Both the position numbers and the translations under genes were made by a program. From Gillisia limnaea DSM 15749 (GTDB lineage: Bacteria > Bacteroidota > Bacteroidia > Flavobacteriales > Flavobacteriaceae): DNA of 64,000 bases. Numbering within the stretch: the first letter of the stretch is position 1; every line of letters begins with the position of its first letter. The notes below the pieces were generated by a model. The model worked only from the letters and a program-made list of their open reading frames with translations, made no database searches and was not told the DNA's origin. Of the stretch, positions 1 through 64,000 are shown one piece after another. The stretch lies in contig NZ_JH594606.1 in the NCBI RefSeq assembly GCF_000243235.1, positions 1,626,466 through 1,690,465 of the forward strand, read 5' to 3'.

Positions 1-1222
<1,222 letters not shown>

Positions 1223-1380
1223 CTATTCCTTTAATGTTTAATATAATAATTGTTATAATTCTGTTCGACAAATACTTATAAAATCCGAATTCATCAAAAT
1301 TTTGTTTCAGGCTGCAAAGATAGTTTTTTCTTTATAAAATTCTACAGGCTTCCCAACAACTTTTTTTCGGTTTTTGTTCA

Positions 1381-1435
1381 GCACGGATTTCAAATCCGTG
1401 CTAACTATTTCTCCTCCGTACTAACTGTTTCTCCT
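1381..1435. repeat. Palindrome followed by a tandem 20-bp duplication
   Basis: Between atpD and glmS (301 bp without a gene). Positions 1381-1401 form a near-perfect palindrome with 10-bp arms around one central base. The 20-base units at 1396-1415 and 1416-1435 are adjacent direct copies differing at two positions. The palindrome type resembles REP-like elements common in Bacteroidota; that comparison is from memory. Confidence 0.6.
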
Positions 1436-1465
1436 TAATTATTTTTACAATTGCTTCCGAAGAAA

Positions 1466-1499
1466 ACAAAAAAAACCTTCCGAATAGATCGAAAGGGTT
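1466..1499 (-). terminator. Probable terminator downstream of glmS
   Basis: Read on the minus strand, an imperfect hairpin (AACCCTTTCG pairing with CGGAAGGTT, one bulge and one wobble) is followed by a run of eight T. It lies 22 bases past the glmS stop codon and would end the glgA-DUF4270-glmS transcript. Confidence 0.65.
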
Positions 1500-1520
1500 C
1501 TTTGAATTAACACAAAAAAA

Positions 1521-3368
1521 TTACTCCACCGTAACCGATTTCGCCAAATTTCTAGGCTGATCAACGTTTTTACCCAACATCACAGCGATATGATAGGATA
1601 AAAGCTGAAGTGGAATCGTAGTTAATAACGGAGTTAATGACTCGATGGTTTCCGGAATTTCGATTACATAATCTGCCAGTTCTCTTACGGCCTCATCTCC
1701 CTCTGTAACAATTCCAATAATTTTCCCCTGCCTGGCCTTTATTTCCTGAACATTGCTCACTACTTTGTCATAATGCCCTTTACTGGTAGCAATTACAACT
1801 ACTGGCATGGATTCATCGATTAAGGCAATAGGCCCATGTTTCATTTCGGCTGCCGGGTAACCTTCTGCGTGGATATAGGAAATTTCCTTAAGTTTTAAAG
1901 CTCCTTCCAATGCTACAGGGAAATTATATCCCCTTCCTAAATAAAGGCAATTAGGTGAATTCTTATATTTTTCAGCTATTATTTTTATATGATCGTTTTC
2001 TTCCAGCACTTTAGTGATTTTTGCCGGAATTCTTTCCAATTCCTGCAAATGGAATCTAAAAGTTGAATCGGATATTGTACCGCGATGTTTGGCCAATTTT
2101 AAAGCCATTAAAGTAAGTACTGTAATTTGAGTGGTAAAAGCTTTGGTAGAAGCTACCCCAATCTCGGGACCTGCATGTGTATATGCGCCGGCATGAGCTT
2201 CTCTGGATATAGAGGATCCAACCACATTACATACACCAAAAACAAAGGCTCCTTTTTCTTTAGCTAGTTTTATAGCCGCCATAGTATCTGCGGTTTCACC
2301 ACTTTGAGAAATCGCTATTACCACATCATTTTCAGAAATTACAGGATTTCGGTATCGGAATTCAGAAGCATATTCTACTTCCACCGGGATCCGGGCCAAA
2401 TCCTCAAAAATATATTCTGCAACTAATCCGGCGTGCCAGGAAGTTCCACAAGCAACAATAATGATTCTTTTTGCATTTGCGATGCGTGCCATATTATCAT
2501 CTACCCCTGCCATTCTAATAATCCCTTCTTCTACCAACATTCTTCCGCGGTAAGTATCGGTTATCGCATCTGGTTGTTCGTAGATCTCCTTCAGCATAAA
2601 ATGATCGTACCCAGCTTTTTCAATTTGCTCCAGGTTGAGTTGAAGCTCTTGAATATAAGGATCTACCAGAGAATCATCATGGATCTTTCTCACCTTTATT
2701 TCTTTCCCAAGTCGTACCACGGCCATTTCCCCGTCTTCCAGGTAAATTGCATTGCTTGTAAATTCTATAAACGGAGAAGCATCCGAGGCTATAAAAAATT
2801 CATTTTCGCCAATTCCAATTGCCAATGGACTTCCCAATCGAGCGACAACAAGCTCATTAGGTTTTCTGGTATCAAAAACAGTGATAGCATAAGCGCCCAC
2901 GGTTTGGTTAAGTGCTATTTGCACCGCCTTACCAAGTTTCACTTTTTCGTTTATCATGACATCCTCTATCAGATTCACCAGCACTTCCGTATCTGTATCT
3001 GACTGAAAGGTGTATCCCCTTTTTACAAGTTCTTTTTTAAGAGTTGCAAAATTTTCTATTATCCCGTTATGTATTATCACCAAATTCCCTGAATTTGAAT
3101 AATGAGGGTGCGAATTTACATCGTTAGGAACTCCGTGAGTTGCCCATCTTGTATGCCCTATCCCTACATGTCCTTTTGTAGAGGTAGTGCTCTCAAACTT
3201 CGCTTTAAGATCGGCAACCTTCCCTTTGGTCTTGCATAGATTAAGCTGTTCCCCATCATATAATGCAATTCCTGCGCTATCATAACCTCTATATTCAAGT
3301 CTTTCCAAGCCTTTCAAAACTATTGGATAAGCATCTCTATGTCCAATATATCCTACAATTCCACACAT
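1521..3368 (-). CDS. glmS: Glutamine-fructose-6-phosphate aminotransferase (isomerizing)
   Basis: Makes glucosamine-6-phosphate from fructose-6-phosphate and glutamine, the first step toward UDP-GlcNAc for peptidoglycan and lipopolysaccharide. The protein begins MCGIVGYIG, so Cys2 is the N-terminal nucleophile of the class II glutaminase domain (about residues 1-220). Two SIS sugar-isomerase domains follow: ACGTSWHAG near 305, SQSGETADT near 354, and a second with GRGYNFPVALEGALKLKE. It ends in the typical LAKSVTVE tail. The 615 residues are normal length. The stop of the upstream DUF4270 gene lies only 3 bases before this start, so both are probably co-transcribed. Confidence 0.98.
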   Translation of the reverse strand: MCGIVGYIGHRDAYPIVLKGLERLEYRGYDSAGIALYDGEQLNLCKTKGKVADLKAKFESTTSTKGHVGIGHTRWATHGVPNDVNSHPHYSNSGNLVIIHNGIIENFATLKKELVKRGYTFQSDTDTEVLVNLIEDVMINEKVKLGKAVQIALNQTVGAYAITVFDTRKPNELVVARLGSPLAIGIGENEFFIASDASPFIEFTSNAIYLEDGEMAVVRLGKEIKVRKIHDDSLVDPYIQELQLNLEQIEKAGYDHFMLKEIYEQPDAITDTYRGRMLVEEGIIRMAGVDDNMARIANAKRIIIVACGTSWHAGLVAEYIFEDLARIPVEVEYASEFRYRNPVISENDVVIAISQSGETADTMAAIKLAKEKGAFVFGVCNVVGSSISREAHAGAYTHAGPEIGVASTKAFTTQITVLTLMALKLAKHRGTISDSTFRFHLQELERIPAKITKVLEENDHIKIIAEKYKNSPNCLYLGRGYNFPVALEGALKLKEISYIHAEGYPAAEMKHGPIALIDESMPVVVIATSKGHYDKVVSNVQEIKARQGKIIGIVTEGDEAVRELADYVIEIPETIESLTPLLTTIPLQLLSYHIAVMLGKNVDQPRNLAKSVTVE

Positions 3369-3371
3369 ATC

Positions 3372-4928
3372 TTAATTGTTAGTTTCCGTATAAATAATAT
3401 TAAATTTCAATCTTTTGCCTGGATCACTTTCCAAATTCCCATGAAGCACTGTTCCTCGAGGTGTGATTACAGAAGCTGAAGGCACTCTGTCAATCCCATC
3501 AACAGGGTTTTTTAAGGCTGAATTTGCCAGTAAATTAATATTTTGAGTTATTACAAGACCAAGTTTCACATTCTCGCCATCCTCACCAAGAATTTGCTTA
3601 ACATGCTCCGTGATCCTTATCTTATAACTTATTCCGTTTTTATCTTCATCCCTTACCAATCTTCCAGAATGATTCGTGAGAGAAATCAATGGGAAATCAA
3701 CATTCGGTTGATCTATCCTATAATCAAATAGTGGCTGATTTGTCTTCAGGTTGTAAAGATAAATTCTCTCCGGTTCTGAATTTCCACCAAAAACCTTATC
3801 CTGATCAACAAAAAAGGTTAAACTTGCCTCATTGATTAGCCAGTTATTCGCCCTTAACTCCTCCAGCTCAGCTTCATCCTCGAAAAGATTTATTACTGCC
3901 ATACTGCCCGCTCCACCATTCAGATAAAGATTTTCTGCACCAGTTTCTTCAGAAGCTTCTTGGATCTCCAGGGCAATTTGCGCTGGAAGTTCCTGAGAAT
4001 ATGTGTTCACAGTATTCCCTCCAAGGTCGAGTTTATAAGATCCCGGAATTTCTGTAATAGAATCTTCCACTGTTTGAAAAGCCGTATAATACAGGACAAT
4101 TCCTGCTTCGTTACCACTTAAATTCAACAACATCATCGAGCCGCTGCCATCTAACGGTTCTGCTTCAAAATACAAGCCTCTTATAAAATTTCTGAAGTTG
4201 TTATTGTTGGACAATTCTGAAGAGCCCTGCTTATCTATAATATTCTCCTTGAAGAATTGCGTTGGCAAAGGAACCCTTAACCTGGGACTTACTCTTACAG
4301 TATCAATTTCATTTCCCGGTGTGCTTGGATCATTTTCAAAATAGACCACTTCACTTGCTGATGGCTGAAAAGATTCATCAACATAAAGCGGATCACCAAT
4401 CAAACTGGCCTTAAAAACAGGGCCTTGATCGGAGTAATATTTTTGCCGATCTTCAAAATTGCTTTCAGGATCAAAGTCATTTAAAAAGAAATTTGATCTG
4501 CTAACTTTCAATTTAAAAGGGGAATCACCATATACGGAATCCAACCTAAAAACAGGATTTCCATCTTCGTCTGGCTCTAACCTTGTACTAAAATATGGCA
4601 GTGTTAAAATAACGCTATCCAGCCTGGGCTCATTTCCAAAATCGGGCTTAGGGCTTGAAAGTGATAATTGAGAGAGCACACTGGCTGTTTGTAGCCCGTA
4701 AACAGGCTCTTTATAAACGCCCAGTAAATTTACGGGCAAACCGTTTGTTTGAACTGCGCCTAAATTCTTACTATGCGCTTGAACTCCGGCGCTGTAGGAA
4801 GGTAAAGAATCAAATTCCCCACCTATAAGCTCTCCACCAATTGTAGTAAAATCATCATCACAGGACACTAATGCCAGAACAGCGATTAATACAGCCGGTA
4901 TAAAGCCTAATCTTTTCAATAAAATCAT
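3372..4928 (-). CDS. DUF4270 family lipoprotein
   Basis: A predicted lipoprotein of unknown function, 518 residues. The N-terminus has a positively charged start, a hydrophobic stretch and a lipobox ending LVSC (Cys23), followed by DDD, consistent with signal peptidase II processing and outer-membrane anchoring. The rest is rich in beta-strand-like and Asn/Ser/Gly segments, as in DUF4270 proteins of Bacteroidota. It sits between glgA-like (14 bases upstream) and glmS (3 bases downstream) in one transcription unit. That order is commonly seen in Flavobacteriaceae (recalled, not searched). A cell-envelope role is plausible from the glmS link only. Confidence 0.85.
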   Translation of the reverse strand: MILLKRLGFIPAVLIAVLALVSCDDDFTTIGGELIGGEFDSLPSYSAGVQAHSKNLGAVQTNGLPVNLLGVYKEPVYGLQTASVLSQLSLSSPKPDFGNEPRLDSVILTLPYFSTRLEPDEDGNPVFRLDSVYGDSPFKLKVSRSNFFLNDFDPESNFEDRQKYYSDQGPVFKASLIGDPLYVDESFQPSASEVVYFENDPSTPGNEIDTVRVSPRLRVPLPTQFFKENIIDKQGSSELSNNNNFRNFIRGLYFEAEPLDGSGSMMLLNLSGNEAGIVLYYTAFQTVEDSITEIPGSYKLDLGGNTVNTYSQELPAQIALEIQEASEETGAENLYLNGGAGSMAVINLFEDEAELEELRANNWLINEASLTFFVDQDKVFGGNSEPERIYLYNLKTNQPLFDYRIDQPNVDFPLISLTNHSGRLVRDEDKNGISYKIRITEHVKQILGEDGENVKLGLVITQNINLLANSALKNPVDGIDRVPSASVITPRGTVLHGNLESDPGKRLKFNIIYTETNN

Positions 4929-4942
4929 TGGGTATAAGTTAC

Positions 4943-5755
4943 TTATTGTGATAAAACCTGAGTAGTGTAAAATTCTTGATACGCTGAAGAAAATTCCTCC
5001 GGACTTTTATAATCCAAAACAGGCTTGTCCAGTTTGCTTAAATATTTCTTTAATTCTTCAGGGATGTTGTCGCCCGCTATAATTGCGGCATCAGAATTGT
5101 CAATAGCCGTTTTCATGATATTCACGTAATCCGGTTTCTTAAGATGCTTCACATCTTCTTCTTCCAAACCATCAAAAAGAATTTTTTTATTCATCTTCTT
5201 ATCTAACGTGCCATCAAAGCTTTGATTGTATACCGAGGTAATAATTTTGGCTTCAGAGAACAAGGGCTCTTTTCCGTAATAATTCCTGATGTACAATGGC
5301 AATAATGAAGACAACCATCCATGAACATGGATTATATCCGGAGACCAGTTAAGTTTCTTCACGGTTTCAATTACCCCTTTTGCAAAGAAAATAGCACGTT
5401 CATCATTGTCTGGAAACATATTTCCATCCTCATCAGTCAACGTGGCTTTTCTTTTAAAATAATCTTCATTATCAATAAAATAAACCTGCATTCTTTCCTT
5501 GGGAATAGAAGCAACTTTTATAATAAGCGGCATGTCCAGATCATCGATTACCAAATTCATCCCAGATAACCGTATCACTTCGTGCAATTGGTGTCTCCTT
5601 TCATTGATATTGCCATAACGAGGCATGAATATTCTAATTTGGCCTCCCAGCCCATTTACCATTCTGGCAGCATCAAAAGACATAGATGATATATCGGTTT
5701 CGGGCAGGTAAGGAATTACTTCAGATGATACGTATAATATCCTCTTATCTTTCAT
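4943..5755 (-). CDS. Single-domain glycogen/starch synthase-like protein (GT5 N-terminal domain)
   Basis: Resembles the N-terminal half of GlgA (glycosyltransferase family 5). The ATG at 5755 (MKDKRILYVSSEVIPYLPET) is preferred over the longer frame to 5785, because the family starts at this beta-strand. With it the protein is about 270 residues, whereas GlgA is usually near 480 and carries a second, ADP-glucose-binding domain that is absent here. Recognisable segments are the SSEV.PY strand, GGQIRIFMPRYGNI, and HVHGWLSSLLPLYI. The KTGG substrate loop of classical GlgA is not evident (ETDISSMSFDAARM in its place). True synthase activity is therefore doubtful. First gene of the unit with DUF4270 and glmS; divergent from panC. 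Confidence 0.75.
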   Translation of the reverse strand: MKDKRILYVSSEVIPYLPETDISSMSFDAARMVNGLGGQIRIFMPRYGNINERRHQLHEVIRLSGMNLVIDDLDMPLIIKVASIPKERMQVYFIDNEDYFKRKATLTDEDGNMFPDNDERAIFFAKGVIETVKKLNWSPDIIHVHGWLSSLLPLYIRNYYGKEPLFSEAKIITSVYNQSFDGTLDKKMNKKILFDGLEEEDVKHLKKPDYVNIMKTAIDNSDAAIIAGDNIPEELKKYLSKLDKPVLDYKSPEEFSSAYQEFYTTQVLSQ

Positions 5756-5786
5756 ATGTGTATTGCTTTTGCGAATAAAAAACATG

Positions 5787-5794
5787 CAAAATTA
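5787..5794 (-). promoter_or_regulatory. Candidate -7 element for the glgA-DUF4270-glmS unit
   Basis: On the minus strand the octamer TAATTTTG matches the Bacteroidota -7 consensus TAnnTTTG exactly, 31 bases before the start codon at 5755. No TTTG lies at the expected 19-20 base spacing upstream, so this is a candidate only. Confidence 0.35.
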
Positions 5795-5800
5795 CAAAAT

Positions 5801-5833
5801 TTTATGCAGTTTGACGGTAATATCTTAAGTTTG
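5801..5833 (+). promoter_or_regulatory. Candidate panC promoter
   Basis: TAAGTTTG at 5826-5833 matches the -7 consensus TAnnTTTG exactly. TTTA at 5801-5804 is a near match to the -33 TTTG with a 21-base spacer. Transcription would start about 17 bases before the panC ATG. Confidence 0.4.
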
Positions 5834-5856
5834 CACGCTGTTAATTTTATAATAAA

Positions 5857-6708
5857 ATGCAGATATTTAGAGAAAAAGCCCTTTTACAGCGTGAGATTTC
5901 ACGCCTTAAGAAGAAAAAAAATACGATTGGATTCGTGCCTACTATGGGCGCTTTGCATCTGGGACACCTCTCTCTTGTGAAGCAGGCCGCTAAAGCTTGT
6001 GATGCCGTAGTGGTGAGTATTTTTATTAATCCAACCCAGTTTGACAATCTTAAGGATCTTGAAAACTATCCCCGTACTTTAGATACAGATATCGCTTTAC
6101 TGAAAGATTTACAGCTGGATTTACTTCTTTTTACTCCGAATACTGAAGAATTATATGGAAAACAGATCCAGGCAGGGCATTTTGATTTTGATGGAATTGA
6201 AAATGAAATGGAAGGAAAATACAGAACCGGACATTTTAACGGAGTTGGTACTGTAGTGAAAAGACTTTTTGAAATAGTTCTACCCGATAAGGCATTTTTT
6301 GGGGAAAAAGACTTTCAGCAATTACAAATCATTAGAAAATTAAACGAAAAACAGAATCTGGGCGTCGATGTGATCGGCTGCCCTATAGATCGTGAAGATA
6401 CCGGCTTGGCAAGGAGTTCAAGAAATGACCGACTAAGCGCTAATTTAAGGAAAGAAGCTTCTTTTATATATCAGATGCTGATGAAAGTAAAGGGGAAATT
6501 TGGCATAGAAAATGCCAATGAAATAAAAGGTTGGGTGGAAAATGAATTTAAGAACCACCCAGATTTAAAGCTGGAATATTTTGAAATAGCCGATTCAAAA
6601 ACTCTTAAATCTGGAAAAAATAACGATCAGAAATTAACATACAGGGCTTTTATTGCTGCCTATGCCGGAGAGGTTAGGCTAATTGACAATATTGCCTTAA
6701 ATTATTAA
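5857..6708 (+). CDS. panC: Pantothenate synthetase (pantoate-beta-alanine ligase)
   Basis: Condenses pantoate and beta-alanine, using ATP, to pantothenate for coenzyme A synthesis in the cytoplasm. The nucleotidyl-transferase signature PTMGALHLGHLSL (near residues 28-40) carries the HxGH motif. IFINPTQF, GHFNGVGTVVKRLF and FFGEKDFQQL follow in family order. At 283 residues it is full length. It is followed 9 bases later by panD, whose product supplies beta-alanine, so the two form a functional pair in one operon. Confidence 0.97.
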   Translation: MQIFREKALLQREISRLKKKKNTIGFVPTMGALHLGHLSLVKQAAKACDAVVVSIFINPTQFDNLKDLENYPRTLDTDIALLKDLQLDLLLFTPNTEELYGKQIQAGHFDFDGIENEMEGKYRTGHFNGVGTVVKRLFEIVLPDKAFFGEKDFQQLQIIRKLNEKQNLGVDVIGCPIDREDTGLARSSRNDRLSANLRKEASFIYQMLMKVKGKFGIENANEIKGWVENEFKNHPDLKLEYFEIADSKTLKSGKNNDQKLTYRAFIAAYAGEVRLIDNIALNY

Positions 6709-6717
6709 AATTCAAAA

Positions 6718-7068
6718 ATGCAAATTCACGTAGTAAAATCTAAAATACACCGCGTAAAATGTACCGGAGCCGATCTTGATTATATCGGGAGCATTACCAT
6801 TGATCAGGACCTTATGGATGCCGCCAATATTATTGAAGGAGAAAAAGTACAAATAGTGAACAACAATAACGGGGAACGTCTTGAAACATACGCGATCCCC
6901 GGACCCAGAAATTCTGGTGAGATCACTTTAAACGGAGCCGCTGCAAGAAGAGTGGCAAAAGGTGATGTTCTTATCCTTATCACATACGCGATCATGGAGC
7001 TGGAAGAAGCCAAAGCTTTTAAACCATCCCTTGTGTTTCCCGATGAAGAAACCAATCTCCTCAATTAA
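6718..7068 (+). CDS. panD: Aspartate 1-decarboxylase proenzyme
   Basis: Decarboxylates aspartate to beta-alanine for PanC. The pyruvoyl cofactor is formed by self-cleavage between Gly24 and Ser25, both visible in DYIGSITID at the same numbering as the E. coli enzyme. Other conserved segments are [17 protein letters not shown] and [15 protein letters not shown]. The 116 residues are the normal proenzyme length. It lies between panC and a membrane protein whose TTG start is only 3 bases beyond the panD stop, so three-gene co-transcription is likely. Confidence 0.97.
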
Positions 7069-7071
7069 TTT

Positions 7072-8037
7072 TTGAAAAGATCCACAAAAAAAATATTAAA
7101 AATTATACTCCCACTTTCACTGGGAGTTTTTTTAATTTGGTATTCCATAAAAAATTCTACCCCTTCAGAGAGAGAACAATTATTGGAAAATATTACCCAG
7201 GCCCATCCCGGATGGATTCTTCTATCTATGTTGTTAGGACTGCTATCTCATATTTCCCGTGCATACCGTTGGAAATTCTTATTGGAACCTATGGGATACA
7301 AACCCAAATTCCTAAACAGTTTTATGGCCGTTATGGTAGCCTACCTCGCAAATTTTGGAATTCCAAGATCCGGGGAAGTCCTTAGGGGAGTTACCATCTC
7401 CACATACGAGAAAATACCTTTCGAAAAAGCTTTTGGAACAATAATTTCTGAAAGAATTGCCGATTTTATTATGCTTTTGCTCATTATTGGTATTGCAATG
7501 ATCTTGCAAACAGAATATTTGCTTACCTATTTTAAGGAAAACAATATAAATCCTTTTCTAACCATTGCGATTCTTTTTGGACTTTTAGCCGCTGGGGTCC
7601 TTACCTTAAAACTTATTAGAAAATCCAAAAATGGGGTTATCCTGAAGATTAAAGTTTTTGCTAAAGGTTTGTTGGAAGGAATGCGAAGTATTTTAAAAAT
7701 GAAGAATAAAGGAGCGTTCATTTTTCACACGGTCTTCATTTGGCTCATGTATGTCTTGATGTTCTATGCGCTTGTTTTTACAGTTCCTGAAACCGCAGCA
7801 ATGCCTTTTGGCGTGGTGATGATGGCCTTTGTGGTAGGCTCCTTTGCAATTTCCGCAACCAATGGAGGAATTGGGGTTTATCCCATTGCTATAGGCGCGA
7901 GTCTAATGCTGTTTGGAATTAGCAAAGAAGCTGGCGAAGCATTTGGATGGATTACCTGGGGAACACAAACCCTACTGGTGATTTTGGCAGGAGGATTTTC
8001 TTTCCTTTTTCTTCCAATTTTTAACCGTCAAAAATAA
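7072..8037 (+). CDS. Lysylphosphatidylglycerol synthase transmembrane-domain family protein (YbhN/UPF0104-like)
   Basis: A polytopic inner-membrane protein of 321 residues with about seven or eight hydrophobic segments, an SRAYRWKFLLEP motif near 63-74 and NFGIPRSGEVLRG near 95-107. Both are typical of the LPG_synthase_TM family, the flippase half of MprF without the aminoacyltransferase half. The substrate is unknown. The start is a TTG 3 bases after the panD stop. The next in-frame Met is about 50 residues in and would remove the first helix, so TTG is chosen. Association with panCD is often seen in Flavobacteriaceae (recalled). Confidence 0.85.
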   Translation: MKRSTKKILKIILPLSLGVFLIWYSIKNSTPSEREQLLENITQAHPGWILLSMLLGLLSHISRAYRWKFLLEPMGYKPKFLNSFMAVMVAYLANFGIPRSGEVLRGVTISTYEKIPFEKAFGTIISERIADFIMLLLIIGIAMILQTEYLLTYFKENNINPFLTIAILFGLLAAGVLTLKLIRKSKNGVILKIKVFAKGLLEGMRSILKMKNKGAFIFHTVFIWLMYVLMFYALVFTVPETAAMPFGVVMMAFVVGSFAISATNGGIGVYPIAIGASLMLFGISKEAGEAFGWITWGTQTLLVILAGGFSFLFLPIFNRQK

Positions 8038-8072
8038 TAGCTACATTGTGTGGTAATCAAAAAACTTAACCT

Positions 8073-9221
8073 ATGCACAAAAAACTACTTTTGCTGTTAC
8101 TTTTAACCCTGCCCAACCTCTTAATTTCCCAGGTTATCCATAAAGAAATATCTTCTTCAAAACTGGGAAAGGAACGGCAGCTAAAGATTCAGCTTCCACG
8201 AAACTATGAGCAAAACAAAGAGAAATCCTACCCTATAATCATCGTACTCGATGGCGATTATCTCTTTGAGCCGGTTGCAGGAAACATAGATTATTATTCC
8301 TACTGGGAAGATATCCCGGAGATGATCGTTGTTGGGATCAACCAATCCTCTACACGGGAATCCGATGCTTATTTTGATGAAAACACCTTTTTACCCTCCA
8401 AAACCGGAGCTGCATTTTTTGAATTCATAGGAATGGAATTAATGCCGTTTCTAGATTCAAATTATAGAACTGCAAATTTCCGCGTGATCGTGGGCCATGA
8501 TTTCACTTCAAATTTCATTAACTACTACCTCTTAAAGGAGAAGCCATTATTCCGCGGTTATATCAACCTCAGCCCAGATCTTGCTCCGGAAATGGCAAAT
8601 CGTATCACCACGTCCCTTGAAAAGACAACCGAGCCAATCTGGTATTATCTGGCCACTTCTTCTGAAGATATTTCGGCTTTGAAAGAGCCTATTTTAAGTT
8701 TTGATGCTCAATTGAAAAATATCAATAACAAAAACCTGCATTATAACTTTGATAATTTTCAGGATGCAACACATTATACACTCGTAGGGAATGCAATCCC
8801 TAAATCGATAGAGCAAATTTTCAAGGTATATCGACCTATTTCCATTCAGGATTATAACAGTATACTTCTACAAACCTCTGTTTCTTCCTATGATTATCTG
8901 GTAGAAAAGTATAAAACTATTAAAAGCCTCTTCGGAATCGATAAAAAGATACGATTGAATGATTTTATGGCTGTGTATAATGCGATGGAGAAAACAAGAA
9001 GATGGGACGAGTTAAAAGATCTCTCCAAATTAGCCAATGATCATTACCCAAACACGATGCTGGGAACCTATTTTGATGCCCGGTACGACGAGGAAATGGG
9101 CAACCCAAAAAGTGCTATGCGGTCCTATCAAAAAGCCTATGGACAGGAACCCATATCTTTTTTAACGGTGGATTTTATGCTGGGAAAAGCAGATCAGATC
9201 AAAAAAGATTTCAACTATTAA
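8073..9221 (+). CDS. Secreted esterase-fold protein with degenerate nucleophile elbow
   Basis: A 382-residue protein with a signal peptide (hydrophobic poly-Leu core, likely cleavage near LLISQ). The alpha/beta-hydrolase fold resembles the Fes/esterase-D family: PIIIVLDGDYLF near 50, then the elbow VIVGHDFTSNF at about 138-148. In active relatives this elbow reads GHSxGG. Here the serine is replaced by Asp143 and the following glycines by other residues. A candidate histidine, DATHYTLV, is retained. The C-terminal third (from about 290) looks like a TPR-like helical segment. It may be a non-catalytic homologue or use another mechanism. It follows the pan operon by 35 bases. Confidence 0.75.
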   Translation: MHKKLLLLLLLTLPNLLISQVIHKEISSSKLGKERQLKIQLPRNYEQNKEKSYPIIIVLDGDYLFEPVAGNIDYYSYWEDIPEMIVVGINQSSTRESDAYFDENTFLPSKTGAAFFEFIGMELMPFLDSNYRTANFRVIVGHDFTSNFINYYLLKEKPLFRGYINLSPDLAPEMANRITTSLEKTTEPIWYYLATSSEDISALKEPILSFDAQLKNINNKNLHYNFDNFQDATHYTLVGNAIPKSIEQIFKVYRPISIQDYNSILLQTSVSSYDYLVEKYKTIKSLFGIDKKIRLNDFMAVYNAMEKTRRWDELKDLSKLANDHYPNTMLGTYFDARYDEEMGNPKSAMRSYQKAYGQEPISFLTVDFMLGKADQIKKDFNY

Positions 9222-9240
9222 GAGGCCAATCAATATCTTG

Positions 9241-9412
9241 AGGCCCGCCCGAACGGTACGGGCGGGCCCGCCTGAATAAAATTCATTTTGGGCAGGCCCA
9301 CGATGTATAAATTGGTAAATCATTTAAAAAATTCGAGGCGTCCTGATAGAATATCGGGACGGGGAACCTTCCCGACGAGCAGGCGGGTTAAACCCTCCAT
9401 GAGGGATTAAAA
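9241..9412 (+). repeat. Multi-hairpin intergenic repeat, copy R1
   Basis: First of four related intergenic elements. It begins with a G+C-rich hairpin (10-bp perfect arms 9242-9251 and 9259-9268). The shared core follows from about 9326: an arm pair around TATCGGG, an ACC..GGCGGGT pair, and the closing palindrome TTAAACCCTCCATGAGGG at 9388-9405, continuing to 9410. It stands 25 bases before the radA start. The core matches copy R2 at most positions. Confidence 0.75.
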
Positions 9413-9437
9413 ACTTAAAAAAAGAGTCAGGGAAAAT

Positions 9438-10802
9438 ATGGCTAAACCAACAACGATCTTCTATTGCCAAAATTGTGGTGGACAACATCCAAAATGGCAG
9501 GGCCAGTGCTCTTCATGTAAAGAATGGAACACCCTTGTAGAGGAAGTTATTCAAAAGCCCGATCAAAAAGATTGGAAAACAGCATTGGTACGGGAGGTTA
9601 AAAGAACACCAAAACCAACCAAAATAGCCGATATTCAGGTCTCTACGGAAGCCAGGCTAAACACCAATAACCTGGAACTTGACAGGGTTTTGGGTGGCGG
9701 ACTTGTTCCCGGATCGCTCACCCTTCTTGGGGGTGAGCCGGGAATTGGAAAAAGCACCTTGTTATTGCAAATCTCTTTAAATCTGAAACAAAAAACCTTG
9801 TATGTTTCCGGGGAGGAAAGTGAGCAACAAATAAAAATGCGTGCAGAGCGTATCAACCCTAATCCAGCCAATTGCTATATACTGACGGAAACCAAAACCC
9901 AGAATATTTTTAAACAAATAGAAACGCTTCAGCCGGAGATCGTGATCATAGATTCCATTCAAACCCTGCACAGTGATTACATTGAAAGTTCTGCCGGAAG
10001 CATTTCTCAAATCAGGGAATGCACCACAGAGCTCATTAAGTACGCCAAAGAAACTGGAGTTCCCGTTATCCTCATAGGACATATCACTAAAGAAGGGAGT
10101 ATAGCCGGACCAAAAGTTTTGGAACATATGGTAGATACCGTGTTGCAATTTGAAGGGGATCGCAATCACGTTTACAGGATCCTGAGAGCACATAAAAACC
10201 GATTTGGCTCCACCCATGAGTTAGGAATTTACGAAATGTTGGGCAGCGGATTACGTGAAGTGACCAACCCTTCAGAAATATTGATCTCTAAGAATGATGA
10301 AGGCCTGAGCGGAACTGCAATCGCTTCTACTATGGAAGGTATGCGGCCTTTAATGATAGAGATCCAGGCCTTGGTAAGTTCTGCGGTTTATGGGACTCCT
10401 CAACGCTCTACAACGGGTTACAATTCGAAACGACTTAACATGCTGCTTGCCGTGCTTGAAAAACGTGCAGGATTTCGATTGGGAGCCAAAGATGTATTTT
10501 TGAATGTTACCGGTGGTATTTCTGTAGATGACCCTGCCATAGACCTTGCAGTAATAGCAGCCATTTTATCCTCCAATGAAGATGTTTTCATTGAAAAGGA
10601 TATTTGTTTTGCTGCAGAAGTAGGCCTGGCCGGAGAATTAAGACCTGTTCCCAGAGTGGAACAACGAATTTTGGAGGCTGAAAAGCTTGGTTTTGCAACA
10701 ATTATGATCTCAAAACAAACCAAACTTCCGAAGAATAATTACCAGATAAAAATTCAAAGGGCCGCCAGGATTGAAGATGTCGTGCAATTTCTATTTGCTT
10801 AG
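9438..10802 (+). CDS. radA: DNA repair protein RadA
   Basis: A RecA-like ATPase that helps branch migration during recombinational repair. A four-cysteine zinc finger (CQNCGG...CSSCKEW) occupies residues 10-29, Walker A GGEPGIGKST is near 97-106, and the RadA-specific KNRFGSTHELG motif is near 252-262. The C-terminal Lon-protease-like domain contains DVFLNVTGGISVDDPAIDLA. Its 454 residues match the family. The start ATG gives MAKPTTIFYCQNCG, the usual beginning. A multi-hairpin repeat sits just upstream. The downstream M23 lipoprotein gene starts 31 bases after the stop. Confidence 0.97.
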   Translation: MAKPTTIFYCQNCGGQHPKWQGQCSSCKEWNTLVEEVIQKPDQKDWKTALVREVKRTPKPTKIADIQVSTEARLNTNNLELDRVLGGGLVPGSLTLLGGEPGIGKSTLLLQISLNLKQKTLYVSGEESEQQIKMRAERINPNPANCYILTETKTQNIFKQIETLQPEIVIIDSIQTLHSDYIESSAGSISQIRECTTELIKYAKETGVPVILIGHITKEGSIAGPKVLEHMVDTVLQFEGDRNHVYRILRAHKNRFGSTHELGIYEMLGSGLREVTNPSEILISKNDEGLSGTAIASTMEGMRPLMIEIQALVSSAVYGTPQRSTTGYNSKRLNMLLAVLEKRAGFRLGAKDVFLNVTGGISVDDPAIDLAVIAAILSSNEDVFIEKDICFAAEVGLAGELRPVPRVEQRILEAEKLGFATIMISKQTKLPKNNYQIKIQRAARIEDVVQFLFA

Positions 10803-10833
10803 GGTATGGCATAGAATCTGCAGGGAAATATCT

Positions 10834-11976
10834 ATGCAAAGATCGACTTTCTATTTTTTAGGCATTTTATGCGTTGGTAGTTTTATGGGATGCTCACAAC
10901 TCAACAAAGCAAAAGATCTTATTACAAGTCCTTCAGCAAAAGAAAAGTATCAACAGGAATTTAGCTCTTCTCCAGCGCTTTTCAACCTATGGGAAAATCA
11001 AGTAGGCAACGCATTAAAAGACAGCCTTCAAATAGACCTTCCTTATTTTTCAACAGGGGATTTTACGCCAAGGGGATTCCTTATTTATTCCTATAATGTT
11101 TCACTAAATCCAGGCGAAAAACTGGGAATAGAAGCGGAAACAGCATCACCGCCGCCAATGGTGTTTATAGATTTGTATCTAAAACAAAACGATTCAATAA
11201 AACCCTATAAAATTATTGCTTCCGCCCAATATAAAGAATCCAGATTGACCTATGAAATAAAAGAAACGGGGACCTATAAAATTATAGTTCAACCCGCAAT
11301 GGAAGCTAATTCTCCTTTTGTTTTTAAAGTTAAAAAATCCCCTGTATATCTTTTTCCGGTTTCTGGAGCAGGCAATAAGAATATGCAAAGTTTTTGGGGA
11401 GCTGGCCGGGATGCGGGTAGAAGAAGCCATGAGGGAGTCGATATTTTTGCTGCCAGAGGTACTCCTGTGGTGGCCGCAATCAATGGATATATTACCTCAT
11501 CTGGTGAAAAAGGCCTTGGAGGCAAACAAGTTTGGCTCAGGGATCCTAAGAGGAGCCAATCTTTGTACTATGCCCATTTAGACAGCATAGAACCCATTTC
11601 GGGTAAATTGGTGAAAAGGGGAGATACTTTGGGATATGTAGGTAATACCGGCAATGCCAGAACCACTCCACCGCATTTACATTTTGGGATTTATAAAAAT
11701 TATCAAGGTGCTATTGACCCTTTATATCATATTTTTCAAATAGAAAATCCGGAATTTAATTCCCGCACAGATACCTTAAAATTATTTTCTATGAAAGTAA
11801 CCGGGAAAACCGCCAATTTAAGGGATAAACCCTACGCCAACGGCTCCAGAATTATAGGAAATTCAAAATTAAATGATACCCTGATATTTCTAGGAAAATC
11901 AAATGATTGGTACCATATACGCACCCTGGGAAATCAGGCTGCTTTTATTCACGAAAATCTTGTTGCCCCTTTATAG
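10834..11976 (+). CDS. M23 family metallopeptidase lipoprotein with C-terminal SH3-like domain
   Basis: Predicted peptidoglycan endopeptidase (LytM/M23), anchored as a lipoprotein. The ATG at 10834 is chosen over the longer frame from 10771 because it gives a clean signal with lipobox FMGC (Cys20). Zinc-site motifs are present: SHEGVDIFA (HxxxD) and PPHLHFGIY (HxH). The residues between them fit the lysostaphin-type fold. A bacterial SH3-like segment follows near the C-terminus (TGKTANLRDKPYANGSR). Length with this start is 380 residues. The metal ligands are intact, so it is probably active on peptidoglycan in the periplasm. Confidence 0.88.
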   Translation: MQRSTFYFLGILCVGSFMGCSQLNKAKDLITSPSAKEKYQQEFSSSPALFNLWENQVGNALKDSLQIDLPYFSTGDFTPRGFLIYSYNVSLNPGEKLGIEAETASPPPMVFIDLYLKQNDSIKPYKIIASAQYKESRLTYEIKETGTYKIIVQPAMEANSPFVFKVKKSPVYLFPVSGAGNKNMQSFWGAGRDAGRRSHEGVDIFAARGTPVVAAINGYITSSGEKGLGGKQVWLRDPKRSQSLYYAHLDSIEPISGKLVKRGDTLGYVGNTGNARTTPPHLHFGIYKNYQGAIDPLYHIFQIENPEFNSRTDTLKLFSMKVTGKTANLRDKPYANGSRIIGNSKLNDTLIFLGKSNDWYHIRTLGNQAAFIHENLVAPL

Positions 11977-11979
11977 TTC

Positions 11980-13014
11980 TTAAGGTGCCGGATTTGGGAT
12001 TGCCTCATGAATTTCATTTATCTCCTTTATAATTTCTTCGGAAAGTTTCACTTCAAAACCATCTATATTTTCTGAAAGTTGATCCATAGTGGTTGCTCCA
12101 ATTATAGTACTGGTAACAAACGGCTGATTTTCTATAAAAGCCAGTGCCAGTTGAACCGGGGTTATTCCATTTTTCTTTGCAAGTGCCACATACCTTGAGG
12201 TTGCTTCCACTGCCTGTGGATTTGAATATCTGTTGTATTGAGGAAATAAAGTCAATCTGGAATTTACCGGGGATTCTTTTAAATATTTACCGCTTAAAGT
12301 TCCCATTCCCAATGGAGAATAAGGGAGTAACCCAATATTTTCCCGATGAAATATTTCGGTTAAACCAATTTCATCCTTCCTGTTCAAAAGGCTATATGGA
12401 TTTTGTACCGCGCATATCCTGTGAGCACCATTTCTGGCTTCCTCAACGCATCGCATAACTCCATAGGGGGTTTCATTGGACAATCCTATTTCCCGGATTT
12501 TCCCGGACTTTATAAAACCTCCCAAATCAAATAGGATCTTCTTAAAGTTGTCTTGCCATTCTTCATCTTCATCAACGGTAAAGCCTCTTTTGCCAAAAAA
12601 GTTGGTATTCCTTTCCGGCCAGTGCAATTGGTACAGGTCTATATAATCTGTCTGGAGCCGCTTCAAACTTGCATCGATAGCCTCGGTAAGCGCAGCCTTG
12701 CTGAATCCAAGATTCGGACGGATATGAGCAACCGCATTTCCCTGTCCTGCTATCTTTGAGGCCAGCACTACTTTTTCCCTGTTTCCGGCATTTTTTAGCC
12801 AGGAACCTATAATTTTTTCAGTGTTCCCCTGGGTTTCCTTTCGTGCAGGAGTTGAGTACATCTCTGCGGTATCTATAAAATTCACGCCTCTCTCCAAGGC
12901 GTAATCCAGCTGCATATGGCCTTCAGCTTCGCTGTTTTGCTGGCCCCAGGTCATGGAACCCAAACATACTTTACTAACTTTAATATCTGTGCCAGGTAAA
13001 TTGGTGTATTTCAT
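11980..13014 (-). CDS. Aldo/keto reductase (Tas-like)
   Basis: NAD(P)H-dependent oxidoreductase with a TIM-barrel fold, 344 residues, most like the Tas/YajO group. The catalytic tetrad is visible: Asp and Tyr in VNFIDTAEMYSTP (near residues 46-58), Lys in VVLASKIAG, and His in LYQLHWPER. Cofactor-binding residues are suggested by STIIGATTMDQL near the C-terminus. The physiological substrate is unknown. The gene converges on the M23 lipoprotein gene with 3 bases between stop codons. A multi-hairpin repeat lies upstream. Confidence 0.92.
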   Translation of the reverse strand: MKYTNLPGTDIKVSKVCLGSMTWGQQNSEAEGHMQLDYALERGVNFIDTAEMYSTPARKETQGNTEKIIGSWLKNAGNREKVVLASKIAGQGNAVAHIRPNLGFSKAALTEAIDASLKRLQTDYIDLYQLHWPERNTNFFGKRGFTVDEDEEWQDNFKKILFDLGGFIKSGKIREIGLSNETPYGVMRCVEEARNGAHRICAVQNPYSLLNRKDEIGLTEIFHRENIGLLPYSPLGMGTLSGKYLKESPVNSRLTLFPQYNRYSNPQAVEATSRYVALAKKNGITPVQLALAFIENQPFVTSTIIGATTMDQLSENIDGFEVKLSEEIIKEINEIHEAIPNPAP

Positions 13015-13116
13015 TTAAATGTATAATTAAACTGCTTTAGTCAAAAGCGATAAATTGTATCTATTTTTTTTCAGTAAATCCAGAACCTCCGGGCAGGACC
13101 GCCCACGAGAGGTATC

Positions 13117-13220
13117 AACTCAAAAATCCTTTTAAAAATTCGAAACATCCCGATATTCTATCGGGATGGGGAACCTGCCCGACGGTAAGGCGGGTTAAAT
13201 CCTCAATGAGGGATTAAAAT
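13117..13220 (+). repeat. Multi-hairpin intergenic repeat, copy R2
   Basis: Second copy of the element, between two minus-strand genes and so oriented against them. The perfect 7-bp arms CCCGATA/TATCGGG surround TTC, an ACCTGCC/GGCGGGT pair follows, and the closing palindrome spans 13195-13217. The core aligns with R1 with few substitutions. The remaining bases back to 13015 show only a partial G+C-rich stretch. Confidence 0.75.
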
Positions 13221-13233
13221 AATTTAAGAATCT

Positions 13234-14199
13234 TTACTCCTCCATTTCATTTAACATCTGGCTTATTTCATCCAGTTTGGGAGTTAGGATCACTTCTATT
13301 CTTCGGTTTTTAGCTTTACCTTCTGCCGTTGAATTTTGAGCTACTGGAGCAAATTCCCCACGCCCCGCGGCAGTTAAATTTTGGGGATCTATCCCCTTGT
13401 TTTCCTGAAGTATCTGAACGATGGAAGTCGCTCTTTTTGTAGAGAGATCCCAGTTGTCATTTAATTGTCCGCTACCTCCATAAGGGACATTGTCTGTATG
13501 TCCTTCAATTAAAACTGCGATATCGGGATTTTGAGCAAGAACAGATCCTAATTGCTGAACCGCCTTTCTACCTTCAGAATTAACAGCCCAGCTTCCTGAA
13601 CTAAACAACAGTTTATTCTCCATTGAAACATAGACTTTCCCATCCCGCTGTTCTACCGTAAGACCTTTTCCTTCAAAATTGGTAAGCGCATTTGAAACTG
13701 CCGTTTTTAAAGCATTCATTTTGGCATCTTTCGCTGCTATAAGGCTTTCAAGTTCATTAATTCTATTTATCCGGGCGGTAAGATCCTTTTGCAGTTTTTC
13801 CAATCTTGCCTGCTCTGCCGCAAGGGTTTTCTCTTTTTGGTCAAGTTCTGCCAAAAGTTCTCTGTTTTGTCGGGAGTTTTCTGCAAGTACAGATGAACTA
13901 TTTGCCTCCAATGCATCATAGGAATCTTTCAGGCTTTCATACCTGCCAGAGGTACGCTCGAAATCCTGTTGCAACTGATCTCTTTCTGCTTTTAACCCAT
14001 CGTATTCCGCCTGAAGCGATGCCAGTTCCTTCTCACCGGATGTTTTTGTTTGTTTAAAATCTTGAGAAAGCTTCAAATTTTTAGACTGAAGATTATCATA
14101 CCGGGATTGCAAGTCTTTATGCACTTTAGAAGACACACAGGAAGAGACTGATAAGCTCAAAAAAATGACTGTGAAAAATAATATTTTAGACATCCTCAT
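13234..14199 (-). CDS. OmpA family lipoprotein with coiled coil
   Basis: Peptidoglycan-binding outer-membrane lipoprotein, 321 residues. The signal ends in the lipobox VSSC (Cys21). A long heptad-like coiled coil covers about residues 28-170, rich in Leu, Glu, Lys and Gln. The OmpA C-terminal domain follows at about 190-310, with IEGHTDNVPYGG, NWDLSTKRA and GRGEFAPVAQN...KNRRIEVIL. This layout fits a spacer that bridges the outer membrane and the cell wall. The gene ends 14 bases from repeat R2. It starts 6 bases after the stop of xth, so the two are probably co-transcribed. Confidence 0.9.
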   Translation of the reverse strand: MRMSKILFFTVIFLSLSVSSCVSSKVHKDLQSRYDNLQSKNLKLSQDFKQTKTSGEKELASLQAEYDGLKAERDQLQQDFERTSGRYESLKDSYDALEANSSSVLAENSRQNRELLAELDQKEKTLAAEQARLEKLQKDLTARINRINELESLIAAKDAKMNALKTAVSNALTNFEGKGLTVEQRDGKVYVSMENKLLFSSGSWAVNSEGRKAVQQLGSVLAQNPDIAVLIEGHTDNVPYGGSGQLNDNWDLSTKRATSIVQILQENKGIDPQNLTAAGRGEFAPVAQNSTAEGKAKNRRIEVILTPKLDEISQMLNEMEE

Positions 14200-14205
14200 A
14201 TTTCT

Positions 14206-14967
14206 TTAATGAATTTCAATTAATACAGGACAATGATCACTATGTCTTGCCTCTGATAGAATAACGGCACGTTTGAGTTTTTCTTTTAAAGGCTCCGATA
14301 TTAAATTGTAATCTATACGCCAACCTTTATTGTTTTCGCGGGCATTAGCGCGGTAACTCCACCAGGAATAATTATCTGATTCCTTATTTAAATGCCTGAA
14401 AGAATCTATAAATCCGCTATTCATAAAATCTTCTATCCACGCTCGTTCTACCGGCAGAAATCCGGAAGTGTTTTTAAGCCGAACAGGATCATGAATATCG
14501 ATGGCCCGATGGCAAATATTATAATCCCCCGAAATGATCAAATTTGGGATTTGTAGTTTTAATTGGTCTATATATTTCTGAAAGTCGGCCATGAACTGAA
14601 ACTTATGCTCTAGCCTCTTAATATTTGTTCCTGAAGGAAGGTACAGGCTCATAACCGAGAATCCTTCAAAATCGACTCTTAGAGTCCTGCCTTCAAAATC
14701 CATATATTCTATCCCTGTACCAAATTCCACATTCAGGGGTTCGTGCTTGCTTAAGATTGCAACTCCACTATATCCTTTTTTTTGAGCGGGATACCAGTAA
14801 TTATATTTATAACCGGCATCCTCGAATGGTTTGGTATCAAATTGATCCGGATTTGCCTTTATTTCCTGTAAGCAAAGAATGTCGGGATTTGCGCCTGTTA
14901 ACCAATCAATAAAACCTTTTCTTAGTGCAGCCCTTATGCCGTTGACATTGTAGGAGATAATTTTCAT
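14206..14967 (-). CDS. xth: Exodeoxyribonuclease III
   Basis: AP endonuclease and 3'-5' exonuclease of base-excision repair. Family motifs appear in order over 253 residues: NVNGIRAALRKGF, LCLQEIKANPDQF (metal-binding Glu), YSGVAILSK, SGDYNICHRAIDIHDP (catalytic Asp and Asn), WWSYRANARENNKGWRIDY, and the terminal HSDHCPV with the catalytic Asp-His. Length is normal. Likely in one unit with the OmpA lipoprotein gene downstream. Confidence 0.96.
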   Translation of the reverse strand: MKIISYNVNGIRAALRKGFIDWLTGANPDILCLQEIKANPDQFDTKPFEDAGYKYNYWYPAQKKGYSGVAILSKHEPLNVEFGTGIEYMDFEGRTLRVDFEGFSVMSLYLPSGTNIKRLEHKFQFMADFQKYIDQLKLQIPNLIISGDYNICHRAIDIHDPVRLKNTSGFLPVERAWIEDFMNSGFIDSFRHLNKESDNYSWWSYRANARENNKGWRIDYNLISEPLKEKLKRAVILSEARHSDHCPVLIEIH

Positions 14968-15077
14968 CTTTTTATTTTATTGTTTTTATTTATCTAATGA
15001 AACGTCCCTATAATCATCCACTGTGTGTCAGCTTGCTGTCATGGATGTTTCAATTATGATTCGTCCAATAAGTGCGC

Positions 15078-15157
15078 GGGATTCTTCCTCGCCCAAAAGC
15101 TCGTTCAAAATGACAAAATAACCCGGGTATGTCATTCTAAACGCAGTGAAGAATCCC
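15078..15157. repeat. Inverted REP-like repeat in the xth upstream gap
   Basis: The 338-bp gap 14968-15305 has no gene. It carries two arms in opposite orientation, 15078-15115 and 15130-15157, both beginning or ending with GGGATTCTTC and its complement and with TGACA/TGTCA. The 28-base arm type is recalled as a common dispersed repeat of Bacteroidota genomes. Nothing else was recognised in the gap. Confidence 0.6.
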
Positions 15158-15305
15158 TACTGTGAGTGCGCGTTGGGCTTAGTGAAAATGATATTGGATG
15201 TTTCATCTTTTCCAAAAATAAGGAATCATGAGTGGTTTAAATAATTTGAATTGTTTTTATAAGCGGTTATTTTGGGCAAATGAAACCGGTTCCTTTCGAC
15301 TCCGT

Positions 15306-18278
15306 CTATTTTACGATAAACCGTTTTACGATTCCAACCTCCCTGGTTCCAATTCTTAGCAAATAAACCCCTGTAGCAGCATAGGACATATCAAATTCAT
15401 ACAAATATCCCTGGCCGTTACTTTCCACTTTATTTTCCAATAATTTCTGCCCTAATAAATTATGAATGGTGACCCGCAGGGTTTCATCAAATTCTGTCTC
15501 CAGAAATACCCGGAAAATTCTATTCCCCTGATCTGAAATCACAAGGTTTGCTTCATTCAAAAGGAAGTCATCAATGCTAAGGGTGCTGTCTGTTATTCGT
15601 ACACTATAATCATGAGTTGTTCCATAATCCATAACACTACAGGGATCATTAAGATCTCCATCAAAAGAGACATCCCCTGCCCGTATCCTTAGTAAATGAA
15701 GCCCTAAAGGCGCATTGGCAGGCAGTGTGAATTCATACTCATGCCAGGTACTTGCCGTAGGAATAACCTGGCTGGAAATCAATCTTTCTTCATCGTCAAA
15801 AACGCCGTTATCATTTAGATCTATCCACATAGAGAATTTCTCATTATCCTCCGGAGAATCAAATAAAGTTTTCACCCTTACCGTAAAAGTTCCTTCAGAT
15901 CTGTCCAAATCTGTTGAAGACCCAATAAAATCACCATATCCTGTGGTACATGGAATTCTTTCGTTGAGAATATCTTCCAATTCAAAAGAAAATATTCCGT
16001 CTCCAAAACTTGTACAATCGGATCCTTCAGGAATACAGTTTAAATTTGCTACCGATTTTTCTACTCCGTCATTTTCGGGTTGACTGTCTCCGGTTAAATT
16101 GGTTTCGGCAGAAATATTATATCGGCCAGAAACAGAAAGATTGGCTCTTTGCGAAAAGGTATATGTCACATTTTCTCCCACCGGCAGCGTTCCGGAAAAA
16201 GTTTCATTTACACTTCTATTATTCTCAATTTGGTAAGAAACAGGAATGTTGGATTGTGGTTCTCCCCCAAAATTTTCTATTGTAACTGTTATTTCTTCAG
16301 AAGAAGTTAATTCCAAACCGGTAGAAGGTGCATCTATGGATGTTACCCCAACATCATTGGGAAAAAGGTTTCTAATAGTTCCGGAAAATTCATCATTATC
16401 CTCATTGTCATCGTCTGCTAAATTTGTGGAAGCAGTAATCTCATAAGCCTGTCCTACAATTCCCAAATCTGCTGAAGCGGAAAATGTATAATCTACAGAG
16501 CTTGTTCCAGGCAAACTTCCTGTAAATACTTCGTTTATGGTTTGACCTTCGTTGATGGTGTAACTTACAGGAATATTGGATTGCGTATTTCTTCCAAAAT
16601 TTCGAATTGTAACAGTTATAGATTCAGAACCGGAAAGCGTAGCATCTTCAGGATTTGGGATTGCGATTATTCCAACATCATTATTAAAATCCGGAGCAAG
16701 CTTAAAAACACCCACCCTGTTTTTCCTATCTACACCATCAAAATATTCTCCATTGTGCCAAAAGGTAACGCCATCTGTAGGATCTAGCGTCAAATGGGCA
16801 TAGTCCCCATACCGGGTGTTAGGATTAGGACTAAGACCTTCAACAATGCTTGCTTCAACCAGTGTCATTTCTCCTAATGGATCATTAGAATATCTTCCTG
16901 TATACCGTATCGAAGGAAATATTGGTGTTTCCGGACTATCGTCTAAAACTGTATATCCCAAACCTATATTTCCTTCTCTATCCATTCCAATACTTCCACT
17001 AAATCTATCGCTTTTGTCCGGAGCATAGGTTCCTTCCTGATAAACGCTCCAGGGGCCTCCATTCCTATCCTGTCTTAGTTCATACCATCTTATTCCGGCA
17101 TGTTCTGCGGCGGTTGGATTTATATCCACCACAAAATTCATCACAACAGAATTATGGTTTGCAAATCTTCTATACTGGGTCATGTACATCATCGTAGCCT
17201 GCAAGGCATCTATTTCCGGAGCCTGATTGGGTTGTGCAAGATTGGAAAAAGCACCTCCGTCAAAAGTGGCAATAAATGGAGAAACTCCGCTTGCTGCGCC
17301 CAGTTCCTGGGATTCCCTAATAGTAGAATTTGTCAATAAATTCCAGTTTACGTCAATGTTCCAAATCTTTAAATGATCTTCCGAAACTCCTGCCCAGGCA
17401 TCATCCTGAAGATAAATTATTGGTGAATTTCCCAAAGGAGGCATTTCCCCTCCCATGGCATGAAATCCTGCAGGACTATAAAAACCATTCGTATTGATAC
17501 CTACCAATGGAAATGCTAATAACCTGGCAGTTTCCCCTATTAGCATCCTGTCTCTTTCAAAAACATATACCACCTGACTAGTACTTGCGGAATTAGAATT
17601 TTTATTAGTGGTCACGTAATACCCATCACTCCAAACCGAAATTTTTGGATAATCCGGCAAGGCACCATTTGTAGGAAATCTATAGGTATACCAACCATCA
17701 TTTACTGGATCCGGCCCTTGAGATACGGCAACCAAAAAACTTTCAGGAGTTTCGCTGAATTGGGTGATCAAAAATCTGTCGGCGAATTCATCGTACAAAA
17801 TAATGGGATCTCCCAGGGTTTCATTAGTGAATTCACCGCCAATACTGGAAAGGGAGGCTGGAGGCACAATTTGATTTCCACTTTTATCAAAGATGGAAAA
17901 AGCAGAGTTCCATCCGTTTACGTAATGATTGGGACCCGCAGCCCCTGTAGGATCGGTAGGCGTGGAACGGGAAGTTACTGCATCAAATGAAAAAATTGGT
18001 GCTTTTCCCGGGACTTCCCCCATCTTTTCCTGAAGTGCAGCGTCCGTGGTTTTAGGCAATCCCTTTCCAGGAACCACTTTATTGATTCCCCTATTCCTGG
18101 GGTTTACAATTTTATATTCTGTTGAGGGAGCTATTAATTTTCGTTTTGAAATTGAAGATACAGGAAATGCCTGGGCTGAATCGATATAAACTGGCCCTGA
18201 AATTTCTCTTTTCTGCGCATTAACCTGCAAAGAAATAAAGAAAATAAATACGGTGAAAAGAGAGTAAAATCGAATCAT
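15306..18278 (-). CDS. Large secreted protein with CARDB-like repeats, GEVED domain and T9SS type A sorting tail
   Basis: A secreted or surface protein of about 990 residues, function unknown. The ATG at 18278 (MIRFYSLFTVFIFFISLQVNAQ) gives a clean signal peptide; the longer frame would need a TTG at 18293. A region of about 450 residues with DPTGAAGPNHYVNGWNSAF and repeated beta-propeller-like segments comes first. Two similar CARDB-like repeats follow (each starting NDVG and containing IPVSY..., near 535-620 and 645-735), then a GEVED-type segment with SMWIDLNDNGVFDDEE. The last 75 residues look like a type IX sorting domain ending VGIVKRFIVK. Probably exported by T9SS. Confidence 0.85.
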   Translation of the reverse strand: MIRFYSLFTVFIFFISLQVNAQKREISGPVYIDSAQAFPVSSISKRKLIAPSTEYKIVNPRNRGINKVVPGKGLPKTTDAALQEKMGEVPGKAPIFSFDAVTSRSTPTDPTGAAGPNHYVNGWNSAFSIFDKSGNQIVPPASLSSIGGEFTNETLGDPIILYDEFADRFLITQFSETPESFLVAVSQGPDPVNDGWYTYRFPTNGALPDYPKISVWSDGYYVTTNKNSNSASTSQVVYVFERDRMLIGETARLLAFPLVGINTNGFYSPAGFHAMGGEMPPLGNSPIIYLQDDAWAGVSEDHLKIWNIDVNWNLLTNSTIRESQELGAASGVSPFIATFDGGAFSNLAQPNQAPEIDALQATMMYMTQYRRFANHNSVVMNFVVDINPTAAEHAGIRWYELRQDRNGGPWSVYQEGTYAPDKSDRFSGSIGMDREGNIGLGYTVLDDSPETPIFPSIRYTGRYSNDPLGEMTLVEASIVEGLSPNPNTRYGDYAHLTLDPTDGVTFWHNGEYFDGVDRKNRVGVFKLAPDFNNDVGIIAIPNPEDATLSGSESITVTIRNFGRNTQSNIPVSYTINEGQTINEVFTGSLPGTSSVDYTFSASADLGIVGQAYEITASTNLADDDNEDNDEFSGTIRNLFPNDVGVTSIDAPSTGLELTSSEEITVTIENFGGEPQSNIPVSYQIENNRSVNETFSGTLPVGENVTYTFSQRANLSVSGRYNISAETNLTGDSQPENDGVEKSVANLNCIPEGSDCTSFGDGIFSFELEDILNERIPCTTGYGDFIGSSTDLDRSEGTFTVRVKTLFDSPEDNEKFSMWIDLNDNGVFDDEERLISSQVIPTASTWHEYEFTLPANAPLGLHLLRIRAGDVSFDGDLNDPCSVMDYGTTHDYSVRITDSTLSIDDFLLNEANLVISDQGNRIFRVFLETEFDETLRVTIHNLLGQKLLENKVESNGQGYLYEFDMSYAATGVYLLRIGTREVGIVKRFIVK

Positions 18279-18336
18279 ATTTTTAAAAACCAAAAATTTT
18301 AGATATAAATGTTTAAAATTAAGGAATTAATAAAAA

Positions 18337-18374
18337 TTAAAAGAGGCAATTAACTATTTAATTGCCTCTTTTAA
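18337..18374. terminator. Bidirectional-type terminator between glyS and the T9SS protein gene
   Basis: A perfect 17-bp stem (18337-18353 with 18358-18374) around the 4-base loop CTAT. The arms contain AAAAGAGGCAATTAA and its complement, so either strand ends in a T-run. It ends glyS transcripts on the minus strand. Confidence 0.8.
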
Positions 18375-18395
18375 TACATTAATACTATAAAAAAT

Positions 18396-19934
18396 CTAAC
18401 CCGTAATCCACTTCTTAAAATTCACCTCTTCCTCGATGATCTTTTTAAGCTCTGAAATAGGCACTCTTTTTTGCTCCATACTGTCCCTATATCTTACTGT
18501 TACTTCATTATCTTCAAGGGAATCATGATCAACCGTTATACAAAGCGGAGTTCCAGCTGCATCCTGCCTTCTGTACCTTCTTCCTATAGCATCCTTTTCG
18601 TCATATTGAACCCTGAAATCCCATTGCAATTCTTCAATTATCGTTCGGGCAAGTTCCGGTAAACCATCCTTTTTAACAAGCGGAAGTATTGCAGCTTTGG
18701 TTGGAGCCAGAACTGCGGGAAGTTTAAGCACCGTTCTGGAAGAACCATCTTTTAAGGTTTCTTCTTTTAAGGAAGAGGATAAAACCGCCAAAAACATCCT
18801 ATCCAAACCTATGGAAGTTTCAATCACGTAAGGCACATAGGTTTCATTTAATTCCGGATCAAAAAACCGCAATTTTTTACCAGAATGTTCTTCGTGAGCT
18901 TTTAGATCAAAATCTGTCCGGGAATGGATACCTTCCAGTTCTTTAAATCCAAAAGGGAAATCAAATTCTATATCGGCAGCGGCATTGGCATAATGAGCCA
19001 GCTTATCATGATCGTGAAAACGGTAATTTTCCACTCCAAGGTTTAAGGAATAATGCCATTTAATTCGTTCTTCTTTCCAGTGTTCATACCACTTCATTTC
19101 ATCTCCGGGTCGTACAAAAAATTGCATTTCCATTTGCTCAAATTCCCGCATTCTGAAAATAAACTGGCGCGCTACGATCTCATTTCTAAAGGCTTTTCCA
19201 GTTTGAGCAATTCCGAAAGGAATTTTCATTCTTCCGGTTTTTTGCACATTTGAAAAGTTTACAAAAATACCCTGGGCGGTTTCCGGTCTTAAATATAAAT
19301 CTGAAGAAGTCTCAGCCGAAGCTCCCATTTTGGTGCCAAACATAAGATTAAACTGGCGCACATCGGTCCAGTTTTTTGACCCGGTTTCCGGATCGGCTAT
19401 TTCGAGTTCTTCAATTAAAGCTTTCACATCCTTTAAATCTTCACGTGTAAGGGAATCTCCTAAACGCTTTAAAATATCCTTACGCTGTGTGAGGTATTTT
19501 CCAACCCGGTCATTTGTTGCAACAAATTGCTCTTCATCAAAAGAATCTCCGAAGCGTTTTTTCGCCTTGTCGATCTCCTTTTGTGCTTTTTGCAACAGTT
19601 TTTCAGCGAAATCTTCCACCAAAACATCTGCACGGTAGCGTTTTTTGGAATCTTTATTATCTATCAATGGGTCGTTAAAAGCATCTACGTGTCCGGATGC
19701 CACCCAGGTCTTTGGGTGCATAAGAATAGAAGCATCTATTCCCACGATGTTTTGATTGAGTTGCACCATGCTCTTCCACCAGTATTCCCGGATGTTTTTC
19801 TTCAACTCTGCGCCATTTTGCCCGTAGTCGTATACAGCACTTAGCCCATCATAAATCTCACTGGATGCGAAAATATACCCATACTCTTTGGCATGGGAAA
19901 TCACATTCTTAAATAAATCTTCTTGTTTTGCCAT
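18396..19934 (-). CDS. glyS: Glycyl-tRNA synthetase
   Basis: Charges tRNA-Gly in the cytoplasm. This is the single-chain, homodimeric class II type, 512 residues, not the alpha2-beta2 form of E. coli. Motif 2 and 3 regions are visible: LYLRPETAQGIFVNF, GIAQTGKAFRNEI, FRMREFEQMEMQFFV, and YVIETSIGLDRMFLAVL. The anticodon-binding domain begins near residue 410 (LAPTKAAILPLV). Start MAKQEDLFKNVISHAKEYG is typical. Flanked by strong hairpin terminators on both sides, so it is probably transcribed alone. Confidence 0.97.
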   Translation of the reverse strand: MAKQEDLFKNVISHAKEYGYIFASSEIYDGLSAVYDYGQNGAELKKNIREYWWKSMVQLNQNIVGIDASILMHPKTWVASGHVDAFNDPLIDNKDSKKRYRADVLVEDFAEKLLQKAQKEIDKAKKRFGDSFDEEQFVATNDRVGKYLTQRKDILKRLGDSLTREDLKDVKALIEELEIADPETGSKNWTDVRQFNLMFGTKMGASAETSSDLYLRPETAQGIFVNFSNVQKTGRMKIPFGIAQTGKAFRNEIVARQFIFRMREFEQMEMQFFVRPGDEMKWYEHWKEERIKWHYSLNLGVENYRFHDHDKLAHYANAAADIEFDFPFGFKELEGIHSRTDFDLKAHEEHSGKKLRFFDPELNETYVPYVIETSIGLDRMFLAVLSSSLKEETLKDGSSRTVLKLPAVLAPTKAAILPLVKKDGLPELARTIIEELQWDFRVQYDEKDAIGRRYRRQDAAGTPLCITVDHDSLEDNEVTVRYRDSMEQKRVPISELKKIIEEEVNFKKWITG

Positions 19935-19950
19935 AGCGCAAAAATAAAAA

Positions 19951-19978
19951 AACCGCCTTGATAAAGCTCAAGGCGGTT
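19951..19978 (-). terminator. Terminator of the coiled-coil membrane protein gene
   Basis: A perfect 11-bp stem (AACCGCCTTGA with TCAAGGCGGTT) around a 6-base loop. On the minus strand it is followed by seven T. It lies between the 20002 gene and the glyS start. Confidence 0.88.
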
Positions 19979-20001
19979 CCTGATTTTTTAATTTTAATTA
20001 G

Positions 20002-20886
20002 TTATCTCAAATTGAATGAGGAAGTTCCTATTAGTTCAGGCCCTGCATAAACATATACTTTATAAGTTCCCTCAATAAGTTTTTCTTGTTTGGTTTTTGA
20101 AAGAACACACACGTCAAGTTCTTCATTTTCATAAAAAATTCTGGATTGTGCACTGTAAACCATCACTCCACCTCCGTGTTGAACTGCGATTTCATCGCCT
20201 ACCAATTCATTCCTTGGGTTATAAACCTGAATATACATATCTCTTTCTCCTGCCTGTGCAAGCGCATTTTCAGTAATGGTAAAGCACGTTCGAATCTGGT
20301 CTATTCTTCCGGTTTTATCGTTTGTAACGAGTTTCCCATTATTTCGAACAATTACTCCTTCCCCTAAAAGGGACGTTATTTTTAACTGGGCAGCTTTATC
20401 GACCTTGGTGGAAAGATTTTGATTGGTTTGAGAAAGAGAATCCGCCATCCTTGTCCTTTCTGCCAAAACATTTTGCGTACTGTCTATAGTTGAATATAGC
20501 ATTCTGTTTTGGTTGCTCAAACTGTCTACTACTTTAAATAAACGATCTTTTTCATTTTTAAGGGTTCCAATTTCTCTTCTGTATCTGGAAATAAGTACAA
20601 GGTTTGCCTCGGAGTCCTTCACAGAATCTAAAAGCACTACAATACGTTCCCTGGCATTTACCAGATCCTGATCCATCACCTCATTCGTAGCGATCGCTTC
20701 ATCATACTTAACGATCAGGTCGTTGAGTTCATCCTCAATTACTGCTTTTTCCTTTTGCAGAATTGCCTTATTTTCTTTTTCTTCATTATAAAATTTTATG
20801 GTATAAATTCCAAGTGCCACAAGAGCCACGGCCAAAATACCGGTCAAAATCTTTAGGGCGGTATTGTTTTTCTGTTCGGTCATCAT
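20002..20886 (-). CDS. Membrane-anchored coiled-coil protein of unknown function
   Basis: A 294-residue protein not assigned to a named family. One transmembrane helix lies near residues 12-31 (ILTGILAVALVALGIYTI), so it is probably inserted with a short cytoplasmic N-terminus. A long charged coiled coil covers about residues 35-165. A compact C-terminal domain of beta character follows (about 170-294: ITSLLGEGVIVRNNGK, RTCFTITENALAQAGERDMYIQVYNP, GTYKVYVYAGPELIGTSSF). Similar proteins occur widely in Flavobacteriaceae as hypothetical proteins (recalled). It has its own terminator. A second possible start is Met2. Confidence 0.7.
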   Translation of the reverse strand: MMTEQKNNTALKILTGILAVALVALGIYTIKFYNEEKENKAILQKEKAVIEDELNDLIVKYDEAIATNEVMDQDLVNARERIVVLLDSVKDSEANLVLISRYRREIGTLKNEKDRLFKVVDSLSNQNRMLYSTIDSTQNVLAERTRMADSLSQTNQNLSTKVDKAAQLKITSLLGEGVIVRNNGKLVTNDKTGRIDQIRTCFTITENALAQAGERDMYIQVYNPRNELVGDEIAVQHGGGVMVYSAQSRIFYENEELDVCVLSKTKQEKLIEGTYKVYVYAGPELIGTSSFNLR

Positions 20887-20946
20887 TTTAGAGATTTAGT
20901 TTGTAAATTTATTGGTAAAAGCATCTAAATTACAATTCCTTAACAT

Positions 20947-21624
20947 ATGTTTCACGATTTTATCAATTTATTTTACCCCAGGCTTTGCCAGATCTGCGAT
21001 AGCTCCTTGATGAGAAGTGAAACGGTACTGTGCTTAAAATGTATTCATCAGCTTCCGGTAACCAATTTTCACCTTCAAAACGAAAATCCTGTGAAAAAAG
21101 TATTTTATGGACGTGTACTTGTTGAAAATGCCACAGCTTTGCTTCATTTTAGAAAGAAAGGTACGGTGCAAAAGCTTATCCATCAGCTAAAATATAAAGG
21201 ACAGAAAGAAATTGGGGTTTATCTTGGGAAATGGATGGGAAAAGAATTGGCAGAAAGTTCCGAATTTAAGAAAATAGACATGGTAATTCCAGTTCCGCTT
21301 CACAAAAAAAAATTAAGGTCCCGGGGATTTAATCAGGTAGAAGGTTTTGGAAAAGAAATTGCCGCAGCCCTCCAAATTCCTTACGAGGACCAGGTCCTAT
21401 TGAAAAAATCATATTCTTCAACACAAACAATAAAAATTCGACTGGCACGATGGGGTAATATAGAAGAAACTTTTGTTTTGGAAAATTCAGAGAAAATAAG
21501 TTACAAACATATATTATTGGTAGATGATCTTATCACAACCGGAGCTACCCTGGAAGCCTGCTCCAATATTCTGCGACATTCGCCAGGTATCAAAATTAGC
21601 ATTGCTTCTATGGCAATCGCCTGA
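20947..21624 (+). CDS. comF: ComF family protein (phosphoribosyltransferase-like)
   Basis: Related to competence protein ComF/GntX, which is needed for inward movement of transforming DNA in naturally competent bacteria. The 225-residue protein starts with a zinc-binding segment (CQICDSS...CLKCIHQ, residues about 13-36). It ends in a type I phosphoribosyltransferase domain with the PRPP loop LLVDDLITTGATLEAC near 185-200. HFRKKGTVQKLIHQLKY and RGFNQVEGFGKEIA match the family core. Whether this organism is competent cannot be judged from this window. Confidence 0.9.
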   Translation: MFHDFINLFYPRLCQICDSSLMRSETVLCLKCIHQLPVTNFHLQNENPVKKVFYGRVLVENATALLHFRKKGTVQKLIHQLKYKGQKEIGVYLGKWMGKELAESSEFKKIDMVIPVPLHKKKLRSRGFNQVEGFGKEIAAALQIPYEDQVLLKKSYSSTQTIKIRLARWGNIEETFVLENSEKISYKHILLVDDLITTGATLEACSNILRHSPGIKISIASMAIA

Positions 21625-21671
21625 TACCAAAATGAAAATTAATCGTTTCTTTGTTAAAAATTGGGATTTTC

Positions 21672-23282
21672 ATGAAAAAGTATTTTTCTCTAATATTCTT
21701 ACTCTTAATATCATTATTTTTAGTGCAATGTGCTAAAAAGGGCACGCCAACAGGAGGAAAAGTAGATTCTATCCCTCCCAAATTTGTGAGAGCTGCCCCA
21801 GAAAATTTCTCGACAAATTTCGATTCCAAAGAGATAAAGATAGTTTTTGATGAATTTATAAAGCTTGAAAAGGCCCAGGAACAAATTATTATTTCCCCGC
21901 CTATGTCTCCAAAACCGGATATAACCCCGTTGGGATTTGCCAGTAAGGATGTACGAATTAAAATAAACGACACCTTACAGGAAAACACAACCTATGTTAT
22001 AAATTTTGGAACAAGTGTGACAGATAATAATGAGGGAAATCCTTTACCTTTTTTTAAATATGTTTTTTCCACCGGAAATTACATTGATTCTTTATCGGTC
22101 CAGGGAAGAATTGAAGACGCTTTATTAAAGGAAGCACCTTCCTTTATCTCGGTAATGTTGTATGAAGTGGATGAATCCTTTACAGACTCCCTTGTTTTAA
22201 ATGAACCACCCAGGTATATTACCAATACGCTTGATAGTCTTAAAACATTTGAAATCACAAATTTAAAGGAAGGAACTTACCAATTGGTGGCTGTTCAGGA
22301 CCTAAACAACGATTATAAGTATAATCCGGGAAGAGAGAAAATTGCCTTTATTGAAAATCCCATTAAAATTCCAACCGATTCCTCTTATACGTTGACTTTG
22401 TTCAAAGAAATACAGGACTTTAAGGCAGAAAGACCCAAACAAACAGGACTGCAAAAATTGCTGATTGGTTATAAGGGAAAATCTGAATTGGATAGCATAC
22501 GCTTTAAACCTATAAGTGCAGTTTCCGATGATTTTGAATACCGAATTACAAAAATCACCGATAAAGACAGCCTTAATTTCTGGTATAAACCTAAAATTGA
22601 AATTGACAGTCTGCTTCTTGCTATTTCCGGGCCAAAGGGAAAAGACACCCTTCTTACCAGAATTACAGATATGCCAAAAGACACCCTTATTGTAAGCTCA
22701 GAACCTTCCGGAAATCTGGATTTTGGTAAAGATTTTTTGTTTAGAACCAATACTCCTATTTCAGAAAAAAACGATGGTCTTATAAGTATTGTAGGTCAGG
22801 ATTCCATACCGGTCCCTTTTATTTCAGAAATAAATACCTTAGAGAATAGCCTTCGTTTAAAATTTGATAAAAACGAAAATGAAACCTATCAAATCACAGC
22901 GTTGCCAGGTGCAATAACCGACTTTTTTGACTCTGTGAACGATACCATCAAAAAGAGCATACGAACCAAAGCTTTTTCCGATTATGGTAATGTGCGTCTC
23001 AACCTTCAAAATGTAAGAGAATTCCCTTTGATTGTTCAACTCACAGATGAAAAAGGAGTGCTTAAATATGAACGCTATTCTATTTCAGAAAGCACTATAA
23101 GCTTTGATCTTATAATTCCCGGAAAATATTTGATACGTGTTATTTATGACCGGAATGAAAACAAGATTTGGGATACAGGAAATTACCTTAAGAAAATAAA
23201 AGCTGAAGAAATAATTTATTTCCCCGATTTAATTGATGTACGCCCAAATTGGGATGTGAATCAAACTTTTATTTTAAACTAA
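21672..23282 (+). CDS. Ig-like (Big_5/SbsA type) domain lipoprotein
   Basis: A 536-residue predicted lipoprotein. The ATG at 21672 is chosen over a TTG at 21651, giving a signal with lipobox LVQC (Cys20). An SbsA Ig-like domain follows at about residues 30-135: GGKVDSIPPKF, IVFDEFIKLEKAQEQIIISPP and NTTYVINFGTSVTDNNEGN. The remainder has beta-rich segments and a C-terminal part resembling a carboxypeptidase-regulatory fold. The function is unknown; such proteins are frequent surface lipoproteins in Bacteroidota. The last 14 bases overlap the convergent omega-amidase gene. Confidence 0.85.
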   Translation: MKKYFSLIFLLLISLFLVQCAKKGTPTGGKVDSIPPKFVRAAPENFSTNFDSKEIKIVFDEFIKLEKAQEQIIISPPMSPKPDITPLGFASKDVRIKINDTLQENTTYVINFGTSVTDNNEGNPLPFFKYVFSTGNYIDSLSVQGRIEDALLKEAPSFISVMLYEVDESFTDSLVLNEPPRYITNTLDSLKTFEITNLKEGTYQLVAVQDLNNDYKYNPGREKIAFIENPIKIPTDSSYTLTLFKEIQDFKAERPKQTGLQKLLIGYKGKSELDSIRFKPISAVSDDFEYRITKITDKDSLNFWYKPKIEIDSLLLAISGPKGKDTLLTRITDMPKDTLIVSSEPSGNLDFGKDFLFRTNTPISEKNDGLISIVGQDSIPVPFISEINTLENSLRLKFDKNENETYQITALPGAITDFFDSVNDTIKKSIRTKAFSDYGNVRLNLQNVREFPLIVQLTDEKGVLKYERYSISESTISFDLIIPGKYLIRVIYDRNENKIWDTGNYLKKIKAEEIIYFPDLIDVRPNWDVNQTFILN

Positions 23283-24048
23283 AGGTATCCCTGTCCTGCA
23301 AAAACTTTAATTTTTCGCGGGTTTCAGTAAGATGTGATTTATCAAGGCTCACAATTTGAGTGAATTCAGATTGATTATCATTCTCAAAAAGCGCTTTTCC
23401 CAAACAGTCATATACAGCTGTGTGGCCATTATAAACATGCTTATTATCATCGACTCCGGTCCTGTTTACTCCTATACAAAAAGACATGTTTTCTATTGCC
23501 CTCGCCTGTAATAGTACATCCCAGGCATGGATCCTGGTTTCCGGCCAATTGGCTACATAAATTAAAAGATCATAATCTTCAGTGTTTCTTGCCCAAACAG
23601 GGAAACGTAGATCATAACAAATAAGCGGACAAATCTTCCAGCCTTTATATTCCAGGGTCAATCGTTGTTTTCCGGCAGCGTAGGTTTCATTTTCCCTGGC
23701 AAGCGTAAAAGTATGCCGTTTGTCATAGGTTTTAAATGTGCCATCGGGATATACAAAATACAATCGATTATAAAACTTCCCATCGTCCTTAATAATAAGG
23801 CTTCCGGTAACTGCGCTTTTCTTTTGGGAAGCAATATTTTGCATCCATTTAAAAGTTTCACCCAGATGGACCTCAGCCAGATTTTCAGCATTCATGGAGA
23901 AACCGGTGCTAAACATTTCCGGTAAAATAATGAGATCTACCTCCTGATTTATAGCAGCTATTTTTTCCGAAAATAACTCCCTGTTTTTCGAAGGATTCTC
24001 CCAGGCGAGATCAACCTGAAGAACCGCAATTTTTAAATTTTCAATCAT
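23269..24048 (-). CDS. Omega-amidase / nitrilase family hydrolase (YafV-like)
   Basis: A carbon-nitrogen hydrolase, probably hydrolysing alpha-keto amides such as 2-oxoglutaramate. The ATG at 24048 (MIENLKIAVLQVDLAWENP) is preferred over 24078, since the family starts at this strand; length is then 259. The Glu-Lys-Cys catalytic triad is visible in LIILPEMFSTGF, FKTYDKRHTF and CPLICYDLRFP. A methionine/glutamine-type aminotransferase lies nearby on the same strand, separated by a plus-strand DUF1440 gene. In other bacteria this pairing (YbdL-YafV) links transamination using glutamine to removal of the keto amide. Confidence 0.9.
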   Translation of the reverse strand: MIENLKIAVLQVDLAWENPSKNRELFSEKIAAINQEVDLIILPEMFSTGFSMNAENLAEVHLGETFKWMQNIASQKKSAVTGSLIIKDDGKFYNRLYFVYPDGTFKTYDKRHTFTLARENETYAAGKQRLTLEYKGWKICPLICYDLRFPVWARNTEDYDLLIYVANWPETRIHAWDVLLQARAIENMSFCIGVNRTGVDDNKHVYNGHTAVYDCLGKALFENDNQSEFTQIVSLDKSHLTETREKLKFLQDRDTFSLK

Positions 24049-24146
24049 TCTCAAATTTAAAAAAATAAATTCTTCCATCCTAAATACTTGTTAAATCGTT
24101 GTTTTAAAACCGGAATATAAATAGTTTTAACTCAAATTAAATTACT

Positions 24147-24659
24147 ATGAACTTACCAGCATTTTTTCAGAAGAATACATTTGCCTCAAGTACATCCCGG
24201 GGGCTAATTGCAGGATTTTTAGGCGGTCTTGCGGGAACAGCTGTAAAAAGTCTTGTGGAAAATTATCTCCCTGTTAGAAAAATAGAACAACGTTCAGCAC
24301 AAATTAAAATAGTAGATGATTTGTCCACCATGATCACCGGCACCCCTATAAGCCATCAAAATGAAGCTTTGGCAGAGCAGTTGGTAAGTTTTCCATTTGG
24401 GGCAAGTCTTGGGGCAGCCTATGGGTACGGGAAAAAGGATAAAGATGATTATAATATCACCGATGGAGTTATTTTAGGAGCTTCTACCTGGTTTTCAACC
24501 CACGAAACTTCCCTGCCAATGATGGGATTAGAACCTAAACCTACGGATGTTCCCTTAAAAATGCAGGCAAATGAGTTATTTGCACACGTTCTTTTTGGAA
24601 TAACTACCGAAGTGGTTCGCAGTTTAGTAAATCAGAGATTGAAACGCCAGCGCTATTAA
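24147..24659 (+). CDS. DUF1440/YagU-like membrane-associated protein
   Basis: A 170-residue protein with a glycine-rich hydrophobic segment near residues 20-36 (LIAGFLGGLAGTAVKSL) and further hydrophobic stretches around 80-95 and 145-160, consistent with an inner-membrane protein. The arrangement resembles YagU (DUF1440), implicated in acid resistance in E. coli; a transferable function is not established. The gene ends 1 base before the stop codon of the convergent aminotransferase gene. Confidence 0.7.
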   Translation: MNLPAFFQKNTFASSTSRGLIAGFLGGLAGTAVKSLVENYLPVRKIEQRSAQIKIVDDLSTMITGTPISHQNEALAEQLVSFPFGASLGAAYGYGKKDKDDYNITDGVILGASTWFSTHETSLPMMGLEPKPTDVPLKMQANELFAHVLFGITTEVVRSLVNQRLKRQRY

Positions 24660-24660
24660 G

Positions 24661-25818
24661 CTATTTTATATCGTTTAGGATTTCCGCAGCCTTTTCCAGG
24701 GTTTCATCGGTTTTGGCGAAACAGAACCTCAGTTGAAGGTTGTCCTTATTATCTATGTTGAAAACCGAAATAGGAATAGTCGCCAGCTTGTACTCTTTTA
24801 TCAGCCTTTCTGAAAATTCAACATCTCCTTCATTTGTTATTTCTGAATAGTCCATCACCTGAAAATAGGTTCCCGCAGATGCCTTCGCCCTGAATTTGGT
24901 TGATTTCATCAACTTTAGGAATTTGTCCCTTTTTTCCTGATAGAAGCTCCCCAGCTGTAAATAATGTTGAGGATCTTTTAGGTATTCGGCATAGGCATGT
25001 TGCATAGGATGGTTCACACAAAAAACAGCGAATTGATGAACTTTCCTAATCTCCTTCATCAATGCTGAAGGAGCCACACAGTAGCCTGTTTTCCAACCTG
25101 TATTATGAAATGTTTTTCCGAAGGAAGCACAAATAATCGCCCTTTCCGCAAGTCCTGAAAAAATAGCAGCACTATGATGCTTATTATCATCGAATACAAG
25201 GTGTTCATATACCTCATCGCTAAGAAGTATTATATCGGTGTTTTTAAGCAAACTTTCCAGCTGAAGCATATCTTCTTTACTTAAAACTGTTCCGCTGGGA
25301 TTATGCGGGGTATTGATGATGATCATTCGTGTTCTGGAAGTGATCTTCTTTGCTACCTCGGTCCAGTCTATTGTAAATTGCGCTCCCTTCAACTGAATTA
25401 AAACAGGAATACCTCCATTTAATTTAATGGTAGGCTCATAACTGTCATAAGCCGGTTTAAAAACGATCACCTCATCATTTTTTTGAACAAAAGCCGTTAT
25501 AGCAGAATAAATTGCCTGGGTGGCGCCATTGGTAACTGTGACTTCAGTTTCAGGATTATATTTTCTTCCGTATAAACTTTCAATCTTTTCAGCGATGCGC
25601 TCCCTGAGTTTTAGCACGCCTGCCATAGGTGCATATTGGTTGTGACCGGCTTTCATGGCTTTGGTAACAAGTTCCTTCAAATAGTCATCGGTTTCAAAAT
25701 TGGGAAAACCCTGAGAAAGATCGGTCGCATTATATTTATGAGCAAGCTGACCCATAATAGTAAAGATACTGTCTTTCTGATTTCGAATTTTGGAAGTTCT
25801 AAGTTGAAAGTTGGACAT
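24661..25818 (-). CDS. Methionine-type class I aminotransferase (YbdL-like)
   Basis: PLP-dependent transaminase, 385 residues, fold type I. LSQGFPNFETDD, VTNGATQAIYSAI (cofactor loop), NTPHNPSGTVLS, LLSDEVYEHLVFD and the Schiff-base lysine in SFGKTFHNTGWKTGYC appear in order. The F..P and GWK features fit the glutamine transaminase K / methionine aminotransferase group, which acts late in methionine salvage. The neighbouring omega-amidase gene supports this. Substrate choice is an inference. Confidence 0.92.
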   Translation of the reverse strand: MSNFQLRTSKIRNQKDSIFTIMGQLAHKYNATDLSQGFPNFETDDYLKELVTKAMKAGHNQYAPMAGVLKLRERIAEKIESLYGRKYNPETEVTVTNGATQAIYSAITAFVQKNDEVIVFKPAYDSYEPTIKLNGGIPVLIQLKGAQFTIDWTEVAKKITSRTRMIIINTPHNPSGTVLSKEDMLQLESLLKNTDIILLSDEVYEHLVFDDNKHHSAAIFSGLAERAIICASFGKTFHNTGWKTGYCVAPSALMKEIRKVHQFAVFCVNHPMQHAYAEYLKDPQHYLQLGSFYQEKRDKFLKLMKSTKFRAKASAGTYFQVMDYSEITNEGDVEFSERLIKEYKLATIPISVFNIDNKDNLQLRFCFAKTDETLEKAAEILNDIK

Positions 25819-25847
25819 AGGTGCGTTTTAGAATAATATCTATAAAA

Positions 25848-25873
25848 AATCCCGAACTACAAAGTTCGGGATT
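25848..25873 (-). terminator. Terminator downstream of sdhB
   Basis: A perfect 11-bp stem (AATCCCGAACT with AGTTCGGGATT) around ACAA. Read on the minus strand it ends in six T. It lies 27 bases past the sdhB stop and marks the end of the sdhCAB unit. Confidence 0.88.
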
Positions 25874-25899
25874 AAAATTTTTATAAAGCAACGCTGATG

Positions 25900-26643
25900 T
25901 TATTTCACGCTGGCTTTCAAATATTCACGGTTCATCCTTGCGATGTTTTCAAGGGAAATACCTTTAGGACATTCAATTTCGCACGCACCGGTATTGGTAC
26001 AGTTTCCAAAACCTTCCTTATCCATTTGTTCCACCATCGCAAGAACACGCCTGTCTGCTTCTATCTCACCTTGTGGCAATAAAGCAAACTGACTTACTTT
26101 AGCAGCTGTGAAAAGCATCGCACTTGCATTTTTACAAGCAGCAACGCATGCGCCACAACCTATGCAGGTAGCAGCATAAAATGAAGCATCGGCATCTTCC
26201 TTTTCAATAGGAATCGCGTTGGCATCCTGGGTATTTCCTGAAGTATTTACAGAAATATAACCTCCGGCCTGCTGTATCCTGTCAAAAGAACTACGGTCTA
26301 CAACTAAATCCTTTATCACTGGAAAAGCGGCAGCCCTAAACGGCTCTATTGTAATAGTGTCTCCATCCTTGAACTTTCGCATATGCAGCTGGCAGGTGGT
26401 GACTCCACGATCCGGACCATGAGGTTCTCCGTTGATTTGTAAACTACAGGATCCGCAAATTCCTTCACGGCAATCGTGATCAAAACCCACCGGTTCCTCT
26501 TCCTTGTTGATTAACTGTTCGTTAAGAACGTCCAGCATTTCAAGAAATGACATATCCGGGTCTATCCCATCTATTTGATAGTTTTGAATTTTTCCTTTTG
26601 TAGTGGCGTTCTTTTGACGCCATATTTTTAGTGTAAGCTTCAT
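25900..26643 (-). CDS. sdhB: Succinate dehydrogenase / fumarate reductase iron-sulfur subunit
   Basis: Electron-transfer subunit between the flavoprotein and the membrane cytochrome. The 247-residue protein carries a [2Fe-2S] motif ([11 protein letters not shown]...C) near 60-75 and two cysteine clusters for [4Fe-4S]/[3Fe-4S] centres ([11 protein letters not shown] and [12 protein letters not shown]). Length and motif spacing match the three-subunit complex of Bacteroidota. The gene belongs with sdhA and sdhC upstream, but a 484-bp gap holding a broken four-helix-bundle gene lies between sdhA and sdhB. Confidence 0.97.
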
Positions 26644-26708
26644 GTGTGAAATGTGTTAAGAGTTATGTGTTATAGGTTAAGTGATCAAAATCAAATTACC
26701 TCTATCCA

Positions 26709-27031
26709 TCACCCCGTTTTTGCTTTCTTTAGATAATTAATGTATCCATTTAAAATTGTTGTGGTTGTTTCAAACTCTAATTTGAATTCCTCCCAAGTTT
26801 CCTTACTTATATAATTTTCATCTTTCGCGTTCAAGACTTGATTTAAAGTTTCACAAAGCGATCCCCGGGCAATCCTGCAGGCTTGTATATTTTCCTTGTG
26901 CTTAAATCTCCCAAATCCTTCAGCAATATCATCTCCAATTGATCTTGATGATCATCTCCTTAGCTGACTAGTTCATGCGTACTTCTCTTCATTTGGAAAT
27001 TTAGAAATTATTTCAATGGAAACAAATCTCC
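26709..27031 (-). pseudogene. Broken four-helix-bundle protein gene (S23 / 23S rRNA intervening-sequence family)
   Basis: Inside the sdhA-sdhB gap, a minus-strand reading frame shows a recognisable S23-type protein: FVSIEIISKFPNEEKYA, then an in-frame TGA (26973-26975), TSQLRR, a second in-frame TGA (26952-26954), SSRSIGDDIAEGFGRFKHKE, ARGSLCETLNQVL, and an end ...YINYLKKAKTG at 26709. The family pattern FPxEEKYAL.SQLRR.S.SI..NIAEGFGR runs through both stops without a frameshift, so these are point nonsense changes in one frame. No start codon was found, and the upstream limit is approximate. Short tandem CTTAACT units lie at 27098-27120. It is not expected to make a protein. Confidence 0.75.
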
Positions 27032-27127
27032 TTAAATCCCCCGAGGCTTTTCAACATTCCAATTCCTCAAATGAATTTAAACTCCCCATAACTCCTTACT
27101 CTTAACTCTTAACTCTTAACCAGGAAC

Positions 27128-29131
27128 CTACTTGTAACTTCTTGTTTTTACTTCGATATTTTCGTAATTCAATTCTTCCTTATGCAGGATCGCATCTGCG
27201 GGTTGCCCTGTATATTCCCAGGCTGCCACATACATAAAGTTTTCATCATCCCTTAGTGCTTCGCCTTCCTCGGTTTGATATTCTTCCCTGAAGTGACCTC
27301 CACATGACTCATTGCGGTGAAGTGCATCCTTGGCAAAAAGTTCTCCTAATTCAAGGAAATCTGCAACTCGTCCTGCTTTTTCAAGTTCTGCGTTCATCTC
27401 ATCCATGGTTCCGGGAACTCGCACTTCTTTCCAGAATTCTTCCCTAAGAGCTTTAATTTCGGAAATTGCCTTTTCGAGATCTGGCACATTACGGGACATT
27501 CCAACTTTGTCCCACATAATTTTACCAAGACGTTTATGGAAATAATCTACAGATTTTGTTCCCTTATTATTTACAAGTTTCTCTATTTCTGAACGAACTT
27601 TCCGTTCTGCTTCAATAAACTCCGGACTATCAGTAGAAATTGGACCGGTACTAATATCATCGGCTAAATAATTTCCGATGGTGTAAGGAAGAACAAAATA
27701 TCCATCGGCCAAACCTTGCATCAGGGCTGAAGCTCCCAACCGGTTTGCACCGTGATCAGAAAAATTTGCCTCTCCTGTTGCAAAACATCCCGGAATGGTA
27801 GTTTGCAGGTTATAATCTACCCAAATCCCGCCCATCGTATAATGTACCGCAGGATAAATCATCATGGGTGTTTTATAAGGGTTTTGATCTACGATCTTTT
27901 CATACATCTGGAACAGGTTTCCGTATTTGGCTTCAACCACAGAAACTCCCAATTCCCTTATTTTTTCATCGGATGGGTTTTCTATATGCTCTGTATTTGC
28001 AGCTTCTTTCCCGTAACGCATAAAAGCTGCGCTAAAGTCAAGGTAAACTGCTTCTCCGGTTTTATTAACTCCGTAACCGGCGTCACAACGTTCTTTAGCG
28101 GCTCTGGAAGCTACATCACGAGGGACAAGGTTTCCAAATGCCGGATATCTTCTTTCCAGGTAGTAATCCCGGTCTTCTTCTTTAAGATTGGTAGGTTTCA
28201 ATTTTCCCGACCTTATTGCTTCCGCATCTTCCTTCTTTTTTGGAACCCATATCCTTCCGTCATTCCGAAGGGATTCAGACATCAATGTCAGCTTAGACTG
28301 ATGATCTCCAGAAACCGGAATACAAGTTGGGTGAATTTGAGTGAAACAAGGATTTGCAAAAAAAGCTCCTTTTTTATGGATTTTCCAGGAAGCGGTAACA
28401 TTGCTTCCCATTGCATTTGTTGAAAGGAAAAATACGTTTCCGTACCCACCTGAAGCGATCACAACTGCGTGAGCACTGTGCTTTTCAATTTCTCCGGTTA
28501 CCAAATTTCGGGCGATAATTCCACGGGCTTTACCATCTACTATCACAAGATCCATCATCTCATGACGGTTAAATGGAGTTATCTTACCACGATTGATCTG
28601 GCGGTTCATCGCAGAATACGCTCCAAGTAAAAGTTGTTGTCCCGTTTGACCTTTTGCATAAAAAGTCCTGGACACCAAAACACCTCCAAAAGAACGGTTA
28701 TCAAGCAATCCTCCATATTCACGTGCAAAGGGAACTCCCTGTGCGACGCATTGGTCGATGATATTTCCTGAAACCTCTGCAAGCCGGTATACATTTCCTT
28801 CACGGGAACGGTAATCTCCCCCTTTTACGGTGTCATAAAACAAACGATAGACAGAATCTCCATCTCCCTGATAATTTTTTGCTGCATTTATTCCTCCCTG
28901 CGCTGCAATTGAGTGAGCACGTCTTGGAGAATCCTGGTAACAAAATGTTTTAACATTATAGCCAAGTTCTGCTAAAGTTGCGGCGGCACTACCACCGGCA
29001 AGACCAGTTCCAACAACAATAACATCTATATTTCTTTTATTAGCGGGATTAACAAGGTTGATCTCGTTTTTATGTTTGGTCCATTTATCTGCCAATGGGC
29101 CTTTTGGTTCTTTTGATTCTAATATTCCCAT
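27128..29131 (-). CDS. sdhA: Succinate dehydrogenase / fumarate reductase flavoprotein subunit
   Basis: FAD-bound catalytic subunit oxidising succinate to fumarate (or the reverse) on the inner face of the membrane. The 667 residues fit the long Bacteroidota type. Visible features are the dinucleotide fold [20 protein letters not shown], the FAD-linking region [17 protein letters not shown], the active-site segment THP-like [11 protein letters not shown], and [40 protein letters not shown] read in shorter pieces. The C-terminal segment contains [15 protein letters not shown]. The gene starts 3 bases after the sdhC stop. Confidence 0.97.
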
Positions 29132-29134
29132 AGC

Positions 29135-29851
29135 TTAAATATTTTCTAAAATAAAATGTATGTAAAAGGGTATCACTGCAAATGCCAAAGGAATTAGTAT
29201 GGCAAATCCCATCCCAAATTTTCTTATAAATCCATTGTACTTAGGATGATTTACTCCTAAAGACTGGAATCCGCTTGCAAAACCGTGAGAAAGGTGAAAA
29301 GCTACAGCCAGCATCGCAATTGCATAGGCAATTACCCAGATTAGGCCATATTGAGGATCTTGAAATGCCTGTAAAGTGATGGTATAAAGATCTTTTACTT
29401 CGGCACCACTTTCTGTGGTGTAAATTGTATTATCAAGCCCGCCAAATTTCATCTTAGCCCAGAACATATTCATATGCACTATTATAAAGGCAAGAATTAC
29501 AGTTCCCAAAATTCCCATATTTCTTGAAGCCCACATTGAATTGGTAGAAGGCTTAAAACTTTCGTACCCGTGGGGGCGCGCTTTTCGGTTACGAATGGTC
29601 AATAAAACACCATCGATCGCATGAAAAAGAATACTTATGTAGGTTACATAAGAAAGAATCATAATCAACGGGTTGGAAGTCATGAACAATGCATATTCAT
29701 TAAACTGATCCTTTGCTTCAGGGCCTACCGCCTGAAGTAATTGCAGATTTCCCAGAAGATGACCAACCAGAAATGTACAAAGAAAAAGACCCGTGAGAGC
29801 CATCCAATATTTTTTTGCTAAAGAGGATTTTAACAACGCAGATTTTGCCAT
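29135..29851 (-). CDS. sdhC: Succinate dehydrogenase cytochrome b subunit
   Basis: Five-helix di-heme-type membrane anchor of the b558 family, 238 residues, which passes electrons to the quinone pool. Hydrophobic segments recur at about 15-35, 55-80, 110-130, 160-185 and 205-230. Histidines placed within helices (VGHLLGN, ILFHAIDG, IIVHMNMFW, AFHLSHGF) are candidate heme ligands. First gene of the sdhCAB unit. A well-formed Bacteroidota promoter lies just upstream. Confidence 0.95.
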   Translation of the reverse strand: MAKSALLKSSLAKKYWMALTGLFLCTFLVGHLLGNLQLLQAVGPEAKDQFNEYALFMTSNPLIMILSYVTYISILFHAIDGVLLTIRNRKARPHGYESFKPSTNSMWASRNMGILGTVILAFIIVHMNMFWAKMKFGGLDNTIYTTESGAEVKDLYTITLQAFQDPQYGLIWVIAYAIAMLAVAFHLSHGFASGFQSLGVNHPKYNGFIRKFGMGFAILIPLAFAVIPFYIHFILENI

Positions 29852-29878
29852 AAATTAATGATGTTTAATAAAGTGAGC

Positions 29879-29910
29879 CAAAAATACGCCTCATATTAGT
29901 TTTTAACAAA
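29879..29910 (-). promoter_or_regulatory. Bacteroidota-type promoter of the sdhCAB unit
   Basis: On the minus strand, TTTG (29907-29910) and TATTTTTG (29879-29886) match the -33 TTTG and -7 TAnnTTTG consensus exactly, with a 20-base spacer. Transcription would start near 29872, about 20 bases before the sdhC ATG. This is the clearest promoter found in the window. Confidence 0.65.
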
Positions 29911-30137
29911 CTTTAAGCTTCTTTTAAATATAATTTAGACCTAATTTAAAGTAGTTTATAAGTTGTTTAATCTGCCACTTTATTTTTTGCAGGATCTTCT
30001 ATTAAATGTGCTTAGAAAGTTGGTTTATTTGAAATGCTTCAAATACAGCCCAACACAAAATATTTTAAAGCGATTTTATAACCTGATAAGATTAGGAATC
30101 CTTAAATTAGAGGAAACAATATCTTGATCAAGACTAC

Positions 30138-31049
30138 ATGGAATTTATAGATTATTACAAAGTATTAGAATTGGATAAATCGGCAAGTGTACCAGATATC
30201 AAAAAAGCCTATCGCAAACTTGCACGGAAATATCATCCGGACCTTAACCCGAACGATAAAAGTGCCCAGGCCAAATTTCAACAAATCAATGAAGCCAATG
30301 AAGTACTTAGCGATCCAGAAAAACGTAAAAAATACGATCAATACGGTAAAGACTGGCAACACGCCGACCAATTTGAACAGGCTAAACAACAACAGCGAGG
30401 ACAACAACGCGCAGGAAGCGGATTTGGCGGAGGTCAGCAATATTCCGGGAATTTTGAGGATGATACTTTCTCCGAATTTTTTGAGCAAATGTTTGGAGGA
30501 GGGGCAAGAACCAGAGGCGCAGGCAGAAGCCCACACTATAAAGGACAGGATTTCAATGCAGAACTTCAGCTAAATTTAACCGATGTTTATACAAGCCAGA
30601 AACAAACCCTTACCATTAATGGAAAAAATATAAGGCTCACAATTCCCCTGGGAGTTGAAAACGGACAAACCATTAGAATTAAAGGACACGGAGCCCCGGG
30701 AATCCAGGGCGGCCCAAAAGGTGACCTTCTCATCACCTTTAAAATAATCAATAATACCAATTTCAAAAGAGAGAAGGAAAGCCTATATAATACCGTAGAA
30801 GTAGATTTTTATAAGGCAATACTGGGGGGAGAAATAACTGTAGATACCTTTACGGGAAAGGTAAAACTCCAGGTAAAACCAGAAACTCAACCGGGAATGC
30901 AAATAAAGTTGAAAGGGAAAGGCTTTCCGAAGTACAAAAAGGAAGGACAATATGGCGATATGTATATCACGTATCAAATCAAAATGCCTACAAACCTCAG
31001 TGAAAAAGAAAAAGAACTGTTTAGAGAACTGCAAAAATTACGCTCATGA
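30138..31049 (+). CDS. cbpA: CbpA-like DnaJ-class co-chaperone
   Basis: J-domain co-chaperone of DnaK, 303 residues. The J domain (about 1-70) has the HPD motif in [11 protein letters not shown] Gly/Gln/Phe-rich linker (about 85-140) follows, then the C-terminal substrate-binding domains with [18 protein letters not shown] and [12 protein letters not shown]. It lacks the cysteine-rich zinc finger of DnaJ, so it is a type II J protein such as CbpA. The next gene overlaps the stop by 4 bases and encodes a CbpM-like partner, which supports the assignment. Confidence 0.93.
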
Positions 31050-31336
31050 ATTTAGATGACCTAATAGCAACAGAGGAACTTTGTATACGATTTAACGTCG
31101 AGCACAGTTTTATAAGACAACTTTTTGAAAGTGGACTTATAGAGATTGTAACAATTAAACATCAGGAATATGTGCATTTTGATATGGTAGCAGAATTTGA
31201 AAAAATGCACAGGCTCCATTATGAACTGGACATTAACCTGGAAGGACTGGAAGCGATCAAGCATTTGCTGGAACAGGTGAAAAAACTACAAACAGAAAAC
31301 CTGCAATTGAGAAACAGGTTGAATTTGTATGAATAG
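31046..31336 (+). CDS. cbpM: CbpM-like chaperone modulator
   Basis: Small helical protein of 96 residues with a MerR-like N-terminal fold ([27 protein letters not shown]) and a C-terminal helix with leucine heptads ([25 protein letters not shown]). In E. coli CbpM binds the J domain of CbpA and blocks its action on DnaK. The ATG overlaps the cbpA stop in an ATGA arrangement, which implies translational coupling. Sequence similarity alone would be modest; the context decides the call. Confidence 0.85.
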
Positions 31337-31474
31337 CAGAAACGTTAAAGAAATCAAAAATCTTTTAAAGTTAGTTTAACAGGTTTTGCCTTTAGCTTCT
31401 TTAATTTTGAAAAAATAAATAAAATCGCTTCAGTTTTCAATTTCTGAAGAAAAAACAATTCAAATCAATATTCT

Positions 31475-32767
31475 ATGAAATACGATCTAATAGACCGTGC
31501 CCTGTTCATAAAAAACCGTAAAAATTTTTCAGCTCAAATGAAGCCAAAAAGTTTAGCTGTTTTTAATTCCAATGATATTTACCCTATAAGTGCAGACAGC
31601 ACAATGCCTTTTCAACAGGCAAGGGATATTTTCTATTTAAGTGGAGTAGATCAGGACGCAAGCATTCTAGTGCTTTTTCCGGATGCACCACTGGAAAAAC
31701 ATCGCGAAATTCTCTTTTTAACCGAAACCAACGAGCATATTGCAGTTTGGGAAGGTGAAAAACTTACCAAAGAAAAGGCCTTTGAAACCAGCGGGATCAA
31801 AGCTGTATACTGGATTAAAGATTTTGAAAAGGTGTTTTTTGAAATAATGACCCAGTGTGAAACTATCTATTTCAACACCAATGAACATTACCGGGCAAAT
31901 ATTCAAACTCAAACCCGTGAAGCCAGGTTTGTTGAATGGTGCAAAAAGCAATATCCTGCACATCAAGTAGCAAAAAGCAACCCAATCCTCCAAAGATTGC
32001 GATCTGTAAAAGATCCAATAGAACTGGAATTGATGCAAAAAGCATGTAATATCACTGAGAAAGGCTTCAAAAGAATTCTTGATTTTGTAAAACCCGGCGT
32101 ATGGGAATACCAGATAGAAGCAGAGTTCATGCACGAATTCCTTTATAACCGCTCGCGTGGATTTTCCTATACTCCCATTATTGCAAGTGGAAATAATGCC
32201 AATGTATTACACTATGTAGAGAACAATCAGGAATGTAAGGCAGGTGATCTCATCTTGCTGGATGCCGGTGCAGAATACGCCAATTACTCCAGCGATATGT
32301 CCAGGACTATTCCGGTTTCCGGCAAGTTTAGCAAAAGACAAAAAGAAGTCTATAATGCCGTGAATCGTGTGAAAGACGATGCCACAAAAATGTTGGTTCC
32401 CGGAACCATTTGGGCAGAGTATCATAAAGAAGTTGGAAAATTGATGACTTTAGAATTGATTGGTTTGGGTCTTTTGGATAAAGCAGCTGTTAAAAATGAA
32501 GATCCGGACTGGCCAGCATATAAAAAATACTTTATGCACGGGACTTCTCACAATATAGGACTGGATACTCATGATTATGGAATTTTAACCGAGCCAATGC
32601 TGGCAAACCAGGTATATACCGTGGAGCCGGGAATTTATCTGCCTGACGAAGGTTTTGGAATTAGGCTGGAAGATGATGTGGTTATTCAGGAAAAAGGAGA
32701 ACCTTTCAACTTGATGCGAAATATCCCTATTGAAGCAGATGAAATTGAAGATATTATGAATTCATAA
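31475..32767 (+). CDS. pepP: Xaa-Pro aminopeptidase (aminopeptidase P family)
   Basis: Metalloprotease that removes N-terminal residues before proline. The 430-residue protein has an N-terminal creatinase-like domain (about 1-165) and a pita-bread catalytic domain. The five metal ligands are visible: two Asp in LLDAGAEYANYSSDMSRT, His in HGTSHNIGLDTHD, and two Glu in VEPGIYLPDEGFGIRLEDDV. A TAATTTTG element lies upstream near 31401, but no -33 TTTG at the right spacing was found. Confidence 0.94.
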   Translation: MKYDLIDRALFIKNRKNFSAQMKPKSLAVFNSNDIYPISADSTMPFQQARDIFYLSGVDQDASILVLFPDAPLEKHREILFLTETNEHIAVWEGEKLTKEKAFETSGIKAVYWIKDFEKVFFEIMTQCETIYFNTNEHYRANIQTQTREARFVEWCKKQYPAHQVAKSNPILQRLRSVKDPIELELMQKACNITEKGFKRILDFVKPGVWEYQIEAEFMHEFLYNRSRGFSYTPIIASGNNANVLHYVENNQECKAGDLILLDAGAEYANYSSDMSRTIPVSGKFSKRQKEVYNAVNRVKDDATKMLVPGTIWAEYHKEVGKLMTLELIGLGLLDKAAVKNEDPDWPAYKKYFMHGTSHNIGLDTHDYGILTEPMLANQVYTVEPGIYLPDEGFGIRLEDDVVIQEKGEPFNLMRNIPIEADEIEDIMNS

Positions 32768-32804
32768 TTTTTCTTCTGATACTATTCTCTTAACAACCTC
32801 TTCT

Positions 32805-32846
32805 AACCACCTCTTCAGAAATAAAACCTGACGGGGTGGTTTTTTT
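32805..32846 (+). terminator. Probable terminator of pepP
   Basis: Arms AACCACCTC (32805-32813) and GGGGTGGTT (32833-32841), with one wobble pair, are separated by a 19-base loop and run into seven T. It lies in the gap between the convergent pepP and brnQ genes. Confidence 0.5.
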
Positions 32847-32868
32847 ATCGCGGAGATTTCAAAAAATT

Positions 32869-34167
32869 CTAAGTTGAAGTTTTCTGGTCTAAAGGATCCT
32901 GCCTGATTATGTTCTCATATAAAACCGCCAGGACAAAAGCGATCAATCCGGGAAGCACCCACCCCAATCCATATAAAGCAAATGGGATGAGCTCTTGAAT
33001 TTGCAAAAATAAACCTGTTGCAATTACATATTGCAAAGCGTCGGGAAGGCTAAACAAAATTATCACTGCAACCACCGCTCTCATAATAAAGCTAGTTCTG
33101 TAATTTTCAGGAAGCACATTCAGCAGGATCAAAACAATGGTAAGCGGATAGATAAGCATTAAAACCGGAAGTGCGATCTCTATAATTTTATTCACAGAAA
33201 GAGCACCCATCACGACGCCCAAAATACAGGCAATACTAACAGTTAAAGGATAGACAAAAGGTTTATTGATCCTTTCTTTCATAAAATCGGCAGTTCCGGT
33301 GATAATCCCAACTGCAGTAGTAAAACAGGCAAGCGCAACCAATAAAGAAAGCCCAACCTGTGCCATAGCTCCCAGATTTAAAAAACTAATTCCGGAAAGC
33401 AATTGTGTTCTGGTTATGTTTGAAGGGAATTCAGAATTCACAATCGCGCCATTATATATGAGTCCGCCGTAGACAAATAACAAACCTAAAGCGGCGATAA
33501 TAGCTGCTGAAGTGATAATTTTCCTTATTTCTGGCGGCGATAAATCCGCTTTCAGTTTTACAGAGATGATGATAACCCCACCAACTACCAAAGCTGCAAT
33601 AGCATCAAAAGTTTGATAACCTTCAAAAAATCCAAACAAAACAGGCATTTCTGTAATTGGATCTCCCATGGGTTTAAAATCGGAAAACACTCCGCTTATA
33701 ATTATTGCCAAAAGCAACACCAGGATTGCAGGGGTTAAGAATTTTCCGATATTGTTGATTATGGAGGTCCTTTTAATTACAAAAAGGAAAACCAGCAAAA
33801 AATAAATGATACTTGTAGTGAGCGCACTGATGTCGAAAAAAGGCTGCACTGCGATCTCATACGTTACTGCAGCCGTTCTGGGAGCTGGTAGCACAACACT
33901 TATCAAGTAGATAAGCACGCTAAAAATAAGACTAAAAACGGGGGAGACCTTATTGGCAAAATTAAAAATACTTCCCTGCAATTGGGCGTGTGCAAAAATT
34001 CCTAATAAGGGTAATCCCACTGCAGAGATCACGAATCCCAATGCCACGAGATACCATTGTGAACCGGCAAAAAAACCCAGATAAGGCGGAAGTATAAGAT
34101 TTCCTGCTCCAAAGAATAAAGCAAATAATGCAAAACCAACAAGAAATGCTTCTTTTGTAAATTTCAT
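32869..34167 (-). CDS. brnQ: Branched-chain amino acid transport carrier protein
   Basis: Cation-coupled importer of leucine, isoleucine and valine in the inner membrane. The 432-residue protein has about twelve hydrophobic segments. It starts with the LIVCS family pattern ALFALFFGAGNLILPPYLGFFAG near residues 13-35. Further family blocks are VLPAPRTAAVTYE and GFFEGYQTFDAIAALVVGGV. Length is normal. Divergent from the adjacent hydrolase gene with 34 bases between start codons. Confidence 0.94.
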   Translation of the reverse strand: MKFTKEAFLVGFALFALFFGAGNLILPPYLGFFAGSQWYLVALGFVISAVGLPLLGIFAHAQLQGSIFNFANKVSPVFSLIFSVLIYLISVVLPAPRTAAVTYEIAVQPFFDISALTTSIIYFLLVFLFVIKRTSIINNIGKFLTPAILVLLLAIIISGVFSDFKPMGDPITEMPVLFGFFEGYQTFDAIAALVVGGVIIISVKLKADLSPPEIRKIITSAAIIAALGLLFVYGGLIYNGAIVNSEFPSNITRTQLLSGISFLNLGAMAQVGLSLLVALACFTTAVGIITGTADFMKERINKPFVYPLTVSIACILGVVMGALSVNKIIEIALPVLMLIYPLTIVLILLNVLPENYRTSFIMRAVVAVIILFSLPDALQYVIATGLFLQIQELIPFALYGLGWVLPGLIAFVLAVLYENIIRQDPLDQKTST

Positions 34168-34201
34168 TTTGCTATTTAAAATATAATAATATATTATCGG
34201 T

Positions 34202-34972
34202 ATGAAGTTGAATTACAAAAGCACCGAGTTGTTTTACACCACCAAAGGTACCGGAAATCCGTTGGTTTTTTTACACGGATTTTTAGAAAGCAGTAAAATA
34301 TGGGAACCTTTTATAGAAAAGCTTTCAGCAAAGCGACAAGTAATTTGTATCGATCTACCTGGGCATGGAAAATCGGGAAATATTAGTGATATGCATACAA
34401 TGGAACTTATGGCCGATGCTGTTCACGAAATTCTCAAACATCTAAAAATTGAACGTGCCAGCCTGGTAGGACATTCCATGGGAGGTTATGTGAGTTTGGC
34501 CTATATGGAAAAATTTCCCGGCATAACCAAAAGCCTGATATTGATGAATTCCACTCCCGAGGAAGATTCAGAAGAAAAAAAAACCAACCGGGACAGGTCG
34601 ATAGCTATTATAAGGAAAAATAAAAAGGCTTTTGTAAGTATGGCTATTACAAATTTATTACCACCTGAAAACTATTTAAAATTCAAAAAAGAAATCGATG
34701 AACTTAAAAACAATGCGAATCAAATGTCGGAAGAAGGAATAATCGCGGCTTTAAAAGGTATGAAAATTCGTACAAATAGAATTTCGTTGTTAAAAAATTT
34801 TAGAAATCAGAAATATTTAATCTTAGGGAAGAGAGATCCTGTTTTGAACACTGATGACACTCAAAGTGTAGGTGATTTTTGCCAGTGCAAAATTATTTTA
34901 ACTGAAACCGGGCATTTATCGTATATGGAAAATTATACAGAAATCGATGAAATTTTGCATTTCATCGATTAA
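34202..34972 (+). CDS. Alpha/beta hydrolase
   Basis: A 256-residue alpha/beta-hydrolase fold enzyme without signal peptide. The oxyanion region LVFLHGFLESSKIWEP (near 19-34), nucleophile elbow VGHSMGGYVS (near 94-103), acid region ILGKRDPVLN and histidine in TGHLSYMEN are all intact, unlike in the esterase-fold protein at 8073. The substrate is unknown. A cap domain (about 130-195) is rich in Lys and Asn. Confidence 0.9.
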   Translation: MKLNYKSTELFYTTKGTGNPLVFLHGFLESSKIWEPFIEKLSAKRQVICIDLPGHGKSGNISDMHTMELMADAVHEILKHLKIERASLVGHSMGGYVSLAYMEKFPGITKSLILMNSTPEEDSEEKKTNRDRSIAIIRKNKKAFVSMAITNLLPPENYLKFKKEIDELKNNANQMSEEGIIAALKGMKIRTNRISLLKNFRNQKYLILGKRDPVLNTDDTQSVGDFCQCKIILTETGHLSYMENYTEIDEILHFID

Positions 34973-35044
34973 ATTTAACTTTTAGTCGATTTATTAACTT
35001 TTTTTTATACTTTTATAGTTCAGAAATTTCAATATCAAGCATTT

Positions 35045-35302
35045 ATGATGAAAACAAACCCTAAAAACTTTTCGTTCGCAAAGTTAACGTGCAACTTATT
35101 CGGCCATAAACTGGAGGTATCCAAAAATGTGACCTCTCATATCCACGAATATAAATGTTCTAAATGCGGAATTGAAATGACAGATACTGCCGATGGTTTT
35201 CTCACAAGGTTAACACCAAAATTTAAAGAAACGAACGATTACATAGCCAAGATTTACAAAAAAAGAAGACTGCGGCAAACAAAACTTGCAAACGCTTCTT
35301 AA
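35045..35302 (+). CDS. Small protein with a CxxC zinc-ribbon-like motif
   Basis: An 85-residue protein, not assigned to a family with confidence. It has LTCNLFGHKLEVSK (Cys and His) and YKCSKCGIEM (CxxC), so four potential metal ligands. This is a pattern seen in small zinc-ribbon proteins such as the DUF1660 type. The C-terminal end is basic (KIYKKRRLRQTK). A second ATG lies one codon later. The stop overlaps the convergent thiL gene by 4 bases. Confidence 0.65.
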   Translation: MMKTNPKNFSFAKLTCNLFGHKLEVSKNVTSHIHEYKCSKCGIEMTDTADGFLTRLTPKFKETNDYIAKIYKKRRLRQTKLANAS

Positions 35303-36354
35303 TCCTCCTCCTTTTCCATAGCGTTCCAACCTTTGGCAATTAACGGGATCTTGGTATTTCCCCGTGTAACCAAATGCATTCCTTCCCTTGCTTCGGTCAT
35401 ATGACCTATAATTGAAAAATTAGGATTGGCCTTGATTTTTTCGAAATCCTCCTGTGCGACGGTAAATAACAACTCATAGTCCTCACCTCCACTCAAAGCA
35501 ATCGTAGTACTGTCCAATTCAAATTCTTCGCAGGCTGAAATCACTGCAGGATCCAGCGGGATTTTATCTTCAAATAAATTAACCCCAACCCCGGAATTTT
35601 TACACAGATGTATTATTTCAGAGGAAAGTCCGTCGCTAATATCAATCATAGAGGTTGGTCTAAGTCCCAGATCCTTCAATAATGGCGGGATATCTTTTCT
35701 TGCTTCGGGCTTTAATTGCCGTTCGATAAGATATGTATAAGCATCAAGATCCGGTTGTGAATTTGGATTTACCTTAAAAACAGCTTTTTCGCGTTCCAGG
35801 ATTTGCAAGCCCATATAAGCAGCCCCCAGATCGCCCGTTACAACCAAAAGGTCATTGGGTTTAGCTCCAGACCTGTACACAACGTCTTCCTTCTTCGCAT
35901 ATCCCAATGCCGTTATACTTATTAGCAATCCTTTTGTAGAGGAGGTAGTATCACCGCCCACCACATCGATGTTGTATATTTTTGCAGCAAGTTCAATCCC
36001 CGCATAAAGCTCTTCCAGCGCCTCTACCGGAAACCGATTTGAACACGCAATTCCTATGGTAATTTGAGTAGCGGTGCCGTTCATGGCATAAACATCTGAA
36101 AGATTTACCATCACTGCCTTGTATCCCAAATGCTTTAAAGGCATATAGGCCAAATCAAAGTGAACACCTTCCACCAGCAAATCTGTAGTCACAAGCGTTT
36201 GATTATCTTTAAAATCCAGTACTGCAGCATCATCCCCAATACTTTTAATGGTGGAGGATAATTTTGGCGCAAGATTCTTGGTAAGCAAATCTATAAGGCC
36301 AAATTCGCCTAATTCTGAAAGGTTTGTCCTGCTTTGGTGACTATCTTCTATCAT
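35299..36354 (-). CDS. thiL: Thiamine-monophosphate kinase
   Basis: Phosphorylates thiamine monophosphate to thiamine diphosphate, the active cofactor. The 351-residue protein shows the AIR-synthase/ThiL pattern: GDDAAVLDFKDNQTLVTTDLLVEGVHFDLAYMP read in shorter blocks, NLSDVYAMNGTATQITIGIA, VVGGDTTSS, TGDLGAAYMGLQIL, IDISDGLSSEIIHLC and LSGGEDYELLFT. Aspartates for Mg-ATP binding are present. Length is near the family norm. Start MIEDSHQSRTNLSELGEFGLI is typical of the Bacteroidota form. Confidence 0.96.
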   Translation of the reverse strand: MIEDSHQSRTNLSELGEFGLIDLLTKNLAPKLSSTIKSIGDDAAVLDFKDNQTLVTTDLLVEGVHFDLAYMPLKHLGYKAVMVNLSDVYAMNGTATQITIGIACSNRFPVEALEELYAGIELAAKIYNIDVVGGDTTSSTKGLLISITALGYAKKEDVVYRSGAKPNDLLVVTGDLGAAYMGLQILEREKAVFKVNPNSQPDLDAYTYLIERQLKPEARKDIPPLLKDLGLRPTSMIDISDGLSSEIIHLCKNSGVGVNLFEDKIPLDPAVISACEEFELDSTTIALSGGEDYELLFTVAQEDFEKIKANPNFSIIGHMTEAREGMHLVTRGNTKIPLIAKGWNAMEKEED

Positions 36355-36578
36355 GCCTGGTACTTTTTGTTTGCAAAATAAATGAATATTATTTCAACAA
36401 TCAGAAATTTGAAAGCTTTTGTAGCGGTTTAATCTGGAATAAAGAAAAAAACCTGTGGTATTCAATACATTTAAAATGATATTTTAATGTTGAAATATGC
36501 ATAGAAGCCTATTGGAAGTAGCTATAAGGCTATTCCTAAAACATATGTTTAGACTATGGTAAACCGCTTGTTTTGTAG

Positions 36579-36586
36579 TATATTTG
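36579..36586 (+). promoter_or_regulatory. Candidate -7 element of the SUF operon
   Basis: TATATTTG matches the Bacteroidota -7 consensus TAnnTTTG, 29 bases before the sufA ATG. No good -33 TTTG lies 19-20 bases upstream. Confidence 0.35.
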
Positions 36587-36615
36587 TATCCAATTTAGAA
36601 TTAATCTTGTTAACG

Positions 36616-36945
36616 ATGATAAAGGTAAGCGAAGACGCCAAAAAAAGGATCTCATTGTTGATGAACGATGAAGGTTATGATGCAACAATAGACTTTGTGC
36701 GCGTTGGCGTAAAAAGCGGCGGTTGCTCCGGTTTATCTTATGAGCTGAAATTTGACAAATCTAAGGCTGATAACGATAAACTGTTTGAAGACAATGAAAT
36801 TAAAATAGTTGTAGATAAAAAAAGCGTACTATATCTGGCCGGAACTATTCTTGAATATTCCGGAGGGTTAAACGGCAAGGGATTTGTATTTAATAATCCC
36901 AATGCTCAGCGCACTTGTGGTTGTGGAGAGAGTTTTTCATTGTAA
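36616..36945 (+). CDS. sufA: A-type iron-sulfur carrier (SufA/IscA/HesB family)
   Basis: Iron-sulfur cluster carrier protein. The ATG at 36616 (MIKVSEDAKKRISLLMNDEG) is chosen because the longer frame from 36556 adds an atypical hydrophobic 20-residue extension. The protein is then 109 residues, the usual length. The three cluster-binding cysteines are present: one in KSGGCSGLSYE near residue 40, and two in RTCGCGESFSL at the C-terminus. First gene of a SUF assembly operon that continues with sufB, although a four-helix-bundle gene separates the two. Confidence 0.94.
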   Translation: MIKVSEDAKKRISLLMNDEGYDATIDFVRVGVKSGGCSGLSYELKFDKSKADNDKLFEDNEIKIVVDKKSVLYLAGTILEYSGGLNGKGFVFNNPNAQRTCGCGESFSL

Positions 36946-36988
36946 TGAGTTGAAAGTTTTAACGTTTTAAAAGTTAAAATGTAGAAAG

Positions 36989-37339
36989 CTGGCTAGATTT
37001 AATTCTTTTGAAGAGATTATTGCCTGGGAAAAAGCAAGAGAATTAAATGCTGAAATTTATTTTATTACGAATAGGGGAGATTTTTCTCAGGATTATGGAC
37101 TGAAAGACCAAATTAGAAGAGCCAGTATATCGGTCTCTTCAAATATTGCAGAAGGCTTCGAAAGGGAAACAACGAAAGAATTTATCCGTTTCTTATATAT
37201 AGCAAAGGCTTCGGCCGGCGAATTGAGATCGCAGTTGTATTTGGCTTTCGATTTAAAATATTTATCGATTGAAGAATTTGAAAGGTTAAAGCATAAAGTA
37301 AGTGAAATTTCAAAATTATTAAGCGGTTTAATCAAATAA
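36989..37339 (+). CDS. Four-helix-bundle protein (S23 / 23S rRNA intervening-sequence family), no standard start codon
   Basis: A complete S23-type reading frame between sufA and sufB. It reads ARFNSFEEIIAWEKARELNA, then YGLKDQIRRASISVSSNIAEGF, FIRFLYIAKASAGELRSQLY, and ends LLSGLIK. All four helices of the family are recognisable and no stop interrupts it. No ATG, GTG or TTG precedes the conserved part after the TAA stop that opens the frame. The best candidate is CTG at 36989, exactly where an ATG would give the expected MARFNSFEE start. Length is 116 residues from there. Either CTG is used or the start codon was mutated. The function of these proteins is poorly known. Confidence 0.75.
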   Translation: MARFNSFEEIIAWEKARELNAEIYFITNRGDFSQDYGLKDQIRRASISVSSNIAEGFERETTKEFIRFLYIAKASAGELRSQLYLAFDLKYLSIEEFERLKHKVSEISKLLSGLIK

Positions 37340-37386
37340 CTACTTTCTACTTTTTGAACTTCTAACCTTCTAACAAAAAAAGAATT

Positions 37387-38832
37387 ATGGCATATACAGA
37401 AGATGATTTAAAGAAAGAGCTCGAAACAAAAGAGTATGAATATGGGTTTTATACCGATATCGAGTCGGATACATTTCCCATAGGATTAAATGAAGATGTG
37501 GTACGGGCTATTTCCAAAAAGAAAGAAGAACCGGAATGGATGACCGATTGGAGGTTAGAATCTTATCGTGCTTGGGAAAAAATGAAGGAGCCTGAATGGG
37601 CGAATGTTCGCTATAAAAAACCGGATTTTCAGGCGATTTCCTATTACTCTGCTCCCAATAAAAAACCGAAATACGATAGTTTAGACGAAGTAGATCCTGA
37701 ATTAAGGGCAACTTTCGAAAAACTTGGAATTTCTATGGATGAGCAAAAAATGCTGGCCGGAGTTGCAGTAGATGTAGTGATGGATTCTGTTTCTGTTGGA
37801 ACCACCTTTAAAAAAACGCTTGCAGAGAAAGGAATTATTTTCTGCTCGATTTCAGAAGCGATCCGCGAACATCCGGAGTTGGTGAAAAAATATCTTGGAA
37901 CTGTAGTTCCTCAACGAGACAACTTCTACGCTGCTTTAAATTCAGCGGTATTTAGTGATGGCTCGTTTTGCTATATCCCAAAAGGAGTACGTTGTCCTAT
38001 GGAACTTTCAACGTATTTCAGGATAAATCAGGCCGGAACAGGCCAATTTGAAAGAACTTTGCTGGTTGCAGATGAGGACAGTTATGTAAGTTATCTTGAA
38101 GGTTGTACTGCTCCTTCCAGAGATGAAAATCAGCTGCACGCCGCAGTGGTGGAACTTATCGCTTTAGATGGTGCTGAGATCAAATATTCTACCGTTCAAA
38201 ACTGGTATCCCGGAAATAAAGAAGGAAAAGGCGGGGTTTATAATTTCGTTACCAAACGAGGAATTTGTGAAGCCAATGCCAAGATTTCCTGGACACAGGT
38301 AGAAACCGGATCTGCAGTCACATGGAAATATCCTTCCTGCATTTTGAAAGGAGATAATTCCATTGGTGAATTTTACTCCATTGCAGTGACCAATAATTTC
38401 CAGCAGGCAGATACGGGAACTAAAATGATCCATTTGGGAAAAAACACCCGAAGCACGATCATTTCCAAAGGAATTTCTGCGGGACAGTCCCAAAATTCTT
38501 ACCGTGGATTGGTGCAAATAAACAGCCGTGCAGAGAACGCCCGGAATTTTTCGCAGTGTGATTCGCTTTTGATGGGCAATAAGTGTGGTGCACACACTTT
38601 CCCTTACATAGAAGTGAAAAACAAAACCGCGATGGTAGAACACGAGGCAACAACCAGCAAAATTGGTGAAGATCAAATATTTTATTGCAACCAGCGAGGA
38701 ATCCCTACCGAAAAGGCAATTGCTTTGATCGTAAATGGATTTAGCAAAGAGGTGCTTAATAAATTACCTATGGAATTTGCCGTAGAAGCTCAAAAACTTC
38801 TGGAAATTTCCCTTGAAGGTTCTGTAGGATAG
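37387..38832 (+). CDS. sufB: Fe-S cluster scaffold protein SufB
   Basis: Core scaffold of the SufBCD complex on which clusters are built in the cytoplasm. The 481-residue protein shows the family blocks [24 protein letters not shown] (read in parts), [42 protein letters not shown], and [26 protein letters not shown] in parts. The C-terminal segment has [25 protein letters not shown], then [21 protein letters not shown]. Length and motifs are normal. Partner genes sufC and sufD follow after a lipoprotein gene. Confidence 0.97.
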
Positions 38833-38846
38833 TTGAAATAAAAAAG

Positions 38847-39233
38847 ATGAAAAAACTGATTTTTATACTTGGTATTTTAATGGTAATGGTTTCCTGTGAT
38901 AACGAACAGCAAGCAGAGCCAAAACCAATTGCTGAGCCAACGGCTGAAGACAGTATTCAGAATTATCAGGGAACTTTTATTACTGTAGGGAGATCTGCAG
39001 TGCTAAAAGGAAACCAGTTTGTTTATGAAGTTAAAATGGATTCTATGGCTGAATTCCTGAAAGACTCTTTTAAAAATTATGAGTTAATAGACAGTAATTT
39101 AATTCCCATAGAAGTAAAAGGAAAGGTGACAAACAATGTGCGATCCACCGGTTATTCCCAGATAATTGAGATCAAAGAGATCGTAGAGATCTTTGCCGAA
39201 AAGAATATAGAAAACGAAGAAATAGAAAAATAA
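38847..39233 (+). CDS. Small lipoprotein within the SUF operon, unknown function
   Basis: A 128-residue predicted lipoprotein: signal with lipobox MVSC (Cys17) followed by DNEQQAEPKPIAEPTAED, a Pro/Glu-rich tether. The mature part (about 40-128) has GTFITVGRSAVLKGNQFVYEVKMD, which looks beta-rich. No family was recognised. It lies 14 bases after sufB and 36 bases before sufC in the same direction, so it is probably co-transcribed. A direct role in cytoplasmic cluster assembly is not expected for an exported lipoprotein. Confidence 0.75.
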   Translation: MKKLIFILGILMVMVSCDNEQQAEPKPIAEPTAEDSIQNYQGTFITVGRSAVLKGNQFVYEVKMDSMAEFLKDSFKNYELIDSNLIPIEVKGKVTNNVRSTGYSQIIEIKEIVEIFAEKNIENEEIEK

Positions 39234-39269
39234 GAATATCCGGAGTCCGGATGTATTTAAAATATAATT

Positions 39270-40019
39270 ATGCTTAGAATAAAGAATTTACACGCCAGTA
39301 TAGACAACAAGGAAATCCTGAAGGGGATTAATCTGGAGATCAATCCGGGAGAAGTTCACGCTATTATGGGACCAAATGGTTCCGGAAAAAGCACCTTATC
39401 CTCTGTAATAGCAGGAAAAGAAGAATTTGAAATGACCCGTGGAGAAATAAAATTTGAAGGAGAAGATCTTACAGAACTGGATCCTGAAGAACGCGCTCAT
39501 AAGGGGATCTTTTTATCATTTCAATACCCTGTAGAAATTCCGGGTGTTTCTGTAACCAATTTTATTAAGGCTTCAATAAACGCCCACAGGAAATCTCAGG
39601 GATTAGAAGATATGAAAGCCAATGAGATGTTGAAACTGATACGTGAAAAATCTGAAATGCTGGAAATAGACAGGAAATTTCTTTCCCGTTCTTTGAACCA
39701 GGGTTTTTCCGGAGGCGAGAAGAAAAGAAATGAAATTTTTCAAATGGCAATGCTGAATCCAAAATTGGCTATCCTGGATGAAACCGATTCAGGACTCGAT
39801 ATCGATGCGCTTAAAGTGGTTGCCAATGGGGTAAACAAATTAAGAAATAAAGACAATGCTGTTTTATTGATAACGCATTACCAACGATTGTTGGATTATA
39901 TAGTGCCAGATGTGGTTCACGTGATGGTAGATGGAAAGATCGTAAAATCGGGACCAAAAGAACTGGCTTACGAATTGGAAGAAAAAGGGTATGACTGGTT
40001 AAAACCAGAGCAGGTTTAA
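39270..40019 (+). CDS. sufC: Fe-S cluster assembly ATPase SufC
   Basis: ABC-type ATPase that drives the SufBCD scaffold. It is soluble, not a transporter. The 249-residue protein has Walker A GPNGSGKSTLSSV (near 36-48), the Q-loop region LSFQYPVEIPGV, signature FSGGEKKRNEI (near 148-158), Walker B LAILDETDSGLDID and the H-loop in LLITHYQRLLDYI. The DETDSGLD form is typical of SufC. It lies between the lipoprotein gene and sufD. Confidence 0.98.
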   Translation: MLRIKNLHASIDNKEILKGINLEINPGEVHAIMGPNGSGKSTLSSVIAGKEEFEMTRGEIKFEGEDLTELDPEERAHKGIFLSFQYPVEIPGVSVTNFIKASINAHRKSQGLEDMKANEMLKLIREKSEMLEIDRKFLSRSLNQGFSGGEKKRNEIFQMAMLNPKLAILDETDSGLDIDALKVVANGVNKLRNKDNAVLLITHYQRLLDYIVPDVVHVMVDGKIVKSGPKELAYELEEKGYDWLKPEQV

Positions 40020-40074
40020 GGGAAAAGTAAAACCCTGAACCAAAAATCATAAACCCTGAACAAAATTTAACACC

Positions 40075-41391
40075 ATGGAATTAAAAGATAAATTAATATC
40101 CTCATTTCTGGCTTTTGAAGAAGCTTTTGATTTGAATTCAGATATTCATGAATTGAGGACCCGGTCTTTAAAGGAATTTGAACAATTAGGCTTTCCTTCA
40201 AAAAAGGAAGAAGCTTGGAAATATACATCGCTTAATTCGGTATTAAAACCGGATTACAGTGTATTCCCAAAAAAAGAAGACACGATAGAATATCGCGATA
40301 TCAAGAAATATCTTATTCACGATATAGATACGTACAATCTTGTTTTTATAGATGGAATTTATTCGTCTCACCTTTCGCAAACCACGCATGACAAGATCGA
40401 TGTTTGTTTGATGTCTTCGGCATTGAGTAAATCAAAATATAAGCCGGTAATAGACAATTATTTCAATAAGATTGTTTCTAAAGAAAATGGTTTTACCCCA
40501 TTGAATACAGCTTTCTCAAAAGAAGGGGCATTTATTCATATCCATAAAAATCAACTGGCAGACAAACCTATTCAGATAGTAAATTTTGCAACCGGAAATG
40601 AAGCTGCTTTAATGATACAGCCACGAAATTTAATCGTGGTAGATGAAAATGCCCATGTTCAAATTATTGAACGCCACCAGAGTTTAACAAATAATCCGGT
40701 ACTCACCAATTCTGTTACAGAAATATATGCGGCAAAAAGGGCCATTGTAGATTATTACAAGATCCAGAATGACAGGGATACTGCTTCGCTTATAGACAAT
40801 ACTTTTGTTGAGCAACAAGAGCAAAGCAATTGCTCTATGCATACCTTTTCTTTTGGTGGAAAATTAACCCGAAATAATCTCAATTTTTATCAAAGAGGGG
40901 AACATTCAGATTCTACTTTGAAGGGGATCACTATTATTGAAGATAAACAACATGTAGATCACAATACCCTGGTTCATCATATTTCTCCAAATTGTGAAAG
41001 TCATCAGGATTATAAAGGGATCTTTGCCGAAAACTCCACCGGTGTCTTCAACGGAAAGGTTTTGGTAGACAAAGAGGCACAAAAGATCAATGCTTTTCAA
41101 GCCAATAATAATATTTTACTGGATGATAAAGCCACCATCAATGCCAAGCCACAACTGGAAATTTTTGCAGACGATGTAAAGTGCAGCCACGGATGTACTA
41201 TTGGACAATTGGATCAGGATTCGTTGTTTTACCTTCGATCCAGAGGAATTCCGTTAAAGGAAGCTAAAGCATTACTGATGTATGCTTTTGCCAATAATGT
41301 ACTTGAAAGTGTAAAAATACCAGAGATCAAAAAAAGGATCAATCATGAAATTGCCCAGAAACTTGGAGTTAGTTTAGGATTTGACCTTTAA
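40075..41391 (+). CDS. sufD: Fe-S cluster assembly protein SufD
   Basis: Partner of SufB in the SufBCD scaffold. The 438-residue protein starts with a helical N-terminal domain (SLKEFEQLGFPSKKEEAWKYTSL) and continues into the beta-helix core shared with SufB: HIHKNQLADKPIQIVNF, NLIVVDENAHVQIIERHQS and GIFAENSTGVFNGKVLV. It ends with DVKCSHGCTIGQLDQDSLFYLRSRG, where the conserved His and Cys are seen. Length is normal. A multi-hairpin repeat separates it from sufS. Confidence 0.96.
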   Translation: MELKDKLISSFLAFEEAFDLNSDIHELRTRSLKEFEQLGFPSKKEEAWKYTSLNSVLKPDYSVFPKKEDTIEYRDIKKYLIHDIDTYNLVFIDGIYSSHLSQTTHDKIDVCLMSSALSKSKYKPVIDNYFNKIVSKENGFTPLNTAFSKEGAFIHIHKNQLADKPIQIVNFATGNEAALMIQPRNLIVVDENAHVQIIERHQSLTNNPVLTNSVTEIYAAKRAIVDYYKIQNDRDTASLIDNTFVEQQEQSNCSMHTFSFGGKLTRNNLNFYQRGEHSDSTLKGITIIEDKQHVDHNTLVHHISPNCESHQDYKGIFAENSTGVFNGKVLVDKEAQKINAFQANNNILLDDKATINAKPQLEIFADDVKCSHGCTIGQLDQDSLFYLRSRGIPLKEAKALLMYAFANNVLESVKIPEIKKRINHEIAQKLGVSLGFDL

Positions 41392-41439
41392 GAGCAAATG
41401 TTTTATTGTGGATAAATTCAATTATTAATCAAGAACCTT

Positions 41440-41534
41440 GGGACAGACCCGCACAGTTAGGACGGGTCTTCCCAAGAGGTGTGTACCGATTTCTATCGGG
41501 TCGCGGAAATTAAACCCTCAATGAAGGATTAAAT
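41440..41534 (+). repeat. Multi-hairpin intergenic repeat, copy R3
   Basis: Third copy, between sufD and sufS. A first hairpin pairs GACCCG with CGGGTC around GCACAGTTAGGA-type loop bases. The ACCGAT/ATCGGGT pair follows, then the closing palindrome 41510-41532 with one broken pair (TGAAGG instead of TGAGGG). It ends about 37 bases before the sufS ATG. Confidence 0.65.
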
Positions 41535-41570
41535 TTTGAATGAAACTGCAAAAACAATAAATAACCACCT

Positions 41571-42809
41571 ATGAAAGTTGCTGCTGAAAAAATCCCATTT
41601 AATGTCGAACTTATAAGACAGGATTTTCCAATACTAAAACGGAAGATCAACGGGTATCCTTTGATATATTTTGACAACGCGGCGACATCACAAACTCCTA
41701 AGCAGGTAATAGATACGATAGTAGATTATTATTCAAACTATAATGCGAATATCCACCGCGGTGTTCACACGCTTTCTCAGGAAGCTACCGATAAATATGA
41801 GGGTGCTCGAAAAAAAATTCAGCAACATTTCAACGCTGCCAATCCATACGAGATAATTTTTACCTCGGGAACAACCCACGGGATCAATCTTGTGGCAAAT
41901 GGCTTTGCTTCCGAATTGAAAAAAGGAGATGAAGTATTGATTTCGGCACTGGAGCATCATTCCAATATCGTTCCATGGCAAATGTTGTGTGAAAAAACAG
42001 GCGCTATTCTAAAAGTGATCCCAATGAATGAGAATGGGGAGCTTATTTTTGCTGAATATGAGAAGCTTTTATCAGGTAAAACGAAAATGGTTTTTGTAAA
42101 TCACGTTTCAAATGCTTTGGGAACAGTAAATCCAATCAAAAAAATAATAGACAAAGCCCACGAAGCTGGAGCAGTAGTTCTTGTTGACGGAGCTCAGGCT
42201 GCACCGCATATAAAGGCCGATGTTCAGGCACTGGATGTTGATTTTTATTTGGTTTCTGCCCATAAAATGTGCGGGCCTACAGGAGTTGGGGTCTTATACG
42301 GAAAAGAAAAATGGCTTAAAAAACTTCCTCCCTATCAGGGCGGCGGGGAAATGATCGCTACAGTAACTTTTGAAAAAACCACGTACGCAGATCTTCCACA
42401 TAAATTCGAAGCAGGAACGCCTAATATTTGCGGCGGGATTGCTTTTGGTGCTGCTCTGGATTATATGAATGAAGTTGGCTTTCATGAAATTGCTGAGTAT
42501 GAGCACCAATTGCTTGAATATGCAACCAAACAATTACTGGCTATAGAAGGCGTAAAGATCTATGGGGTTTCTAAAGAAAAAACCGCAGTGATCTCCTTCA
42601 ACATTGAGGGAATTCATCCATATGACATTGGAACAATTATAGATAAATTAGGGGTAGCTGTTCGTACCGGCCATCACTGTGCACAGCCTATTATGGATTT
42701 CTATAAAATCCCTGGAACAGTGAGAGCCTCCTTTTCATTTTATAATACAATGGAAGAAATAGATCTTTTTATAGAAGCTGTAAAAAGGGCAAAAGCAATG
42801 TTGGAATAA
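41571..42809 (+). CDS. sufS: Cysteine desulfurase SufS
   Basis: PLP enzyme that takes sulfur from cysteine for cluster assembly. The 412-residue protein carries YFDNAATSQTP near 34-44, the Schiff-base lysine in LVSAHKMCGPTGVGVLYG (near 225-242) and the catalytic cysteine in VRTGHHCAQPIMDFY (near 360-375). The GHHCAQP loop is the type II SufS form. Its activator SufE is encoded two genes downstream. Confidence 0.97.
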   Translation: MKVAAEKIPFNVELIRQDFPILKRKINGYPLIYFDNAATSQTPKQVIDTIVDYYSNYNANIHRGVHTLSQEATDKYEGARKKIQQHFNAANPYEIIFTSGTTHGINLVANGFASELKKGDEVLISALEHHSNIVPWQMLCEKTGAILKVIPMNENGELIFAEYEKLLSGKTKMVFVNHVSNALGTVNPIKKIIDKAHEAGAVVLVDGAQAAPHIKADVQALDVDFYLVSAHKMCGPTGVGVLYGKEKWLKKLPPYQGGGEMIATVTFEKTTYADLPHKFEAGTPNICGGIAFGAALDYMNEVGFHEIAEYEHQLLEYATKQLLAIEGVKIYGVSKEKTAVISFNIEGIHPYDIGTIIDKLGVAVRTGHHCAQPIMDFYKIPGTVRASFSFYNTMEEIDLFIEAVKRAKAMLE

Positions 42810-42821
42810 AATAGAGTATCT

Positions 42822-43268
42822 ATGAAACAGCTTTCTCTCCTCTTCGCTTTATTTTTATTCATGTCTTGTGCCAATACAAAAAAAGGTGCAAATGAATTTA
42901 ATAGTGATTCCCAGGATTTAGGAGAAATTGAAACGCTATCTGGTGAATACCAACTAATAGCTCTTAAAGATGAAAATATTTCTTCGGAAGATATCTATTT
43001 AAAAATTGATGATAAAGGTGAATCCTTAATGGTAAATGCAGGTTGCAATGTATTAAGGGTTGATTTTATTCAGGAAAATGAACGTATAAGTTTTCAACCG
43101 CCCGTAAGTACCAAAATGTATTGTGAAGGGAAAATGAGCTATGAAAACATTTTAAATTTAATTCTGCCTGATATTTCCGAAATTCAGAGAAAAGCAGATA
43201 ATCTGGTGTTTTTATCCAAAGAAAATCAAGTGCTCTTAACAGTACGAAAAACAGATAACAGTGAATAA
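42822..43268 (+). CDS. META domain lipoprotein within the SUF operon
   Basis: A 148-residue lipoprotein: signal ending in lipobox FMSC (Cys16). The mature part resembles the META/HslJ domain: LSGEYQLIALKDENISSED, GCNVLRVDFIQENERISFQPPVSTKMYCEGKMSYENIL and a final FLSKENQVLLTVRKTD, read in parts. HslJ-type proteins are linked to heat and antibiotic tolerance in E. coli; a role here is unknown. It overlaps the GTG start of sufE by 8 bases, which implies coupling. Confidence 0.82.
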   Translation: MKQLSLLFALFLFMSCANTKKGANEFNSDSQDLGEIETLSGEYQLIALKDENISSEDIYLKIDDKGESLMVNAGCNVLRVDFIQENERISFQPPVSTKMYCEGKMSYENILNLILPDISEIQRKADNLVFLSKENQVLLTVRKTDNSE

Positions 43269-43686
43269 AATAAAGGAAATACAGGAAGAAATCGTAGACG
43301 AATTTTCCATGTTTGACGACTGGATGCAGCGTTATGAATATATGATCGAGCTGGGAAAATCGCTCCCGCTTATCGAGGAAAAATATAAAGTTGAAGAGAA
43401 CCTCATCAAAGGTTGTCAAAGCAAGGTTTGGGTTCATGCAGAACTGGAAGATGAAAAGCTTGTTTTTACCGCAGATAGCGATGCGATAATTACAAAGGGG
43501 ATCGTTGCAATTTTGATACGTGCATTTTCAAATCAGCATCCTTCAGAGATCCTTGAAGCCGATACTCAATTTATAGATGAGATAGGCTTAAAAGAACATC
43601 TTTCCCCAACCAGGGCAAATGGTTTGGTGAGCATGATAAAGCAACTAAAAATGTATGCAATTGCATATCAAACACAATTAGATTAA
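43261..43686 (+). CDS. sufE: Cysteine desulfurase activator SufE
   Basis: Accepts persulfide from SufS and passes it to the SufBCD scaffold. The 141-residue protein has the active cysteine in LIKGCQSKVWVHAEL (near residue 52), DDWMQRYEYMIELGKSLP before it, and EHLSPTRANGLVSMIKQLK at the C-terminus, all typical. The start is a GTG inside the end of the META lipoprotein gene. No ATG gives the family N-terminus, so GTG is accepted. Confidence 0.95.
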   Translation: MNKIKEIQEEIVDEFSMFDDWMQRYEYMIELGKSLPLIEEKYKVEENLIKGCQSKVWVHAELEDEKLVFTADSDAIITKGIVAILIRAFSNQHPSEILEADTQFIDEIGLKEHLSPTRANGLVSMIKQLKMYAIAYQTQLD

Positions 43687-43687
43687 G

Positions 43688-44011
43688 ATGACAGAAGAAA
43701 TAAATACACAGGAGATGGGAGAAAAGATTGTAAAGGTTTTAAAGACCATTTATGATCCCGAAATTCCCGTAGACATCTATGAACTAGGCCTTATTTACGA
43801 TGTAATGGTAAATACAGACTATGATGTAAAAATATTGATGACACTCACCACCCCAAATTGTCCGGTGGCAGAATCATTGCCGCGGGAAGTGGAAGAAAGG
43901 GTGAAATCTCTTGATACCGTTAAAGACTGCGAGGTTGAAATTACTTTTGATCCACCCTGGACCCAGGATTTGATGAGTGAAGAAGCCAGACTGGAGTTAG
44001 GTTTGCTATAA
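43688..44011 (+). CDS. sufT: SUF system maturation protein SufT (DUF59/MIP18 family)
   Basis: Accessory factor in iron-sulfur protein maturation, 107 residues. The DUF59 core is visible: LKTIYDPEIPVDIYELGLIYDV near residues 18-39 and LMTLTTPNCPVAESLP near 58-73, whose cysteine is the conserved one. It starts 1 base after the sufE stop and so belongs to the operon. Repeat R4 follows. Confidence 0.93.
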   Translation: MTEEINTQEMGEKIVKVLKTIYDPEIPVDIYELGLIYDVMVNTDYDVKILMTLTTPNCPVAESLPREVEERVKSLDTVKDCEVEITFDPPWTQDLMSEEARLELGLL

Positions 44012-44040
44012 AAGCAGCTAGTTCTCCAAAAGAAGAAATT

Positions 44041-44164
44041 CAATTATCCCGGAGGAAGCTCCCGGGTAAGGAAAAAAGAAGATATATCCAGGGTCCCGAT
44101 GAAATCCTTCACGAAAAGGGACGGTCGGGAATTGGAAAATTAACCCCACTAGTGGTATTAAATC
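44041..44164 (+). repeat. Multi-hairpin intergenic repeat, copy R4 (divergent)
   Basis: Fourth, most divergent copy, between sufT and the DUF2480 gene. It has a CCCGG/CCGGG hairpin at its start, a GGTCCCGAT...ATCnnn-like middle, and the closing palindrome TTAACCCCACTAGTGGTATT at 44140-44159, continuing to 44161. Compared with R1-R3 the stem CCTC/GAGG has become CCAC/GTGG, a paired change. It ends 8-10 bases before the next start codon. Confidence 0.55.
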
Positions 44165-44171
44165 TATAAGC

Positions 44172-44684
44172 ATGTCCACAGAAATTATAAATCGGGTTGC
44201 CAATAGTAAATTGGTCACTTTTAATCTCGAAGATTTTTATCCTTCCGGAGAAAGAGTTCTTTTTGATATTAAAGACTGGTTATTAGAAGGCCTTGTTTTA
44301 AGGGAAACTATTTTCCGGGAAAAAGCCCTGGCCCACAACTGGAAACAATATGAAGGCGCTTATGTGGCTCTTACTTGTTCCACAGATGCTATTATCCCGG
44401 CATGGGCATACATGCTCCTTTCCACGTATTTGAATCCCTACGCCAAAAAGACCGTGATTGGCGATCTGCAAACCTTAGAAACTGTCTTATATAGCGAGAT
44501 TATTTCTAAAATGGATCTTTCCAATTTAAAGGACAAACCTGTAATTATTAAAGGTTGCTCCCATAAACCGGTTCCCGAAAACGCCTATTTATTTTTGATA
44601 GAAAAATTACAACCGGTGGTAAAAAGCCTGTTATATGGTGAAGCTTGTTCTTCAGTACCTCTTTTTAAAAATAAGAAAGTTTAG
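44172..44684 (+). CDS. DUF2480 family protein
   Basis: A 170-residue cytoplasmic protein of unknown function. Blocks typical of DUF2480 are FNLEDFYPSGERVLFDIKDWLLEGLVLRE, DAIIPAWAYMLLSTYLNPYA and VIIKGCSHKPVPENAYLFLIEKLQP, read in parts. No signal peptide or membrane helix is clear. The gene regularly follows the SUF genes in Flavobacteriaceae (recalled), which suggests a link to Fe-S or sulfur metabolism; no direct evidence is visible here. DUF3078 follows 5 bases later. Confidence 0.85.
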   Translation: MSTEIINRVANSKLVTFNLEDFYPSGERVLFDIKDWLLEGLVLRETIFREKALAHNWKQYEGAYVALTCSTDAIIPAWAYMLLSTYLNPYAKKTVIGDLQTLETVLYSEIISKMDLSNLKDKPVIIKGCSHKPVPENAYLFLIEKLQPVVKSLLYGEACSSVPLFKNKKV

Positions 44685-44689
44685 AATTA

Positions 44690-45586
44690 ATGAAAATATT
44701 GATTTTCGCCTTTAGCTTCCTGTTCTTAAATTCGGTTCTGTTTGCACAAAATGAAGAAGCAGAAATCCCGCCAAATGGATGGAGCAAGGAAGGTAAAATC
44801 CAGTTGTTGTTTAACCAGTCGGCATTTAATAAAGAATGGACCGGTGGTGGTACTTCAAGTATTTCGGGAAATCTTACCCTTAACTATGATTTTAATTATA
44901 GAATGAATGATTTTACCTGGGATAATAAAATCCTGGGGAACTTTGGAATGACCAAGGTGAAAGATGACGAATTTGGGAGGAAAACAAGCGACCGGTTCGA
45001 GTTCAACTCGATTGCAGGGAAACAACTTGAAAATTCCAATTGGTACTATTCTTATTTTTTAAATTTCAGAACTCAGTTTGCAAAAGGGTATGAATTTAGT
45101 GAAAATGCTGAAACCGGGGAAAATATTAGAACAGAAACCACCCATTTTCTTTCACCTGCCTACCTTCAAACAGGACCAGGTATGATGTGGAAAAAGAATG
45201 AAAATTTCATAATCAATATCGCTCCAATCACCGCTAGATTTATATTTGTTGATGACGTATTCACTTCAGGATCCAATTATGTAGATGGCCAGCATTTTGG
45301 TGTGGATCGCGAAAAATCAGGTCGGTTTGAGTTAGGTGCTTCTCTTAGCGGTTTTGCTAAATTTGATCTTTTGGAGAACGTCACTATGGAAAACAACATT
45401 AACCTTTATTCTAACTATTTGGACAAACCGGGGAATATTGATATTGATTATTTGGCGAATATTGAAATGGGAATCAATAAATATCTTTCAGCAAATCTCA
45501 TATTTCAGGCAATTTATGACGATAATGCCGTAGGTGCTTTTCAAATTAGAGAAGTTTTTGGATTAGGAATAAATTATGATTTCTAA
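44690..45586 (+). CDS. DUF3078 family secreted/outer-membrane protein
   Basis: A 298-residue protein with a signal peptide (FAFSFLFLNSVLFAQ, cleavage near residue 19). The mature chain has a repeated aromatic-alternating pattern (YDFNYRMNDFTWDNKILGNFG, NWYYSYFLNFRTQFAKGYEF) and ends with FGLGINYDF, a terminal Phe. Together these suggest an outer-membrane beta-barrel. It is probably co-transcribed with DUF2480. A terminator follows 25 bases later. Confidence 0.85.
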   Translation: MKILIFAFSFLFLNSVLFAQNEEAEIPPNGWSKEGKIQLLFNQSAFNKEWTGGGTSSISGNLTLNYDFNYRMNDFTWDNKILGNFGMTKVKDDEFGRKTSDRFEFNSIAGKQLENSNWYYSYFLNFRTQFAKGYEFSENAETGENIRTETTHFLSPAYLQTGPGMMWKKNENFIINIAPITARFIFVDDVFTSGSNYVDGQHFGVDREKSGRFELGASLSGFAKFDLLENVTMENNINLYSNYLDKPGNIDIDYLANIEMGINKYLSANLIFQAIYDDNAVGAFQIREVFGLGINYDF

Positions 45587-45611
45587 ACCGCCAAGATCTT
45601 CCGCAAAATTG

Positions 45612-45647
45612 AAAATTCCGTAACTGTATAGTTTCGGAATTTTTTTT
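45612..45647 (+). terminator. Terminator at the end of the SUF/DUF3078 unit
   Basis: Arms AAAATTCCGTAACT (45612-45625) and AGTTTCGGAATTTT (from 45630), with one mismatch and a 4-base loop, run into a T tract. It lies 25 bases after the DUF3078 stop. Confidence 0.8.
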
Positions 45648-45714
45648 AATAGTAATTTCAAGTTAAATTTATGTTGAATTTCATACGGTAAAATCGCTAT
45701 ATCAATCAATTGTG

Positions 45715-45722
45715 TAACTTTG
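45715..45722 (+). promoter_or_regulatory. Candidate hflX -7 element, 5 bases before the start codon
   Basis: TAACTTTG matches TAnnTTTG exactly and is followed after 5 bases by the hflX ATG. If real, the mRNA would be nearly leaderless. No matching -33 TTTG was seen. Confidence 0.3.
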
Positions 45723-45727
45723 TTATT

Positions 45728-46948
45728 ATGATAGAAAAGACTGACTTAAATTACGAAAAAGTAGTTCTCATTGGGATCGTTACCAGGGAACAAGACGAAG
45801 ATAAATTAAACGAATACTTAGACGAACTCGAATTTCTTACCTATACTGCCGGAGGGGAAGTACTTAAACGCTTCACTCAAAAAATGGAAAAACCAGACCC
45901 GAAGACTTTTATGGGCTCCGGAAAAATCCTGGAAGTAAAAGCATTTATTGATGAGCACGATGTGGGAACCGCCATTTTTGACGATGAACTCTCCCCTGCC
46001 CAGCAAAAGAATATCGAAAAGGTACTGAATGTAAAAATTTTAGACAGGACAAATCTAATCCTCGACATATTCGCACAAAGAGCCCAAACCAGTTATGCCC
46101 GGAAGCAGGTAGAACTGGCACAATATCAATATTTATTGCCAAGACTGGCAGGAATGTGGACACACCTTGAAAGACAGCGTGGGGGTATTGGAATGCGCGG
46201 TCCCGGGGAAACAGAAATTGAAACAGACAGACGAATTGTTCGGGATAAAATATCACTCCTTAAAAAGAAAATTGAAACCATCGATAAACAGATGGAAGTT
46301 CAAAGAGGAAACCGTGGACAACTGGTGCGTGTTGCTTTAGTAGGGTATACCAATGTTGGAAAATCCACCTTGATGAATCTTATAAGCAAAAGCGAGGTTT
46401 TTGCAGAAAATAAACTTTTTGCAACCCTGGATACAACGGTACGAAAAGTAGTGATAAGGAATTTGCCTTTTTTATTGACAGATACCGTTGGTTTCATACG
46501 GAAGTTGCCTACCCAGCTTATAGAATCATTTAAATCTACATTAGATGAAGTTCGCGAAGCAGATCTATTGCTGCACATTGTAGATATTTCACATCCAAAT
46601 TTTGAAGAGCACATAGCATCGGTAAATCAAACCCTTGCCGATATTAAAAGTGCCAATAAGCCAACTATTATGGTTTTCAATAAAATTGATGCCTATACGG
46701 CAGAAAAGATCGAAGAAGATGATCTTATCACTGAAAAATCAAAAGAGCACTACTCCCTTGAAGAATGGCAACAAACCTGGATGAACAAATTAGGTGATAA
46801 TGTAATTTTTATTTCCGCACTCAATAAAGAAAATATTGAAGACTTTAAAAGGAAAGTTTATGAAACTGTACGACAAATTCATGTTACACGTTTTCCTTAT
46901 AATAATCTCCTTTATCCTGAATATGACACTTACGGAGAAGAAGAATAG
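45728..46948 (+). CDS. hflX: Ribosome-associated GTPase HflX
   Basis: GTPase that binds 50S subunits and splits stalled ribosomes under stress. The ATG at 45728 (MIEKTDLNYEKVVLIGIVTRE) is preferred over a TTG at 45710; length is 406 residues. The N-terminal HflX domain contains DPKTFMGSGKILEV. The linker GPGETEIETDRR follows, then the G domain: G1 GYTNVGKST (near 208-216), G3 DTVGFIRKLP, G4 NKID and a G5-like ISALN. Order and length are normal. Confidence 0.96.
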   Translation: MIEKTDLNYEKVVLIGIVTREQDEDKLNEYLDELEFLTYTAGGEVLKRFTQKMEKPDPKTFMGSGKILEVKAFIDEHDVGTAIFDDELSPAQQKNIEKVLNVKILDRTNLILDIFAQRAQTSYARKQVELAQYQYLLPRLAGMWTHLERQRGGIGMRGPGETEIETDRRIVRDKISLLKKKIETIDKQMEVQRGNRGQLVRVALVGYTNVGKSTLMNLISKSEVFAENKLFATLDTTVRKVVIRNLPFLLTDTVGFIRKLPTQLIESFKSTLDEVREADLLLHIVDISHPNFEEHIASVNQTLADIKSANKPTIMVFNKIDAYTAEKIEEDDLITEKSKEHYSLEEWQQTWMNKLGDNVIFISALNKENIEDFKRKVYETVRQIHVTRFPYNNLLYPEYDTYGEEE

Positions 46949-47004
46949 GGTTGGTACCTATTGTTCTTCTTCATAAATTAGATAAAATTTAATTTTTTAT
47001 ACCA

Positions 47005-47736
47005 ATGAAAAATTCATTTCTTTTTTTGACTGTATTTCTTTTCTGCGGAATAGTAGCTGCACAAAATTTTGAAGGTTCCTGGAAACTTATGCTGGAAAAC
47101 GGAGAACCTATCGCCAACCGGGAAGTGATTCGGATCAATCAGGATGGTTATTTTGCCTATGGATCTAAGGAAATAGACAATAACAACTTTTTAAGTGCAG
47201 CTGGCGGGAAATTTCAACTAAATGGATCAGATTATAGTATAGTTCAGGATTTTAATACCAAAGATCCCAACAGTATTGGTAAGGAACTGAAGTACACCCT
47301 GAAATGGGAAGACGATGATAAAGTTATTATTTCCAATGACACGCATACCGAGGTATGGAAACGGGTTTCAGAAAAAAAAGATGACCTTACCCAAAACTGG
47401 GTAATTACCGGAAGAGAACGAAACGGAGAAATGACTACGATGACACCGGGAAATCGTCGCACAGTTAAAATTTTAGGTGGCGGAAGGTTCCAATGGATCG
47501 CCTTTAATTCTGCCTCCAAAGAATTTAGTGGCACCGGCGGAGGGACCTACACCGCTGAAGACGGAAAATACATTGAAACTATTGAATTCTTTTCCCGCGA
47601 CAATCGTCGGGTAGGTGCAAAGCTGGAATTTGACTACGAGACTAAAGACGGAAAATGGCATCATAAAGGAGAAAGTTCTAAAGGCGATCCAATCTATGAG
47701 ATCTGGTCTCCATATAGTGAAGCTTATACAAAATAG
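47005..47736 (+). CDS. Secreted protein with two lipocalin-like repeats, unknown function
   Basis: A 243-residue protein with a signal peptide ending near AAQNFEG. Two halves look alike: residues about 20-115 (FEGSWKLMLENGEPIANREVIRINQDG...EVWKRVS) and 125-240 (TQNWVITGRERNGEMTTMTPGNRRTVKIL...IYEIWSPY). Each resembles a small beta-barrel with a W and a terminal EVW/EIW. No family name was certain. The last about 50 codons occur again, with a nonsense codon, at 52877-53033 on the far side of the carotenoid island. Confidence 0.8.
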   Translation: MKNSFLFLTVFLFCGIVAAQNFEGSWKLMLENGEPIANREVIRINQDGYFAYGSKEIDNNNFLSAAGGKFQLNGSDYSIVQDFNTKDPNSIGKELKYTLKWEDDDKVIISNDTHTEVWKRVSEKKDDLTQNWVITGRERNGEMTTMTPGNRRTVKILGGGRFQWIAFNSASKEFSGTGGGTYTAEDGKYIETIEFFSRDNRRVGAKLEFDYETKDGKWHHKGESSKGDPIYEIWSPYSEAYTK

Positions 47737-47739
47737 GAT

Positions 47740-47904
47740 CTAATGCTGTAAAATTGATTCCATCGGTGCAAGAAATGGTTTCTCCGGAACCGTTTTGAGG
47801 GCAAATAAAATTCTATCTTCCATCACAATATCTACAACGTCTCCCGATATACGTATGGATTGAGCAATTCGCATAGCTTCATCGGTGTTTGTATCGAATT
47901 CGCG
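47740..47904 (-). pseudogene. C-terminal remnant of a homologue of the 53034 gene
   Basis: A minus-strand frame of about 54 codons that begins after a stop, has no usable 5' part, and ends KTVPEKPFLAPMESILQH with TAG at 47740. The intact minus-strand gene at 53034-53450 ends KIPKGISLIPVEAILQR, clearly similar at the last 18 residues. As with the intact gene, it converges on a copy of the 47005-type gene with almost no spacing. It is read as a truncated paralogue at the left edge of the island. The stretch 47905-48279 beyond it holds nothing recognised. Confidence 0.6.
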
Positions 47905-48279
47905 TTATGCTTATTTCAAAATAATAATTTCTTAATGCAATATGCTAGCGTTGAGTTAAGTCTGGATTATAATTACACCATTGTTCGTTTTTTGTTTGTA
48001 ATTTCCAATTACAGGAAACTTTCATTTTAAAAATACACCAAAAATTCAATCTGCTAATTTCAGAAATTAATAAATTTTCTTATACAAGTAATTGCACATA
48101 ATCTATTAGGATGTCACTTGTTTAAATTGGTGATTTCCACTGTTACCACACATTTGAAGAAATGAAATGGGAGGATTTACAAATCTGATTTATTTTAAAG
48201 AATATCTATCTGAAGAGTCAAGGGTACAGAAATTGAAAAACTAAATGGTCAGGCATTCTAGAAAACATTTATTAAAAAT

Positions 48280-49047
48280 ATGGATATTAAGAAAACAGTT
48301 CTAGTCGCTTTATCGATGCTCTTTTTCATCATTGGTTTTATGATGAGTTCTGTTCCATCAGAACAGTTTGTAGAAACTGGATCCATTATTGCCGTTAGTA
48401 TAATTTCCATACCGGCATTTTACGGCATGTGGAAAATATATAGTAGACGGGGAATTGCGGCAATTATGGCCTTGGGGGTATTTGCCTTAATTATTGAATC
48501 AATTGGGATTCATACAGGATTCCCTTATTCACCTTTTGAATATACGATGCCGTTTGGTTATAAGTTATTGGGCACAACACCGTGGACCGTATTTATTGCC
48601 TGGAGCCCGCTAGTTATTGGTGCCTGGTTACTAGCACAAACATGGTTTAAGCATCGCTGGGCACGATTTCTGGCGTACCTTGGGATTCTTGTTGGCACAG
48701 ATATTATCTTGGACCCTGGAGCCGTTGCACGCGGACTATGGGAATACACCAATGGTGGATTATGGTTCGACGTACCTCTACAAAATTTTATTGGCTGGAT
48801 TATTTCAGGAACGATTGCATATCTTATTTTGAAATTGGTTTTGAAACCTGTCATTGTGAACGGTAGCGTGGCGGTTTCAAAGCACCTCTGGATTGGCTCT
48901 CTTTCCCTTCTCCTCTCAATCTTCCTATGGACAGGAGTTGACGCAGGCTATGAATTATGGTTACCTGCGATTGTAGGAATAATCTTTGGGAATATTATAC
49001 TACAAGCATTATTTAAAATTTACGCTACAACTTCACAAAACGTCTAA
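48280..49047 (+). CDS. cruF: CruF-type carotenoid biosynthesis membrane protein
   Basis: A polytopic membrane protein of 255 residues with about seven hydrophobic segments, matching the carotenoid-synthesis (former DUF422) family that includes CruF. Landmarks are GFPYSPFEYTMPFGYKLLGTTPWTV (near 87-110, in parts), DIILDPGAVARGLWEY (near 142-157) and VPLQNFIGWIISG. CruF adds water across terminal double bonds: in haloarchaea it converts bisanhydrobacterioruberin to bacterioruberin, and in some bacteria it acts on gamma-carotene. The prenyltransferase and desaturase of the same island favour the former. The first Met fits the family start. Confidence 0.72.
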   Translation: MDIKKTVLVALSMLFFIIGFMMSSVPSEQFVETGSIIAVSIISIPAFYGMWKIYSRRGIAAIMALGVFALIIESIGIHTGFPYSPFEYTMPFGYKLLGTTPWTVFIAWSPLVIGAWLLAQTWFKHRWARFLAYLGILVGTDIILDPGAVARGLWEYTNGGLWFDVPLQNFIGWIISGTIAYLILKLVLKPVIVNGSVAVSKHLWIGSLSLLLSIFLWTGVDAGYELWLPAIVGIIFGNIILQALFKIYATTSQNV

Positions 49048-49233
49048 AATTCTCATTTATAATTACTTCTATGAGAGTTCTATAAGCTTCCACAAAAGTT
49101 TTAGGGATTTTTGTCAATTACAAAAGTAAATGCGAAATTCTATTAGTAGTGAGAAAATCACATAAGTGGTTGCTAAAGAAATACTGGTCACTCAGAACAT
49201 TTATTTGGTAGATTATTTAATTGAATACAAATG

Positions 49234-49295
49234 TATACAATTGATTAAGTGAATTATAAAGGAGAAATATATGTAAGTTTACGTGTATACAATTG
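49234..49295 (+). promoter_or_regulatory. Repeated TGTATACAATTG sites upstream of higB
   Basis: The 12-mer TGTATACAATTG occurs at 49234-49245 and again at 49284-49295, 50 bases apart, in the 328-bp gap before higB. TAATTGTATATTTG further down contains the reverse core. They could be operators for the HigA regulator, but the second copy also forms part of the left inverted repeat of the cassette. Role inferred only. Nothing else was recognised in the gap. Confidence 0.3.
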
Positions 49296-49304
49296 TTACC
49301 CTTT
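49285..49304 (+). repeat. Left inverted repeat of the HigBA cassette
   Basis: GTATACAATTGTTACCCTTT pairs, with one gap and about three mismatches, with the complement of 50055-50074 beyond higA. Nine bases (TTACCCTTT) are identical at the inner end. The pair brackets the toxin-antitoxin genes. Confidence 0.5.
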
Positions 49305-49351
49305 ATTATGAAAACACATTCGTCAATAGTTCAACATTTGAGAACTAATTG

Positions 49352-49359
49352 TATATTTG
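49352..49359 (+). promoter_or_regulatory. Candidate -7 element of higBA
   Basis: TATATTTG matches the Bacteroidota -7 consensus TAnnTTTG, 16 bases before the higB ATG. No TTTG lies at the expected -33 spacing (the nearest, at 49337-49340, is too close). Confidence 0.35.
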
Positions 49360-49375
49360 TTTCTTAATTGGATTA

Positions 49376-49672
49376 ATGAAACGAATAATTCCAAAAAGTA
49401 CGCTTCGAGAATATCGGGAAAAACAAGCTGATTCCGAACAGTATTTAAAAACTTGGTATGACACAGCAAAAAGTGCTAAATGGTTTTCACCTAACGACGT
49501 CAAACAAACTTACATCAACGCAAGTATTTTAAAGAACGGTCGAGTAGTTTTCAATATAAAAGGAAATTCTTACCGACTGATTGTTAAATTCAATTACGAA
49601 AAACAATGGGCATTTATCCGTTTTATTGGCACACACGCTGAATATGACAAAATAGATGCGGACACGATTTAA
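49376..49672 (+). CDS. higB: Type II toxin HigB (mRNA interferase family)
   Basis: A 98-residue toxin of the HigB type in the RelE/ParE superfamily, which cleaves mRNA at the ribosome. The ATG at 49376 (MKRIIPKSTLREYREKQADS) is chosen since the longer frame to 49349 adds an atypical hydrophobic leader. Diagnostic parts are WFSPNDVKQTYINASILKNGRVVFNIKGNSYRLIVKFNYE (in parts) and the terminal FIRFIGTHAEYDKIDADTI. Toxin first, antitoxin second, 9 bases apart, is the normal hig order. Confidence 0.92.
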   Translation: MKRIIPKSTLREYREKQADSEQYLKTWYDTAKSAKWFSPNDVKQTYINASILKNGRVVFNIKGNSYRLIVKFNYEKQWAFIRFIGTHAEYDKIDADTI

Positions 49673-49681
49673 AAAAAAATC

Positions 49682-50053
49682 ATGGAATTAAGGCCTATTA
49701 AAACTGACAAAGATTACCGAAATGCACTCAAACGCTTGGAAGTGATTTTCGATGCGCCAATCGACACAAAAGAGGGCGACGAGGCGGAAATACTTTCATT
49801 GCTCATTGAGAACTACGAAAACGAACATTATCCGATAGGAGCACCAGACCCAATCGAAGCGATAAAAATACGAATGGAAGAATTGAATATGCGCCAAAAG
49901 GATTTGGTAGGAATAATTGGTGGGAAAAGTCGAGTATCGGAAATCCTCAACCGAAAGAAAAGATTGACTGTCGATATGATACGAGATTTAGAAAGAATAC
50001 TTCAAATTTCGGCTTCGGTATTGGTCAATAATTATCAACTTGCGCCGAAATAA
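49682..50053 (+). CDS. higA: HigA antitoxin, XRE-family regulator
   Basis: A 123-residue antitoxin. The N-terminal part (LRPIKTDKDYRNALKRLEVI and EGDEAEILSLLIENYENEHYPIGAPDP, in parts) matches the HigA family. The C-terminal half is a helix-turn-helix: IRMEELNMRQKDLVGIIGGKSRVSEILNRKKRLT near residues 65-100. It neutralises HigB and represses the operon in known systems. Located 9 bases after higB. Confidence 0.92.
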   Translation: MELRPIKTDKDYRNALKRLEVIFDAPIDTKEGDEAEILSLLIENYENEHYPIGAPDPIEAIKIRMEELNMRQKDLVGIIGGKSRVSEILNRKKRLTVDMIRDLERILQISASVLVNNYQLAPK

Positions 50054-50054
50054 C

Positions 50055-50250
50055 AAAGGGTAATAACGTATATAAAACATAGCGCGAGTCGTTGCTAACA
50101 CAAAGGTTCGGGCATTTTTGGGAAGTCGCCAAATTTTTAAATTTGACGAATTGCCAAAAATAAAATAATTGATAAAATTTAAAAATTCGGCTTATGTTTA
50201 TCGAAACGAAAGTACCTATTTACCGCACTACGCATAAACAAACCGTTAAA
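50055..50250 (+). repeat. Structured cassette-end element after higA (attC-like)
   Basis: Part of a 408-bp gap before the prenyltransferase gene. The outer arm AAAGGGTAATAACGTATATA (50055-50074) is inverted relative to 49285-49304. Inside, a 17-bp arm at 50128-50144 pairs with 50175-50191 (one mismatch, 30-base loop). Near the end CGTTA (50244-50248) complements TAACG at the start. The long folded layout is reminiscent of integron-cassette or similar repeats seen in Flavobacteriaceae; that resemblance is recalled, not tested. No coding sequence was seen. Confidence 0.45.
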
Positions 50251-50311
50251 GGAAGTTTGTTGTTTTTTTGCTACATAGTCAATATATAGTTTTACCAATA
50301 TTTCAAACAAC

Positions 50312-50341
50312 AAAAACCCCGAAGGAATCTACGGGGTTTTT
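50312..50341 (+). terminator. Strong hairpin terminator upstream of the prenyltransferase gene
   Basis: A perfect 10-bp stem (AAAAACCCCG with CGGGGTTTTT) and a 10-base loop. Both strands end in a T tract, so it can act in either direction. It separates the HigBA cassette from the carotenoid gene that follows. Confidence 0.82.
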
Positions 50342-50461
50342 GGATTTTACATTAAATGCAAAACAACACTATTTTTTTGTTTAGCAAACAATTAAAAAAA
50401 ATAAACAAAAAAGCGTAAATTAGTGTATTTAATGATTCTATCATCTTATTTTTGCTGTGCT

Positions 50462-51313
50462 ATGAAACTGACGCTTAGAGAGGTTTTCTTTTTATCCAGA
50501 CCGAGATTCTGGATGTACGTCCTTGGAACTTTTCTTGTTGGTGTTATTTCTTCAGGAAATCTATTTTTGTATAATGATACCACTACACTTCTTTTAATAG
50601 CCTTTGGTCTATTTTTTTCCTTACCGGCTAATGTTTTTATCTACGGTGTTAACGATATCTATGATTACCAAACCGATATCTATAATGATAAAAAGATAAA
50701 ATACGAATCTGTATTAAAACTCGAAAAACATAGAAGCTTGTGGATAACCATGGCTATTCTATTAATTCCTTTTTTGCCTTTATTTTTTATGGTTAATGTA
50801 CCAACAAAACTCGCCTTAATGTTGTTTTTCTTTACGGGACTATTTTATTCCGCAACGCCTGTAAGAGCAAAAAGCAAACCACCTTTAGACGTCCTTTTTT
50901 CTGCAATTATATATGTTTCGCCTGCACTCGTTGGGTTTTTTATCACGGGAAATACTAATATACAATGGTTAGCAGTACTTGGAGGTCTTATTTGGGCCTT
51001 TGGGATGCAAACCTATTCTGCGATTCCAGATATTGAAGCAGATAAAAAAGCGGGCGTGAATACATTGGCAATTATGCTTGGTGAGAAAAGAGCTTTATGG
51101 TTTTGCTTGATAACCTATTTAATCTCTGCATCTATTGGATTTTACTATGTAGGGTTTATTGCAATCGTCTTTGGTATTGTTTATATCTCTATAGTACTTC
51201 TGAGTATAAATAATATTTCGAAACTATTTAAATATTATACCTACTTTCCACTTATCAATGTACTCACAGGAGCAGTATTGTTTTTCGATATGTTTTTTAG
51301 AGAAATACTATAG
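50462..51313 (+). CDS. UbiA-type prenyltransferase, lycopene-elongase-like
   Basis: A membrane prenyltransferase of 283 residues with about eight helices. The ATG at 50462 (MKLTLREVFFLSRPRFWMYV) gives the expected start; upstream alternatives at 50423 (GTG) and 50432 (ATG) exist. The first Asp-rich motif is YGVNDIYDYQTDIYNDKK (N..xD...D, near 76-93), the second AIPDIEADKKAGVNT (near 187-201). SRPRFW...PANVFIYGVNDI.D closely resembles lycopene elongases (haloarchaeal LyeJ, corynebacterial CrtEb), which add C5 units to lycopene. UbiA proteins of other pathways remain possible. It converges on crtI with 6 bases between stops. Confidence 0.7.
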   Translation: MKLTLREVFFLSRPRFWMYVLGTFLVGVISSGNLFLYNDTTTLLLIAFGLFFSLPANVFIYGVNDIYDYQTDIYNDKKIKYESVLKLEKHRSLWITMAILLIPFLPLFFMVNVPTKLALMLFFFTGLFYSATPVRAKSKPPLDVLFSAIIYVSPALVGFFITGNTNIQWLAVLGGLIWAFGMQTYSAIPDIEADKKAGVNTLAIMLGEKRALWFCLITYLISASIGFYYVGFIAIVFGIVYISIVLLSINNISKLFKYYTYFPLINVLTGAVLFFDMFFREIL

Positions 51314-51319
51314 TAAAAA

Positions 51320-52825
51320 CTACAAGGATTCTAAGGGTTTAGAGGTTTTAATCTTTTGAATACGTTTATAGACGAGTTCAGCCGAAATCAAACAAATAGG
51401 CATACCAATTCCCGGACTTGTACCTGCACCAACATAATAAAGATTTTTGACCTTTTTACTATAGTTTAATGGTCGTTTTAGGGTTTGTTTTAAGGTATGT
51501 GCTAATCCTAAAGCGGTGCCTTTATAAGCATTATAATCTCTTCGGAAATCATCACTCCAGTAAGACCTTTCAAACACAATATAATCTTCTATATCCGGCA
51601 GATCTAAGTCCGTTTTCATCAGATTTAAAATCTTTTGACGGTAGCTTTCCATATCAGTTTTGGAAAGTGTTAAACCCGGAGGAATTGGCACCAGAACAAA
51701 TAAATTATCAGTTCCTGGTGGCGATAAGTCCGGATCGGTTTCCGTAGGCTTACATATATAATAACTAGGATCTTCCGGAAGTTTAGGCGTATCAAACAGC
51801 TCTTTGAAATTTTGTTTCCAATCTCCACCAAAGCGTAGATTGTGATGACTTAAAATCTCTAATTCTCTATCCAAACCAAGATACATAATAAACGCACTCG
51901 GACTCAAAACTGCCTTTTCCCAATATCGTTCAGGATAGGTTTGCTGACGCTTCTCAAGTAAATGGGTTTCCGTAAACCATAAATCGGCATTAGAGATGAT
52001 CAAATCTGCTTCTACAACAGTTCCATTTTCGAGTAGAACACCCGTCGCTTCTTTGTTTTTAACTATAATTTTTGACACAGGGCTATTCGTCATAAACTGT
52101 GTACCATGTTTTTTATTAATAGTTACTAGTGCCTTTACAATCTCGTAAATACCTCCTTTAGGGTAGTAAACTCCCATATTGAAATCGATGGCATTCATAA
52201 TATTATACATGGCAGGTGTTTTTGAAGGATCTGAACCTAAAAACACCAATGTATATTCTAATATTTTTTTAACACGCTCGCTTTTAAACCATTTATTTAA
52301 ATAGGATTGCATGGTTTGAAAAGGATTGAGTTCAATCCCTTTTTTAATCACGTCCCATTTTAAAAAATCTAATGAGAACCCTAGATTTCGATACATAAAA
52401 GTATCTTTAGCCATTTCATATTGCTCCCCTGAACGTTTAAGATACTCTCTAATCTTAGGAGTGATACCTGGCTCTAACTGCTCAAAAAGAGGTAAGTCTT
52501 TACCCAGATTAGAATGGATATCGACGATGGGTAATTCCTTATCATTAGAAAAAAACACACGGTAAGATGGAGAGAGTTTTACCAAATCTAAATGTTTAGA
52601 AATGTCTTCATCGAGTAATTTAAAATAATGCTCAAATACATCTGGCATTAGATACCAGGAAGGTCCCATGTCAAACGTGTACCCCTCGGCTTCAAAAATA
52701 TTAGCACGACCACCAAGAGTGGCATTTTTTTCAATGACCGTGACGTTATACCCAGATTTAGCTAACAATGCAGCTGAACCCAGGCCTCCAATTCCGGAAC
52801 CGATAATAATGATTTTCTTTTTCAA
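51320..52825 (-). CDS. crtI: CrtI-type carotenoid desaturase
   Basis: FAD-dependent phytoene-desaturase family enzyme of 501 residues. The dinucleotide fold is IIGSGIGGLGSAALLAKSGY at the N-terminus, followed by EKNATLGGRANIFEAEGYTFDMGPSWYLMP (in parts). It ends with the family signature NLYYVGAGTSPGIGMPICLISAEL near 460-485 (in parts). It could be a phytoene desaturase (CrtI) or a 3,4-desaturase (CrtD), and sequence inspection does not separate them. The FDMGPSWYLMPDVFE block is, from memory, like haloarchaeal enzymes. Being next to an elongase-like and a CruF-like gene makes a CrtD-like role possible. Confidence 0.85.
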   Translation of the reverse strand: MKKKIIIIGSGIGGLGSAALLAKSGYNVTVIEKNATLGGRANIFEAEGYTFDMGPSWYLMPDVFEHYFKLLDEDISKHLDLVKLSPSYRVFFSNDKELPIVDIHSNLGKDLPLFEQLEPGITPKIREYLKRSGEQYEMAKDTFMYRNLGFSLDFLKWDVIKKGIELNPFQTMQSYLNKWFKSERVKKILEYTLVFLGSDPSKTPAMYNIMNAIDFNMGVYYPKGGIYEIVKALVTINKKHGTQFMTNSPVSKIIVKNKEATGVLLENGTVVEADLIISNADLWFTETHLLEKRQQTYPERYWEKAVLSPSAFIMYLGLDRELEILSHHNLRFGGDWKQNFKELFDTPKLPEDPSYYICKPTETDPDLSPPGTDNLFVLVPIPPGLTLSKTDMESYRQKILNLMKTDLDLPDIEDYIVFERSYWSDDFRRDYNAYKGTALGLAHTLKQTLKRPLNYSKKVKNLYYVGAGTSPGIGMPICLISAELVYKRIQKIKTSKPLESL

Positions 52826-52876
52826 TTATGTAAAAATAATGAAGCTTTAAGTAGTTTGAAATTATTTAAGCAGGAA

Positions 52877-53033
52877 TTTTGAATTCTTTTCCCGCGACAA
52901 TCACCGTGTAGCAGCAAGGCTGGAAATTGACTATGAAGTTAAAGTGGGAAAATGGCATCATAAAGGATAAAGTTCTAAAGGAAATCCAATCTATGAGATC
53001 TGGTCGCCATATAAAGATGCTTATAAAAAGTAA
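52877..53033 (+). pseudogene. 3' fragment of a second copy of the 47005 gene
   Basis: About 52 codons closely matching the end of the 47005 gene (FFSRDN.RV.A.LE.DYE, then GKWHHKG, a TAA in place of a GAA codon, SSKG.PIYEIWSPY). The last codons end at TAA 53031-53033. The 5' part is missing and the copy meets the island at about 52876. It lies directly before the convergent 53034 gene, as the 47005 gene lies before the remnant at 47740. Not expected to be expressed. Confidence 0.8.
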
Positions 53034-53450
53034 CTAACGCTGTAAAATAGCCTCTACAGGAATAAGGGAAATCCCTTTCGGAATTTTAGTATGGGTGAAT
53101 ATCACGGTGTTTTCCAAAGGGATATATTGCAGTTGAATATCTTCAACTAACCTGTTTCTACCTTCCCCACTCATTAAATTTCCCTGAAATATATTTTCAG
53201 CGGTTTTCACAAGTCTAACTGTATATTCATCCTGCAGTTGGAAACATTCAGAGATTTTAATCTCAAAATCTTCAACGCAATGAACTCCCTGAACCCTGTC
53301 TTTTGTAATATGGGTTAAGTCAATAGTAAACGTCCTCTGCCCATCACCGGAATTCCAGCTCCATTGCCCGGTTAAATCCTGGGCAGATGCTGAAATACTG
53401 AAACAAGTAAAAATTACGAAGCTGCAAAGTAGTATTGTTTTCATACCCAA
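53034..53450 (-). CDS. Secreted protein of unknown function
   Basis: A 138-residue protein with a signal peptide (FVIFTCFSISASAQ, cleavage near residue 23). The mature part DLTGQWSWNSGDGQRTFTIDLTH looks like a small beta-barrel with an early Trp. The family was not identified. A related C-terminal remnant exists at 47740-47904. The gene converges, with no spacing, on the broken 47005-type fragment. MGMK or the second Met are both possible starts. Confidence 0.7.
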   Translation of the reverse strand: MGMKTILLCSFVIFTCFSISASAQDLTGQWSWNSGDGQRTFTIDLTHITKDRVQGVHCVEDFEIKISECFQLQDEYTVRLVKTAENIFQGNLMSGEGRNRLVEDIQLQYIPLENTVIFTHTKIPKGISLIPVEAILQR

Positions 53451-53591
53451 TTATTTAAGAAATCCTGCCATAGCAGGAGCATTTTTAGAATTCAAGAAGA
53501 TAAGGAATTCTTTTAATAAAAATTTCCCAAATCTTTTCCGCACCCACTAATTCTCTAATAAAGCTAAAGGATGAATTGAAAAAAAACCTGG

Positions 53592-54554
53592 TTAGATTCC
53601 GAAACCCAGTTTTATACCACCCCAATTAGCAGAATTTCCGGTTTCAAATTCCCTGTTTATCGTTGTGCGGGTATATTCCAGGTAAAGATTATTTATCTTA
53701 AATACAACTCCATAATTAATCTGACCTACAAAGCGCTCCACTTCCCCTGCAGGTATTGTGTAAGGACTGGCATTACTGAATAATCCTCCCTGAAGTGTAG
53801 CATCATAACCTACAATCTTAACCAGCGGTTGTGCATAGAGGTAAAGCTGAAATTTCCTTTGTTTTTCTTCAGAAGAAAAAGGGGAATTAATGAGCCCTGC
53901 AACTGAATTGAATCCAACTGAAGCATTGGTAAATAAAGTTCCTACCTGTAGGTTGGAATTCCTTTGAACAGATAAAAAGTTCCGGTAACGAAAAAGTTGC
54001 TTCTCATAACCCACCTCATAATTTAAAACCACATCATTCCTGATTTGATTTCTCCAGCCTTCCGGAATAACATTACCCGTTGCTTTATGTATTCCCACCT
54101 GCATTTCTTTGCCAAAGGCACCGGGCCCTATAATGCCGAGACTAAAGGAACTTGTAAATCTGGATCTTTTTTCGAAATTGGTGCTTATCAAAAAACTCTT
54201 CAGCATAATAGCAGCAGCAAAAGGGCGATCTCCTTCCTGAATTTCAGGACTTTCGATGTTTCTCGGAGTAAAACCAATGTGTTCAACAGCTATTCCGTAG
54301 CGGTTACTCGAACTTTCTGCCCTGAAAAATAAATGATTGACAGGATTTTTTATTAAACAGGGTACAACAAATTCAAGGCTGTAACCCTGGGTATAGTTTT
54401 TATCTGTAGCTGCAAAATAGTCGTTGTCATAGTTAAACCGGAAGTAGCTTTCGCTTTCCAAATTTCTGAAAGAGGCCAGATTATCAATTTTCTGTGCATA
54501 AATCATTTCCGGGAAGGAAAGTAAACAAAGGAACAAAAGTGTTAAATATCTCAT
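53592..54554 (-). CDS. LpxR-like lipid A deacylase family outer-membrane protein (DUF2219)
   Basis: A 320-residue protein with signal peptide (LTLLFLCLLSFPEMIYAQ) and the LpxR pattern: FRFNYDNDYFAATDKNYTQGYSLE near 37-60 (in parts), GDRPFAAAIML, IGPGAFGKEMQVGIHKATG and IPEGWRNQI. It ends in an aromatic/Gly strand, WGGIKLGFGI. LpxR removes the 3'-acyloxyacyl chain of lipid A in Salmonella. Conserved Asn, Asp, Thr and His residues of the active site are plausibly represented, but no assay of activity can be inferred. It is an outer-membrane barrel. Confidence 0.82.
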   Translation of the reverse strand: MRYLTLLFLCLLSFPEMIYAQKIDNLASFRNLESESYFRFNYDNDYFAATDKNYTQGYSLEFVVPCLIKNPVNHLFFRAESSSNRYGIAVEHIGFTPRNIESPEIQEGDRPFAAAIMLKSFLISTNFEKRSRFTSSFSLGIIGPGAFGKEMQVGIHKATGNVIPEGWRNQIRNDVVLNYEVGYEKQLFRYRNFLSVQRNSNLQVGTLFTNASVGFNSVAGLINSPFSSEEKQRKFQLYLYAQPLVKIVGYDATLQGGLFSNASPYTIPAGEVERFVGQINYGVVFKINNLYLEYTRTTINREFETGNSANWGGIKLGFGI

Positions 54555-54686
54555 ACTTTATTTACGATAAAGCTTTACAAATGGTTTCACTCATTTCCCG
54601 TTACCCGAATACAAGGTTCAATATTTATTTATATATGAACATTTAAATGCTTATAAATATATAATATTCCAATTACCAGTTATATA

Positions 54687-54717
54687 AAAAATTAATTGTA
54701 AATAATTAGTTTACAAA
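54687..54717 (-). promoter_or_regulatory. Candidate promoter of the LpxR-like gene
   Basis: On the minus strand, TTTG (54714-54717) and TAATTTTT (54687-54694) are separated by 19 bases. The second differs from TAnnTTTG only in its last base. It implies a leader of about 125 bases before the start at 54554. Confidence 0.35.
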
Positions 54718-54796
54718 TAAGATAAAAGTGGTAATCGGGAAACAATAAGAAGCATTAAATTTACATCGGACTGGGAAGAAGCACCCGGAACGAAAA

Positions 54797-54944
54797 AACC
54801 GAGAGTGGTTACAACACATCTCGGTTCTATTAAATGCTTCACAAAAATTATATAAATGGAAGCAGTTGTGTTACTGTTGATCTATATGATTCTTAGAGAA
54901 ATATAGATCTAAATGATCCCCCTGGTGGAACAGGGGGATTTTTT
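54797..54944 (+). ncRNA. Orphan short transcript candidate: hairpin, 16-codon frame, strong terminator
   Basis: The 573-bp gap 54555-55127 has no recognised gene on either strand, but carries a compact set of signals on the plus strand. There is an 8-bp stem (AACCGAGA/TCTCGGTT, 54797-54826) and an ATG frame 54856-54906 encoding the hydrophobic peptide MEAVVLLLIYMILREI. A perfect 9-bp terminator stem follows (ATCCCCCTG/CAGGGGGAT, 54916-54939) with six T. Neighbouring genes are on the minus strand, so the terminator serves no known plus-strand gene. It could be a small RNA, a tiny peptide gene or a leader of a lost gene. Confidence 0.45.
54916..54944 (+). terminator. Strong orphan intrinsic terminator
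   Basis: A perfect 9-bp, G+C-rich stem with the loop GTGGAA, followed by T at 54939-54944. The minus-strand side has no comparable T-run, so it works on plus-strand transcription. Confidence 0.85.
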
Positions 54945-55127
54945 GTTACTACAAATATACTATTATGTAGTAAAATAGTAATATTTACATCAAAAAAGTT
55001 TATTCAATAAAACCTAATCTTCTCTAAGCAATTTATTCGCCACAACCTCGGAAACTATTAGTTATAGACTGGATGATTTATATAAAAATTACATACTTAA
55101 CTTACAGTAAAGCAATATGGTGTGGTT

Positions 55128-56525
55128 TCACTTATTTCCCGTTACCCGAATATTATCGACATCATAAGTGGTGGTTTTATCTGGAATTCCTCCCATATAT
55201 CTAAAGGCAACATGCACCGTTCCCTGTAAGCAGGAAATATCGACATGTGTCCTTTTGAAAAAAGTGGCAGCCTGGTTGGAAGGCCCCAGAGGAATTTCTG
55301 CATCCAATAACTTCCACGAAGTTGTCAATGGATTTCCGGAGTAGCTATCGGAAATATAGACCCTTAAAATCGTAGCATTGTCAAATGAAGATCTTAGGTC
55401 AAAAGCAAGAACTTCAGAATCGGTTTTTTCAAGATCAATTGCAGGGGTAACCAGCCAGGCCTCCAAAGGAGCTTCTATTGTATTATATGCGGAAATTCTC
55501 AGATGCCGGTTCCCTCCTAAGGTTCCAGGTTTAAAAACTACACTGCCTCCGCTTACATTCACATTGGTCCATCCTCTGGTTTCCAGCATTCTTAGTGTTG
55601 TAATGGTCTCAAAACTTTCCTGAAAAACGATTTCCACTCCGGGAGTTGAATTTTCCCCGCATTTAAAAAATTCAGGATCACAGCGCGCTCCATCTTCAAA
55701 AGAAAGATCTTCCGGGGTATTGAGCACAATTATAAAAAAATCATCATAAAAATCTCTTGTTAAAACCCCGGATAAGCCACCGGAAGCCTCAGGTAATAAC
55801 AAAGACCTGAAATCGGCAAAGGTGCTGGTGCTAAGCATGGAAGTAGCTCCGGTCTCACAACTCTCTAGCTGACGTACACCATCAAATTGATCGGTTGTTT
55901 CAGCAGCAAATGTAAGTGGCCTGTCATCCCGGAAAAGATTTAAATTAAACTGAACATTTTCCAGTTTAATATATAAATTCTTGAAACTCTCATTAAAATC
56001 CCGGATATCTAATCTTAAAGGTTCGATTGCAGCTGTTTCCGAAGTTTTCAATAGGTGTTCGTCTATTAAAGGTTTGGGAATTGCAACCACATTCCCCCTG
56101 TTTTGAATTCCTAATTGCAAATTTCCGTTATTATATCCTAAACTAAGCCCGTCAAGCTTCACATAAATTTTTCTTCCAAAATCATACGTATTAAATAAGG
56201 AAGCATCATCAATTAGAACCTGTATTCCGGAAGTTGGATTGGAAGAGCGATCCTGCAGGACAAGCTTTTTATAAAAATTACCTCCTTCGTCACTGGAAAC
56301 AACATAGCCTTCCATCGCTACACCTGTGTTTTGAAAAGTATAAATATCTTCAGATTCAAAATCAAAATGGCCTTTTACCGCAGCAATCGTTGTAAGGTTT
56401 CCATCAAACGAAACTTCAGAAACCTCAATTTCCGGAAGTTCATAGTCATCGGACTTCACGCAGGAAATCAGGAATAAAACCGCCGTCACACCAAGCAGGA
56501 TATTAAAGTTAAATAGAGTTTTCAT
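55128..56525 (-). CDS. DUF5689 lipoprotein with choice-of-anchor-J-like domain
   Basis: A 465-residue predicted surface lipoprotein with lipobox LISC (Cys22). Residues about 45-290 resemble DUF5689: TIAAVKGHFDFESEDIYTFQNTGVAMEGYVVSSDEGGN (in parts), DFGRKIYVKLDGL and YIKLENVQF. The last about 160 residues form a jelly-roll-like domain with IVFQESFETITTLRMLETRGWTN and VAFRYMGGIPDKTTTYDVDNIRVTG, as in choice-of-anchor-J modules. It follows the TonB receptor gene (35 bases) in one unit and probably works with it at the outer membrane. Confidence 0.83.
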   Translation of the reverse strand: MKTLFNFNILLGVTAVLFLISCVKSDDYELPEIEVSEVSFDGNLTTIAAVKGHFDFESEDIYTFQNTGVAMEGYVVSSDEGGNFYKKLVLQDRSSNPTSGIQVLIDDASLFNTYDFGRKIYVKLDGLSLGYNNGNLQLGIQNRGNVVAIPKPLIDEHLLKTSETAAIEPLRLDIRDFNESFKNLYIKLENVQFNLNLFRDDRPLTFAAETTDQFDGVRQLESCETGATSMLSTSTFADFRSLLLPEASGGLSGVLTRDFYDDFFIIVLNTPEDLSFEDGARCDPEFFKCGENSTPGVEIVFQESFETITTLRMLETRGWTNVNVSGGSVVFKPGTLGGNRHLRISAYNTIEAPLEAWLVTPAIDLEKTDSEVLAFDLRSSFDNATILRVYISDSYSGNPLTTSWKLLDAEIPLGPSNQAATFFKRTHVDISCLQGTVHVAFRYMGGIPDKTTTYDVDNIRVTGNK

Positions 56526-56560
56526 AAGCTATGGTTTTGGCTTCTTACATTTAATCCGGT

Positions 56561-59389
56561 TTAAAATCTCACATAAATATTCGCATAATAGGTAGCGCCG
56601 TTCCCAAACCAATATCTGGACCCAAATATAGGCTGGTCTCTTTCCCGGTCTTCTTTTAGGGTTCTAAAGTTGGCATTTCTGGACTGTTCAAAACCACCGG
56701 TTTTGTATAAAACATCAAAAATATTATTAAGACTCACAAAAAACCCAAGATAGTATCCGCCTTCTAAAAGCCAGGATTTCCCACCAATTGCATTCACTAA
56801 AATATAATCATCAAATTGTTCCTGTTTAAGAAGGGATCGGGCAACATCCTGCTCATAATCTAACAGTGGCAATCCGTCTGAATCTGTTAAAAAATTGCTG
56901 GTTCGGGTCAACGGACTTACATCTGCAAAAGCATGTGAAAAGAAATTCACGGTGGTCCCAAACCACCAAAAACCGGGATCACGATATTCAAAACCCAATT
57001 GTGCAGCACGCTGTGGGCCTCCCGCAATTCTATAATTTTTTAAATAAGACGTCCCGTAATTGACAACTTCATCAAAATCATCGGAGGTTAAATATAGATT
57101 GGGGTTACTGCTATACGTAAATTGACCCAGAGCGGCGGCTCCCTTCAGTTTTATCGTTGTTGTTATTTGAGATTCCACTCCCAGCTCTAATCCTACATGT
57201 TGCTTATCAATCCCGCTTAAAACTTCCTGAACAAAAGCAGTTGTGCTGTTTCTTCCCAATCCTGAAAGCCCATCGGCATAATAAAAGGAGATCTCGGTAG
57301 CATCATTTATTTGTGTAAAATAACCCGTTAACCGAGCCTTCAAATGTGGAGCTCTATACATGTAGCTCATATCTGCAGATTGTATTTTTTCACTGCCTAA
57401 CCCCACCACCACATCATTATTTTGGCGCGAATTGGAGAACGAATTCCTCAAATTAGGTGCTTTTGAAAAGTAAGCGGCATTGAAATCGATCAAATGTCTA
57501 CCGGTGATCTTATAGGTTGCCCCTGTTTTGAGGCCATAATTGGTGAAACTAAGCATCTCACTTTTTCCCAGAGAATTATCGGGAAAGCTCCCATTTTGAA
57601 ATAGTCCTGTTCGTTGGTAAGAAGTTTGGGAAAGATTTCCTGCCACATAAAAATCAATCTTGCTATATTTGAATTGTGCCTGAACAAAACCTTCAGTCAC
57701 CCCTGCGCTTAAGTTGAAATTATACTTAAACCGTTCTCCTTCAGTTGCTATTCTGTTTCGGTTTTGCAAATCACTTTGAGCTATATCTCCTACCGGATTT
57801 TCTGCATCCCCTTCAGCAAAAAAATCTACATCAAGATAGCCGCTTCCTCCAAGAAGATCCTTTAGGCTAGAAAAATTTTCACTTTTAAGGTTGTTATAAC
57901 TGAGTTTGCCATTGATTATAACAGATTCATTTAACGTATAGCTGAGAATAGAATTCATCCAAACTTGAGTATCATCATTCCTGTCTTCAGCGATTACGTA
58001 AATGGCATTTCCTCCATTTGCAACCGAGGTTCGATTTGCAGAATAAAGTGCTTTCCAATCTAATTGACCGTCCTGCTGAAATTCCTGTTGTGCAATATAA
58101 GCGCTCACATAATTGGGATTCCTAGGATTCCGAAGAAAATAACTGGGTAATTTTTGATAATACGCAGGATCGGGATTACTTCCACCACCAATAAAACTCT
58201 CCTGCCCATCGGGCTGTGTTACAAGTCTGGTTCCTCCAAAATCTATACGGCTGTTCCCAATTTTTCCAAATTGATAGGACAGGTTATTATTGATTTGAAT
58301 CTTATTTGTGACTTCCCAAAAATGATTCAACATCAAAACAGGCTCCTTTATTTCCCGTGTTCTGGAATTCCTGATCTCCTCATCCTGATAGCCCCAAAAA
58401 GAGTTATAGCGCCTGCCTTTCAAATCAAATACTTCCTGGGTATTCGCTGAAGATTTTCCGCGGATATTTGGCGTATAAAAACCGGTAAAATTAAGGCTGT
58501 GGTTCTCATTTATCTTCTTCCCCACCGATATAAACAGGGCATTTGCATCATAGAGGCTTCCGTCATTATAGCCTTCCTCTGCAAAGCGCCGTGAAGCCGA
58601 AACCGAATAGGCCCATCCATTACTCATCTCTCCAGAATTGTATGTCCCCATTATTCGGCCTTTATAGCTGCGGTTTGCTGCGGCATAAGAAACCCTTCCA
58701 CCTTTGCTGAAAGCCGAAGCCCGCATAATAATATTGGTGGTTCCCGCAAGACCTCCAAAACTGACTTCGGAGGAAGTAAGCCCCATTGAAAACACCTGAT
58801 TTCGCTGGACATCATTCAGTCCGCCCCAGTTTCCCCATTGAGGCCTTCCATTGAACAATTTGTTCATTTCGATACCGTTGATGAGTAATTTTCCATGTTC
58901 ACTGTCAAATCCGCGCGGGCGGAAAAAAGTAGCGCTAAAATCAAATGCAGCAGCGTTAAGAAAAACGTCCCGGGTAGCCTGTAATAATCCTGAAATACTT
59001 TCAATGCTCCCTTCATCCTCACTCAGCTCCGTATCCGAGAGACTAATAATTCCAATCATGGTCTGTTCCCGGAACATATCTATTTGAAGCGGAATCAAAT
59101 CCAGATCCTTATATTCATCGTTTATTATTACAGGAAGACGTAAGAGATTATAACCTGGTTTTAAAAACAGTAGAACCTGATTTCCGGAAGGCAAATTTTC
59201 ATTTGAAAATATAAAATGACCGTTTATATCTGTAAGCGTATTAAAGGTAGTCCCTTCAATTGAAACCTTTACATTTTCAATATTTTCATACGAAGATGCT
59301 GCCACTACAACTCCCTCCAAGGTGATTTGTGCAGAAATATTAAAGCATACGAAATGCCCTAAAAGCAATAAAAAATTGACCCTACTCAT
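56561..59389 (-). CDS. TonB-dependent outer-membrane receptor
   Basis: A 942-residue receptor with a signal peptide ending near ISAQ and a carboxypeptidase-regulatory-like domain (about 22-110: ITLEGVVVAASSYENIENVKVSIEGTTFNTLTD...). The plug domain (about 115-225) has RPQWGNWGGLNDVQRNQVFSM. The large beta-barrel ends in YYANIYVRF with a terminal Phe. No SusD-like partner is present, so it is not a classic SusCD pair. The downstream partner is the DUF5689 lipoprotein and the divergent neighbour a secreted endonuclease/phosphatase-family enzyme. The transported substrate is unknown. Confidence 0.93.
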   Translation of the reverse strand: MSRVNFLLLLGHFVCFNISAQITLEGVVVAASSYENIENVKVSIEGTTFNTLTDINGHFIFSNENLPSGNQVLLFLKPGYNLLRLPVIINDEYKDLDLIPLQIDMFREQTMIGIISLSDTELSEDEGSIESISGLLQATRDVFLNAAAFDFSATFFRPRGFDSEHGKLLINGIEMNKLFNGRPQWGNWGGLNDVQRNQVFSMGLTSSEVSFGGLAGTTNIIMRASAFSKGGRVSYAAANRSYKGRIMGTYNSGEMSNGWAYSVSASRRFAEEGYNDGSLYDANALFISVGKKINENHSLNFTGFYTPNIRGKSSANTQEVFDLKGRRYNSFWGYQDEEIRNSRTREIKEPVLMLNHFWEVTNKIQINNNLSYQFGKIGNSRIDFGGTRLVTQPDGQESFIGGGSNPDPAYYQKLPSYFLRNPRNPNYVSAYIAQQEFQQDGQLDWKALYSANRTSVANGGNAIYVIAEDRNDDTQVWMNSILSYTLNESVIINGKLSYNNLKSENFSSLKDLLGGSGYLDVDFFAEGDAENPVGDIAQSDLQNRNRIATEGERFKYNFNLSAGVTEGFVQAQFKYSKIDFYVAGNLSQTSYQRTGLFQNGSFPDNSLGKSEMLSFTNYGLKTGATYKITGRHLIDFNAAYFSKAPNLRNSFSNSRQNNDVVVGLGSEKIQSADMSYMYRAPHLKARLTGYFTQINDATEISFYYADGLSGLGRNSTTAFVQEVLSGIDKQHVGLELGVESQITTTIKLKGAAALGQFTYSSNPNLYLTSDDFDEVVNYGTSYLKNYRIAGGPQRAAQLGFEYRDPGFWWFGTTVNFFSHAFADVSPLTRTSNFLTDSDGLPLLDYEQDVARSLLKQEQFDDYILVNAIGGKSWLLEGGYYLGFFVSLNNIFDVLYKTGGFEQSRNANFRTLKEDRERDQPIFGSRYWFGNGATYYANIYVRF

Positions 59390-59487
59390 TTATAAATTGC
59401 TCATTTACAGATTATAAGTTAGAACTTTTATTCCATATTATTTAAAATATTAGTAATTTAATAAGGATATTTTAAAAAAATCCAAGT

Positions 59488-60576
59488 ATGTGCTGTTCCC
59501 AATTACAACCGATAGCTGTCCTTAAAAATTCAAAAATACTTTTGATATTTTTTCTGATTTTTAGTTATTTCAGCATGACGTCTCAGGAAAAGAGGAACTA
59601 TCATATTAGAACCATCGCTTTCTATAACATAGAGAATTTGTTCGATACAGAAAATGATCCGTTCACTTTTGATGATGATCGTACTCCAGAAGGAAAAGAT
59701 GCATGGACCTTTGAAAAATACAATGATAAAGTGAAAAATATTGCCAGGGTACTCTCTGAAATAGGAACAGAAACCGCACAAATTCCGCCGGCAATCATAG
59801 GTCTTTGTGAGTTGGAAAACCGAAAGGTGATCGAAGATTTGATAAATCATGAATATCTTTTAAGCTTCAATTATGGGATTGTACATTATGATTCCCCGGA
59901 TCGCAGAGGGATTGATGTTGCACTGCTATATCAAAAAGACCTGTTCACACCAATTAATTCTCACTCCCGAAGATTGCTTATTTATGATCTTGAGGATCCA
60001 TCTAAGCGGGTTTTTACGAGGGACCAACTGGTTGTCACCGGAATTTTTGAAGGAGAAAAGATGCATTTTATCGTAAATCACTGGCCTTCCAGAAGCGGTG
60101 GAGAGGCAAGAAGCAGTTATAAAAGAGAACGAGCTGCCTGGCTGAATAAGCAAATTATAGATTCCCTATATCACATAGATCCATATTCCAAGATTATTAC
60201 TATGGGTGATTTCAATGATGATCCAACGAATAAAAGCTTAAAAAAAGGATTGCAAACCAGAGCGAATCAAAGTACAACAAAATTTCAGGAATTGTTCAAT
60301 CCTATGGAAAGCTTGCATAAAAAGGGCATAGGAACCCTTGCTTACAGAGATGGATGGAATTTATTCGATCAAATTATTTTAACTCAGGCATTTCTTGAAC
60401 GGGATTATACGGGTTACAGTTTTTACAAAGCCGGAATTTATAATGCAAATTACCTTATTACTCCCACAGGTCAATTTCGCGGGTATCCCTTTAGGAGTTA
60501 CGATTATGGAGGATATACGGGGGGATATAGTGACCATTTCCCGGTGTATGTGTATTTAATTAAGGAAGTTGAATAA
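59488..60576 (+). CDS. Secreted endonuclease/exonuclease/phosphatase family protein
   Basis: A 362-residue member of the EEP family. An N-terminal hydrophobic stretch (KILLIFFLIFSYFS, near 15-30) suggests export. Family blocks are IAFYNIENLFDTENDPFTFDDDRTPEG (in parts), IGLCELENRKVIEDL (metal-binding Glu), RRGIDVALLYQKD, FIVNHWPSRSGGEARSS, TMGDFNDDPTNKSL and the final YSDHFPVYVYL with catalytic Asp-His. Transcribed divergently from the TonB receptor unit, 98 bases apart. It could release phosphate or nucleosides from nucleic acids or phosphodiesters for uptake; this is inference from context. Confidence 0.9.
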   Translation: MCCSQLQPIAVLKNSKILLIFFLIFSYFSMTSQEKRNYHIRTIAFYNIENLFDTENDPFTFDDDRTPEGKDAWTFEKYNDKVKNIARVLSEIGTETAQIPPAIIGLCELENRKVIEDLINHEYLLSFNYGIVHYDSPDRRGIDVALLYQKDLFTPINSHSRRLLIYDLEDPSKRVFTRDQLVVTGIFEGEKMHFIVNHWPSRSGGEARSSYKRERAAWLNKQIIDSLYHIDPYSKIITMGDFNDDPTNKSLKKGLQTRANQSTTKFQELFNPMESLHKKGIGTLAYRDGWNLFDQIILTQAFLERDYTGYSFYKAGIYNANYLITPTGQFRGYPFRSYDYGGYTGGYSDHFPVYVYLIKEVE

Positions 60577-60715
60577 TACAATCTTAACTCAGGGAAAAAC
60601 CCACTGCCTAAAACAATTTCACCTGTCCCTGCTGGCAGTCGATAGAAGAAGTGAGTTTTATAAACAAAATGAGCAATATCTGGAAAAACTGGCAAGGTTG
60701 CAATATCTAAGATAG
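60569..60715 (+). other. Possible 48-codon small gene or gene remnant
   Basis: In the 323-bp gap 60577-60899, a frame runs from TTG at 60569 (8 bases inside the preceding gene) to TAG at 60713-60715. Its second half has protein-like composition (LAVDRRSEFYKQNEQYLEKL). No family was recognised, and a remnant or chance frame is equally possible. The rest of the gap shows only T-rich sequence and the -7 candidate at 60857. Confidence 0.25.
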
Positions 60716-60856
60716 AGATTCACTATTTTATATCTTTAGACTAATTTTTCAAACTTTATTTTGAAAAAATAAGTTTTTTCCTCCTCCTTTTTTCTTTTCT
60801 CTTCAAGGCAAAATCGTAACGCTCTTAATAGTATTATCAAAAAGTAAATAAAATTC

Positions 60857-60864
60857 TATATTTG
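60857..60864 (+). promoter_or_regulatory. Candidate -7 element of the TauE/SafE gene
   Basis: TATATTTG matches TAnnTTTG, 35 bases before the ATG. No -33 TTTG was seen at the proper spacing. Confidence 0.3.
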
Positions 60865-60899
60865 TTCCGCTCCGGAGATTATACCTGTTGCCAAACTGA

Positions 60900-61676
60900 A
60901 TGATGGAATACTTAGTTATTTGTCTTTTTGCATTTTTAGCTTCAGGATTAACTTTTTTCTCAGGTTTTGGCCTAGGCACCATACTCCTGCCTGTTTTTGC
61001 TTTCTTCTTTCCTGTGGAAGTTGCTATTGCTTTAACCGCTATTGTTCATTTTCTCACCAATCTTTTTAAGCTAACGCTTATTGGTAAAAAAGCAAACAGA
61101 TTTGTACTTATAAAGTTTGGTGTGCCTGCTTTCCTTTTTGCTTTACTGGGAGCTTATATCTTAACCTTAATTGCAGATTCGGCTCCTATTTTGATGTATT
61201 CTATATCTGGTAATATATTTTACATTACTCCGGTGAAATTGATTATTGCCGTACTTCTTGCCATTTTTGCACTAATAGATATGGTACCCTCCCTTAAGAG
61301 AATACAGGTCGATCAAAAATACCTGCCGTTGGGAGGTTCCCTGAGTGGATTTTTCGGAGGCCTTTCAGGTCACCAGGGAGCTTTGAGGACCGCCTTTTTA
61401 ATTAGGGCTAATCTTTCTAAAGAGGAATTTATTGCAACAGGAATTGTAATTGCGGTTATTATAGATATATCGCGGTTAAGTGTGTATGCGGGAGAAATCC
61501 TTCAGCTGGAAAGCACTTTCAATTATCCTCTTTTAGCTGCGGCGGTTTTGGCAGCATTCCTTGGAGCCTTTTTAGGTAATAAATTATTGAAAAAGATCAC
61601 AATTCAAAAACTTCAGCTTAGCATAGGAGCTTTACTGCTCATTTTTTCAGTGTTACTGGGTGCAGGAATAATATAA
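60900..61676 (+). CDS. TauE/SafE family permease
   Basis: A 258-residue inner-membrane protein of about eight helices, of the TauE/SafE (former DUF81) family. The family carries sulfite, sulfoacetate or related organosulfur anions. Repeated family blocks are GFGLGTILLPVFAFFFPVEVAIALTAIVH (in parts) near 22-50 and GGSLSGFFGGLSGHQGALRTAFLIR near 145-170 (in parts). Two adjacent ATG codons start it. The substrate cannot be told from the sequence. Gap to the following radical SAM gene (opposite strand) is 20 bases. Confidence 0.88.
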   Translation: MMEYLVICLFAFLASGLTFFSGFGLGTILLPVFAFFFPVEVAIALTAIVHFLTNLFKLTLIGKKANRFVLIKFGVPAFLFALLGAYILTLIADSAPILMYSISGNIFYITPVKLIIAVLLAIFALIDMVPSLKRIQVDQKYLPLGGSLSGFFGGLSGHQGALRTAFLIRANLSKEEFIATGIVIAVIIDISRLSVYAGEILQLESTFNYPLLAAAVLAAFLGAFLGNKLLKKITIQKLQLSIGALLLIFSVLLGAGII

Positions 61677-61696
61677 AATTTTATTCCCGATTTAAT

Positions 61697-62773
61697 TTAA
61701 AACAATCTCATCTGTCCTTGTTTAAATTCCGCGTGCAGTTCACAGTTCAAAGTGGGTGAAATCCTTCCGGAAAGATATTTTTTCTTTGCAATTTTAAATT
61801 GTTGTGAAACCTGTTCAGCAATATTCCCGGAACCTTTCATCCTCCTGCCAAATACGCTGTCGTTTAAATTCCCTCCATGACATTCGGCTATTTGATTTAA
61901 TACCTTTTCTGCTCTATCCGGCATGGCTTTTTGGATCCAGCTAGTAAATATTCCTCCAATAGCACCGTTTAATCGCACCATGGTATATCCCACTCCTAAT
62001 GCACCAGCTTCAGCAATGGTCTTTACAAGTGGTAGTATCTCATGGCTATTTATTCCCGGGATAATTGGTGCCATCATCACACTCACCGGAACACCGGCGG
62101 CACTTAACTTCTCAAGTGTATCCAAACGTTTTTTTACTGTAGCCGTTCTTGGCTCTAATAAACGTCTTGTTTCCTCGTTTAAGGATGTGATTGAAAGATG
62201 AACTTGTACCAAATTATCCTTGGCTAGTTCAATTAGAATGTCAAGATCTCTTATAATAAGCGAATTCTTTGTAATGATCCCAACAGGATGTTTATACTTT
62301 AAAAAGATTTTTAGTAAGTTTCTGGTGATCTCCAATTTCTTTTCTATAGGCTGGTAACAATCTGTATTTCCGGAAAGCACAATTGGTGTTGCCTGCCATC
62401 GTTTACTTTGCAGCTTCTTTTCCAACAATTCCACCGAATTTTTCTTTATCAGGATCTTTTGCTCAAAATCTAATCCTGCACTATAGCCCCAGTATTCATG
62501 AGAATTCCTGGCATAGCAATATACACAGCCGTGCTCACATCCCTGATAAGGATTTAGCGAATAGCCCATACCAACATCGGGACTGTTTACTTTATTGACA
62601 ATAGTTTTTGGGAAAGTATCTATTAAAACCGTTTTGGTATTTTGAGGCTCCTCATCTTCCATCGCACAATAATTTAGAAAATCGCTGCGGAATTCATGGG
62701 TGAAAGCATCAAATTTATTTGAAACATTTCCCTGGGCACCTCTCCCGTTTAAATATGAATTAGCTTTGGACAT
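61697..62773 (-). CDS. PA0069-family radical SAM protein
   Basis: A 358-residue radical S-adenosylmethionine protein of the SplB-like PA0069 group. The [4Fe-4S] motif is CEHGCVYCYARNSHEYWG (CxxxCxxC, near 79-96), preceded by GMGYSLNPYQG. Further family parts are VLSGNTDCYQPIEKKLEITR, GIITKNSLIIRDLDIL and VSVMMAPIIPGINSHEI. Function unknown; spore photoproduct lyase-like chemistry is a possibility for the superfamily. It ends close to the convergent TauE/SafE gene. Confidence 0.92.
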   Translation of the reverse strand: MSKANSYLNGRGAQGNVSNKFDAFTHEFRSDFLNYCAMEDEEPQNTKTVLIDTFPKTIVNKVNSPDVGMGYSLNPYQGCEHGCVYCYARNSHEYWGYSAGLDFEQKILIKKNSVELLEKKLQSKRWQATPIVLSGNTDCYQPIEKKLEITRNLLKIFLKYKHPVGIITKNSLIIRDLDILIELAKDNLVQVHLSITSLNEETRRLLEPRTATVKKRLDTLEKLSAAGVPVSVMMAPIIPGINSHEILPLVKTIAEAGALGVGYTMVRLNGAIGGIFTSWIQKAMPDRAEKVLNQIAECHGGNLNDSVFGRRMKGSGNIAEQVSQQFKIAKKKYLSGRISPTLNCELHAEFKQGQMRLF

Positions 62774-62777
62774 AAAA

Positions 62778-62825
62778 CAAAAATATGGAATATATCCTAA
62801 TTAAAGGATATATTCCATATTTTTG
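62778..62825 (-). terminator. Terminator of the enoyl-CoA hydratase gene
   Basis: A perfect 20-bp A+T-rich stem (62778-62797 with 62806-62825) around an 8-base loop. Arms begin CAAAAATATGG. Read on the minus strand it continues into a T-rich stretch. It lies between the enoyl-CoA hydratase stop (62841) and the radical SAM start (62773). Confidence 0.8.
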
Positions 62826-62840
62826 TTATCTTGATTGGGA

Positions 62841-63623
62841 TTATTCGCCTGGAAAATCGGCCTTTCGTTTGTTCAGAAATGCGGAGGTTCCTTCTTCAAA
62901 ATCGGCTGTTCCAAAACATCTTCCAAATTCTTCAATTTCGGTTTCAAAACCATTCACCCCATCTTCATAATTGGCATTTACCGCTTTGATCGCAGATTTA
63001 ATAGCTACCAGGGAGTTTTTCATGATCTTTCCTGCAAGCTTTTCAGCAAATTCCAGCAATTCCTCCTGTGAGGTAACATGATTCACCAAATTGTATTGCA
63101 GTGCCTGGTTGGCATCGATCATTCCCGCAGTCATGATCATTTCCATTGCCCGGCCTTTGCCAACCAATTGAGGTAAACGTTGGGTTCCCCCATAACCGGG
63201 AATTACACCAAGGGAAACTTCAGGAAGTCCCATTTTTGCATTCTCACTGGCAATCCTAAAATGTGCCGCAAGCGCAAGTTCAAGTCCGCCGCCAAGAGCG
63301 AATCCATTGATTGCTGCAATTACAGGCTTTGGAAAATTAGCGATATAATTAAATAATTTCTCCTGACCTTGAGCAGCTAATGCTTTTCCCTCTTCCGAAG
63401 AATAATCTGAAAATTCACTGATATCCGCTCCTGCGACAAAGGCTTTTTCCCCGCTTCCGGTGAGGATGATCACTTTTACATCTTCATCCCCTCCCGCAGC
63501 CCAAAATGCTTCGTGAAGTTCATGAATTGTTGCCTTGTTTAGGGCGTTTAATTTTGATGGCCTGTTAACGGTAATTTGTAAAATCCCCTGATTTTTTTCG
63601 GATAAAATATTTTGAAATTCCAT
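62841..63623 (-). CDS. Enoyl-CoA hydratase/isomerase family protein
   Basis: A 260-residue crotonase-fold enzyme, probably adding water to enoyl-CoA in fatty acid or amino acid breakdown. Family features: VNRPSKLNALN, KAFVAGADISEFSDY (oxyanion-hole region), INGFALGGGLELALAAHFRIA and LPEVSLGVIPGYGGTQRLPQLVG, carrying the catalytic Glu positions. Length is typical. Start MEFQNILSEKNQGILQITV is as expected. Other crotonase activities cannot be excluded. Confidence 0.92.
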   Translation of the reverse strand: MEFQNILSEKNQGILQITVNRPSKLNALNKATIHELHEAFWAAGGDEDVKVIILTGSGEKAFVAGADISEFSDYSSEEGKALAAQGQEKLFNYIANFPKPVIAAINGFALGGGLELALAAHFRIASENAKMGLPEVSLGVIPGYGGTQRLPQLVGKGRAMEMIMTAGMIDANQALQYNLVNHVTSQEELLEFAEKLAGKIMKNSLVAIKSAIKAVNANYEDGVNGFETEIEEFGRCFGTADFEEGTSAFLNKRKADFPGE

Positions 63624-63691
63624 TTCTATGTTTTTATTTAAAAATGATTTTTATTCTAATAATTAATACAATTTTCTAAGGTTTTGAATTC

Positions 63692-64000
63692 CTATTTTGG
63701 AAAACGTATTGTAAAGATAGTGCCTTTATTTCTTTTTGAAGTAAAGCTAATGGTACCATTATAGGTTTCCACCAGGTTCTTTACCATTGCCAGTCCAAGG
63801 CCCATCCCGCTGCTTTTTGTGGTGAATTTAGGTTCAAAAACCTTATCCTTATTCTCTTCAGAGATCCCAACCCCATTATCGGAAACCGAAATACTTACCG
63901 TGTCCTCTTCATCTTCCACGTTCACCAGAATTCTGGGATTTTCAATATCCTGAAGCGCTTGCGTGGCATTTTTAACAAGATTTGTAACTACCCGGATTAG
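63692..64000 (-). CDS. Sensor histidine kinase, C-terminal ATPase domain (partial)
   Basis: The C-terminal 102 codons of a histidine kinase whose N-terminal part lies beyond the right window edge. The frame is open to base 64000. The N box reads VVTNLVKNATQAL, then come the G1 box SVSDNGVGISEENKDKVFEPKFTTKSSGMGLGLAMVKNLVE (in parts, including F and G2 boxes) and a terminal GTIFTIRFPK. The ATP-binding fold is complete. The sensor part and partner regulator are not visible. Confidence 0.9.
   Translation of the reverse strand, partial: LIRVVTNLVKNATQALQDIENPRILVNVEDEEDTVSISVSDNGVGISEENKDKVFEPKFTTKSSGMGLGLAMVKNLVETYNGTISFTSKRNKGTIFTIRFPK

Follow-up and report, generated by a model that had tools for sequence, protein, structure and literature searches.

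A haloarchaea-like lyeJ-crtD pair probably tailors one end of a yellow carotenoid in Gillisia limnaea, beside a cruF gene that looks like an inserted cassette

The Antarctic bacterium Gillisia limnaea carries a haloarchaea-like gene pair, lyeJ-crtD, whose products probably lengthen its yellow pigment by five carbons at one end. Upstream of lyeJ lie cruF and a HigBA toxin-antitoxin pair; from their sequences, they look like two gene cassettes that entered in tandem at a GTTA core. The pigment published for G. limnaea DSM 15749 is named, in a title, as 3''-hydroxy-2'-isopentenylsaproxanthin, a monocyclic C45 carotenoid, and this compound needs just such enzymes as LyeJ, CrtD, and CruF. As a whole, we consider it quite probable that a half-molecule bacterioruberin pathway yields this pigment, with cruF as an integrated cassette plug-in. 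The pigment chemistry is already known; the assignment of CruF and the cassette origin of cruF seem new within the literature searched.

In the window, the 64,000-nt stretch of DNA analyzed here, the initial annotation had described genes for a CruF-type protein, a UbiA-type prenyltransferase, and a desaturase that together resembled the haloarchaeal set for C50 carotenoids. All three are where it had placed them, the family-model matches agree with their descriptions (Table 1), and the NDIYDYQTD and DIEAD motifs ascribed to the prenyltransferase are both present. The likeness to the haloarchaeal lyeJ/crtD/cruF set is backed by family models, neighborhoods, and trees. Phytoene synthase, correctly said to be missing from the window, is encoded elsewhere in the genome. 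The HigB/HigA-type pair between cruF and lyeJ had gone unmentioned. The lyeJ start is most likely the ATG listed, as judged from the Gillisia hiemivivida homologue, which starts likewise.

Table 1. Features of the cruF-lyeJ-crtD region (positions in the window)
Feature	Position	Strand	Basis
Leader, left half of split site; runs directly into lyeJ in three relatives	47811..48142	+	Alignment
Putative cassette 1, cruF cargo, 1,153 nt between GTTA cores	48143..49295	+	Cores at 48142 and 49295
cruF	48280-49047	+	PF04240, 141.6 bits
Probable attC of cassette 1, short and imperfect	49196..49295	+	By eye and folding
Putative cassette 2, HigBA cargo, 950 nt	49296..50245	+	TTACCCTT at the start (49295), with its exact complement, AAGGGTAA, at 50056
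HigB-type toxin gene	49349..49672	+	PF09907, 114.1 bits
HigA-type antitoxin gene	49682..50053	+	PF01381, 23.2 bits (cut-off, 23)
attC of cassette 2, dispersed ~183-nt repeat	50056..50245	+	25-copy alignment
lyeJ (UbiA-type prenyltransferase)	50462..51313	+	PF01040, 90.7 bits; PRK12875, 218.5 bits (cut-off, 205); tree
crtD (desaturase), convergent with lyeJ	51320-52825	-	TIGR02734, 472.3 bits (cut-off, 238.1); clade apart from zeaxanthin CrtI

By its sequence, the prenyltransferase is of the lycopene-elongase type (LyeJ). It passes PRK12875, a curated prenyltransferase model also matched by haloarchaeal LyeJ (397.5 bits for the Halarchaeum protein); both Asp-rich motifs are present, and N64, D65, D68, D190, and D194 are invariant in a four-row alignment with two haloarchaeal proteins and one Bacteroidetes relative. 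In a tree of 56 rows with long outgroup branches (52 of the 94 extracted proteins, without LyeJ of G. hiemivivida and of a Psychroserpens metagenome-assembled genome [MAG], plus the four UbiA paralogs), LyeJ falls with the elongases of haloarchaea, Patescibacteria, and Flavobacteriaceae, and the genome's other four UbiA proteins fall outside. Five weaker UbiA matches from Flavobacteriaceae (77.1 to 81.9 bits), considered as close relatives of LyeJ, were set aside on account of their own branch in the tree; no crtD or cruF match was found in the 12 to 14 kb around their genes. The elongase gene was found in 1 of 395 genomes in an order sample and in 1 of 395 in a phylum sample, in each case G. 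limnaea itself; since the sampling model was built from four sequences and applied at an E value of 1e-25, these counts only suggest that lyeJ is rare across the order and phylum.

CrtD-type desaturases form a 13-row clade (support, 100) separate from the 13-row CrtI clade of the same genomes (support, 100) in a tree of 54 of the 89 extracted proteins. The two trees suggested as checks in the initial annotation thus keep the prenyltransferase apart from the other UbiA proteins of the genome and the desaturase outside the zeaxanthin CrtI clade; these trees and that of CruF came from quick searches and carry SH-aLRT support only. CrtD scored under the cut-offs of the curated 3,4-desaturase models (577.1 versus 640 for CrtID and 254.8 versus 500 for NF042421) and is, on sequence, probably a 3',4'-desaturase. 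In 12 of 13 flavobacterial loci lyeJ and crtD are neighbors that converge, and the pair is probably a horizontally mobile unit of some Flavobacteriaceae.

Elsewhere in the G. limnaea genome lies an intact crtI-crtB-crtZ-crtY operon. An apparent break in its crtI was dismissed, as the flagged TGA reflects a match running into the stop codon and the open reading frame is whole (487 amino acids). Because this separate operon is present, the product is likely a monocyclic C45 carotenoid rather than an acyclic C50 one. We infer the reaction of each enzyme, the order of steps, and expression on the model of the haloarchaeal bacterioruberin pathway confined to half of a molecule. The operon would supply lycopene, one end of which would then be cyclized and 3-hydroxylated. 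At the open end, LyeJ, probably both elongase and 1',2'-hydratase, would add a C5 unit to C-2' and a hydroxyl to C-1', CrtD would desaturate the 3',4' position, and the new C5 tail would be hydrated at C-3'' by CruF, giving 3''-hydroxy-2'-isopentenylsaproxanthin, probably alongside zeaxanthin.

The role of CruF as a C-3'' carotenoid hydratase is probable from its family matches and from the comparison of two species. Its nearest NCBIfam models are bisanhydrobacterioruberin hydratases, but it falls below the cut-offs of both (124.6 versus 154.7 for TIGR03460 and 121 versus 300 for NF041333), so we describe it as working like such a hydratase and do not class it as a member; its tree has 24 rows (23 of the 59 extracted proteins and one added). 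Jejuia pallidilutea is the published source of 2'-isopentenylsaproxanthin, which lacks the 3''-hydroxyl (PMC4256183). The genome of its type strain, DSM 21165, has lyeJ-crtD, and a search for PF04240-family hydratases found no cruF in it. The presence of cruF fits that of the 3''-hydroxyl in the two species for which a pigment has been published (n = 2, the Jejuia type strain standing in for 11shimoA1), and from these two species CruF is provisionally assigned to the last step.

Other readings of the three enzymes were weighed against this one. UbiA is a broad family with five members in the G. limnaea genome, and the prenyltransferase could in principle serve quinone or heme synthesis and have carotenoid neighbors by chance; its PRK12875 score, its grouping with the elongases to the exclusion of the other four members, and the adjoining crtD in 12 of 13 loci make this extremely improbable. 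It is also very unlikely that the set elongates both ends of lycopene to make acyclic C45/C50 carotenoids of the bacterioruberin type, as the initial annotation had proposed: all three families belong to the bacterioruberin pathway, and CrtB and CrtI should supply the lycopene, but the genome has a complete cyclizing operon, with cyclase and beta-ring hydroxylase, and the pigment named for the strain in a title is monocyclic C45. A further alternative is that LyeJ only elongates and that 1',2'-hydration of the open end falls to CruF, as in C40 monocyclic carotenoids; CruF has this role in Deinococcus and has been proposed to have it in Algoriphagus (PMC10784355). The Jejuia saproxanthin pigment needs a 1'-hydroxyl, by the structure given in the title on a related compound, yet DSM 21165 has no PF04240 gene, and the 1'-hydroxylase model gives CruF 50 bits against the 124.6 and 121 bits of the C50 hydratase models; we regard this alternative as unlikely and retain hydration at C-3'' by CruF.

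The three genes had also been read as a single old neighborhood, which does not fit the finding that cruF lies in a separate insert outside the lyeJ-crtD unit. In G. hiemivivida, Gelidibacter, and Subsaximicrobium the site is empty and the leader is continuous with lyeJ: positions 47860-48137 are 83% identical to 9582-9856 of G. hiemivivida locus L036, 47975-48145 align to Gelidibacter L037, and 47913-48144 align to Subsaximicrobium L040; the remaining relatives gave no alignment at this leader. The insertion point, some 0.2 kb upstream of lyeJ, is a GTTA core, at which the cruF cassette, with the HigBA cassette behind it, would have integrated. The HigBA cassette has an exact 8-nt complement between start and R''. 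The R'' of the cruF cassette (TTTGGTAG) agrees with the complement of the cassette start at 6 of 8 bases in G. limnaea and 7 of 8 in G. hiemivivida. In the latter, the cruF unit is at a different place, within a cassette array (L120, 5152-6384), directly after another cassette whose attC stops exactly where the cruF cassette starts. The Subsaximicrobium cruF lacks these cassette ends. A transposon or chance recombination might instead have brought in the 2.1-kb insert, its terminal GTTA being coincidental; in favor of this are the shortness of the GTTA motif, the imperfect attC of cruF, and an IS transposase on the cruF-bearing G. hiemivivida contig. This origin is improbable given the exact HigBA complement, the precise junction in G. 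hiemivivida, and the lack of a transposase gene in the insert, and we prefer insertion of two cassettes.

The ~183-nt attC repeat has 9 matches in the G. limnaea genome and is present in 8 of the 10 genomes searched. Of the 22 usable copies, 14 showed start/R'' complementarity, compared with a mean of 2% on permutation; this test supersedes a looser one (18 of 25). G. limnaea has its own cassette array of ~54 kb, whose own strand gave 51 chained links; the opposite strand gave 3, and the reversed array and the window none. The strict pair test misses the HigBA cassette because its R'' precedes T and not CA, and a 7-nt chain test was uninformative (384 links in the reversed control, 285 in the array). 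Inverted pairs being nearly symmetric, the plus strand could not serve as an independent control in a count of such pairs; this count also gave 11 and 12 pairs on the two strands of the window, and all but the HigBA pair were taken as chance. A recombinase beside the array scores over the cut-off of NF040815 (235.7 versus 220) and under that of TIGR02249 (203.9 versus 265). It lacks the IntI-specific stretch (24 residues versus 67 in IntI4, 2a3v), and we therefore do not call the system a complete or canonical integron. The start/R'' complement, imperfect for cruF, and the chained array with common cores are those of integron gene cassettes.

These results tie the published pigment of G. limnaea DSM 15749 to a small enzyme set and suggest a haloarchaeal-style pathway applied to half of the molecule. 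On balance we lean toward the view that in Flavobacteriaceae a carotenoid-tailoring enzyme moves about in an integron-type cassette and was placed in the lyeJ leader beside a possibly stabilizing toxin-antitoxin cassette, that gain or loss of this one cassette switches between plain and 3''-hydroxylated C45 pigment, and that the arrays are a large chromosomal cassette system, possibly driven by the Xer-like recombinase without the IntI stretch. If so, a carotenoid enzyme as cargo and a large array in Flavobacteriaceae would broaden the known contents and hosts of cassettes. For named, culturable species, pigments can readily be predicted from whether the genome has cruF.

Among known systems, the haloarchaeal bacterioruberin set, crtI/crtD-lyeJ-cruF, is c0507-c0505 of Haloarcula japonica, for which the published account gives the enzyme steps. 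The same three families occur in G. limnaea (31 to 43% identity to the haloarchaeal proteins), and LyeJ and CrtD are expected to perform the same open-end steps; in G. limnaea, however, the set would serve a single end of a monocyclic carotenoid, the lyeJ and crtD genes are convergent, and cruF is on a separate insert. The Jejuia pallidilutea loci likewise combine a zeaxanthin operon with a separate desaturase and elongase (type-strain identity to G. limnaea, 85% for CrtD and 73% for LyeJ), and differ in the absence of cruF and of the 3''-hydroxyl. The C40 monocyclic pathways of Bacteroidota, those of Algoriphagus (flexixanthin) and of a Gillisia-genus MAG (L122, crtD-cruF-crtY), also have genes of the CruF family and the CrtD type in the vicinity of carotenoid genes, but no elongase is named there; unlike the G. 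limnaea proteins, the MAG CrtD passes NF042421 (803.8 bits) and the MAG CruF-like protein matches no NCBIfam model at 1e-20. For Bacteroidetes, the IntegronFinder 2.0 report names earlier In0 elements as well as Salinibacter ruber as the host of one complete integron. Integron gene cassettes and attC clusters lacking an integrase (CALIN) share with the units described here one gene unit with a 3' attC, a start complementary to R'', GTT cores, and tandem chains, whereas the Flavobacteriaceae attC sites reach ~183 nt, the nearest recombinase is without the IntI-specific stretch, and the G. limnaea cargo is a carotenoid enzyme located outside the array.

The initial annotation had reported three carotenoid genes in the window, encoding a CruF-type protein, a UbiA-type prenyltransferase (here lyeJ) and a CrtI-type desaturase (here crtD), and all three were confirmed in place, with a HigB/HigA-type pair recognized by Pfam between cruF and lyeJ. 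The Pfam matches were PF04240 (Caroten_synth) for the CruF-like protein (141.6 bits), PF01040 for the UbiA protein (90.7 bits) and PF01593 (Amino_oxidase) for the desaturase (114.1 bits). Among NCBIfam models, the UbiA protein scored 218.5 against a cut-off of 205 for PRK12875, a model also matched in 3 of 14 control genomes (Haloferax volcanii, Corynebacterium glutamicum and Deinobacterium chartae) and above its cut-off in one of them. The desaturase exceeded TIGR02734 (472.3 bits; cut-off, 238.1) and lay below the CrtID cut-off (577.1 versus 640), while the CruF-like protein lay below TIGR03460 (124.6 versus 154.7) and NF041333 (121 versus 300) and scored only 50 with the gamma-carotene 1'-hydroxylase model.

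Features and their positions (locus entries in the coordinates of the fetched locus; C2, contig coordinates of the G. limnaea genome)
Feature	Sequence	Position	Strand
Upstream leader half	window	~47.9-48.14 kb	
Inserted segment, core G at both ends	window	48142, 50245	
cruF unit, GTTA ends	window	48142, 49295	
cruF	window	48280-49047	+
HigB/HigA	window	49349-50053	+
Downstream leader half	window	50.24-50.34 kb onward	
Terminator-like hairpin	window	50325-50365	
lyeJ	window	50462-51313	+
crtD	window	51320-52825	-
MerR-type regulator-like gene	L014	9959-10858	
Cassette array	L146-L149	C2:1108117-1162181	
Tyrosine recombinase	L149	9260-10384 (C2:1165259-1166383)	
PF00144 protein	L147	12998-14128	
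PF00144 protein	L148	15923-17380	
PF00144 protein	L148	18387-19484	
Cassette preceding cruF, G. hiemivivida	L120	start 4280, R'' 5045, attC end 5152	
cruF unit, G. hiemivivida	L120	5152-6384	
C40-type crtD, cruF-like gene, crtY, Gillisia MAG	L122	5852-9103	
crtD-lyeJ-cruF, Bacteroidetes MAG	L026	6327-9450	

The genome searched comprises 3,966,857 bases in two contigs, and the published account of G. limnaea R-8282 (DSM 15749) gives the same length, 3,966,857 bp, over two scaffolds (PMC3570806). The crtB gene, which the initial annotation had found missing from the window, lies elsewhere, in one operon with crtY, crtZ and crtI, all four of them intact. Whole-genome profile searches placed PF00494 at one position, PF01040 at five and PF04240 at one, with two places above the TIGR02734 cut-off. 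By eye, a MerR-type regulator-like gene sits immediately upstream of crtI in this zeaxanthin operon.

Trees of the three families (quick searches on a subset of rows, with SH-aLRT support only) did not refute the proposed likeness to the haloarchaeal set for the prenyltransferase or the desaturase. For LyeJ, 11 flavobacterial rows, the window protein included, formed a clade (support, 82) that lies among elongases of Patescibacteria and haloarchaea; the other four G. limnaea UbiA proteins lay outside this group, on long branches of unsure exact placement, and five weaker flavobacterial UbiA proteins formed a separate branch. CrtD belonged to a clade of 13 flavobacterial rows (100), apart from a 13-row zeaxanthin CrtI clade (100), with a poorly resolved backbone around both. 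CruF grouped with those of a second Gillisia species and Subsaximicrobium (99), a clade whose deeper position lacked resolution.

A named scan confirmed 319 stretches, from which 80 loci were kept. Convergent lyeJ and crtD were found in 12 of the 13 flavobacterial loci among them, the thirteenth (L065) showing lyeJ only in part. Many loci of Patescibacteria and other MAGs likewise carry the convergent pair, often with crtB behind crtD and in some cases with cruF. In a Bacteroidetes MAG (1.9 Mb), the genes stand in the haloarchaeal order crtD-lyeJ-cruF; its LyeJ and CrtD are 35% and 45% identical to those of the window, and a CrtB of the flavobacterial type lies elsewhere in the MAG.

Within the genus, lyeJ is present in 2 of 16 genomes (in G. 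hiemivivida IC154 on a 39,492-base contig), and 2 of 149 genomes in a family sample exceeded the PRK12875 cut-off. CrtD is 93 to 94% identical to the window protein in Psychroserpens burtonensis, Gelidibacter algens and Subsaximicrobium, against 69 to 73% for zeaxanthin CrtI (over only 327 residues in Gelidibacter), and the values are 92% and 52% in a Flavobacteriales MAG (L038), 85% and 71% in Jejuia, and 81% and 72 to 73% in Aureitalea and Kordia. Judged from such identities, CrtD is generally better conserved than CrtI, and the excess in Psychroserpens, Gelidibacter, Subsaximicrobium and the L038 MAG fits horizontal transfer. The first three are Antarctic isolates. G. limnaea likewise came from an Antarctic lake (PMC3570806).

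In G. hiemivivida, Gelidibacter and Subsaximicrobium, the match to the upstream leader half runs straight into that to the downstream half and then into lyeJ. In the window, 2,103 bp with GTTA at both ends part the two halves. A putative terminator-like hairpin (CCCCG...CGGGG, then a T run) lies between HigBA and lyeJ. Behind HigA is a repeat of ~183 nt. It has nine matches in the G. limnaea genome, and a search of 10 genomes gave matches in 8. Folded as single-stranded DNA, it did slightly better than its shuffled versions (z, -2.03; 7 of 200 equally good). An integron cassette begins with a sequence complementary to the R'' arm of its own attC. Of 25 full copies of the repeat aligned from G. 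limnaea and several other Flavobacteriaceae, 22 were usable, and 14 of these, that of the window HigBA included, had a perfect 8-nt complement that follows a G and lies no more than 2.5 kb upstream (permuted mean, 2%; maximum, 16%; 1,000 permutations).

The cruF unit bears GTTA ends of its own and occurs at another place in G. hiemivivida, where the attC of the preceding cassette ends exactly at its first position. However, its short attC is an imperfect match (7 of 8 bases in G. hiemivivida and 6 of 8 in G. limnaea) and folds weakly, near -5 kcal/mol, and Subsaximicrobium cruF (89% identical) is found without these ends, both of which count against the cassette reading. cruF and HigBA look like gene cassettes. 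cruF may be transcribed from the old lyeJ leader. Cassette insertion at GTT-type sites outside integrons, named attG, has reportedly been described.

The same genome holds a chain of cassettes of about 54 kb, about 0.5 Mb from the window. Its array strand gave 59 start/R'' pairs with 51 links to the next start, some double-counted via an inner repeat (TTTTTATA), against 19 pairs and 3 links on the opposite strand and 15 pairs and no links in the reversed array. The two window strands gave 4 and 8 pairs and the reversed window 8, all without links; this strict test demands CA behind R'' and therefore missed the window HigBA. A tyrosine recombinase at the array's 5' end passes NF040815, an XerA/integron-integrase model (235.7 versus 220), but fails the integron model TIGR02249 (203.9 versus 265); it has 24 residues where IntI4 has 67 and lacks the IntI-specific stretch. 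We therefore term the array integron-like. A PF00144 beta-lactamase-type serine-hydrolase domain was found in 3 of 10 array-region proteins tested.

The published pigment of G. limnaea DSM 15749, 3''-hydroxy-2'-isopentenylsaproxanthin, is monocyclic and carries at C-2' a 3-hydroxy-3-methylbutyl group; that of Jejuia pallidilutea lacks the 3''-hydroxyl. In whole-genome searches of 13 flavobacterial genomes and the Bacteroidetes MAG, PF04240 was found in G. hiemivivida, Subsaximicrobium wynnwilliamsii and the MAG, and no PF04240 gene was found in J. pallidilutea DSM 21165. Thus, the unhydrated pigment is published from the cruF-free species and the hydrated one from the species that bears cruF (two species, with the Jejuia genotype from the type strain in place of pigment strain 11shimoA1). 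Since Jejuia saproxanthin has a 1'-hydroxyl and PF04240 was not found there, the source of this hydroxyl is most likely LyeJ, which would leave C-3'' to CruF, as judged from two species and a type strain standing in for 11shimoA1. PF04240 occurs in 3 of 16 Gillisia genomes; in the third, MAG G882, it lies in a different cluster with an adjacent crtY and a desaturase passing the C40-type CrtD model NF042421, in the order crtD, cruF-like gene, crtY. Titles and abstract openings on C45/C50 flavobacterial carotenoids, saproxanthin and Bacteroidetes integrons mention neither a CruF assignment in Gillisia nor cassettes there, and coverage extended to passages of PMC10892129, PMC6393565, PMC9024848 and PMC9668308; the two Takatani pigment papers may already contain the assignment.

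In the proposed route, CrtE (putative), CrtB and CrtI would supply lycopene, one end of which would be cyclized by CrtY and hydroxylated by CrtZ, with the opposite end completed by LyeJ, CrtD and CruF. In Haloarcula japonica, according to passages of PMC11946383 and PMC9410494, LyeJ is bifunctional, acting as both elongase and 1,2-hydratase. CrtD is a 3,4-desaturase there, which has since been redefined as bifunctional, and CruF is a 2'',3''-hydratase. The Gillisia pigment needs these steps at its open end.
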